DNA of 37,348 nucleotides from Vulcanimicrobiota bacterium (GTDB lineage Bacteria; Vulcanimicrobiota; Vulcanimicrobiia; Eremiobacterales; Eremiobacteraceae): assembly GCA_014304875.1 (NCBI GenBank), contig JACRUD010000086.1, forward strand, positions 1-37,348, in the 5' to 3' direction. The notes beneath the pieces were generated by a model. That model had not been told where the DNA came from. It made no database searches and worked only from the letters and a program-made list of their open reading frames with translations. How positions within the stretch are numbered: the first letter of the stretch is position 1; each line of letters opens with the position of its first letter. Position numbers and translations under genes: made by a program. Of the stretch, positions 1 through 37,348 are shown piece after piece.

Positions 1-1
1 G

Positions 2-397
2 ACGAAATGCGGCTACGCAGCCATGGATTCGCACGGCGTGCGCCGTTTTTTGGAGGTCGTTGCCACCGCTGCCATCGAGCAGCGAATAGAACGCGACGCC
101 GCCCGCGGCGGCATAGAAGTGATCTGCGTCGGCGATGCGACGACGTCCGACTCCATCCTCAGCCTTTGCCGCCGGCGCTGGCCCTCCATCCCGCTCGCGG
201 TCGTCGACGAGACCAACACGACTTTAGAGGCAAGACGCCTTTACTACGAAGAGCACCCCCCTCGGGGCCTGTGGAGGTTCGTGCCGCGGGGCCTGCTGGT
301 GCCCAGCATGCCGCTGGACGGGTACGCCGCCCTTTTGATCCTCCGCCGCTACCGGTGCACGGTGGCGATGGGGAGGAAAGCCCCTAGTCGTGCGTAA
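2..397 (+). CDS. YqgF/RuvX-like RNase H-fold protein, 5' end cut by the window
   Basis: The reading frame is open from the first bases of the window, so the start codon lies upstream. The visible part begins KCGYAAMD, which matches the end of the first beta-strand motif (DPG..KCG.A) of the YqgF/RuvX RNase H-like fold. Further on, DETNTTLEARRLYYEE matches the family's DE..TT.EAR motif, and LDGYAALLILRRY matches the C-terminal helix (D.AAA.LILQ.YL). Canonical YqgF takes part in 16S rRNA 3'-end maturation. This copy has a diverged insert rich in Pro and Arg before the last helix, so it may be a non-canonical relative. An ATG in the frame at 23 would remove the first conserved motif and is unlikely to be the true start. 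The SLH porin follows about 40 bases downstream on the same strand. Confidence 0.6.
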   Translation, partial: TKCGYAAMDSHGVRRFLEVVATAAIEQRIERDAARGGIEVICVGDATTSDSILSLCRRRWPSIPLAVVDETNTTLEARRLYYEEHPPRGLWRFVPRGLLVPSMPLDGYAALLILRRYRCTVAMGRKAPSRA

Positions 398-436
398 GAC
401 AACAGACGCCTGGGCCCTTCGTAAACGGTGGAACGT

Positions 437-3037
437 ATGGCGCTGAAGCGAACCGCCACAGCGGCGGTATTCGTCCTGTTCATGTTCCTGGGCGCTGCCG
501 CGCACCTGCCGGCGGCGGCTTCGCCTTTTAACGATGTTCCCGCCGACCGCTCTTCTTGCGATGCTTTGCAATCGCTGGCGGCTGACGGCCTGGTCCGCGG
601 ATACCCGACCGCGAGGATCTGTGCCGGCGCTCCGATGTCGCGGGCCGAAATCGCCCGGCTGATCTCCCTCGCTCTGGCAAAGGTCGAAGAGGATGGAGCA
701 AGCCGCTCCGATTTGGTCAGTCTGCGCGCGTTGATGAGTCAGTATAAGGATGAACTCGGAGCGCTCGGAGTGCGCACGGCGGCTGTCGAGGACAGGTTTT
801 CGAGCCTTGACCGGACGACCCAATTCGCGCAGCGCTTTTCCGTGCACGGTTCGTTCAGCTCTTCCTATTCGCAGCGGGAGATATTGCAGAATCCCCTGCT
901 CGTGAGCGGCGCTTTGGCGCGCGAAGATCCGGTGCAAAGATTTACCGACGCCTACATCGAGACAGACTCGTCGAACGACCCGTACTACGGAGCCAACGAT
1001 CCCGGCGTGCTGCTGCCGCGCAGCCAGTGGGAGTTCACCGCCCAATACGCGGCCACGCCTAATCTCATCGTTTCGCTGCCGGTGAAGCTGATCGATTTTG
1101 CCCAGGCAGGCTATCGCAACCGCGGACTCGGAGTGGGCGTGAATCCGACGATCGAAGTAAGCGTCCCGAACGCGGGCCAAGTGCAAGGGTTGGATCTGAG
1201 ACTGGGCCAGTTGGAAAACCTGCGCGGCTCGCTGACGGGACTGGCCTACAGTCCGCCAGACAATTTTCACGCCCAGTATAAGGATCCGTTCAGGCCTTTC
1301 CCCGAAGGCGGGGACGTCTCCGGAACCGCGGCCCGCTACGTCGATTTTCAGCTGTTCGGCTTTCGGCTCGACCCGGTGGCCATCAACACGAGTCCGTTCC
1401 CGCCCAACGCCGGATCCGGATCGACCAGCTATCTGGGCCCCTACTACTTCCAGCAGACGAGCAATGTGTATGGGTCGACGCCGACGACGGATACTTTTTC
1501 AGCCGGCAGCGCTCCGCTCCAAAGCGTTGCGTTGACGCAAAACGGTCAGCCGGCGACGATGTACGTGTCGTACTTCAGCGGTCCCGGGTGCCCGGCCGGG
1601 TGTTTCTTCAGCGGCCCGAATCAGCCGGGCGAACCGGCTTTCAGTTTCGTGCAAGCTGCCAATCAGCTGGTTTTCGCTAGCCCCTTGCCGCCGGGGTCGA
1701 CCGTCGCCGTTTCGTACCAGGGATTCACGGTCGCCAACAACACGTTCGCGCAGCGTTTCGATGCCGGCGGCCGGCTCGTCTACCATACTCCGGGTTTGGC
1801 GGGCGGCGCCATCGGCGTGACGTTCAACCGCATTTTTGATCTACCCGGAGACAGCGGCTACTTTTCGCAACCCGCGCTGCCCCAATCGCTCGTCGGCGAT
1901 ACCGTTTTCGGAATAGACTTCACCGTGCCGCTCGCGGCGTCAATCGGCGTTTTCAAAACCCCGTCGCTCTTCGGCGAACTCGCGTCCAGCCGCTACACGA
2001 AAGACACGACGCTGCTGCCCTACGCGGCTGACAGCGCAAGCGTCGTCGGGTTGCGCTTCCGCATCTTGGGCGGCGATCAAACGCTGACGTACCAGGACGT
2101 GGGCTCGAATTATATCGACGGCGCGCCGTTCCAGTACTCGGGTCAGTCCCCGGCGTTGTTCGCGGCCTGGACGGCGCCGCAGCTTCCGGGGCCGTTCGGC
2201 ATCGGCAACGATGCGGCGCTCAACGCAAAGGTCGACGCCATCGCCGCCGCCAACGGATTCAGCGGCCCGCTGCTGGGCGCAAATCCTTCCTTCCCGTACG
2301 GCACATTCGCTTTTCCGCTTTTCAACCAATTCAAGGCCCAGGGTCCTTATTTCTACAGCTCGTACGCGCCGAACACCCGCGGCGGCTCGGCCCAGCTGAA
2401 TTTCCCGTTGATCGTCGGCAAGGTGGACGCGCGCTTGCGCATCGGTGGGCAGATGCTCCGTGAGGTGCAACCCAACGCCTTGGCGGATCACGCTTTTGGG
2501 CTCAATTATCCCACTCGGCAGCGCGCGACGTACGCCCAGGTCGCGAGCGGAGTCACCTTGGGGCTGCCTCTGCTCAACCGCAGGGCCACCATAAGCCTGG
2601 ACGCTCTGTACGAGAGTCTGCGCCGCAATGATCGCTCTCCATTTGTCTACGCCGCCGACCCCGCTCTGGGACTGAATGCCTTCAACTCCCTCGCCAGCGC
2701 GGAGCTTGCCGGCAGCGGTGCCAGGGTGTTGTATTATCCGAACTTCTCTAATCTGAGCCACTACTACGGCGCGGCTTCCGTCGCCGTTCCGCTGACGTCC
2801 GCGGTGACGGCCAACGTCGCCTACGTCGATCAAAGATACAGCGGCGATGCCCAGACGCTCACGCAATCCGTCAGTCAGAAGAAAACGTCGCTGACCACTG
2901 GCGTGCTGTACAACATCCCGAATACAAATGCGTCCGTCAACCTTTTCTTCAACCGGTACGCGTATCGGGATAACGTTTTGCCTTCCTACGATTGGGTCCA
3001 AAACCGGCAGAACTTGTATTTCACGGTAAAATTCTAG
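437..3037 (+). CDS. SLH-domain outer-membrane beta-barrel porin
   Basis: The product is about 866 residues. It has a signal peptide (MALKR, then a hydrophobic stretch ending near LPAAA at about residue 28). One S-layer-homology domain follows (FNDVPADRSSCDALQSLAADG...PMSRAEIARLI, about residues 31-80), then a short helical linker and a long beta-rich region with alternating polar and hydrophobic residues. The protein ends in aromatic-rich strands with C-terminal Phe, the usual outer-membrane insertion signal. This layout is that of the SLH porins of cyanobacteria and Deinococcus-type envelopes, where the SLH domain binds the cell wall and the barrel sits in the outer membrane. I chose ATG 437, which has a GGTGG about 5 bases upstream. 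GTG at 428 in the same frame is also possible. Family placement is firm, but the transported solute is unknown. Confidence 0.85.
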   Translation: MALKRTATAAVFVLFMFLGAAAHLPAAASPFNDVPADRSSCDALQSLAADGLVRGYPTARICAGAPMSRAEIARLISLALAKVEEDGASRSDLVSLRALMSQYKDELGALGVRTAAVEDRFSSLDRTTQFAQRFSVHGSFSSSYSQREILQNPLLVSGALAREDPVQRFTDAYIETDSSNDPYYGANDPGVLLPRSQWEFTAQYAATPNLIVSLPVKLIDFAQAGYRNRGLGVGVNPTIEVSVPNAGQVQGLDLRLGQLENLRGSLTGLAYSPPDNFHAQYKDPFRPFPEGGDVSGTAARYVDFQLFGFRLDPVAINTSPFPPNAGSGSTSYLGPYYFQQTSNVYGSTPTTDTFSAGSAPLQSVALTQNGQPATMYVSYFSGPGCPAGCFFSGPNQPGEPAFSFVQAANQLVFASPLPPGSTVAVSYQGFTVANNTFAQRFDAGGRLVYHTPGLAGGAIGVTFNRIFDLPGDSGYFSQPALPQSLVGDTVFGIDFTVPLAASIGVFKTPSLFGELASSRYTKDTTLLPYAADSASVVGLRFRILGGDQTLTYQDVGSNYIDGAPFQYSGQSPALFAAWTAPQLPGPFGIGNDAALNAKVDAIAAANGFSGPLLGANPSFPYGTFAFPLFNQFKAQGPYFYSSYAPNTRGGSAQLNFPLIVGKVDARLRIGGQMLREVQPNALADHAFGLNYPTRQRATYAQVASGVTLGLPLLNRRATISLDALYESLRRNDRSPFVYAADPALGLNAFNSLASAELAGSGARVLYYPNFSNLSHYYGAASVAVPLTSAVTANVAYVDQRYSGDAQTLTQSVSQKKTSLTTGVLYNIPNTNASVNLFFNRYAYRDNVLPSYDWVQNRQNLYFTVKF

Positions 3038-3825
3038 CCGCGTCCGCAAGCTCGCGCCATACCGTAAGCGTCAAAAAGTTTTGGTTGGTGGCGATCGTCT
3101 CGCTCGCGTTGATCGCCGCTGCCTGGCGGCCGGTCGGGGCGTGGTGGTACGACGATATCGGCAATCTCGCTCTTGCAAAAGGGTCGCCGTCGCGAGCCGT
3201 GGAGCTTTTTGATCGAGGCCTCGCTCTCGCGCCTGATTCCCGCGTTCTACTCGAAGATCGCGGCCGCGCGCGATTACCCGCTGATCCGGGTGGCGCGCTC
3301 GCCGATCTAAAGCGAGCCGCTTGCGGCACGCCCTGCATCGCTGAGGAAGGCGACGCGCAGCTTCGACTGGGGAACGCGAGACAGGCCGTGGCGGACTATC
3401 TGGCCGCAAGGGCGGCTCCTCGCCTGGCGCAATCCGTCAAGCGCATGACGGCGATTGGCCAATACGATGAAGCCATTGCGCTTGAGAGCGCACTCATCGC
3501 GCGGCTGCGCGGCGACGTTCTCTACCGGGCCGATCTGGCAGCCGCCTACGAGACGCTGGGCAAGCTCGAGGAATCGACGGCGTATGCGCGCCAAAATCGT
3601 GCGCCGGCTTATCGGCGAGTCGCGATAGAAGCGCACAAACGAGCGTCGGAGCTGGCCCCCTTCAACGAAGGGTACCTCCTCTCGTATGGGTTCGCGCAGG
3701 CTCAGTGGGGCGATCCTCGAGCAGCGCGCGCGGCCTTCGCGCGCGAGTTGGCGCTTCATCCGCATCAGGCGGATGCGGAAAAAGCGTTGCAAACATTGCT
3801 CGGGAGCAAAGCGCGGGAGCATTGA
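2992..3825 (+). CDS. Membrane-anchored tetratricopeptide-repeat protein
   Basis: A basic stretch (SVKK) and one hydrophobic segment (FWLVAIVSLALIAAAW) near the N-terminus are followed by several degenerate TPR units, for example GNLALAKGSPSRAVELFDRG, IGQYDEAIALESALI and AQWGDPRAARAAFARELALH. The hydrophobic segment is probably a membrane anchor, with the repeats outside the cytoplasm. TPRs mediate protein-protein contacts, so no enzymatic role can be assigned. The start is uncertain. TTG 2992 overlaps the porin's 3' end by 46 bases but keeps the positive charges before the anchor. TTG 3085 or GTG 3088 would start inside the anchor, and none of these has a clear ribosome-binding site. The stop overlaps the TTG start of the next glycosyltransferase, which suggests co-translation with it. 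Confidence 0.75.
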   Translation: MGPKPAELVFHGKILAASASSRHTVSVKKFWLVAIVSLALIAAAWRPVGAWWYDDIGNLALAKGSPSRAVELFDRGLALAPDSRVLLEDRGRARLPADPGGALADLKRAACGTPCIAEEGDAQLRLGNARQAVADYLAARAAPRLAQSVKRMTAIGQYDEAIALESALIARLRGDVLYRADLAAAYETLGKLEESTAYARQNRAPAYRRVAIEAHKRASELAPFNEGYLLSYGFAQAQWGDPRAARAAFARELALHPHQADAEKALQTLLGSKAREH

Positions 3826-4850
3826 GCCGCCTGAGAGTCGGCATCGAGACGCAGTTCGGCGTCGGCGCGGCCACCGGCCTTGGCGTATTCGCGACGGGTT
3901 TGGTCGATGCGCTGCGCCGGCGTGATGAGGTCGAAGCGGTCGAGCTGCGCGATCCTAGCTTCGACCTATGGCGTTTCACGAGACGCGTCTATTGGGATCA
4001 AGTTCGTGCGCCTGCGCTAGCCAAAGCGGCCGCATGCGACGTGCTGCATTTCACCGGCGGGACGTTGCCGTTGCGCGTTCCGCATCCGGTCGTGCTGAGC
4101 GTGCACGATCTTCATTGGCGACGCCGTCGCGTCCGGGCCAGGCCCTACATCCGTTGGTATTTTGGATCGCTGCAGGGGCGCCTCGCGCGGCGCGCTGACA
4201 GAATCGCTGCCGATACGCACTGCGCGCGCGCCGAGATCATAGAATCGCTGAACCTCGATCCGCTACGGGTGGTCGTGACGGGCGTGGGCGTGGACGCCGC
4301 CTTCTTCAGGTTGGAACGCCGTCCGTCCGACAGGCCGTTCGTCTTGAGCGTCGGAACGGTCGAAGAACGCAAGGATCTGTCCACGGCGGTACGCGCGATC
4401 GCGCGCGTGCCCGACGTCAGTTTGGTCTCTGTCGGACCGCTGACGCACTACGCGGACGACGTCCGACGACTTGCCGTAGAGCTGGGCATCCAACATCGAG
4501 TGAAGCTATGCGGGTACGTCGGCGAAGAAACGCTGCACGATCTTTACGCGAGCGCGAGCGCGCTGGTCTTTCCGTCCCGCTACGAGGGGTTTGGTCTGCC
4601 GCCGCTCCAGGCTCTGGCAGCGGGCTTGCCGGTCGTGGCGGCACGCATACCGGTGAGCGAGGAAGTCCTTGGGGAGTGCGCGTTTCTCGCTCCTTCGGGC
4701 GACGCCGCGGAATTCGCCCGGAGCATCGACAGCGCTTTACGCGAGGGCCCGGCGTCCCAAAGAGCGGCAGCCGGCCGCGTCCGCGCCGCGCGGTATTCGT
4801 GGGATCGCGTCGCCGAGGAGACGACTGCTCTCTACAAAGTTTTTCGCTGA
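3822..4850 (+). CDS. Glycosyltransferase family 4 (GT-B fold)
   Basis: The product is about 342 residues and has a GT4 layout. The N-terminal half (RVGIETQFGVGAATGLGVFATGL) has the glycine-rich loop for acceptor binding. The C-terminal half carries SVGTVEERKDL, LCGYVGEETLHDLYASASALVFPSRYEGFGLPPL and GLPVVAARIPVSEEVLG, which are typical nucleotide-sugar-binding motifs. It probably transfers a sugar (often mannose in this family) to a cell-surface glycan. The start is a TTG at 3822 that overlaps the previous stop as TTGA. The second Glu of the family's E-x7-E motif is replaced: E255 is present but the later position is Gln263. That may alter donor-phosphate contacts. The 3' end overlaps the convergent metallothionein gene by 19 bases. 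The exact substrate is unknown. Confidence 0.88.
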   Translation: MSRLRVGIETQFGVGAATGLGVFATGLVDALRRRDEVEAVELRDPSFDLWRFTRRVYWDQVRAPALAKAAACDVLHFTGGTLPLRVPHPVVLSVHDLHWRRRRVRARPYIRWYFGSLQGRLARRADRIAADTHCARAEIIESLNLDPLRVVVTGVGVDAAFFRLERRPSDRPFVLSVGTVEERKDLSTAVRAIARVPDVSLVSVGPLTHYADDVRRLAVELGIQHRVKLCGYVGEETLHDLYASASALVFPSRYEGFGLPPLQALAAGLPVVAARIPVSEEVLGECAFLAPSGDAAEFARSIDSALREGPASQRAAAGRVRAARYSWDRVAEETTALYKVFR

Positions 4851-5017
4851 GCGGAGCCCGAGTTCACACCCTCGAGTCCGCCGCACGCCGGGTGGCCGCA
4901 ATGGCAGCGACCGCCTTCATCGGCTGTGTCCCGGCAAGCGTCGCAGCAAAATGGGCTCGGCGACGCGTCGGAAATGGTACACTTGCACGACGGCCGCCCG
5001 CAGCTCGATTCAGCCAT
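4832..5017 (-). CDS. Prokaryotic metallothionein (SmtA/BmtA-like)
   Basis: This 61-residue ORF has nine cysteines and two histidines in the arrangement of bacterial metallothioneins: C6, C11-K-C13, C24-C25-D-A-C28, then C38-H-C40-G-H42-P-A-C45. The F-CC-DAC segment corresponds to YCCEAC/YCSEAC in known members, and C-x-C-G-H-x-x-C corresponds to the C-terminal CGHxGC zinc-binding knuckle. These proteins bind Zn(II), Cd(II) or Cu(I) as thiolate clusters in the cytoplasm and buffer or detoxify metals. The ATG at 5017 gives the right length ahead of the first Cys, although I see no strong ribosome-binding site. The gene faces away from glsB across 150 bases and overlaps the GT4 gene tail to tail. 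The Cys spacing is unlikely to arise by chance in a shadow frame. Confidence 0.8.
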   Translation of the reverse strand: MAESSCGRPSCKCTISDASPSPFCCDACRDTADEGGRCHCGHPACGGLEGVNSGSAQRKTL

Positions 5018-5167
5018 GCGGCGTCAGTTCTGCGCGGGGTGCCGCCGCCCATCTGCTAATACCTGGGCCGGTGGGGACCTTTGGGCCGAGGTGAGGCATA
5101 AAAGCGAAAAGAACGGGGTAAAGAACCGAAGGGCGTTTTGCCCTAAGTTCACGAGGAGAAATCTGAT
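5018..5167. promoter_or_regulatory. Divergent intergenic region between the metallothionein and glsB genes
   Basis: These 150 bases separate two divergently transcribed genes, so promoters for both should lie here. The half nearest glsB is clearly richer in A (around 5098-5135, including CATAAAAG and GGGGTAAAG) than the surrounding coding sequence, as expected of a promoter or leader. A small hairpin (AGGGC, loop GTTTT, GCCCT) lies at 5129-5143. It is followed by a good ribosome-binding site, GAGGAG, about 10 bases before the glsB ATG. I cannot assign a sigma factor or a metal-responsive operator by eye. Confidence 0.4.
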
Positions 5168-5431
5168 ATGAGCATTCTTTCGTGGATCATCGTCGGTATT
5201 ATCGGCGGATTCCTCGGCAAAATGGTTGTCAAAGGCGAGGGCCCCGGCGGAATACTGGGCGACATGATCATCGGCATCATCGGCGCAATTATCGGCGGCT
5301 ACATCTTCAACGCGCTTGGCCATCAGGGCGCGACAGGCATCAACATCGGAAGCATCATCGTCGCTTTCATCGGCAGCGTTGTCCTGCTTCTCATCGTACG
5401 CGCGGTGACGGGGCGGCGCACCGTCGCATAA
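5168..5431 (+). CDS. GlsB/YeaQ/YmgE-family small membrane protein
   Basis: The 87-residue protein is almost entirely hydrophobic and glycine-rich. It has three membrane segments (ILSWIIVGIIGGFLG, GDMIIGIIGAIIGGYIFNAL and IGSIIVAFIGSVVLLLIVRAV) and a short basic tail. This is the typical size and pattern of the GlsB/YeaQ/YmgE family, historically named transglycosylase-associated proteins. Members are inner-membrane proteins, often induced by envelope or general stress, with no proven enzymatic activity. The ATG is preceded by a strong GAGGAG. The gene is a single transcription unit: it has its own A-rich leader upstream and an intrinsic terminator about 20 bases after its stop. Confidence 0.92.
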   Translation: MSILSWIIVGIIGGFLGKMVVKGEGPGGILGDMIIGIIGAIIGGYIFNALGHQGATGINIGSIIVAFIGSVVLLLIVRAVTGRRTVA

Positions 5432-5450
5432 ACACGACATCTCATCAAAG

Positions 5451-5488
5451 GGCCGGCCGAGCAGCCAAGCTCGACCGGTCTTTTCTTT
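5451..5488 (+). terminator. Rho-independent terminator after glsB
   Basis: A 12-base stem arm (GGCCGGCCGAGC, 5451-5462) pairs with GCTCGACCGGTC (5469-5480) across a six-base loop (AGCCAA). It has one mismatch and one G-T wobble, and is followed directly by TTTTCTTT. This is a textbook intrinsic terminator, placed 19 bases past the glsB stop. It separates glsB from the fabF housekeeping operon. Confidence 0.85.
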
Positions 5489-5609
5489 GGCGCCGGACCG
5501 TCTCGACGGCGTGGGCAGGAACCCCATCTGGGGTGCTATCATCTAGAGAGCAAGCTGCCGTGGTCTTCAAAGCAGCCTAGGCCAACGAGGCGAGGATTTA
5601 AACCGCAGT
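5489..5609 (+). promoter_or_regulatory. Leader/promoter region of the fabF operon
   Basis: These 121 bases lie between the glsB terminator and the fabF ATG and must carry the promoter of the fabF-rnc-smc-purH run. A small perfect hairpin (ACCCC, loop ATCT, GGGGT) sits at 5520-5533, followed by TATCAT, which could serve as a -10 element. GGCGAGGA at about 5589-5596 is the nearest Shine-Dalgarno-like sequence. No acpP gene is present here, although acpP commonly precedes fabF in other bacteria. Confidence 0.3.
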
Positions 5610-6863
5610 ATGCCAGTCGGAAGGCGCGTCGTCGTGACGGGGCTCGGGGCCGTGACGCCATTGGGCAACTCCGTCCCGGAGTTTTGGGCCAACGTCCAAG
5701 CCGGCAAGAGCGGCATCGGACCGATCACGCTTTTCGATCCGCAACAGCTGCCAAGCCGAATCGCGGGCGAAGTCCGCGGATTCGACGTCGCCGCGCTGGT
5801 CGGGAAAAAAGATGCGCGCAAAATGGACCGCTTCTCGCAGCTCGCATTTGCGGCCGCGCGCGAGGCGGTGGAAGATTCCAAGCTGCGCATCGATGACGCA
5901 AATCGCCACGACATCGGCGTGTTTATGGGCTCCGGGATCGGCGGAATCATGACGATCGAGCAGCAGCATAGGCTTTTGCTCGCTCAGGGGCCGGATCGGA
6001 TCTCCCCGTTTTTCATCCCTATGCTCATCGGGAACATCGCGACCGGCCTCATCTCTATCGATCTGAAGGTGCACGGCCCGACACAGACCGCCGTGTCGGC
6101 GTGCGCTTCATCGAACAACGCGATTGGAGATGCGTTTCGGGTCATTCAAGCCGGAGAAGCCGAGGCGATGGTTTGCGGAGGTTCCGAGGCGCCGCTCACG
6201 CCGCTGGCGGTCGGCGGATTTTGTGCCATGCGCGCTCTTTCCACGGCCAACGACGCACCGGCGTCAGCGAGCCGCCCCTTCGATCGGGCGCGCGATGGTT
6301 TCGTCATCGCCGAGGGCGGCGGGGCGCTGGTGCTGGAGGAACTGCGTTTTGCCCAGCGGCGGGGCGCTTCGATTTACGGCGAGATCATCGGCTACGGAAG
6401 ATCGTCGGATGCGTACCACATGGCGGCGCCCGATCCCGACGCGCACGGCGTCAAGCTAGCTTTGAAGCGAGCGCTGCAGGATGCGGCCATCACCCCAGAC
6501 GATGTCGACTACATCAACGCTCATGCCACCTCCACGCCGCTCGGCGACACCGCGGAAGCACAGGCCATCACTTCGGTGTTCGGGGAGCGCGCGAAGACTC
6601 TACCCGTCAGCTCGAACAAGTCGATGTTCGGTCACGCGCTGGGCGCGGCGGGAGCGTTGGAAGGCATCTGCACGGTGCTCACTATCCGCGACGGAATCAT
6701 ACCGCCCACCATCAATTATAGGAACGTCGATCCGGCCTGCCCGATCGACTGCGTTCCCAACGTCGCGCGCAAGGCCAAAGTCGACATCGCTCTCTCCGAC
6801 GCGTTCGGGTTCGGAGGCCACAACGCCATCCTCGTGTTTCGCCGCTACGCAGAGGCCGGATAA
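5610..6863 (+). CDS. fabF: 3-oxoacyl-[acyl-carrier-protein] synthase II
   Basis: The 417-residue protein is full length for KAS II. It catalyses condensation of malonyl-ACP with acyl-ACP in type II fatty-acid elongation in the cytoplasm. The thiolase-fold catalytic triad is complete: Cys165 in AVSACASSNN, His305 in NAHATSTPLGD and His342 in SNKSMFGHALGAAG. The N-terminal RRVVVTGLGAVTPLGN and the C-terminal glycine loop DAFGFGGHN are also present. In the glycine loop the usual Asn-Ser and Thr are replaced by Asp-Ala and His. The gene begins a plus-strand run with rnc, smc and purH. The fabF-rnc pairing is common in bacteria, but acpP is absent. Identification is firm. Confidence 0.96.
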   Translation: MPVGRRVVVTGLGAVTPLGNSVPEFWANVQAGKSGIGPITLFDPQQLPSRIAGEVRGFDVAALVGKKDARKMDRFSQLAFAAAREAVEDSKLRIDDANRHDIGVFMGSGIGGIMTIEQQHRLLLAQGPDRISPFFIPMLIGNIATGLISIDLKVHGPTQTAVSACASSNNAIGDAFRVIQAGEAEAMVCGGSEAPLTPLAVGGFCAMRALSTANDAPASASRPFDRARDGFVIAEGGGALVLEELRFAQRRGASIYGEIIGYGRSSDAYHMAAPDPDAHGVKLALKRALQDAAITPDDVDYINAHATSTPLGDTAEAQAITSVFGERAKTLPVSSNKSMFGHALGAAGALEGICTVLTIRDGIIPPTINYRNVDPACPIDCVPNVARKAKVDIALSDAFGFGGHNAILVFRRYAEAG

Positions 6864-6931
6864 TGCCTCGGGGCCGTCGTCGCCGCGCGCAGCGCGCCGG
6901 TCCTCCCGTGTCAGACACGCAAGGCTAGCGG

Positions 6932-7657
6932 TTGTCAGCGCGGCTCGGCCGTTCGCGCGCCTTGCGCGCCTTCGCTCGAACATTGGGTTTCGATCCGCCC
7001 GACGCCAAGGCGTTGGCGCTGCTCGATGCCGCGTTGACGCATGACTCGTACGCTTTTGAGCGGTGCACCTCCCCAGCCCGCGGCGGGTCGTACGAACGTC
7101 TGGAGTTCTTGGGAGACGCCGTCGTGGGTGCTGCCGTCGCTAGCGCGCTGTATGAAAAGCACCCGGATGAAGCAGAGGGCAGGCTGAGCCGGCGAAAAGG
7201 ACAGCTCGTTTCGCGAATGTCGTTGGCGGCTGCTGCGCTGCGCCTCGGAGCAGATACCTTGTTGCTGCTGGGGAAAGGAGAAGCCGCAGCTCACGGAGAG
7301 CGTCGGCCGTCCATTCTCGCGGGAGCTTTCGAGGCGATTGTGGGAGCGATCTATCTAAGCGGCGGCTTCCGGGCGGCGCAGGATTTTCTGGAGCGCGCGC
7401 ACTTGGCCGTCGCGCAAGACGCCCCGCCGGCCCTTGATCCCAAGACCGCGCTGCAAGAACTCGCTCAAGCTCGTCACAAGGCTCCGCCCACATACTCCGT
7501 CACCGCGGAGTCGGGGCCCGCACACTCTCGAGCGTTCACGGTCGCCGTCTCTGTGGGCAAGACAGTCCTAGCCACCGCGCGGGGCCCGAGCAAGAAGCAG
7601 GCACAGGCCGCGGCCGCCGCTGAAGCGTTGCAGCGCTTGTCGCCCGGCCCACGCTAG
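6932..7657 (+). CDS. rnc: Ribonuclease III with an altered active site
   Basis: The 241-residue product has the RNase III endonuclease domain (about residues 15-160) and a C-terminal double-stranded-RNA-binding domain (about 172-236, ending KKQAQAAAAAEALQRL). RNase III cleaves double-stranded RNA in rRNA maturation and mRNA decay. The signature ERLEFLGDAVV is intact (E55, E58, D62). The second metal-binding motif reads ILAGAFEAIVGAIYL, with Gly131 where nearly all members have the catalytic Asp (E. coli D114); E134 (E. coli E117) is kept. The codon is GGA, one base from GAA and two from GAT or GAC. Activity may be reduced or may use another ligand. The start is TTG 6932, since no ATG lies before the conserved core. 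The gene shares its frame with smc across the TAG stop. Confidence 0.9.
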   Translation: MSARLGRSRALRAFARTLGFDPPDAKALALLDAALTHDSYAFERCTSPARGGSYERLEFLGDAVVGAAVASALYEKHPDEAEGRLSRRKGQLVSRMSLAAAALRLGADTLLLLGKGEAAAHGERRPSILAGAFEAIVGAIYLSGGFRAAQDFLERAHLAVAQDAPPALDPKTALQELAQARHKAPPTYSVTAESGPAHSRAFTVAVSVGKTVLATARGPSKKQAQAAAAAEALQRLSPGPR

Positions 7658-7668
7658 ACGCCGCTCCC

Positions 7669-7684
7669 AAGGACAACGCGTATT
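7669..7684 (+). promoter_or_regulatory. Ribosome-binding site and inferred ATT start codon of smc
   Basis: AAGGA at 7669-7673 stands 8 bases before ATT at 7682. Between the rnc TAG (7655-7657) and the Walker A motif of SMC there is no ATG, GTG, TTG or CTG in this frame before Leu at 7847. The SMC family N-terminus (M-[FY]-L-K-S-I-[DE]-L-x-G-F-K) aligns exactly if ATT is the initiator. ATT initiation is rare but is known for infC and a few other bacterial genes. Confidence 0.65.
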
Positions 7685-10600
7685 TTTCTCAAGAGCATCG
7701 ATCTCTTCGGGTTCAAGACTTTCGCCGATAAAACGCGGCTGCTCTTCGAACCGGGGATCTCGGCGATCGTCGGGCCGAACGGTTCCGGGAAGTCAAACCT
7801 CGTCGATGCGGCCCGCTGGGTTCTCGGCGAGCAGAGCGCGAAGCAGTTGCGCGGCGCCCGTATGGATGAAGTCATATTCGCGGGCAACGTGCAGCGCCGG
7901 CCGCTCGGCATGGCCGAGATAACGCTGACCTTCGACAATAGCGACGGCGCGCTCGCGACTCCCTTCGACGAAGTGGCGGTGACGCGGCGGGTCTACAGAA
8001 CCGGCGAAAGCGAATATTTCCTGAACAAAGCTCAAGTGCGGCTGCGCGACGTCGTGGACCTCATGCTGGGGACGGGGCTCGGCCCCGACGCTTCGGCGAT
8101 CGTGTCGCAGGGCGAAATCGATGCGTTGCTCAGCGCGAAACCACACGAGCGACGGCAAGTCTTCGAAGAGGCCGCCGGCACGAGCAAGTATCAGGCCCGC
8201 AAGCGCGAGGCTCAGCGGCGTCTCGAACAGACCGAATCCAACGCGTTACGCATCAATGACATCCTGGCCGAACTCGAAGGTCAGATTCCGGCCGCGGAAC
8301 TTGCCGTGCGGCGGGCGACGCGGCACCGCCGCTTGACGGAGCGGCTGCGCGATTTGGAAGTGTTGGCCTTTGTGCGAAAAACCCAAGCGCGGCAGAACGA
8401 GAAAGCCGAGCTCAACGCCGTCTACGGGACTGAAGAATCAGACCGCGCGCACGCACAACAGCGTCGCGCGCAGCAAGAAGCCGAGGCGGCACGGGTGCGC
8501 TCGCAAGAATACCAGACCACCTTAGCGCTCGACGAACGGAACAGCATGCGCGCGTCCGCCGCCGCCGCGGTCCAGGAAGCCGCTTCTTTGCAAGCCTCCG
8601 CCGATGCGCGCGCCGATGAAGCAGCACGTTTGTGCGCGTCGCTCGAGAGCGACGCGCAGTCGGCAGCATCCCAAGCGGCGCGTGCCGAGCAGCGCCTGAG
8701 AACGCTGCTGGAAGAAATGGAGGGCGCGCGGCGAGGCCGAGACGATGCTTTGACGGCCGCCGCGCAAGCAGCCACGGCAGAAACGCAAGCGGCCGAGAAA
8801 TGGGAACAAGCGTACGCGGCTTTACGGGAACTCGAGGACAAGCGCGCTGTTGGCGCGGCGGCGGTCGCGGAAATCGATGCGACGGTCGCGGCTCGCGCAG
8901 CCGAGCGCGATCGCCTTGCGGAAGCGGTCCAAAAGCTGACTGCCGAGAGCGAGGCCGTCGGCCGAGAGGCATCCCAGCAAGCCCGCAGAGCCGACGCCGT
9001 GCAGTCAGAACTGCGGTCGCTCGAGCGTGAGCTTGCCGATGCGCTGCAGGCCGGCGATTGCACCGCGCAGGAAAGCGCTGCCTCGCTGGCAAGGCTCGAC
9101 GGTGCAGGACGGGAGCGCGATAGGTCTGCGGCGGCTTTTGTCGAGGCGAGCGCGCGCTTAAAAGCGCTTGTCGAAGTGCAAGACGCCGGTCTGGGAATCC
9201 CGGCGGGCGTTCGCGCCGTCCAGGCGAAGAAAGCCGAGGGTGCGCTCGAAGGTATACTGGGCACGGTCGCGGATCTGATCGATGTCGACGAAGCATTCGC
9301 AGCGGCGCTCGACGCTGCGCTTGCAACTCGCGCTCACGATGTGGTTGCGCGAAGCGCCGGCGACGCCCAGCATGCCATCGCTATCCTGAAATCCTCGCGC
9401 GCGGGCCGGGCCACGTTTTTGCCGCTCGACGCCGTTTCGGCGCAAGACTGCGCGCAGGGCGATCTTCCGCAAGGGGCCCGGTGTTGGGCGGCGGATGTGG
9501 TGCACTGCGCCGATGAAGTTCGTCCAGCCGTGCGGCACGTGTTACGAGAGGTCGTCGTGGCGGACGCCGCGAGTGCCACCACGCTCGCAAGAGAGCATCC
9601 GGGGCTGGCAGTCGTCACTCTGGATGGCGACATCTTCCATCGTCATTCGATTTCGGGCGGGAGCCCAGCCGCCGACCTGGGTCCTATTGCCCGCCGTGGC
9701 GACGTTGCGGAGCGCAGGCGAGAGGCCGACGCGCTCGCGGTCATGCTGCGCAAGGCCGACGATGAGCTCACGGCCGCCCGGGTTCTTGTCGCGTCCGCCG
9801 CGACGCAGGCGGAAGAGGCTGCCAAGCGCCACAGCGAAGCGCGGCAGCGCTTGCGCGACGCGGCGACGACGTTCGAGAATGCTTCGTCCCAGGCGGCCGC
9901 TTTGAAAGAGCAGCATCGAGCCCTCGGGCAGGCGCGTGGCAGCTCCGAGGCGGAGCTCGAACGCGCCGAAGCCGGACTGCGCGCGTATCGTCGGCGCGCC
10001 GCGGCCGACCGCGCCGCAGCGTATAGAACTGAAGAAGAACGAGCGCTGGCCGCAGGACGGGTAGACGAGCTGGCTCGGGCCCTGAGCGACATCAGAGACC
10101 GCCACCGCGTGGCTGCGGCGCATGCGGCGGCTATGGTCGAGCGAGTGGCAAAGGCGGGCGATGATATCGAAGCGGCACGCGAGGCCGCGGCCGCGTTGCG
10201 GCGGGAGCAAGAGTCACGCGTCCGGGCCCTGGCGGAGGCTGTGCAAAACCGACGGGCTCTTGCAGAGCGCCGCGCGATCTTCGCGTCGAATCGCGTGCAG
10301 GCGGATGCCACGCTGGCGGACGTTTCGACCCAGGTCGACGAACTTCGCGCACGACGGGATGCTCTGTCCGCAGCGGCGCGATCGCTCGAAGACCGGCTTG
10401 CCGCTGAGCGCCAAAGCGACCGCGAGCAATCGCTCGCGCTTGAGCGCCGTCGTATTAGAATGGCCGAGGTCGATGCCGAGCTTGCCATGCTGGCAACGGC
10501 GTTCGAGCACAGTCCCGCCACCGAGGAAGAGCGCGAAGACGTGAACCGCCGTTACGGCGATTACGGCGGGGACGTCGACGCCGACATCCGCAAGACCCGC

Positions 10601-11221
10601 GAGGAACAACAACGCCTCGGGAACGTCAATCTCAACGCGGTCGAAGATCAAGCCGCCCTTGCCGTGCGGCGCGACTTCTTGCGCGGCCAGCTTGACGATC
10701 TCGAGCGCGCCCGCGCCGATGTCGTGGCCGGCATCGGGCAGATCGACGAGGAATCGCAGCGCCAGTTCACCACGACGTTCGATTCGATCGCTTCCGCGTT
10801 TTCCGAGACGTTCGCCCGCCTTTTCAGCGGGGGGAAGGCGACGCTGATGCTGGCCACTGCGGACGATCCGACCCAAGCAGGTGTCGAAATATGCGCTCAG
10901 CCGCCGGGAAAGAAAATGCAGAGTCTCAATTCACTGTCCGGCGGAGAACGCGCCATGACCGCCGTCGCTTTGATCTTTGCCATCATCCGGGTTAGGCCAA
11001 GCCCCTTTTACATCTTCGATGAAATCGACGCCGCTCTCGACGAAGCGAACATCGGTCGATTCGGAGAGCTCTTAGGCGAGCTCGCGGATCAGGCTCAGAC
11101 GCTTATCATAACGCACAACAAAGCGACGATGACGCTCGCCGACCGCCTTTACGGCGTCACCATGCATGAGCCGGGCGTGTCCGAGGTGCTGTCCTTGGCC
11201 ATGGAGCAGGTGAGTGCCTAA
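7682..11221 (+). CDS. smc: Chromosome segregation ATPase SMC
   Basis: The product is about 1179 residues, the usual SMC length. SMC dimers with ScpA and ScpB act as condensin on the nucleoid to organise and separate chromosomes. The N-terminal head has FLKSIDLFGFKTF and Walker A GPNGSGKSN (about residues 31-39). Two long Ala/Glu/Arg-rich coiled-coil arms flank a hinge at roughly 500-660. The C-terminal head carries the ABC signature LSGGE (about 1085) and Walker B FYIFDEIDAALDEAN (D1113, E1114). The first conventional start, TTG 7847, would delete Walker A, so ATT 7682 with its AAGGA site is preferred. The stop overlaps the GTG start of purH by 8 bases. TAG readthrough from rnc, which is in the same frame, is a less likely alternative. 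Confidence 0.93.
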   Translation: MFLKSIDLFGFKTFADKTRLLFEPGISAIVGPNGSGKSNLVDAARWVLGEQSAKQLRGARMDEVIFAGNVQRRPLGMAEITLTFDNSDGALATPFDEVAVTRRVYRTGESEYFLNKAQVRLRDVVDLMLGTGLGPDASAIVSQGEIDALLSAKPHERRQVFEEAAGTSKYQARKREAQRRLEQTESNALRINDILAELEGQIPAAELAVRRATRHRRLTERLRDLEVLAFVRKTQARQNEKAELNAVYGTEESDRAHAQQRRAQQEAEAARVRSQEYQTTLALDERNSMRASAAAAVQEAASLQASADARADEAARLCASLESDAQSAASQAARAEQRLRTLLEEMEGARRGRDDALTAAAQAATAETQAAEKWEQAYAALRELEDKRAVGAAAVAEIDATVAARAAERDRLAEAVQKLTAESEAVGREASQQARRADAVQSELRSLERELADALQAGDCTAQESAASLARLDGAGRERDRSAAAFVEASARLKALVEVQDAGLGIPAGVRAVQAKKAEGALEGILGTVADLIDVDEAFAAALDAALATRAHDVVARSAGDAQHAIAILKSSRAGRATFLPLDAVSAQDCAQGDLPQGARCWAADVVHCADEVRPAVRHVLREVVVADAASATTLAREHPGLAVVTLDGDIFHRHSISGGSPAADLGPIARRGDVAERRREADALAVMLRKADDELTAARVLVASAATQAEEAAKRHSEARQRLRDAATTFENASSQAAALKEQHRALGQARGSSEAELERAEAGLRAYRRRAAADRAAAYRTEEERALAAGRVDELARALSDIRDRHRVAAAHAAAMVERVAKAGDDIEAAREAAAALRREQESRVRALAEAVQNRRALAERRAIFASNRVQADATLADVSTQVDELRARRDALSAAARSLEDRLAAERQSDREQSLALERRRIRMAEVDAELAMLATAFEHSPATEEEREDVNRRYGDYGGDVDADIRKTREEQQRLGNVNLNAVEDQAALAVRRDFLRGQLDDLERARADVVAGIGQIDEESQRQFTTTFDSIASAFSETFARLFSGGKATLMLATADDPTQAGVEICAQPPGKKMQSLNSLSGGERAMTAVALIFAIIRVRPSPFYIFDEIDAALDEANIGRFGELLGELADQAQTLIITHNKATMTLADRLYGVTMHEPGVSEVLSLAMEQVSA

Positions 11222-12815
11222 CGCCGTCGTCCCGGCGGCTTTGATCTCGGTGGACAACAAAGACGGTGTCACCCGCCTCGCATCCGCATTGCAGGCGGAG
11301 GGTTTCCGAATCGTCGCGACGACCTCGACCGCGGCCGCGATTCGCGCCGCCGGCATTCGATGCGACGATGTCGAGCAGCTCACCGGATTTGCCTCGCTGT
11401 GCGGGGGACGCGTCAAGACACTTCATCCTAAGGTCTTTGCGGGGATTCTGGCGCGCTCGGCATCGGCCCAAGACATGCAGGACCTGGCGCGCCTCGACGT
11501 GCCCGCGTTTTCCGTCGTCGCGGTCAACCTGTACGCCTTTGAGAGTGCCGCGAAAGGCGACGTCGATGACCCCCAGATCACGGAACAGATCGACATCGGA
11601 GGTGTCGCTCTCTTGCGCGCGGCTGCGAAGAACTTTTGCCGGGTGAGCGTGCTTTCGGACCCGTCTCAATACGAGGCCTTTATCGAGCGCCTGCATGCAG
11701 GGGGCACGGCTCTAGAAGAGCGGCGGCGCCTGGCGTCTGAAGCGTTCAGCCTCTGTCAAGGCTACGACGCCGCAATCGCCTCCTTCTTGAACGCCGATGC
11801 AGCGCAGACCGAGGCCGGTGTTCTAGGGGCGGATGGAGATCTGCCGGACGTCATCGCGCTGAATCTCGCGGTGCGTCAGCGGCTTGGGTATGGCGAGAAT
11901 CCGTGGGCTCGTGCCGCCTTTTACTCGGCTGGAAAGGCCGAAAATCCGTGCGAGCAGCTCGCCGGCAGGCCACTTTCGTACAACAATTTGCTCGATCTGG
12001 ACTCCTGCCTACGGTTAGTCGCCCGAGTAGAGGAGCCGCTGGCGTTCCCGGCGTCGGCGATCCCCGCCGCGCCCGTCGCTGCGGCAATCGTCAAGCACAC
12101 CGTCCCGTGCGGGGTTGCCGCGCGGCAAAGTAGTTCGCAAGCCCTAAGCGCCGCTCTCGGAGCCGATCCGATTTCCGCCTTCGGGGGCGTGGTCGCATGC
12201 GGCGCGCCGCTGGACGAAGCGGCGGCGCAGCTGCTGAAGCCCCGTTTTTTGGACGTTGTGGCGGCGCCCGGATACAGCTCCGCCGCCTTGGAGATCTTAC
12301 GCTCGAAGAAGAATCTGCGCGTTTTGTGCTTCGAAGCCGGTCTGCCGGCGCGCCTGCGGCGCGGCGAGAAAGTTCGCTCCGCATTAGGCGGCCTGCTGGT
12401 CGAGTACCCGGACGAGGCGGCACCGGCGGACAGGTGGGAAATCGTCTCGGGATCGCAGCCCAGTGGGGAGCAATGGCGCGATCTGCTGTTCGCTTTCGCG
12501 GTCGTCGCTCAAGTGAAGTCCAACGCCGCCGTCGTCGTACGCGGTCAAGCGACCCTCGGCATCTGCGCCGGCCAAACCAATCGCGTCACCGCAGTCGCTC
12601 TGGCTTGCACGCGCGCAGGCGACGGAGTGCGGGGCGCCTCGCTCGCGACCGACGGTTTTTTTCCGTTCGCCGACGGTTTGGAGGCCGCCGCAAATGCGGG
12701 AATCTCGGCCGTTGTCGCGCCGAGCGGGTCCATCCGCGATCGTGAAGTGATCGCCGCGGCTCGCGCGGCTGGCCTTTCGCTGGTCTTCGCCAGTCGGCGG
12801 TATTTCTTGCACTGA
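11214..12815 (+). CDS. purH: Bifunctional AICAR formyltransferase / IMP cyclohydrolase
   Basis: The 533-residue product covers both domains of PurH, which catalyses the last two steps of de novo purine synthesis (AICAR to FAICAR to IMP). The N-terminal cyclohydrolase domain has ALISVDNKDGVTRLA, GGRVKTLHPKV and QIDIGGVALLRAAAKN. The C-terminal transformylase has GYGENPWARAAFY, LSYNNLLDLDS, the catalytic Lys294-His295 in IVKHTVPCGVA, DPISAFGGVV, and the closing SIRDREVIAAARAAGLSLVF...RYF.H. It is full length but diverged: the usual KTLHPK-V-H has Phe in place of His, and NPCG reads VPCG. The GTG start at 11214 lies within the end of smc, so translation is probably coupled. Confidence 0.94.
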   Translation: MPNAVVPAALISVDNKDGVTRLASALQAEGFRIVATTSTAAAIRAAGIRCDDVEQLTGFASLCGGRVKTLHPKVFAGILARSASAQDMQDLARLDVPAFSVVAVNLYAFESAAKGDVDDPQITEQIDIGGVALLRAAAKNFCRVSVLSDPSQYEAFIERLHAGGTALEERRRLASEAFSLCQGYDAAIASFLNADAAQTEAGVLGADGDLPDVIALNLAVRQRLGYGENPWARAAFYSAGKAENPCEQLAGRPLSYNNLLDLDSCLRLVARVEEPLAFPASAIPAAPVAAAIVKHTVPCGVAARQSSSQALSAALGADPISAFGGVVACGAPLDEAAAQLLKPRFLDVVAAPGYSSAALEILRSKKNLRVLCFEAGLPARLRRGEKVRSALGGLLVEYPDEAAPADRWEIVSGSQPSGEQWRDLLFAFAVVAQVKSNAAVVVRGQATLGICAGQTNRVTAVALACTRAGDGVRGASLATDGFFPFADGLEAAANAGISAVVAPSGSIRDREVIAAARAAGLSLVFASRRYFLH

Positions 12816-12880
12816 TGCCGAAACCTAAAGTCAGCGACAAATGAGCGGCGACGGACCGTAACGCGCGCCACGCGATGCTG

Positions 12881-12897
12881 CCGGCCACGTCGGCCGG
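12881..12897 (+). other. Perfect hairpin between purH and the selenoperoxiredoxin gene
   Basis: CCGGCC (12881-12886) and GGCCGG (12892-12897) form a perfect 6-bp stem with the loop ACGTC. It is followed by TTC rather than a run of T, so it is at best a weak terminator or a leader structure. It lies 65 bases after the purH stop and 29 bases before the proposed GTG of the next gene. Confidence 0.35.
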
Positions 12898-12925
12898 TTC
12901 AGCGGTGCGTTCAAGAGGAGATGGC

Positions 12926-13408
12926 GTGATCGGAGTAGGCCAAAACATTCCATCTGTCGGGGCAGTTGATGACTCCGGTGCTTTTCGGCGGCTTGGCGAA
13001 TTTGGCGGTTCTTGGCTGGTGCTGTGGTTCTACTCGAAGGATGCGACGCCGGGCTGAACGGATGAAGCATCGCAGTTCCGCGATGCTGACGGCGAGTTTC
13101 GCCGGCTGGGCGCCTACGTCGTCGGCGTGAGCCGCGATGCCGCTGCTTCGCACCAGAACTTCAGGGCTCAGCAGAGATTGCCGTTCCCGCTGTTGGCCGA
13201 TACCGACGAGGAGATCGTCAAAGCGTTTGGAGTCCTCGTCGAGAAAAAAAATTACGGACGCACGTCTCTCGGGGTCGCTCGCTCCACGTTCCTGATCGAC
13301 CCCGACGGCGTGGTACGCAAAGTTTGGCCAAAAGTGTCGGTCGCGTGCCATGCCGCCGAGGTCCTAGCAGCTTTGGCGAAGCTCGCGGACGCGCCGACCA
13401 GCCCGTAG
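12926..13408 (+). CDS. Selenocysteine-containing peroxiredoxin (PrxQ/BCP family), read through TGA
   Basis: Two same-frame halves join across a single TGA (13055-13057) into one 160-residue PrxQ/BCP protein. The first half ends WLVLWFYSKDATPG and the second begins TDEASQFRDADGEF. In the family the motif is FYPKDDTPGCT.EA, so the TGA falls exactly on the peroxidatic cysteine (residue 44). The remainder is well kept: VVGVSRD, FPLLADTDEEIVKAFGV, GVARSTFLIDPDG and KVWPKV. The usual resolving Cys five residues later is Ser49; the only remaining Cys is C141. The enzyme would reduce peroxides through a selenol. GTG 12926 is chosen because AGAGGAG lies 5 bases upstream and this gives the normal N-terminal length. 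A disabled pseudogene is the alternative, but conservation on both sides and the hairpin that follows argue for Sec insertion. Confidence 0.82.
13055..13086 (+). promoter_or_regulatory. Selenocysteine UGA codon and putative bacterial SECIS element
   Basis: The in-frame TGA at 13055-13057 is followed by nine bases and then a perfect hairpin: GCATCGC (13067-13073), loop AGTTCC, GCGATGC (13080-13086). Bacterial SECIS elements lie directly downstream of the UGA, have a short apical loop with a G in its first two bases, and place that loop roughly 16-37 bases after the UGA. Here the loop starts 17 bases after the TGA and reads A-G-U-U, with a G-U pair of bases as in the E. coli fdhF element that SelB binds. 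The hairpin lies wholly within the coding sequence. Confidence 0.72.
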
Positions 13409-13935
13409 CGCACTTCCCCATCGCGCAGCGTCTCGCTCACCTTGCCCCTGACACGAACCCAGTCGCCTGAGTTCGCGCTCAGTTGTTTGGCGGGGTAGAC
13501 ATCGAAACCGACCGCAACGGAATCGGCCGCGCAACAGGATGTTATCGTTCGCGAGATGCTGGCCGGCGCAAGCGGCCCCGCCCGATGCCAGTTGCCCGAT
13601 ACGAGCACTTGTCGCCCTATGACGCTGTGCGGGTCGGCATCCAGTTGATCCAGCACCAACAGCAGATCGCCCGAGCTTGACGTTTCGACGGCGTGCGTCA
13701 ACACCGGGCCGGAGACTGGTGGAGGAACGCGCGGCAGCCCAAAGCCTAGCGCGGCGCCCAGCAAAGCACCTGCCAGAGGCGGGCGTTTGCTTTTCCACCA
13801 TGCCAACCCGCACAACACGGCGCCGGCGGAAGCGAGGATCCAAAGCGGCATCGTGACGAGCGCGCCGGCCGTACCGCAAACGCATGCAGCGAGCATTCCA
13901 GCTCCAAGCCCGCACAGGCTCTGCCGCTCGATCAT
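13252..13935 (-). CDS. TIGR03943-family putative permease subunit (UPF0703/YcgQ-like)
   Basis: The 227-residue protein has two N-terminal membrane segments (about residues 7-27 and 30-47) and an extracytoplasmic domain with SVIGRQVLVSGNW, TITSCCAADSVAVGFDVY (Cys134-Cys135) and GDWVRVRGKV. These match the motifs of TIGR03943 (GxxVxVxG, CCAADAxPVG, GxWVxVxG). Members are encoded next to a UPF0718-type permease, as here, and are thought to form a transport system with an unsettled substrate. The start ATG overlaps the permease stop as ATGA. The last 52 or so codons (residues 176-227) lie antisense to the 3' end of the peroxiredoxin gene and read past the conserved domain. The tail may therefore simply be readthrough to the first stop. 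Confidence 0.75.
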   Translation of the reverse strand: MIERQSLCGLGAGMLAACVCGTAGALVTMPLWILASAGAVLCGLAWWKSKRPPLAGALLGAALGFGLPRVPPPVSGPVLTHAVETSSSGDLLLVLDQLDADPHSVIGRQVLVSGNWHRAGPLAPASISRTITSCCAADSVAVGFDVYPAKQLSANSGDWVRVRGKVSETLRDGEVRYGLVGASASFAKAARTSAAWHATDTFGQTLRTTPSGSIRNVERATPRDVRP

Positions 13936-14807
13936 GCGAGCGCGGCAGCGGCAGCGCATGCCGCCGCAGCGGCCGCGGCGGCGAGCAGCATGCGCCGCGG
14001 GCCGAAATGCCGGCGCAGCAACGACAGTTGGCGCACATCCAGGCACTGCGCAGCGATCATAAATGCGGCCTGCGAGGCGGGCGCTGGGGATAACACACGA
14101 GCCAAAGGGGCATCAGAGGCAGCGCACGGCGACAGCAGCGCTCCGACGATCGCGGCCAGCAGCGGCGAATCGGTGTGCGTCAGCAGATCCGGGGCCGCAG
14201 CGCGCCAGCAGCCGGCGACGGCTGCCGCCATGCCCAAAGCGGTAAAGGCGCGAGCCAGGTGTTCGACAGGGGTGGCGGCCTGATCGGAGCACCGGGCCGG
14301 ACAGCGCATCCGGGCACCGCACCACAGCGCGGCCGTCAGCACGGCGGCCACGAAACCAGCGGCTAGGCGGATGAAGAGCATGCGATTGCCGAGGGTGACG
14401 CGCGTCGCCAATAAGGCGGCCGGTCCGCAGCACGCGCCCCACGTCAGTGCGAAACCTGCAAGCGGGGCGGGCAGACGCGCAAGCGCCGGAGCGAATCCGT
14501 TCATGCTGCAGTCGCAACCCGGAGAAAAGAGTGCCGCGCATAGCGACACCACGAGCTGGCGGCGTGCGGACAACAGTCTTTGAGGGAGTCTTTGCAGCGA
14601 CGCGGAGGCCGCCACGCCGACAAGGATATACGGAGCGGACCCTAGGACTATTGAACAGCAGTACGTCCAAGCGCGAAAGCTCGCGAGCGCAAGCGTCGAT
14701 AGCGTCGGAAGTGCAGTCGGGGGCGGCCACAAAGAAGCCGCGCCCACGCACAGAGCGAACGCAGCCGCCAAGCCACAGCGAGCCCAAGGGCGCTTTTGTT
14801 TAGGCAT
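13932..14807 (-). CDS. UPF0718/ArsP-type permease (YcgR-like)
   Basis: The product is about 291 residues with around eight hydrophobic segments. It carries the family's cysteine motif in SPGCDCSMNGFAPAL (Cys98, Cys100; usual form P-x-C-x-C-x-x-P) and a second Cys pair in WGACCGPAALLATRV (126-127). These are inner-membrane permeases (DUF318). Relatives include ArsP, which exports organoarsenicals, and Bacillus YcgR, whose substrate is uncertain. The partner TIGR03943 subunit overlaps by ATGA downstream. The start at 14807 is the first ATG outside hisS. Extension to 14936 would run 127 bases into hisS and add a non-hydrophobic Arg-rich stretch, so I reject it. The C-terminus is a long alanine-rich helix. 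The cysteines suggest a soft metal or metalloid substrate, which is an inference. Confidence 0.75.
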   Translation of the reverse strand: MPKQKRPWARCGLAAAFALCVGAASLWPPPTALPTLSTLALASFRAWTYCCSIVLGSAPYILVGVAASASLQRLPQRLLSARRQLVVSLCAALFSPGCDCSMNGFAPALARLPAPLAGFALTWGACCGPAALLATRVTLGNRMLFIRLAAGFVAAVLTAALWCGARMRCPARCSDQAATPVEHLARAFTALGMAAAVAGCWRAAAPDLLTHTDSPLLAAIVGALLSPCAASDAPLARVLSPAPASQAAFMIAAQCLDVRQLSLLRRHFGPRRMLLAAAAAAAACAAAAALA

Positions 14808-14809
14808 TC

Positions 14810-16078
14810 GTGGACAAGAGAACCGCTCCGCGTGGCACTTTCGACATACTTCCCACGGACTCGAACCGCTGGCTAGCGCTCGAGCGTGCCGTCGACGAGC
14901 TGTGCGCGCGCTTCGGGTACGGTGAGATACGGACACCGATCTTCGAGAGTACAGACGTCTTCGTGCGAACCATAGGCGAAGGCACGGATATCGTCGACAA
15001 GGAGATGTACACGTTCACGGATCGGGGTGGCCGCAGCATGACCCTGCGGCCGGAGTTCACGGCTCCCACAGCGCGCGCCGCGCTGGAACACAATCTCTTG
15101 CAGAACTTGCCTCTCAAGGTCTACTATCGCGGTCCCATCTTTCGCTACGAGCGGCCCCAAAAAGGCCGCTATCGTCAGTCCCACCAGTGGGGAGCCGAAT
15201 GCTTCGGCGTCGCCGGGCCGCAAGCCGACGCCGAGATTATCGCGCTTGGCATGGAGCTGATTCGCCGCGAGACCTTGGCCGACGTCGAGCTCGGAATCAA
15301 TTCGATGGGTTGCGATGTCTGTCGGCCCGCGTACCGCGAGGCGGTGGTCGCGCACCTGAAAGACAACGCGACCACGTTGAGCGAGAACTCGCGTGAGCGG
15401 CTGTCGCGCAATCCTTTGCGCGTGCTCGATTCAAAAGATCCGTCCGACCGTGCGGTGATCGCAACCGCACCCCGGGTCGATTCGTACCTGTGCGATGCTT
15501 GTCGCGAACACTTCACGGCGGTTCGAGCGTTGCTCGCAAGCATGGGGATCACGCCGACAGTCGACCCGAAGATCGTCCGCGGCCTCGACTACTACACGCG
15601 CACGGTCTTTGAGATGTCCGCCGGGGGCCTCGGTACCCAAAACGCGTTGTGCGGAGGAGGCCGCTACGATGGGTTGATCGCCGCGATGGGTGGTCCCGCG
15701 ACGCCCGCGGTGGGGCTCGCGATGGGGATGGAACGTCTGCTGATGGCGGCCGGCCCCCGCCGCGCCGAATCGCTGAACGGAAGGCCGCGCACTGAAGTCG
15801 CCTTCGTTGCTTTGGACGAGCCGAGCGCGCGATCTCTGGTTCCCATCCTGCATGCCTTTCGTCGCGCTGGTATCTCAGCCGATATGGACTACACGCTGCG
15901 CAAAGTCGACAAGCAGATCCGCGCGGCGGGTCAACAGGGAGCGCGCGTCGCGGTTATCTTGGGAAACGACGAGCTGGCGCGAGGCGAAGCCACCGTTCAG
16001 GATCTGACGACTCGCGAACGGCAGCGGGTCAAACTCATTGAATTGGAGCACGACGTCAAAGAGCGTCTGGCGCGTTGA
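14810..16078 (+). CDS. hisS: Histidyl-tRNA synthetase
   Basis: The 422-residue class II aminoacyl-tRNA synthetase begins with the typical APRGTFDILP. Motif 2 is VYYRGPIFRYERPQKGRYRQ (about residues 104-122). The histidine-specific motif is RGLDYYTRTVFEM (257-269), with CGGGRYDGL and motif 3 AVGLAMGMERLL (300-311) after it. The C-terminal anticodon-binding domain ends near VKERLAR. Two CxxC pairs (168/171 and 228/231) lie in the insertion domain and may bind zinc. The GTG at 14810 sits two bases from the start codon of the divergent permease gene, so its promoter must lie within that gene's coding region. Its stop overlaps the accB TTG as TTGA. Confidence 0.96.
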   Translation: MDKRTAPRGTFDILPTDSNRWLALERAVDELCARFGYGEIRTPIFESTDVFVRTIGEGTDIVDKEMYTFTDRGGRSMTLRPEFTAPTARAALEHNLLQNLPLKVYYRGPIFRYERPQKGRYRQSHQWGAECFGVAGPQADAEIIALGMELIRRETLADVELGINSMGCDVCRPAYREAVVAHLKDNATTLSENSRERLSRNPLRVLDSKDPSDRAVIATAPRVDSYLCDACREHFTAVRALLASMGITPTVDPKIVRGLDYYTRTVFEMSAGGLGTQNALCGGGRYDGLIAAMGGPATPAVGLAMGMERLLMAAGPRRAESLNGRPRTEVAFVALDEPSARSLVPILHAFRRAGISADMDYTLRKVDKQIRAAGQQGARVAVILGNDELARGEATVQDLTTRERQRVKLIELEHDVKERLAR

Positions 16079-16536
16079 GCGCAGATCGTATGGAGCCGTA
16101 CGACAAGATCGTCGGCAAGCTGATCGAGCTCATGGAACGCGATGGGCTGGATCGTCTGCACGTCCGGGTGGGCGAGGTACAGATCGATCTGCGGATGTCG
16201 CTCCCTGAAATCACGCCCGTTTCCCCGCCAGCAGTCGCGCAGGCGCCGGCCTCGGGTGCAGCCGCGGCCGCGCCGACGCCCGTCGAAACGCCTGCGAACG
16301 TTAGCAAGGTGCTCGCGCCGCTGATCGGGGTATTTTATCGCGCCGCGGCCCCAGGGGCCGCTCCGTTCGTGGAGGTGGGTCAAGCGGTGACCGAAGGGCA
16401 GGTCTTATGCGTGCTTGAAGCGATGAAACTGATGAACGAGATCGTCAGCGAACGCTCCGGGACCGTCGCTCGCGTTTGCGTGAAGGACGGCGAACTAGTC
16501 ACCCTGCATCAAGAACTGTTTTGGATCGAGACGTAA
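16075..16536 (+). CDS. accB: Biotin carboxyl carrier protein of acetyl-CoA carboxylase
   Basis: The 153-residue protein has the standard AccB architecture. There is a short N-terminal helical region (YDKIVGKLIELMERDGLDRLHV) and a Pro/Ala-rich flexible linker (about 45-76). The biotinyl domain carries the acceptor lysine K118 in LEAMKLMNEI, preceded by VLAPLIGVFYRA and the thumb region. It carries carboxybiotin between the carboxylase and carboxyltransferase parts of acetyl-CoA carboxylase, the first step of fatty-acid synthesis. TTG 16075 overlaps the hisS stop as TTGA; ATG 16090 is an alternative that loses only five residues. accC is not adjacent, unlike in many genomes. Confidence 0.93.
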   Translation: MSADRMEPYDKIVGKLIELMERDGLDRLHVRVGEVQIDLRMSLPEITPVSPPAVAQAPASGAAAAAPTPVETPANVSKVLAPLIGVFYRAAAPGAAPFVEVGQAVTEGQVLCVLEAMKLMNEIVSERSGTVARVCVKDGELVTLHQELFWIET

Positions 16537-16584
16537 GCGCGCTGCCTGGCGGCGGACCGCGAGCGTAGGATTGGTCCATCCGGC

Positions 16585-17670
16585 ATGAGGGGCGCCTTGA
16601 AAGCAGCCCCTGCGGCGTACCATGGCGATGGGGCATGGTTGCCCGCACTCTTAAAAAAAATGCGCGGGCGGCGCATCGCCGTCGTCGGTGATCTCATGCT
16701 GGACGAATGGCTGTGGGGCGCCGTGAGGCGTATCTCTCCCGAAGCCCCCGTTCCAGTGGTCGAAGTCTCGGCTCATTCATATACGCTGGGCGGAGCCGGA
16801 AACGTGGCCAACAATCTCGCGGCGCTGGGAGCCGAAGTGTCCATCATCGGCGCGATCGGCGATGATGACTCGGGCGCGATGGTGCTCGATCTGTGCCGGC
16901 GTCTCGGTGCGGCCACGCAAGGCATCGTGCCCATCCGATCTCGGCCCACGACGCGCAAGACGCGCATCGTGGCCCACGGTCAACAAGTCGTGCGCGCCGA
17001 TCGAGAGTGCACCGACCCCATCGACGATCGCAGCCGGTCCGTGATGATGCGGGCCGCTGCAAAGCTCGAGGGCAAGATCGACGGGATCATCGTTTCTGAC
17101 TACGGAAAGGGCCTGATCTCCGTGCCCTTGGTCGAGGCTTTTCGCGCGCTGCGGCGGACGGCCGTGATCACGGGCGACCCCAAGCCCCAGAACATCGACG
17201 CGTTTGCGGACGTGGATTGCATCGCGCCGAACGCCGCGGAAGTGGAGATCGCGACGGGTATCTCCGTCAAGACGGATAGCGGCATGGCGCAAGCGGCGTC
17301 GAGCTTGCTCCGGCGTACGGGCTGCCGTTACGTGCTGGTGACGCGTGGAGAACATGGCATGACGCTCTTTTCCGACCGTCAGGTGCCTTTCACAGCGCCG
17401 TCGGTCGCGCGTCAGGTGTACGACGTCAGCGGCGCTGGCGACACGGTCATCTCGACGCTGACCTTGGCGCTTGCCGTCGGCGCTCCAATCGAACGCGCGG
17501 TCGCGCTGGCGACCGTCGCAGCCGGAGTCGTGGTGGAAAAGCTTGGAACGGCGACGGCTTCCGCGCAGGAGATAGAGCGGTTTGCCGGCGGCGTGATCGT
17601 CGACTTGAAGCCGGCGCCAAGCGCTGCGGACAAGCCGCGGGCAGCGAAGCGTCGTGGCGGCGCTCGATAA
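16585..17670 (+). CDS. rfaE1: D-glycero-beta-D-manno-heptose-7-phosphate kinase (HldE/RfaE kinase domain as a separate protein)
   Basis: This 361-residue PfkB/ribokinase-fold protein has IAVVGDLMLDEWLWG near residue 31, typical of the heptose kinases. It also has GGAGNVANNLAALGAEV (69-85), the substrate-binding loop, and DVSGAGDTV with catalytic Asp286. It phosphorylates D-glycero-D-manno-heptose 7-phosphate at C1 on the way to ADP-heptose for the LPS inner core. In E. coli the kinase is fused to the adenylyltransferase; here the two are separate genes with a 17-base overlap. The ATG at 16585 gives about 25 residues before the conserved core. An internal ATG at 16660, directly after an A8 run, would give a shorter protein starting MRGRRIAVVG and cannot be excluded. 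Confidence 0.92.
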   Translation: MRGALKAAPAAYHGDGAWLPALLKKMRGRRIAVVGDLMLDEWLWGAVRRISPEAPVPVVEVSAHSYTLGGAGNVANNLAALGAEVSIIGAIGDDDSGAMVLDLCRRLGAATQGIVPIRSRPTTRKTRIVAHGQQVVRADRECTDPIDDRSRSVMMRAAAKLEGKIDGIIVSDYGKGLISVPLVEAFRALRRTAVITGDPKPQNIDAFADVDCIAPNAAEVEIATGISVKTDSGMAQAASSLLRRTGCRYVLVTRGEHGMTLFSDRQVPFTAPSVARQVYDVSGAGDTVISTLTLALAVGAPIERAVALATVAAGVVVEKLGTATASAQEIERFAGGVIVDLKPAPSAADKPRAAKRRGGAR

Positions 17671-18145
17671 AATCGTCGAGCGCGCTGAGTTGGCGCGCTG
17701 GCTATTAGGACTGCGCGCCGGCGGGGGGAAAGTGGTCTTCACCTGCGGGGTTTTCGACGTCTTGCACGTGGGCCACGTTCGCTATCTGGAGTTCGCGCGA
17801 GGACTAGGCGCTGCGCTGATCGTCGGCGTCAACTCTGACGAGTCCGTGCGGCAATTGCAAAAAGGACCCGAGCGCCCGATCGTCACTGCGCTAGAGCGCG
17901 CTGAGGTCGTCGCGGCGCTTCGTGCAGTCGACTTTGTCTGCGTCTTTGACGAGCCGCGCCCCGACGCGACGATTGCGGCATTGAAACCCGATATCCACGT
18001 GAAGAGCGCTCAGTATTCGACGAGCGACCTGCCGGAGGCTGTCGTTGTGGAACGATACGGCGGCGTGATCGTGTTGGCGCCGCATCATCCCGGCCACTCG
18101 ACGAGCGACATCATTCGGCGCGTGGCATCGGGAGACAAGACGTGA
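17654..18145 (+). CDS. rfaE2: D-glycero-beta-D-manno-heptose 1-phosphate adenylyltransferase
   Basis: The 163-residue nucleotidyltransferase has the HxGH motif in FDVLHVGHVRYL (His38, His41), preceded by KVVFTCGVFD. The typical family end reads IVLAPHHPGHSTSDIIRRV, where family members have G-x-STT-x-IIxRI. It transfers AMP from ATP to heptose 1-phosphate and completes ADP-heptose together with the kinase upstream and GmhB, which is not in this window. The start GTG 17654 lies within the kinase gene. The stop overlaps the GTG of the LpxB-like gene as GTGA. Both features point to one translationally coupled LPS-core operon. Confidence 0.92.
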   Translation: MAALDKIVERAELARWLLGLRAGGGKVVFTCGVFDVLHVGHVRYLEFARGLGAALIVGVNSDESVRQLQKGPERPIVTALERAEVVAALRAVDFVCVFDEPRPDATIAALKPDIHVKSAQYSTSDLPEAVVVERYGGVIVLAPHHPGHSTSDIIRRVASGDKT

Positions 18146-19389
18146 CGCCGCCCCGCGTCGTCGTCACGACGAACGGTCCGGGCGAGCTCATGGGCTGGGT
18201 GCGGCCCTTCTTGCGGGCCGTCTTCGCTCGCGAGCCGGGCGCGGACGTCGCCATCGTCTTCGTGCCGTGCGCGTACGCGACCGGTAGGGAGCCGGCACAC
18301 GCGAGAACGCTCTTTCCCCGGGCGCAGGTGATCGACGCGAAGGCGTACGGGAGCTTTTTGATGGGTCGGCGCGTGGCCGGATTGGAACCCAGACCGGGCG
18401 TCCTTCAATATTTGGGAGGTGATCTTTTTCACGCCGTCACCCTCGCCAAACGGCTTGGCCTGCAGCCGCTGACGTACAAATTTAGCAAACGGTCGTACCG
18501 TCACTTGTTCCTGCGCTATTTCGCCCTCGATGCGAAAAACGCCGAGCGATTGCGAAACGACGGCGCTCCAGCGGATCGCGTCAGAATCGTCGGCAACCTG
18601 GTGGCCGACGCAGTGTCGGGATCGTTGAGCGCGTTTTTGACTCCGGCCGGCGAAGGCAGCGGCATCTGCATCCTGCCCGGAAGCCGCGCAGCGGAATTCT
18701 CCTACCTCATGCCGTTCTTTCTCGCCACGGTCGCCGCGATCGCGAAGGGATTGCCGCGTGAGCGCTTCACTTTCGTCATCTCGCCTTTCAATACCGACCA
18801 AGAGCTGCGCGCCAGTGTCGAGGCGAGTCCCGATCCCGCTTTCGGCGGCGTGCGCGGCACGGTCAGTGACACGGGTGACGCCATCACGGTGGGCGATGTT
18901 CGTTGTGCGGTCGACCGCTCGGAGGATTATCGCGCTCTAGCCGGCTGCCGACTGGTCATCACGATTCCGGGAACGAAATGTCTAGAAGCGGCCGTACTCG
19001 GCCGCCCGATGTTGGTCGTGCTTCCTCTCAACCGTCCGGAGAAAATCGCGCTGAGCGGAATCGGCGGCTACTTGCATCACATTCCCATCGTCGGTGCGCC
19101 GCTGAAAGCAAGACTCGCCCGTATGGTCGAGCGCCGCTTCGAATTCGTGGCCCAGCCCAATATCGACGCAGGACAGCTAATCGCGCCCGAGCTGCGCGGC
19201 GTCCTCATGCCGGCCGATGTCGCGGCGCACGCCGTGGCTTTAATCGACGACCCCCAACGCCTGCGGGGGATGGGCCAGGCCTTGGCGGGCGTCTACGCGG
19301 CTCATGCGGGTGCGGCCGATCGCATGGCCGGCGACGTCCTCGAGGTGGCCGCAAACGTCCATCGACTCCGCCGACAAGCCGCCTCGTAG
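18142..19389 (+). CDS. LpxB-like (lipid-A-disaccharide synthase-related) glycosyltransferase
   Basis: The 415-residue GT-B-type protein has TTNGPGELMGWVRPFLRA at the N-terminus, in the place of the LpxB GEASGD loop. It also has VLQYLGGDLFHAVTLAKRLG, RVRIVGNLVADAV, ILPGSRAAEF (about residue 178; LPGSR..E is the LpxB hallmark) and VITIPGTKCLEAAVLGRPMLVVLPL. It resembles the LpxB-related proteins found in cyanobacteria and other non-proteobacterial diderms rather than classical LpxB. LpxB joins two acylated glucosamines to make lipid A; whether this relative does the same is not certain. It sits inside the heptose/glycosyltransferase operon, which fits an envelope-lipid glycan role. Confidence 0.78.
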   Translation: MTPPRVVVTTNGPGELMGWVRPFLRAVFAREPGADVAIVFVPCAYATGREPAHARTLFPRAQVIDAKAYGSFLMGRRVAGLEPRPGVLQYLGGDLFHAVTLAKRLGLQPLTYKFSKRSYRHLFLRYFALDAKNAERLRNDGAPADRVRIVGNLVADAVSGSLSAFLTPAGEGSGICILPGSRAAEFSYLMPFFLATVAAIAKGLPRERFTFVISPFNTDQELRASVEASPDPAFGGVRGTVSDTGDAITVGDVRCAVDRSEDYRALAGCRLVITIPGTKCLEAAVLGRPMLVVLPLNRPEKIALSGIGGYLHHIPIVGAPLKARLARMVERRFEFVAQPNIDAGQLIAPELRGVLMPADVAAHAVALIDDPQRLRGMGQALAGVYAAHAGAADRMAGDVLEVAANVHRLRRQAAS

Positions 19390-20267
19390 TGGCGGATGCA
19401 TCGGTCATCGTCGCGACCAAGGATCGCGCGGGAGCTTTACGCGTGTGCCTTGCCGGGCTGCTGGCGCAGCGCGGGCCGGCGCTTTTTGAGACGATCGTGG
19501 TCGACAACGGTTCTGCCGACGATACGAGTTCCGTCATCCGCGAGTTCGCCGGCCGCGAACTGCGCGGGCTTTACGTGGCCGAACCGAATCGAGCCAAAGC
19601 GCGCAATGCCGGCATCGCGCAGGCTCGCGGGCGCATCGTCATCTTTTGCGACGACGATACATTTGCGCCGCCGCGATTCGTGCAGGCCCACCTGGCGGCG
19701 CACGCAGCCGGGCGCGCCGTCGTCTCCGGTCCGATCGTCAACGTTGCGGACTTGCGGCGCCTGCCGCGGCCGAACGCTCGCCATTATTCGCGTGCCTTCT
19801 TGTGCAGCTGCAACGCGAGCGTCGCGCGCAGCGACCTGCTCGAAGTGTGCGGCTTCGACGAGCGCTACGACTTGTACGGTTGGGAAGACACGGACCTGGG
19901 AGTGCGACTCAGACGACGCGGTTTGCGGCGAGTCTTTTCGCAGGCGGCGTATCTCTATCACGTCAAGCCTCCGCAGCGGCTCTCATTGGTCGAGCAGTTG
20001 GTGCTGGCGCGCGAAAAGGGAACGATGGCGGCGCGCTTCGTCCGCAAATCTCCGAGTTGGCCCGTGAAATTTGCCACCGGAGCGTATTGGCCGAACATCG
20101 CGCGCGCGGCCGTCGTCCACGCTGCACCCTTGCGCAAAGCGTACCGCGCCCTATTGAATCGCTCCGGCACTCGCAGAAGCGTCGCCGCGCGCTGGGCCGA
20201 GCTCGCATTGGTGGATGGGGAGTACGTCGACGCGCTGGTGGCCGGACTTCGGAGTCCCAATGCCTGA
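19389..20267 (+). CDS. Glycosyltransferase family 2 (first of three in the cluster)
   Basis: The product is about 292 residues with a GT-A fold. SVIVATKDRAGALRVCL starts the nucleotide-binding sheet, and TIVVDNGSADDTSSVIREF follows. The metal/nucleotide-sugar-binding DxD lies in IFCDDDTFAPP (Asp88-90), and the acceptor-side FDERYDLYGWEDTDLGVRLRRRG is the C-terminal galactosyltransferase-like motif (ED..LG.RL). The GTG at 19389 shares its first base with the last base of the preceding TAG stop. The frame stays open upstream to 18903, but that stretch is antisense-like low-complexity Arg/Pro sequence inside the LpxB-like gene, so I do not use it. The two other GT2 proteins in this array share the same layout. 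Confidence 0.88.
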   Translation: MADASVIVATKDRAGALRVCLAGLLAQRGPALFETIVVDNGSADDTSSVIREFAGRELRGLYVAEPNRAKARNAGIAQARGRIVIFCDDDTFAPPRFVQAHLAAHAAGRAVVSGPIVNVADLRRLPRPNARHYSRAFLCSCNASVARSDLLEVCGFDERYDLYGWEDTDLGVRLRRRGLRRVFSQAAYLYHVKPPQRLSLVEQLVLAREKGTMAARFVRKSPSWPVKFATGAYWPNIARAAVVHAAPLRKAYRALLNRSGTRRSVAARWAELALVDGEYVDALVAGLRSPNA

Positions 20268-21303
20268 GCAGCGGCGCCTCCTGCTTGTCCGCCTGGACGG
20301 CCTTGGCGATGCGCTGGCGTGCGTGCCGGCCTTGGAGGGACTCCGTCAGTTTTGTCCCGGGACTCAGTTCGGCGCGGTCTGCTCGCCGGCCAACGTCGAC
20401 CTATTCTCAAGCCGCATGACGCAAGTGTTCGTGTACGGCGGTTCGGCCAGTGTCCCCGCGACGATGGAGCGCATTCGAAGCGCTTGTTACACGCACGCGC
20501 TGGTCGCCACGGAAGAGCCGGCCGGCTACCGCATCGCTCGCGAGTCGGGGGCAAAGCGGCGCGCGGGTTATTGGCACCGTTTTGAAAAGTCTTTCAAATC
20601 GCTTTGGCAGTACGCGCAACTGACGGATCCCGTCTACCGCCCGGCGGCGTGGTCGAAGAACCCGGAGCACGAGGTCGAAACGATCTACCGGCTCGCCGAA
20701 AAATTCGGTGCGCGTCCGCCGGCGCCAACCGATACGCGGGAACTCAGCCAATGGCTAAATGTCGGCGGGGACGAAGCGTCTCAAACCTTCGGTGGTGCGC
20801 TTGGAGTTCAGATCAGTCCGAAACTGATGGCCGACGGTTGGGGACCGGCGTCGTGGGCGGCAGTCGTCGCCCAGGTCATGGAGGCGTCCGGCTTGGGACG
20901 CTGCGCGCTCCTCGCGCCTTCCTCGGACCTGCGCCTGGCGCAGGCAGTGCACGAACGGTTGCCCCAGCGCTTGCGCCTGAGCGGCGCAGCATCCGTCGCG
21001 ATATTCGACAGCTTAGCGGCCTGGCTAGGCACGATCGCCGCGCTGCGGGTCCTCATTACGCCCGACACCGGGGCGGCTCACGCCGCCGGAATGCTGGGCA
21101 CGCCGGTGGTTGATCTGTTCAGTCCGCAACGTTGGTCGCAACTGTCGCGACAATGGCGTCCGTGGGCTGCCCTATCTCACTGCACGTTGAAACCCGCCTG
21201 GCGACCTGGCTGCGAGCATGCCTTCGGATTAAGGATAGCGCAAGCCATCGGCGGTCTTCCATCGCGTGCCCGCATGCTTGATGCCGCCGCGCATGATGAC
21301 TGA
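20260..21303 (+). CDS. Glycosyltransferase family 9, heptosyltransferase-like (first of three)
   Basis: The product is about 347 residues. RRLLLVRLDGLGDALACVPALEGLRQF is the N-terminal GT9 signature (hallmark RLxxxGDxxxxxP). The C-terminal donor-site motif is VLITPDTGAAHAAGMLGTPVVDLFSP (from about residue 264), where family members carry D(T/S)GxxHxAxxxGxP. GT9 enzymes transfer heptose from ADP-heptose to the LPS inner core or to each other's products, on the cytoplasmic side. The presence of ADP-heptose genes just upstream supports that donor. The ATG overlaps the previous stop by 8 bases. The acceptor is not known. Confidence 0.88.
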   Translation: MPEQRRLLLVRLDGLGDALACVPALEGLRQFCPGTQFGAVCSPANVDLFSSRMTQVFVYGGSASVPATMERIRSACYTHALVATEEPAGYRIARESGAKRRAGYWHRFEKSFKSLWQYAQLTDPVYRPAAWSKNPEHEVETIYRLAEKFGARPPAPTDTRELSQWLNVGGDEASQTFGGALGVQISPKLMADGWGPASWAAVVAQVMEASGLGRCALLAPSSDLRLAQAVHERLPQRLRLSGAASVAIFDSLAAWLGTIAALRVLITPDTGAAHAAGMLGTPVVDLFSPQRWSQLSRQWRPWAALSHCTLKPAWRPGCEHAFGLRIAQAIGGLPSRARMLDAAAHDD

Positions 21304-22333
21304 AGGCGCGCGGGTTTTGGCGGTCTGCAGCGGGGGTGGTCTCGGTGATTTACTGGCGGCGACGCCGGCCATGTGCGCGTTGCAGCGCCGCTTCGGCACG
21401 AAGCTGAGCGTGCTCGCCAGCGCGTACGCGGCTCCGATCCTCGACGGCCATCCGGCCGTTTCCGAGATCATCATCGCCGACTCGCTGCCGCCCGGACGCG
21501 CGGGCGCGGCGGCCATCGCCGCGCGGCGCTTCACGCACGCCGTCGTGTTTTGGTCGAGCGCACGCGTCGCGGCCTTGATACAGCGGGCTCGCGTGCCCGT
21601 GCGCGTCGGACAATCGCGGCGGCTTTACTCGTGGCGCTATACGAAACGCGTCGCCGTGCGCACCGAAGCTGGTGACGTCACGAGCCACTGGACTGACGTG
21701 CAGATGGATTATGCTCGGGCGCTCGGTGCCAAGCCGATCAGCGAGGATTTCCGCATCATCGTGGACGTGCGTGAACGCGACGCAGCGGAAGCCCAAGCCG
21801 TGATGCAACGGTACGATATCGGGCCTCGGTTCGTCGTGCTGCATGCGGCACGGGGGATGTCTCTTCAAAACCGACGGCTGCCGCGGGCTTCCTTCGCCGC
21901 CATCGCTGACTTCCTCGGCGAGGCGTTGGGCGCGACGGTCGTGCTGACCGGCAGCGCGGGCGAGGCCGAACACGTCGGCGGAATCGGCGCGCTGATGCGT
22001 CGCCCGTCCGCCGTCATCGCCGGTGCGACCAGCATTCGGGGCCTGGCCGCTCTGCTTGCAAAGGCGGCCGTGGTCGTGGCGCTTGACTCAGGCCCCATGC
22101 ACGTCGCAGCGGCCGTCGGCACGCCGACCGTCGGCATTTTTGCTTTGCGATCGGATCTTCCGGACCGCTGGCGACCCTTGGGACCGCGCGTCGCGCTGGT
22201 CTTGCCCTCCTATCCTTGTCCGGCCGGCCACCGCAAAGAGAATTGCCCTGACTTCGCCTGCTATGCCGCGCTTTCGCCCTCGGCCGTGGTCGCAAAAGCG
22301 CGCCAGCTCGCGAACGCGCCCGTCGCTTTATGA
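21296..22333 (+). CDS. Glycosyltransferase family 9, heptosyltransferase-like (second of three)
   Basis: The product is about 345 residues. The N-terminus VLAVCSGGGLGDLLAATPAMCALQRRFG is a GT9 start with an unusual SGGGLGD in place of RLSxxGD. The donor-site motif is VVALDSGPMHVAAAVGTPTVGIFALRSDLPDRWRPLG (from about residue 259). The C-terminal segment has cysteines in YPCPAGHRKENCPDFACYAAL, matching the CxxxxxxxxxCxxxxxCxxxI tail seen in many heptosyltransferases. Adjacent ATGs at 21293 and 21296 could both serve as starts. I use 21296 because its 8-base overlap with the previous stop matches the overlap of the preceding gene. The gene is followed by an ATGA overlap with a GT2 gene. Confidence 0.87.
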   Translation: MTEGARVLAVCSGGGLGDLLAATPAMCALQRRFGTKLSVLASAYAAPILDGHPAVSEIIIADSLPPGRAGAAAIAARRFTHAVVFWSSARVAALIQRARVPVRVGQSRRLYSWRYTKRVAVRTEAGDVTSHWTDVQMDYARALGAKPISEDFRIIVDVRERDAAEAQAVMQRYDIGPRFVVLHAARGMSLQNRRLPRASFAAIADFLGEALGATVVLTGSAGEAEHVGGIGALMRRPSAVIAGATSIRGLAALLAKAAVVVALDSGPMHVAAAVGTPTVGIFALRSDLPDRWRPLGPRVALVLPSYPCPAGHRKENCPDFACYAALSPSAVVAKARQLANAPVAL

Positions 22334-23253
22334 GCCTGCCGCCTGGCGGCTGTGCGCCCCTGATCAGCGTGCAGCTATGCACCTATAATCGTCGCCGTCT
22401 ACTCGCAAAGGTGTTGCAGGCGCTCTTCGATCAGCAGCTGCCTCGCTCACAGTACGAAGTGATCTTGGTCGACGATGGTTCCGATGACGGCACGGCCGAA
22501 GAAGTCATCAGCCGTCTGCAGCCCAGTTGCGCGCTGCACGTCGTCCGCCAGCGCAACGCCGGCTTGGCCCGCGGGCGAAACGTCGGGCTGGCGCGCGCGC
22601 GCGGCAAGATCGTGCTGTTCATGGACGATGACGTGCTTGCCACACCCGGCTTGCTTTCCGCTCACCTGCGCTTCCATCGTTCGCATTCCCGGGCGATCTG
22701 CCGCGGCGCCGTGATCAACGTATCGTCGTTCGATGCGTTGCCCCCGCCGCGGTACTCCTGGCGCAACTATTCCGGCGCGTATTTTTGGACGACGAACGTT
22801 TCGGTCCCAAAGGAATTGCTGGAACAGGTCGGGGGCTTCGACGAGCGTTTCCGTGAATATGGGTGGGAGGATCTCGAATTGGGGTTTCGCTTGCGCAAAG
22901 TCGGCGTCCGCTCGCTGCTCTCGCGTGACGCGCTCGTCTACCATTATAAGCCCTGGCCGCGTGTTTGCGATCAGGCCGCGCTTGTTCGCCAAACGAGAGC
23001 CCAGGCTCGGACCGCGGTCCAGTTCCTGAGAAAGCATCCCCATTGGCGCGTTGCTTTGGCGACCGGTCAGCTGGCCGCGCCGATGCGGTTGAGCGCGCTC
23101 GCGCGGCGCGTCGGCTGGACCCGCCTGCTGCAGCGGCTCTCCGTCCTAGCCGGCGAAGGCGCCCAAGCGCGGTCGCGCATAGGCCGCTGGGCGGCCGGGC
23201 GCCTTTTGCGAGCGGCATACTACGATGAGATTGCAAAGCAGGACGGATCGTGA
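22330..23253 (+). CDS. Glycosyltransferase family 2 (second of three)
   Basis: The 307-residue GT-A protein has LISVQLCTYNRRRLLAKVLQ, VILVDDGSDDGTAEEV and the DxD in LFMDDDVLATP (Asp99-101). Its C-terminal galactosyltransferase-like motif is GGFDERFREYGWEDLELGFRLRKVG. The order and spacing are those of the other two GT2 genes here, which suggests they arose by duplication. The C-terminal third is Arg-rich with amphipathic helices and may bind the inner membrane surface. The ATG overlaps the GT9 stop as ATGA, and the stop overlaps the next GT9 as GTGA. The enzyme is probably cytoplasmic and acts on an LPS core or O-chain intermediate. Confidence 0.9.
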   Translation: MSLPPGGCAPLISVQLCTYNRRRLLAKVLQALFDQQLPRSQYEVILVDDGSDDGTAEEVISRLQPSCALHVVRQRNAGLARGRNVGLARARGKIVLFMDDDVLATPGLLSAHLRFHRSHSRAICRGAVINVSSFDALPPPRYSWRNYSGAYFWTTNVSVPKELLEQVGGFDERFREYGWEDLELGFRLRKVGVRSLLSRDALVYHYKPWPRVCDQAALVRQTRAQARTAVQFLRKHPHWRVALATGQLAAPMRLSALARRVGWTRLLQRLSVLAGEGAQARSRIGRWAAGRLLRAAYYDEIAKQDGS

Positions 23254-24317
23254 TCTCGTCATCGGGCCTCCAAAACGGCGTCGTCTCGTACCGGCGCATT
23301 CTATTGATCCGAACCGATCGCGTCGGCGATCTGGTGCTTTCGACGCCGGCCATCGCTTCGTTTCGCAGGTCGTGGCCGCAAGCGCGGATCGAAGCACTGG
23401 TGACCCCGTATACCGAGCCGATCCTACGGTATAGCCCGGACGTCGACGCGGTGCACGTGCTTGCGCCCGGGATGAGACGTCAGCAAGCACGTGCATTCGT
23501 CCGCCGGTTGGCTACCGACGCCGACCTGGTCGTCGCCTTAGCGCCGCGTACCGCGGACTACCGTTTAGCCGCTTGGACTCGGGCTCCGCGGCGAATCGGA
23601 TACGTCTACCAGCGACGTTACGGCTCCCGTCTGGCGGCCCGTTTCCTGCTCTCCGAGCATGGATTATCGAGTGCGGATCCGCAGCTGGCAGAACGCTTCC
23701 CGCAGCATGCCGTGCCCCATGAAGTCGAGCAGGTGCTCGCTCTCGTGCCGCTGGCGGGGGGGCATGTACGAAGGGAAGAGCTGGTGCTGCAGGTCGGTGA
23801 CGAAGAGGCGGCCCTTGCCGGAGCCCGGATTCCGCCCGGCGCGATCGGATTGAACCTATCGCCCCGCTGGTTCGCTTCGAACTTCGGTTTCGACGCGGTC
23901 AAATCACTGATCGAACGGCTGGCGGCGGACCGGAGGGACGTCGTGGTCATTCACGGAAACGACGTGGCCGAAACGGCGGCGCGTCTTGGCGGCGCCGTTT
24001 GCGCGCCGGGCAGCGTCTGGCTGGGCGCGATGCCCCTGCTTGAGTGGGCCGCCGCACTAGGTCGGTGCGGCGTGGTTCTCACGGTCGACAGCGGCGCGAC
24101 GCACGTCGCGGCGGCGATGGGAGCTCCGGTAGTCGTCGTGTTCGAGGACAAGTACTTTCGCTTGAGTTCGCAGGAGTGGGCCCCTTGGCGCGTGCCGCAC
24201 GTGATGTTGCGCAAACCGCGGACGGCCGCCGGAGCGCAGGCTCTCATAGAGCACATCTGCGCAGCCGCCGTATCTCTGTGCGCTGCGGGCACGGCTGCCG
24301 CCACAGGGGCAGGGTAA
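23250..24317 (+). CDS. Glycosyltransferase family 9, heptosyltransferase-like (third of three)
   Basis: The 355-residue protein has the clearest GT9 N-terminus of the three: RRILLIRTDRVGDLVLSTPAIASFRR. The donor-binding motif is VVLTVDSGATHVAAAMGAPVVVVFED (from about residue 275). IGYVYQRRYGSRLAARFLLSE is the mid-domain acceptor-side loop. It is likely an ADP-heptose:LPS heptosyltransferase or a related enzyme. GTG 23250 overlaps the preceding TGA. An alternative later start is possible because the first twelve residues precede the conserved core. The C-terminus ends in an Ala/Gly-rich tail. The next GT2 starts six bases after the stop. Confidence 0.9.
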   Translation: MISSSGLQNGVVSYRRILLIRTDRVGDLVLSTPAIASFRRSWPQARIEALVTPYTEPILRYSPDVDAVHVLAPGMRRQQARAFVRRLATDADLVVALAPRTADYRLAAWTRAPRRIGYVYQRRYGSRLAARFLLSEHGLSSADPQLAERFPQHAVPHEVEQVLALVPLAGGHVRREELVLQVGDEEAALAGARIPPGAIGLNLSPRWFASNFGFDAVKSLIERLAADRRDVVVIHGNDVAETAARLGGAVCAPGSVWLGAMPLLEWAAALGRCGVVLTVDSGATHVAAAMGAPVVVVFEDKYFRLSSQEWAPWRVPHVMLRKPRTAAGAQALIEHICAAAVSLCAAGTAAATGAG

Positions 24318-24323
24318 GCGGTC

Positions 24324-25250
24324 GTGGATATCTCAGTCGTCATTCCGACGTTTAATCGGCTCGACAAGTTGAAAGTCGTGCTGCCGACCCTGCTGGACCA
24401 GAGTTTGTCCCCACAGCGTTACGAAATCGTCCTCGCCGATTCTCAAAGCACGGACGGCACGGCAGATTTTATCGCCGCTATTCCCCATGGCGACGGGCGC
24501 GTTCCCATACGTTACTTGCCCTTCCCGTACGGCGGCCGGGCGGCCGCCCGCAATGCGGGGGTGTCGTGCGCCCAGGCTCCCATCGTGCTGTTCACCGATG
24601 CCGACATCCTGGCGACGCCGGATTTGCTCGAGCGCCATCTGCGCGGACACGCCGCGTCGAGCCGGCCCGTGGCGATCGTCGGCTGCGAGCTGCAGGTGCA
24701 GTCGCTCGCCGACTATCGAGAACAACGGGATCGTCCTAAGGTTCGCCGGCCGCTGCACCCGCCGCACCGCGTCCGGCTCTCGTGGCTGTATTTCCTGACC
24801 GGGAACGCGTCCGTCCGCCGGGCCGACGTGTTGCGGGTCGGCGGCTTCGATGAAGGTTTTACGGGCTACGGGCACGAGGATTTGGAATTGGGATACAGAC
24901 TGGAAAAGGCCGGCGTCGCACTGCGCTACGATTCCGAGGCGATCAATTTCCACTGGCATCCGGTCGGCTACGGCGAACAAATGGACCGCATGGAATTGGC
25001 CGGCGTCTCAACCGTCCGCTTCTACCGAAAGCATCGTGACCTGGCGGTCAAGACCCACTTGGGCATGACTCCCATCTCGCTCGGGTTACACTCGGTGCTG
25101 CGCGCGGCGACGCCCCTGCGGCGCGCGATCGAGCGAGCCGGAGCCGTGCAAGAGCCGCCCAAGAAAAACACTTGGCCGTTCATCGCGCGCCAAATCGCGT
25201 ATCAATACCATTACTTGAGCGGCGTGAAGAACGCGCTGCGCGGCGATTGA
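24324..25250 (+). CDS. Glycosyltransferase family 2 (third of three)
   Basis: The 308-residue GT-A protein begins directly with MDISVVIPTFNRLDKLKVVL. It has EIVLADSQSTDGTADFI, the metal-binding DAD in LFTDADILATP (Asp92, Asp94), and the acceptor-side GGFDEGFTGYGHEDLELGYRLEKAG. His replaces the Trp seen at the GWED position of its two paralogues. A longer C-terminal extension (about residues 230-308) ends in an aromatic helix. The GTG at 24324 leaves only six bases after the previous stop. aspS starts four bases after this gene ends, so a housekeeping tRNA synthetase is read from the same transcript. Confidence 0.9.
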   Translation: MDISVVIPTFNRLDKLKVVLPTLLDQSLSPQRYEIVLADSQSTDGTADFIAAIPHGDGRVPIRYLPFPYGGRAAARNAGVSCAQAPIVLFTDADILATPDLLERHLRGHAASSRPVAIVGCELQVQSLADYREQRDRPKVRRPLHPPHRVRLSWLYFLTGNASVRRADVLRVGGFDEGFTGYGHEDLELGYRLEKAGVALRYDSEAINFHWHPVGYGEQMDRMELAGVSTVRFYRKHRDLAVKTHLGMTPISLGLHSVLRAATPLRRAIERAGAVQEPPKKNTWPFIARQIAYQYHYLSGVKNALRGD

Positions 25251-25254
25251 TTAA

Positions 25255-27057
25255 ATGAAGAACAGCGCGGTCGGGCCGCTGCACCGGGACTGCGGTTCGC
25301 TCCACCCGCAGGATGAAGGGACTGAAGTCGAGATCCGAGGCTGGGTGAACAGCACGCGCGATCACGGCGGATTGATCTTCGTCGACGTGCGGGATTCCAG
25401 CGGGATCGCGCAGGCCGTGGCGGACCCGCGCACCGCCCCGGAGGCGGCCGCGGCGGCTTCGAGTCTGCGGTCCGAGGATGTCGTCGCTTTGCGTGGCGCG
25501 GTACGGCGCCGGCCGACCGGCACGGAAAACCCGAAGCTGACCAGCGGGGACACGGAAGTCGCCCTTGACTCCGTCAGCATCTTGAACCGCTCCCTGACGC
25601 CACCCTTCCCCGTCCATGGTGAAGCGGACGTTGAGGAAGGCTTGCGTCTGAAATACCGGTACCTGGACTTGCGGCGCCCGCACATGCAACGCAACTTGGC
25701 GCTGCGGCACCGGGCCATCAAGGCGGTCCGCGACTATCTGGACGAGCAGGGTTTTCTCGAGATAGAGACGCCGATGCTCATCAAACAAACGCCAGAAGGG
25801 GCGCGCGATTTTCTCGTGCCAAGCCGTCTCCACGGCGGCCAATTCTACGCGTTGCCGCAGTCGCCGCAGTTGTTCAAACAGCTGCTGATGGTCGCCGGCT
25901 TCGGGCGCTACTTCCAGATCGCCCGCTGTTTTCGCGACGAAGACGCGCGCTCGGACCGTCAGCCCGAATTCACGCAAATAGATCTCGAAATGGCCTTCCC
26001 GACCATCGAAGGCGTTATCGCGGTTGTGGAGGGCATGTTGGCACATATGTTCCGACAAGCGCTGGCAGTCGACGTGGGCGCGCCCTTTCGACGCTTGTCG
26101 CACGCGGACGCGATGGCGCGCTACGGATCCGATAAGCCGGACCTGCGCTTCGGGATGGAGCTGATCGAAGTGACGCCGGCGTTCGAGGGGACGCAGTTCA
26201 AAGTTTTTGCCGCCGCCGTGCAAGCCGGCGAATCGATCGTCGGCGTGGTGGATGAAGGCGGCGCCGCTCGCTCCCGCCGCGACTTCGACGCGCTCGCCCG
26301 CGTGGCGGCAGAGTGGGGAGCAAAAGGCTTAGCGTGGATCGCGTTTACGCCGGACGGCCTGAAGTCATCGCTGCCCAAGGCCGCCTTGGAGACCCAGACG
26401 ATCGATCGCTTGGGCGCGCTGACCCATGCAAAGCAGGGCGACGCCGTGCTGATGGTGGCGGCCGAGCGTACCGAAGCCCGGACGCTTGCGGGGAAGATGC
26501 GGCTGCACCTCGCAGCGCAGAACAACCTGCGCGACGCGCGGCGCTTCGAATTCTGTTGGGTGCTGGATTTTCCGCTTTTCGAGATAAACCCGGAAGGCGG
26601 AATCGGACCGATGCACCATCCTTTCACCGCGCCGGCGGTCGGATCCGAGTCGCTGCCTGGAGATCCTTTGTCTCTGCGCGCTCAGCACTACGATGTCGTT
26701 CTCAACGGATCTGAACTGGGCAGCGGTTCGATCCGCATTCATGACGCGGCTCTTCAGCGGCGCATATTTGCTATGTTGGGGTATCCCGAAGATGAAGTGG
26801 CCGAGCGCTTCGGCTTCCTTCTCGAGGCGCTGGCTTTTGGCGCTCCTCCGCACGGCGGCATGGCGCTGGGCGTGGATCGCATAGTCCAGATCATGGTCGG
26901 CGCCGAATCGATCCGGGAAGTGATCGCATTCCCCAAAAACCAACGCTTCCAGGACCTGATGATGCAGGCGCCGGCGAGGGTTCCGAAGGCTTTGCTGGAC
27001 GAGCTGCGATTGCGTGTGGATCTACCTCCCGCGCCGCCGGTCTCCCAGCGTTCTTGA
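25255..27057 (+). CDS. aspS: Aspartyl-tRNA synthetase, bacterial type
   Basis: The 600-residue class II synthetase is full length for the bacterial type, which has an extra GAD domain. The N-terminal OB-fold anticodon domain includes EIRGWVNSTRDHGGLIFVDVRDSSGIAQ. Motif 1 lies around FLEIETPMLIKQTPEGARDFLVP and the catalytic QSPQLFKQLLM follows. Motif 2 is YFQIARCFRDEDARSDRQPEFTQID. The GAD insert spans roughly 290-420, and motif 3 is GMALGVDRIVQIMVGAESIREVIAFPK (about 535-562). It charges tRNA-Asp. Whether it also charges tRNA-Asn cannot be read from the sequence alone. The ATG follows the GT2 stop by four bases. Confidence 0.96.
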   Translation: MKNSAVGPLHRDCGSLHPQDEGTEVEIRGWVNSTRDHGGLIFVDVRDSSGIAQAVADPRTAPEAAAAASSLRSEDVVALRGAVRRRPTGTENPKLTSGDTEVALDSVSILNRSLTPPFPVHGEADVEEGLRLKYRYLDLRRPHMQRNLALRHRAIKAVRDYLDEQGFLEIETPMLIKQTPEGARDFLVPSRLHGGQFYALPQSPQLFKQLLMVAGFGRYFQIARCFRDEDARSDRQPEFTQIDLEMAFPTIEGVIAVVEGMLAHMFRQALAVDVGAPFRRLSHADAMARYGSDKPDLRFGMELIEVTPAFEGTQFKVFAAAVQAGESIVGVVDEGGAARSRRDFDALARVAAEWGAKGLAWIAFTPDGLKSSLPKAALETQTIDRLGALTHAKQGDAVLMVAAERTEARTLAGKMRLHLAAQNNLRDARRFEFCWVLDFPLFEINPEGGIGPMHHPFTAPAVGSESLPGDPLSLRAQHYDVVLNGSELGSGSIRIHDAALQRRIFAMLGYPEDEVAERFGFLLEALAFGAPPHGGMALGVDRIVQIMVGAESIREVIAFPKNQRFQDLMMQAPARVPKALLDELRLRVDLPPAPPVSQRS

Positions 27058-27071
27058 GAACGGACCGAACG

Positions 27072-27953
27072 ATGCAGGGTCAAACGATCGCGCTCGTGCG
27101 CGAAGAGGACGACAAAGACCAACGCGTCAAGGAGGTCTATCGCGACATCAAAGAGTCGCTGCGTATTCCATTCGTCAACGTTCTATTTCAGGCGTACGCG
27201 GCCGTGCCGCGCTTCCTCGATTTTACCTGGCGCAGGCTGCGTCCGAGCATGCTGTCCCTTCGGTTCGTCGACCAGGCGACAAGCATCGGCTCTCTGGCGG
27301 ACCGCGGCGTCGGGGTCTGGAACATCGCCGATCACGCCGCGGAATTACGAGCCCGCAACATCGGCGAGGCCGATATCCGCAAGATGCGGGAGATCGTGGA
27401 CCTGTTTCATCAAGTGGATCCGCGGCTGCTCGTTATCGCGGTCGCGGTGCGGCTCGCGCTTGCCGGCGAAGAGGTGGGCGGCGCCGGCTCTTCGGGGCCT
27501 CCCTCGGATGAGGACAAGGAAAAAGTCGGTACGGACTTCCGCGGCATCAATGTCTCAAAAACTGACGAGCGAGACGCGCCTCTGCGGGTGCGCACGATTT
27601 TGGAAGAGATAAAGACGTCGGCCGGGCTGCCGTTCGTGAATAACGATTATCGCGCGATGGCGGCGTGGCCGGACTGGCTTGAGGTGTGGTGGAGGGATTG
27701 CAGGCCGGTGATGTGCGACGATCGCTACTGGGGGCTGTGCCGGGAGCTTACCGAAGCGGCTCACCAGGCGGCGCTCATGCTGCCCCATCAGCTCAACCTT
27801 GCTTCAGACTTGTTGGATCAATACGGCGTGAGCGCGCAAGAACGCCAGCGTGTCGCAGCGGTCAACCTGGTGTTTTGCGAGACGCTGCCGGGCCTGATCT
27901 TGAATATGGCGATCGCGCGCCGAGGACTTGCTGCTAGACCGCAAAACCCGTGA
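27072..27953 (+). CDS. DehI-family protein (halocarboxylic acid dehalogenase-like)
   Basis: The 293-residue all-helical protein has two related halves. VKEVYRDIKESLRIPFVNVLFQAYAAVPRFLDFTWRRLRP in the first is echoed by VRTILEEIKTSAGLPFVNNDYRAMAAWPDWLEVWWRDCRP in the second. This internal duplication is the hallmark of group I 2-haloacid dehalogenases (DehI), which hydrolyse D- and L-2-haloacids with a catalytic Asp. In the second repeat the Asn-Asp of VNNDY is one candidate, but I cannot confirm the active site. Many uncharacterised homologues occur in bacteria, so haloacid use is not proven. ATG 27072 is chosen. A TTG at 27054 would overlap the aspS stop as TTGA, a junction used repeatedly here, and is a real alternative. 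Confidence 0.8.
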   Translation: MQGQTIALVREEDDKDQRVKEVYRDIKESLRIPFVNVLFQAYAAVPRFLDFTWRRLRPSMLSLRFVDQATSIGSLADRGVGVWNIADHAAELRARNIGEADIRKMREIVDLFHQVDPRLLVIAVAVRLALAGEEVGGAGSSGPPSDEDKEKVGTDFRGINVSKTDERDAPLRVRTILEEIKTSAGLPFVNNDYRAMAAWPDWLEVWWRDCRPVMCDDRYWGLCRELTEAAHQAALMLPHQLNLASDLLDQYGVSAQERQRVAAVNLVFCETLPGLILNMAIARRGLAARPQNP

Positions 27954-27994
27954 AGCAGACCCAGCGGTTCCGTTCTTGAGAGGACACAAACTCG

Positions 27995-28903
27995 ATGCTC
28001 ATCACCCCTATGGCGCCGCCTCAGGCGGTGCCGATCGCGAGCTACTTCGATTACATGACCGTCGATTCTGCACGTCGACGCGTCTACGCCGCGCATACCG
28101 GTAACCGCGCTCTGCTCATCGTGAACGCCGACACCGCGGCGATCATCGGCCAAGTCCGGGTGGGGCCGCTGCACGGTGTTGCGATCGACCCCGACAGCGG
28201 TTTCGTGTACACCGGCGACGGCGAGGCCCGGACCGTGTCTGAAGTCGATCCGAGCGCGATGAAGGTCGTGGCAAGCGCCGACGTTCCGGGACCGGTCGAC
28301 GCGATCGCCTACGATCCGGCGCTGCACCGCATCTACGCCGACGAGGACGACGGCGGCCGCGTTTTCGTCATAGACTCGCGCAGCATGAAACAGACCGGGA
28401 CCATCGTCGTGCCCGGCCATCATCCCGAATATCTCGCGATCGACCCCAAATCACACCGCTTGTATCAGAACATCGCGAACTTGAACGAGTTCGTGATCGT
28501 CGATCCGGCGACGCTCAAGGTTTTGAAGACCGTTAAGACGCCGGAGATCGATGAGAACCATCCGCTGCAGATCGACGCAGGCCTCGGTCACCTCTACGAT
28601 GCCGGACGGAACGGCGTCTTGTCGACGTATGATCTGGACGGAAAACTGCTGGGACAGACGAAGTTCCACGGGTCTTTCGACCAGTGCGACGTCGATGCTC
28701 GCGAACATCTGCTCGCTTGTGCCGGGGATGGCGGCGTCACGGTTTTCAGCGATGGCGGCGCGGCGGGCGTTTCGGTTCTCGGCATTCAGGCCATCGACCG
28801 CGGCGTCCATACGGTCGGCGTGGACGACCAGTCGCGCTCGTTTTGGGCCGTCTGGGGCTCCCAAGCCGGAGACTTCATCCAGCATTTCCGCATCGCGCCC
28901 TAG
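27995..28903 (+). CDS. YncE-like beta-propeller protein
   Basis: The 302-residue protein consists of repeated beta-propeller units. Examples are YMTVDSARRRVYAAHTGNRALLIVNADTAAIIGQV, GVAIDPDSGFVYTGDGEARTVSEVDPSAMKVV and YLAIDPKSHRLYQNIANLNEFVIVDPATLKVL. Each has the D-P-x-x-x-x-[LI]-Y and V-D-x-x-T-x-K-V pattern of YncE and YVTN-family propellers. These usually act as extracytoplasmic binding or sensor proteins. No signal peptide is visible at this ATG, which is preceded by GAGAGGA about 12 bases upstream, so the protein is either cytoplasmic or its export signal is missing. The gene is 41 bases after the DehI-like gene and converges with the minus-strand peptidase gene. Confidence 0.82.
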   Translation: MLITPMAPPQAVPIASYFDYMTVDSARRRVYAAHTGNRALLIVNADTAAIIGQVRVGPLHGVAIDPDSGFVYTGDGEARTVSEVDPSAMKVVASADVPGPVDAIAYDPALHRIYADEDDGGRVFVIDSRSMKQTGTIVVPGHHPEYLAIDPKSHRLYQNIANLNEFVIVDPATLKVLKTVKTPEIDENHPLQIDAGLGHLYDAGRNGVLSTYDLDGKLLGQTKFHGSFDQCDVDAREHLLACAGDGGVTVFSDGGAAGVSVLGIQAIDRGVHTVGVDDQSRSFWAVWGSQAGDFIQHFRIAP

Positions 28904-28931
28904 AGCGGGCGTCCACAGCTTCATGTAGCAC

Positions 28932-28980
28932 CTTTAGGTCCGTCAACGCTAAATGTGCCACGGACCTTTTAGGCCGTCAA
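28932..28980. terminator. Inverted repeat and CTTTAGGTCCGTCAA repeats between converging genes
   Basis: AGGTCCGT (28936-28943) and ACGGACCT (28960-28967) form a perfect 8-bp stem with a 16-base loop. It is followed by TTT on the plus strand, and AAAG lies on the other side, so it could act as a bidirectional terminator for the YncE-like gene and the C39 peptidase gene. The left arm is part of CTTTAGGTCCGTCAA (28932-28946), which recurs exactly at 33941-33955. A variant, CTTTTAGGCCGTCAA, lies at 28966-28980 and overlaps the peptidase stop codon. Confidence 0.5.
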
Positions 28981-30101
28981 AATCCGCCCGAGCGTTTCAT
29001 TCTCGGCAGCATCCCCGGCGGTGCGATGAGATAGACCGCTCCTTGCGACCCCGTCAGCCAGGCATGCTCGAACTGCGCACGCCGGTAGACGCGTCGAATG
29101 CCGCCGGGCAGCGCGTACGGTTCGTTCACGACGACATCGCCGCTTTCCGTAAAACCGCGGACGACGAGCAGGTGTCCAGCGGTCTTTTCGTACGGAGCGC
29201 CGGTCAGTTCGCCTGCATTGCATTTGATGCTGGCGATGACGGGGATACCGGCCGCGACCAGGCCCTCTATGTCCGTCAAACCGGAAAAGCGTTGCACCCA
29301 CCCTTCGAGACCGTGCTCGGACGCAAACGCGACGTTGAACGGCCAATTGCCGCAGCCGTCGTACACGGGATCGTAGGTGCCGGACGCTGCCGATTCTATC
29401 GAAACGTCCCATGCCGGATGATCCGTCGCGGCAGCCCAATACGCCATGATCATCGACACGCTCGCCGGGCTGCACCAAGCATCGCCGCCGCCGCCGAGCG
29501 AGCTGCTCACGGGAGAGGCGGTCCGCTGCGAGCGCTCCGGAACCGGCAAGTCTTTGCCCCGCGCGCCGGCCGTTACTCCTGACGCGCGCCCGTCGGAGCC
29601 ATGCGGATCGGTGGCGAGCGCGATGAGGCGCAACGACGGTTCGCCGGCGGCGTCAGGCTCACGCATGAGCGCGGCGCGCACTTGAAAAGCTTGTGCCGGG
29701 CCGTGCAGAGTGAGCGTGTCCGTCTCGACTCGTCCATCGGCGTCCTGCTGGCGGTTCACGGAGTGGCGATGCCCGCGACTCAACGCCGCGCTCCAATGTC
29801 CCATGTCGTACCAGGCCGTCCAGCGCCCCGACCTTTGCGCGCGCAGCGAGATTTCGATCCAAGTGCCCGCCGGCGTGGTCGCGTTCCAGGATGCGACGGC
29901 CGTTCGAAAACCAGCGGGGACTTTGCGAACGGCCGACTCGTATTGGCCGCTGCGCAACGGGGGCCGCAGTTCCGCGACCCAAACGCTCTCGGCGGGCGGC
30001 TTGAGGGATTGCGTGCCATCGAAGGACGTCGAGCCGGCTCGGGCCACGGCCAGCAGTGCGAGCGACAAAGCGGGTGGCCACCCGGCGTTCAGATCTGCCA
30101 C
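28977..30101 (-). CDS. C39-like cysteine peptidase, exported
   Basis: The product is about 374 residues. It has an N-terminal hydrophobic signal (ALSLALLAVARAGS), a beta-rich accessory region with arginine-tryptophan pairs (about 30-185), and a C-terminal Peptidase_C39_2 domain. The catalytic residues are visible: Cys210 in GGGDAWCSPASVSMIMAYW, His310 in TAGHLLVVRGFTESGDV and Asn326 in VVVNEPYALPGG, the position usually held by Asp or Asn. It is a papain-fold hydrolase, probably periplasmic, and may cleave peptides. GTG 30101 is chosen because it gives the signal peptide, and it overlaps the binding-protein stop by 13 bases. The frame is open further upstream, but that stretch is antisense to the binding-protein core. 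The order of genes suggests a role in peptide use. Confidence 0.82.
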   Translation of the reverse strand: MADLNAGWPPALSLALLAVARAGSTSFDGTQSLKPPAESVWVAELRPPLRSGQYESAVRKVPAGFRTAVASWNATTPAGTWIEISLRAQRSGRWTAWYDMGHWSAALSRGHRHSVNRQQDADGRVETDTLTLHGPAQAFQVRAALMREPDAAGEPSLRLIALATDPHGSDGRASGVTAGARGKDLPVPERSQRTASPVSSSLGGGGDAWCSPASVSMIMAYWAAATDHPAWDVSIESAASGTYDPVYDGCGNWPFNVAFASEHGLEGWVQRFSGLTDIEGLVAAGIPVIASIKCNAGELTGAPYEKTAGHLLVVRGFTESGDVVVNEPYALPGGIRRVYRRAQFEHAWLTGSQGAVYLIAPPGMLPRMKRSGGF

Positions 30102-31723
30102 TCCCAACTGTTCCAGTAATCCGTGACGACTGGCGAGGGCTTGAAGTTCTTGAAGTCGGTATTGAGCGCGATGACGTTGTCGTCCCAGTACACCATGACG
30201 GCGGGAACTTCGTCCAGCATGATCTTCCACGCTTCCAGATAGTCCTTGCGTCGCACGTCGTGATCGTAATGGAGTTGCGCGTCGCGTAAAAATGCATCGA
30301 CCCGATGGTTGCAGTAGAAATCGGTGTTCGCACCGTGATGCGGCCAGAAGTCGCAACCCCATGTCCCTAAGTCGTCCGGGTCGACCGCTTCGGTGTTGAC
30401 GATCCACGAGATGTCGTACGTCCCTCCGTAGAGGGGTCCATCCGGCGCGAACAAGACGGCGCCCGCGAAGTTCTTGACCGTGATGTCGACGCCGACCGCT
30501 TTGAGGTCGCTTGCGACGAGTTCTTCGGCGTTGGCATTGGGCCGGTTGTCGGTGGCGGTCGAAATGGACAGCGACAGTCGCCGACCGCCCTTCGTCCGCA
30601 TGCCGTCCGACCCGACCGTCCAGCCGGCAGCATCCAGAGAGCGCCGCGCGGCGGCGGGGTCGTAAGGAATTGGGCTTAATCGGTTGGCCGCCCACGAAAA
30701 AGGCGGGATATCGGTCGCAGCGCGCACGCCGAGGCCCGCGTAGACGTCGCTGACGATCTTGTTGAAATCGACCGCTTGGGCGATCGCGCGCCGGACATGC
30801 ACGTCGCCCAAGATGGGGTTTTTCAAGTTAAAGTCCATGTGGCGGTAGTTCGCCGTCAGCTGGGTCTGTATCCGTATGCCGGGCAGGCCCTGCAGCTGCC
30901 CCACGAGCGGTTTCGAGACGCCGTCGATGAGGTCGATCTCCTTGGTGCGCATCTGATCGACCGAGGTGTTCGGATTGGGAATGATCTTGATGATGACTTG
31001 ACGCAGGCGCGGCCTTCCACGCCAGTAACGGGGGTTGGCGTCGAAATCGATCTCCGAGCCGTGCTGCCAGCGTCGCAACACGAAGGGGCCATCGCCGATC
31101 GGCGCCGCGTCGTACGGGATATGATTCAAGTCTTTGTACCGGCTCAGGATGTGCGCCGGCAACGGCGGGAAGGATCCCTCGGAGAAGAGGTAGACCGCTG
31201 AACCGAGCGGTTCTTTCATGATCAGCGTGACGCGGTGCGGGGAATCGACGATGATGTCCTTGATCTTGTCGAAGCCCGCGCTCGATACGACGGCATTCAT
31301 GCCGCCGGCGATCGCGTGCCAGGTGAAAACGACGTCTTCGGCCGTCACCGGCACACCGTCCGACCAGTAGACGTTGGGGCGCAGATCGAACGTGATCCGG
31401 AGCCCGTCTTTACTGATGAGACCGTTGTGCACCGTCGGAAGCTCCATCGCTAAGCCGGGCACCGGTCGCTCTTGGCCGTCGAATCGGAAAAAGGGTTCGA
31501 AAAGCAGCGCCGTCACGTCGTCGGCCGATTCTTGATTCGAGAACATGCGGACGAGCGAGTTGGGCTCTTCCGACTCCGCCAAGCGCGCGACTCCGGGGAT
31601 GGTGTGCGGGTTACGGCCGTTGGACGCCGTGCCGGATGATGAAGCGCCCCGCCCGCCTGTGTGCGAGCAGGATGCGAGCGTCAGTACGGCCAGCAGGGCA
31701 GCAAACCGTCTCTTTGGGGGCAT
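30089..31723 (-). CDS. Peptide ABC transporter substrate-binding lipoprotein (SBP_bac_5 family)
   Basis: The 544-residue protein starts MPPKRRFAALLAVLTLASC, a lipoprotein signal with lipobox LASC and the acylated Cys19. The rest follows the DppA/OppA fold: ALLFEPFFRFDGQERPVPGLA, GLRITFDLRPNVYWSDGVPVTAEDVVFTWHAI, APIGDGPFVLRRWQHGSEIDFDANPRYWRG and HVRRAIAQAVDFNKIV. Such proteins capture di- or oligopeptides outside the inner membrane; OppA homologue MppA takes murein tripeptide. No permease or ATPase genes are next to it, so it must use components encoded elsewhere. The ATG at 31723 has an AAAGGA site 5 bases upstream, inside the end of the DUF1611 gene. A longer upstream reading frame lacks a signal and is rejected. 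Confidence 0.92.
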   Translation of the reverse strand: MPPKRRFAALLAVLTLASCSHTGGRGASSSGTASNGRNPHTIPGVARLAESEEPNSLVRMFSNQESADDVTALLFEPFFRFDGQERPVPGLAMELPTVHNGLISKDGLRITFDLRPNVYWSDGVPVTAEDVVFTWHAIAGGMNAVVSSAGFDKIKDIIVDSPHRVTLIMKEPLGSAVYLFSEGSFPPLPAHILSRYKDLNHIPYDAAPIGDGPFVLRRWQHGSEIDFDANPRYWRGRPRLRQVIIKIIPNPNTSVDQMRTKEIDLIDGVSKPLVGQLQGLPGIRIQTQLTANYRHMDFNLKNPILGDVHVRRAIAQAVDFNKIVSDVYAGLGVRAATDIPPFSWAANRLSPIPYDPAAARRSLDAAGWTVGSDGMRTKGGRRLSLSISTATDNRPNANAEELVASDLKAVGVDITVKNFAGAVLFAPDGPLYGGTYDISWIVNTEAVDPDDLGTWGCDFWPHHGANTDFYCNHRVDAFLRDAQLHYDHDVRRKDYLEAWKIMLDEVPAVMVYWDDNVIALNTDFKNFKPSPVVTDYWNSWEWQI

Positions 31724-31724
31724 G

Positions 31725-32816
31725 TTATCCTTTCGTGAGGACCGTTTCTGCGGCGCGGCGCTTGCGCGTTCGGCTTGCCGCCTCGACGAGCGCTCTCCAC
31801 AGCTTTGCGCCTCCGTACCGGACGGCGTCGTCCGTCGGCAGGCCGGTCTGCGCTTGGGCACGTGCGATCGCGGATCGTGCGGCCGCGTCATCGAGCGCCG
31901 ACGTGTTCAGCGCGAGGGCGACGCACGGCGCCGCTTTCACAGGAGCGAGCAGAGCTTCGTGCGCGCGGACCAGTGCCGGTAAGTCGGGGATAGGAATGTC
32001 GAACTCATCGATCGTCGTGCGATCGGCTCGGTGGCAGAGCACGAGCAAATCGGGGGCGCTTCCGTACATCAGCCCCAGGGTGACAGGCGCGTACGCGGGG
32101 TGGAATATGCTGCCCTGGCCCTCGACCAAGGCGAAGTCGGCGGCCGGTGAGACGCCGAGCACCAACTGCTCGGCGGCGCCGCTGACAAAATCCGCGATGA
32201 CGCGATCGACGGCGATGCCGCGGCCGGCGATCATGATGCCGGTCTGTCCGGTCGCCACGAATTCCGCCTTCGCCCCCGCCGCGCAGGCGGATCGCTGCAG
32301 CTCTAACATGGCGGACATCTTGCCGATCGCGCAATCGCTTCCCACAGCGAGCGCGACGATGCTCGGCGCCGCATAGGCCGCGCCGCTGAAGAGCGGAATG
32401 TCTGCCGGCGGCAGGCGCACATCCCACAGGCGCGCTCCGCTGCGGCCGGCATGGGCGACGAACTCTTCATCGTCGCGCAACAGGTCGTGCAAACCGCTCA
32501 CGATCTCTAAGCCGGCGTCGATCGCCTGCACGATCTGATGGCGGAATTCGGGGGGCACCACGCCGCCGGCCGTTGCCACTCCGACCAGCAGAGCGGTCGG
32601 CTCGTATTCCATCGCTTGCCGCAAGCCGGCGACGATCGGCGCACGGCGCCCGAGGATGGGCATGACGTCGGCCACATCGCGGCCGGCGAAAGAGGAATCT
32701 ATCACGGCCGCCACATCGTCCCGGCCGTAACGGATGACTCCGTGAGCCGTCTTCGCGTGGCGGTCGGCGAGATACCCTTCCGTCAGGATGGCGTAACGGC
32801 GGCGCCCCGACTCCAT
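31725..32816 (-). CDS. DUF1611 protein, DgcN-like (candidate D-glutamate N-acetyltransferase)
   Basis: The 363-residue protein has the DUF1611 layout. The N-terminal Rossmann-like part has IDSSFAGRDVADVM, TALLVGVATAGGVVPPEFRHQIVQAIDAGLEIVSGLH and a C-terminal P-loop-like half with VALAVGSDCAIGKMSAMLEL (Walker A-like at 159-168), EFVATGQTGIMIAG and LVEGQGSIFHPAY. The family member DgcN acetylates D-glutamate in a catabolic pathway where DgcA, an enolase-superfamily enzyme, acts next. The gene directly upstream here encodes an enolase-superfamily epimerase-like protein, as in the dgcN-dgcA pairs. Without the partner's substrate known, I keep DgcN as a candidate. It lies 8 bases after the epimerase gene and 1 base before the lipoprotein ATG. 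Confidence 0.85.
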   Translation of the reverse strand: MESGRRRYAILTEGYLADRHAKTAHGVIRYGRDDVAAVIDSSFAGRDVADVMPILGRRAPIVAGLRQAMEYEPTALLVGVATAGGVVPPEFRHQIVQAIDAGLEIVSGLHDLLRDDEEFVAHAGRSGARLWDVRLPPADIPLFSGAAYAAPSIVALAVGSDCAIGKMSAMLELQRSACAAGAKAEFVATGQTGIMIAGRGIAVDRVIADFVSGAAEQLVLGVSPAADFALVEGQGSIFHPAYAPVTLGLMYGSAPDLLVLCHRADRTTIDEFDIPIPDLPALVRAHEALLAPVKAAPCVALALNTSALDDAAARSAIARAQAQTGLPTDDAVRYGGAKLWRALVEAASRTRKRRAAETVLTKG

Positions 32817-32824
32817 GCGCGAAG

Positions 32825-33865
32825 TTACGCCGCGCTGCGCGGGCGGACCCCCAATCCGGGCGCATCCGGCAGGCGCAGCTGCGCTCCGTCGTAGGCGACG
32901 CCTTGGTATGGATCATCCGTTATCAGCAGCGGTCCGTCAACGTCGGCGTATTCGACGAGCGGCGTCAGCTGTGCCGCCGCGGTGCATAAAATCGACGACT
33001 CGATCATGCAGCCGATCATGACTTTCATGCCCAGCGCATGCGCAGCGTGGATCATCCTCACGGCTTCGCGCATGCCGCCGCACTTCACCAATTTTATGTT
33101 GATGCCGTCGACGCAGCCATGCAGGGGCGCGATGTCTTCGAGCGTGCGGCAATCTTCATCGACCACGATCGGGATGGGAGAGCGCTCGCGGACGAATCGC
33201 AGTTGTTCTGGATGTCCGGCTTTGATGGGCTGCTCGCAGAACTCGATATCCAGCCGATCGATTTCCCTGAGCGCTTTGACCGCCTGTTCGGGAGTCCAGG
33301 CTTCATTCGCATCCACCCGGATGGTGCCGGAATAGACGCTGCGCAACGCCTCAAGCGTTTCGATCTCGTTGCCCTTGCCGATCTTGACCTTGAAGATGGG
33401 AAGATGCAGCGCTTCGCGCGCTTTTGTCAGCATCGTTTCGATATCGGCGATCCCGATCGTGAACGAGGTTTGTCTGGCCAAAGCGGGATCCAGACCGAGC
33501 ATTTGGTAGACGGGGACACCGAGCCGCTTCCCGGCGAGATCGTGGAGGGCGATGTCGAGCGCGCACATGGCACCGCGTTGATCCCGCGCCACCCGGTCGA
33601 GCACGGTATCGAAATGCCATGGATTCGCATCCGCGAGGTTCACCCGATCGAGCTGCTGGGCGACCAATTCGGCGCTTTCGCTGTAGCGGCCGACCGGCGA
33701 CGATTCCCCTAGTCCTTCGAGGCCGTCCACGCTGACTCTCAGCAGCAGCGTGCGGGCGATATCCTCGGAGGATCGCGCGATAGTGAACGTGTGGCGCAGG
33801 TGCAAAGTGAGCAGTTCGTGGTGCAGGCCGAACGTTTCTGAGGGTGCACCGGTCATCGCATCCAT
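32825..33865 (-). CDS. Enolase-superfamily L-Ala-D/L-Glu epimerase or DgcA-like enzyme
   Basis: The 346-residue protein has the muconate-lactonising subgroup of the enolase superfamily. The first catalytic pair is K159-V-K161 in FKVKIG. The metal ligands are D185 (RVDANEAW), E211 (EFCEQPI) and D236 (VVDEDC), and the second catalytic lysine is K258 (NIKLVKCGG). The C-terminal DVDGPLLITDDPY fits the dipeptide-epimerase group, which converts L-Ala-D-Glu to L-Ala-L-Glu during murein-peptide recycling. The same fold serves DgcA, which oxidises N-acetyl-D-glutamate. Since the next gene encodes a DUF1611 protein, either role is possible. The ATG at 33865 has AGAGG 6 bases upstream, and the gene heads the minus-strand operon. 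Confidence 0.88.
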   Translation of the reverse strand: MDAMTGAPSETFGLHHELLTLHLRHTFTIARSSEDIARTLLLRVSVDGLEGLGESSPVGRYSESAELVAQQLDRVNLADANPWHFDTVLDRVARDQRGAMCALDIALHDLAGKRLGVPVYQMLGLDPALARQTSFTIGIADIETMLTKAREALHLPIFKVKIGKGNEIETLEALRSVYSGTIRVDANEAWTPEQAVKALREIDRLDIEFCEQPIKAGHPEQLRFVRERSPIPIVVDEDCRTLEDIAPLHGCVDGINIKLVKCGGMREAVRMIHAAHALGMKVMIGCMIESSILCTAAAQLTPLVEYADVDGPLLITDDPYQGVAYDGAQLRLPDAPGLGVRPRSAA

Positions 33866-33940
33866 GAAATACCTCTCAACGCAAGGCCGATATTTAGACC
33901 ACGTACTCGTTACGCGAAACGCTCTTCAATAGCCACTGAC

Positions 33941-33955
33941 TTTAGGTCCGTCAAG
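33941..33955. repeat. 15-bp direct repeat, copy 2 (CTTTAGGTCCGTCAA)
   Basis: This copy is identical over 15 bases to 28932-28946, and the two lie in the same orientation about 5.0 kb apart. They flank the minus-strand four-gene block on both sides. The short stretch before each copy is also alike (TAGCAC and TAGCCACTGA). Unlike copy 1, it has no matching inverted arm close by, so it is not obviously a terminator. It may be a lineage repeat, a regulator site or a trace of insertion. Confidence 0.7.
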
Positions 33956-34157
33956 TCGTCGCTCCATGCTCAATTGGAGGCCGCCGCGCCGCTTCATGCG
34001 CAGATCTCAACTCCGCCGACAATATCGCGCGAGCAAGCAGAACAAAAGAACGCCGGGCCGTGCTCGTAATTCTGCAACCTGGCGCAGTATATCCCGACCG
34101 CTTTTCCCGCCGCAAGGCACCTCCGCGGGGCTACAGAAGCGGCCCATCGCTAAGCGA

Positions 34158-34183
34158 GGACCGGCGGTTCGGCTTGCCGGTCC
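34158..34183 (+). other. Leader hairpin before the TonB receptor gene
   Basis: GGACCGGC (34158-34165) and GCCGGTCC (34176-34183) form a perfect 8-bp stem with a 10-base loop. It lies 27 bases before the receptor ATG and 13 before its AAGGAGAGG site. It is directly preceded by a smaller self-complementary stretch (TCGCTAAGCGA). No T-run follows, so it is more likely a leader structure affecting mRNA stability or translation than a terminator. Confidence 0.4.
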
Positions 34184-34209
34184 GCCCCTGTGCGCTAAGG
34201 AGAGGTTCC

Positions 34210-36996
34210 ATGCGTCAATCGTGGTTATGGTCCGTGGTGATTTTAATCGTCGCCGCGACGGTGTTATGCACGCGCTCCGCCGTGCTCGCCGTCTCGACGG
34301 GAAACATCACCGGTACGGTCGTGCGAGCCGACAACGGTGCGCCTGTGGCCAGGGCGGCCGTCACCGCCGTTGCACCGACAGGCACGTTCAAGGCGGTGAC
34401 CGACGCGCATGGGTTTTTCTCGCTCCTGAACTTATCGGCTGATACGTACACGGTCACAGTAGCGGCCACAGGGTTTGACCAATCCGTTATTTCGGGGGTA
34501 ACGGTCTTCCAAGAACAGACGATCACGCTGAACCCCAAATTGAACGCGACGGTGACGGTTATCGGCCGCATACCCGTCAACGCCCAACGAACCAATCTTG
34601 TGCAGCCGAACGTGACCTCGAATACCTACAACGTTACGTCGGCCCAAATGAACACTATCCTCAACGACAGCACTCATCATACCCTGTACGACGTTCTGTG
34701 GCGCACTCCGGGCATCACCAGCGGGCCCACGAATAACTCCCCGACGATCCGCGGCGGCACGACGACGGAGCTCGGCTGGGAGTTCGAAGAGATTCCCATC
34801 GTCGATCGCACAGTCGGTTTCTACAGCACGGAACTTTCCACGACCGGCATAGGCAACGTCGAAGTGACGACCGGTGGATTGAGCGCGGAACAGGGCGGCT
34901 CAACCGGCGGTTCGATAAACATGACGGTGAAACAAGGAGCGTATCCCGGCAAAGGGTCGGCGACGTTTGGCGTCGGCGGTCCTGCGTACAACCATACCGC
35001 TGACATCGAGTACGGCAGCGCGACGCCCAACAACGCGTGGTCGTGGTACGTGGCCGGCTCGTACACGAATAACGATCAACTCATCGGCGATCGTCATACG
35101 TTCTACTACCAAGACGTGGAAGGGTTCGATTTTGTCAATACCAAGGATAATATCGTCAACCTCCATCATCATTGGGGTTCCAACAACCAAAACGACTTGC
35201 AGTATGTGGCCGAAGAAGGCGTAGGAATTTTCCGACCCGGCTACGGCGGCGCTGAAGGCCGACAGCTTTCGGTCGAGGGCGTGACGTTCGACAGCAACGG
35301 TAACGAGTTTGCCAACCTTGTGCTCAAAGGCCACGCCGACTCCTGGTACCACTGGTACACGATCCAGAAAGTGGCCTTCAGCCACACGATCAATGACCGT
35401 TCTTACTATCGGGCTCGGGTCGCTCAGTCTAGCAACGGCTACTTTTTCGATGAAAAGTGGGCACAGAACATCGGCGAGCCGTGTTTGGCGAACAACTGTA
35501 CTTTTACCCAAGGCAGCTATAACGTCAACGACATCTGGTGCTATGGCTGTTACTATCAGGACCGACACACGCTGCAGACCTTTTGGAACGTCGATTACGC
35601 CAACCAGCTGACAAGCCGTCAGCTGATCAAATTTGGGCTAGGGTATGAGTTTGACAAGAACTATCGTGCGGTCGCCAATTTTCTTTTTAACACGGACTTC
35701 AACAACAACTGGCCCGACTATCGCTACGTAACTCAGGCACCCACCCATCTATACGGTGCCTATGTCAGCGATCACATCAACGTTGGGAAATGGGTTTTTG
35801 AGCCCGGGCTTCGCTGGGATATGGAACGCTACTCGATTTCTCCAGTCAAAGACCCTATAACGGGAGTCCCCGCGCTTGGTACGGCCAACGCCTTCAATGC
35901 GTCGTTTGTCAGCCCGCGTATCGCGGCGACTTACCAGGCAAGTCCTTCCGATGTCTTCCGAGGATCGTATGGCCATCTCGCCCAGTTCATCGGCACAGCC
36001 TATGCGGAAGATTTTTCGGTGGACCAGTTCAACGATCCGGCGACGTCGGCGCACGGCTATTACTTCAACGGCTCGTTGAAACCATCGGTCGCTAAGACCT
36101 TCGACTTTTCGTGGGAACACAGTTTCCCGAATGATGTCTCTTTGCGGGTGACGCCCTATTCTCACAATAATGACGACTACGTCGTCGAATATCGGCCACC
36201 GGGAACGCTCGTGAAGTTTCGCCCGACGCTGTTCACTAATGGGGCGGCGACCCATACCAAAGGCGTCGAAGTCGGCGTCTCCCGACAGGTCCTCGTCGGT
36301 CTTTCGACGTTTCTCTCGTTTACTTACAACGACACGAAAAGTAACGTGACCATCTCCAATGGGCCGTTTTTCGGCGGCCGCAACGCGAACACTTTGGCCA
36401 CGATAGCGGCGAATGACTTCGAACCGGCCTCATTTGCCGCTCCCTGGTCCGCCAACCTCGCGTTAGATTGGAAGCGCAATGGTTGGGAAGTGGATTCGAA
36501 CACCATATGGTCGACGGGCTTTCCGTACGGCATCGGCCGCCAGGCCTGGGATTTTGATGCTAACGGCAAACCGGCGCTCGTGCCCAACGATTGCGTCATG
36601 ACCAATCAAGGAAACGAGTGCCTATCATCGGCGGAAGCGCCGAACTCGGTAGCCAATTCCTTACGCGGCCCTGCATGGTACAACGAAAATCTATCGCTGT
36701 CGCATAGCGTTGGACACGGTCGAGTCGGAGTCACCGTCTATAATTTGTTCAACCTCATAAAAAGTCCGAATTTCTCGGCTAACGACCAATACGAAAACAC
36801 AACGTCGAGCAGCAGTAATCCGCGGAACGGCAATTGGGCTCCGGCGGCGGAGTGCTCGCAATTAGCCACGGGCGCTCCATGCTTCGACGCCATCTATAGT
36901 GCGCCGAACGCGTTCCACTATCCGGTGGCCGGCTACTACAGACAAGAGGATCTAACGCCCCGTCAGACGCTCTTCTGGTGGAGAATTGATCTGTGA
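34210..36996 (+). CDS. TonB-dependent receptor with N-terminal carboxypeptidase-regulatory domain
   Basis: The product is about 928 residues. A signal peptide (SVVILIVAATVLCTRSAVLA) is followed by a CarboxypepD_reg-like domain (GNITGTVVRADNGAPVARAAV, through about residue 110). The plug domain contains DVLWRTPGITSGPTNNSPTIRGG and IGNVEVTTGGLSAEQGGSTGGSINMTVKQG. The remaining residues form a large beta-barrel with many Asn/Tyr/Trp-rich strands. Such receptors import siderophores, cobalamin or glycans across the outer membrane using TonB energy; the ligand here is unknown. The ATG has a strong AAGGAGAGG upstream. The C-terminus ends in RIDL rather than the common Phe. By eye, third codon positions are richer in A and T than in neighbouring housekeeping genes. 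A lipoprotein gene overlaps its stop as GTGA. Confidence 0.88.
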   Translation: MRQSWLWSVVILIVAATVLCTRSAVLAVSTGNITGTVVRADNGAPVARAAVTAVAPTGTFKAVTDAHGFFSLLNLSADTYTVTVAATGFDQSVISGVTVFQEQTITLNPKLNATVTVIGRIPVNAQRTNLVQPNVTSNTYNVTSAQMNTILNDSTHHTLYDVLWRTPGITSGPTNNSPTIRGGTTTELGWEFEEIPIVDRTVGFYSTELSTTGIGNVEVTTGGLSAEQGGSTGGSINMTVKQGAYPGKGSATFGVGGPAYNHTADIEYGSATPNNAWSWYVAGSYTNNDQLIGDRHTFYYQDVEGFDFVNTKDNIVNLHHHWGSNNQNDLQYVAEEGVGIFRPGYGGAEGRQLSVEGVTFDSNGNEFANLVLKGHADSWYHWYTIQKVAFSHTINDRSYYRARVAQSSNGYFFDEKWAQNIGEPCLANNCTFTQGSYNVNDIWCYGCYYQDRHTLQTFWNVDYANQLTSRQLIKFGLGYEFDKNYRAVANFLFNTDFNNNWPDYRYVTQAPTHLYGAYVSDHINVGKWVFEPGLRWDMERYSISPVKDPITGVPALGTANAFNASFVSPRIAATYQASPSDVFRGSYGHLAQFIGTAYAEDFSVDQFNDPATSAHGYYFNGSLKPSVAKTFDFSWEHSFPNDVSLRVTPYSHNNDDYVVEYRPPGTLVKFRPTLFTNGAATHTKGVEVGVSRQVLVGLSTFLSFTYNDTKSNVTISNGPFFGGRNANTLATIAANDFEPASFAAPWSANLALDWKRNGWEVDSNTIWSTGFPYGIGRQAWDFDANGKPALVPNDCVMTNQGNECLSSAEAPNSVANSLRGPAWYNENLSLSHSVGHGRVGVTVYNLFNLIKSPNFSANDQYENTTSSSSNPRNGNWAPAAECSQLATGAPCFDAIYSAPNAFHYPVAGYYRQEDLTPRQTLFWWRIDL

Positions 36997-37348
36997 CGCG
37001 ACAAGAGCAACCCTCCCGGGTCATCCGTTTCCGCCTCGAGCTCGCTTCCGCCATCACCCTCGTAGCCGCCGTGGCGTTAGGCGCCTGCAACGGCGGCGGC
37101 ACAAGTAGCCCGCCGGGGCCCATCCGCTCGACGCGCATCACCGAGTTCGCGGTCCCCAGCAAGGCGAGCCACCCGGCCTACATCGCCACGGGGTCGGACG
37201 GCGCGCTGTGGTTCACGGAAACCGCCGCGAATAAAATCGGCCGTGTCGCAACCGACGGCACAATCACGGAAAACGCCACGGGATTAAGCTCCCTCAGCCA
37301 ACCCATGGGCATTACGGGGGGGCCCGACACGGCGCTGTGGTTCGCCGA
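36993..37348 (+). CDS. Virginiamycin-B-lyase-like (Vgb) beta-propeller lipoprotein, 3' end cut by the window
   Basis: The frame starts at GTG 36993 (GTGA overlap with the receptor stop) and is open to the window end. A lipoprotein signal (LASAITLVAAVALGAC) has lipobox LGAC with Cys32, followed by a Gly/Ser linker. The propeller blades begin ITEFAVPSKASHPAYIATGSDGALWFTETAANKIGRV and continue GLSSLSQPMGITGGPDTALWFA. The G-x-DGALWFTE...NKIGR repeat is the hallmark of Vgb/streptogramin-lyase-type seven-bladed propellers. True Vgb opens the streptogramin B ring, but many homologues are envelope-binding proteins of unknown role. Lipid anchoring and coupling to a TonB receptor suggest a surface partner of that receptor, which is an inference. 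Confidence 0.8.
   Translation, partial: MTRQEQPSRVIRFRLELASAITLVAAVALGACNGGGTSSPPGPIRSTRITEFAVPSKASHPAYIATGSDGALWFTETAANKIGRVATDGTITENATGLSSLSQPMGITGGPDTALWFA

Follow-up and report, generated by a model that had tools for sequence, protein, structure and literature searches.

Does the in-frame TGA of the peroxiredoxin gene at positions 12926 to 13408 of the window (the whole 37,348-nucleotide stretch of DNA that was analysed) mark a dead or truncated gene, or does it specify selenocysteine (Sec) at the catalytic site? The features from which the question arises are the following.

12926..13408, + strand: PrxQ/BCP-type peroxiredoxin gene, 160 codons plus a TAG stop, with codon 44 a TGA predicted to be read as Sec.
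13055..13057, + strand: in-frame TGA at the codon for the peroxidatic Cys (T41-P42-G43-U44), read directly and recurring in relatives.
12915..12919, + strand: probable Shine-Dalgarno sequence AGGAG, 6 nt 5' of the GTG start, read by eye.

Between the GTG at 12926 and the TAG at 13406-13408 the frame holds a single internal stop, the TGA of codon 44, and the 160-residue read-through product matches the AhpC-TSA domain (3.3e-33) as one continuous domain spanning the TGA. The sequence-only reading, in which one peroxiredoxin is split by a TGA at the peroxidatic Cys of its TPGC motif (residue 44), was therefore correct, coordinates included. In the homologue alignment, codon 44 falls in the column of the TPG(C/U) motif that always holds the catalytic Cys or Sec; T41 and R119, the catalytic Thr and Arg, likewise stand in invariant columns. 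Against the six nearest relatives compared, the protein is 47-56% identical before the TGA and 58-62% identical after it, in agreement with the claim that both sides are conserved; the 3' part of the gene is therefore under selection. A global reassignment of TGA was rejected, as purH, hisS and several other genes of the window terminate in this codon. A sigma-70-type promoter site was looked for and none was found, and Rfam at gathering threshold returned no match in the window.

The TGA could instead be a real stop, giving either a truncated product of 43 residues or two proteins, the second restarting at the GTG at 13127. The mechanical list of open reading frames does contain a 93-residue frame from 13127. 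Neither piece, however, yields a complete thioredoxin fold containing the catalytic residue, the domain match and the model (pLDDT 94) both run unbroken through the TGA, and a hairpin and Sec genes (described below) are present, so that termination at this codon has almost no probability left to it.

On the opposite strand, a TIGR03943/DUF1980-type open reading frame (13252-14046, -) runs towards the peroxiredoxin gene and, in the form listed, overlaps its 3' end by about 157 nt; the part recognisable as a domain stops at about 13413. The frame after it on that strand (13932-14936, -) is weakly ArsP-permease-like.

Among the NCBIfam models, the two best-scoring families for the peroxiredoxin are the PrxQ models NF053650 (146.7 bits against a cut-off of 260) and NF006960 (102.8 against 140), both of which are narrow equivalog models whose curated cut-offs the protein does not reach. 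PrxU (NF040737) scores 55 bits, likewise under its equivalog cut-off, and membership in that subfamily was rejected by score. Solved PrxQ structures are matched at 2e-38, and the AlphaFold2 model (pLDDT 94.3) lies closest to BCP/PrxQ, with a TM score of 0.96 to 9a4d_B (a BCP chain in a complex model) and of 0.89-0.90 to PrxQ crystal structures from Burkholderia and Xanthomonas. The Xanthomonas campestris PrxQ/BCP (PDB 3gkn, 5iiz) shares fold and family with the window protein at about 44% identity; it has Cys48 and Cys84, whereas the window protein has a predicted Sec in place of the catalytic Cys. The Pro of the P-x3-T-x2-C/U motif, found in at least 90% of the aligned homologues, is absent and replaced by Ser37, a point weighed against the selenoprotein reading. 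Ser also occupies this site in one locus (L108, genome G006) of the second clade described below, and the substitution may alter peroxiredoxin activity.

Homologues provide the most direct view of codon 44. The PrxQ-type set comprises 104 distinct loci with an alignment score of at least 270, the window included, and the codon is TGA in 24 of them, TGC or TGT in 80, and nothing else in any. A comparison of this kind had been proposed from the sequence alone, along with a search for additional stops in relatives: the TGA forms carry no further stop in the core domain, apart from some located close to the C-terminal limit of the alignment. One random stop among 160 codons would have a chance of roughly 1/160 of falling on codon 44, and chance placement is ruled out because TGA stands there in 23 other distinct members of the subfamily, and TAA or TAG in none. 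All named TGA-carrying matches of the window's subfamily belong to Candidatus Eremiobacterota/Vulcanimicrobiota.

These counts also bear on the possibility that a Cys codon (TGC/TGT) became TGA through mutation or through a sequencing or assembly error, leaving the gene dead or misread. The change takes one substitution and the window comes from a fragmented metagenome-assembled genome (MAG), both of which would suit such an explanation. Against it stand the TGA at codon 44 in 23 other loci from independent MAGs, the rise in identity past the TGA, and the complete Sec machinery of the genome. On these comparisons a pseudogene or sequencing error appears highly improbable and is effectively excluded for the window gene.

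A candidate decoding signal lies immediately downstream of the TGA.

13066..13087, + strand: bSECIS-like hairpin with an 8-bp stem, AGCAUCGC (13066-13073) pairing with GCGAUGCU (13080-13087).
13074-13079, + strand: apical loop AGUUCC of this hairpin, starting 16 nt after the UGA.

The stem begins eight nt after the UGA, and the second and third nucleotides of the 6-nt loop are G and U. Published rules for bSECIS elements call for a loop of 3-9 nt, a stem of 4-16 bp, a minimum free energy of -7.5 kcal/mol or lower and a loop located 16-37 nt after the UGA, with a G as the first or second loop nucleotide and frequently a G or U after it (PMC13188914). The 43 nt after the UGA fold at -15.3 kcal/mol (z = -1.7), and this energy, the 8-bp stem, the loop AGUUCC and the 16-nt spacing all lie within those constraints. 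The 51 nt from the UGA on form two hairpins at -23.2 kcal/mol (z = -3.2), the first of which is the one at 13066-13087. Note that z-scores of -3.2 and -1.7 are moderate, and they were counted against reading the codon as Sec. In the PrxQ-type set, the mean number of stem pairs over 7 positions is 5.8 in the 24 TGA forms versus 3.7 in the 80 Cys forms, a difference for which relatedness inflates the rank test, and complete 7/7 pairing occurs in 11 of the TGA forms and in none of the Cys forms. The stem positions covary modestly (a score as high arises in 12 of 500 shuffles), because they overlap conserved codons. Three TGA relatives (L116, L117 and L121) fold the hairpin region differently.

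The genome to which the window belongs is a fragmented MAG of 2.49 Mb, 93% complete with 0.4% contamination. The four genes for which a search had been recommended, selA, selB, selC and selD, are all present in it. The tRNA-Sec (selC) scores 75 bits and has the anticodon UCA; selA (530 bits) and selB (326 bits summed) reside on the contig that carries it, and selD scores 373.5 bits. The selD gene has an in-frame TGA of its own, in the motif CAGUASK (locus L017, contig C195, minus strand, first base of the TGA at L017:1734), and therefore at least one other gene of the genome depends on Sec decoding. Formate dehydrogenase was considered as a further user of Sec in this genome and rejected, since its matches were all sub-threshold and contained no stops.

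The same genome holds a second peroxiredoxin gene (L050:1333-1869, contig C39) with an in-frame TGA at L050:1540 in the catalytic position (FTPGU). It has a signal-peptide-like start and a downstream hairpin around CCGCC-AGGUU-GGCGG, and its product is probably an exported Sec peroxiredoxin. The gene that follows reads as a TlpA/ResA-type thioredoxin-like protein.

Several points can be read directly from the sequences: the protein belongs to the PrxQ family, its catalytic codon is TGA, a hairpin follows, the genome encodes the Sec machinery, and relatives have only TGA or Cys codons at this site. Considering the TGA in 23 other PrxQ-type loci together with the hairpin and the Sec genes, we agree with the sequence-only reading that this is a functional enzyme rather than a pseudogene, and we assign a probability of about 96% to a PrxQ/BCP selenoprotein with Sec44 as its peroxidatic residue, inserted by SelB and Sec-tRNA-Sec with the help of the in-frame hairpin. 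That Sec is actually incorporated, that the protein acts as a peroxidase and what reduces it are predictions from sequence. SelB and Sec-tRNA-Sec, acting with the hairpin just downstream, would insert Sec44 at the UGA; Sec44 would then attack peroxide and become a selenenic acid; and the oxidised form would be reduced by an external thiol, either a thioredoxin-type protein or a low-molecular-weight thiol, in a one-Sec cycle.

The external reductant is suggested by the absence of a resolving Cys at both sites known in PrxQ proteins. Residue 49, the +5 site, is Ser, and the site of Xanthomonas Cys84 in helix 3 corresponds to Arg80 in an alignment with the C84S mutant. That the usual resolving Cys is replaced by Ser49 had been read correctly from the sequence, but the replacement is not linked to Sec. 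Many Cys forms in the phylum share Ser49; the resolving Cys was therefore lost independently of the switch to Sec, and Ser49 as an adaptation to Sec was rejected.

As resolving partner, the earlier reading had offered either C141 or an external thiol. C141 is the only Cys of the window protein and lies just before the last helix; internal resolution of Sec44 through it would give a Se-S bridge. No relative has it, however: where column 141 is aligned it holds Gly or rarely Asp, Glu or Ala, and never Cys. Other Sec forms mostly have Cys98 or no second Cys, and the few with another Cys do not carry it at 141; the known PrxQ resolving sites lie elsewhere, at the equivalents of residues 49 and 80. 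An internal bridge is thus unlikely, and C141 as a Sec-linked change was rejected, being unique to the window protein. With Ser49 and Arg80 at the resolving sites, C141 unique and the Sec forms mostly having Cys98 or no second Cys, the one-Sec cycle with an external thiol is the best model.

The distribution of the two forms within the phylum was assessed with a maximum-likelihood tree of 113 proteins, 33 of them Sec forms. At least four Sec/Cys changes are needed, three of which are forced by well supported branches, although the number and direction of the switches are uncertain because the tree leaves many of the phylum's inner forks unresolved. The window protein falls in one group with those of three genomes of the same family (G005, G011 and G004), all of them Sec forms (support 100/94). 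The window's own family also contains a second, more divergent PrxQ clade, in which the catalytic codon is TGA in nine of nine loci.

L107-L115 (G010, G006, G009, G008, G003, G001, G007, G002 and G012, in this order): second-clade loci, TGA at the catalytic codon.

Each of these loci has its own hairpin further downstream, mostly a stem AGUCAGC/GCUGACU around GGUCU or GGUCC, an apical loop resembling the classic loop of E. coli fdhF. It is probable, at good though not strong confidence, that within Eremiobacterota the catalytic residue of PrxQ has alternated repeatedly between Sec and Cys, while the second clade has Sec in all nine loci seen.

Among genomes whose PrxQ has the TGA, 28 of 32 have a strong tRNA-Sec (over 60 bits), versus 21 of 36 among those with a Cys form (Fisher p 0.014, from a hand tally and a test that treats genomes as independent of phylogeny). 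Of the four TGA-PrxQ genomes with no strong tRNA-Sec, three still have selB over the cut-off. The fourth, G001, belongs to the same family and carries a TGA peroxiredoxin, but its assembly (96% complete, 370 contigs) yielded no convincing tRNA-Sec or full-length selB, which may be an assembly gap of a fragmented MAG.

Sec at the peroxidatic site is reportedly also found in PrxU of Eubacterium acidaminophilum, as described by Sohling and colleagues in 2001 (cited in PMC13188914); the window protein has this feature in common with PrxU but belongs by score (55 versus 147 bits for PrxQ) to another peroxiredoxin subfamily. Sec-containing peroxiredoxins with a TxxU motif are filed under COG1225 (Bcp) (PMC9312934; also PMC13188914), and 91 such genes have been counted in 78 organisms (PMC5029168). 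By domain and motif the window protein is of this kind, having an AhpC-TSA/Bcp domain, a predicted Sec in TxxU and an in-frame UGA, and it differs in its host, a member of Eremiobacterota. Our literature search, which covered few subscription journals, found no paper linking Eremiobacterota with selenocysteine.

The Sec peroxiredoxins are a long-known selenoprotein family, and the new element is their recurrence across the little-studied phylum Eremiobacterota. Apart from its value for gene calling and as a source of natural pairs, the finding concerns a known enzyme class. This gene and those related to it are missed or broken up by standard gene callers, and selenium use in Eremiobacterota is therefore under-counted. 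With about two dozen Sec forms and about forty Cys forms of a single short peroxidase, the phylum offers matched natural pairs for measuring the benefit of selenium. If the repeated switching is true, Eremiobacterota would be a good natural system for learning when Sec beats Cys in a peroxidase that has no resolving Cys.
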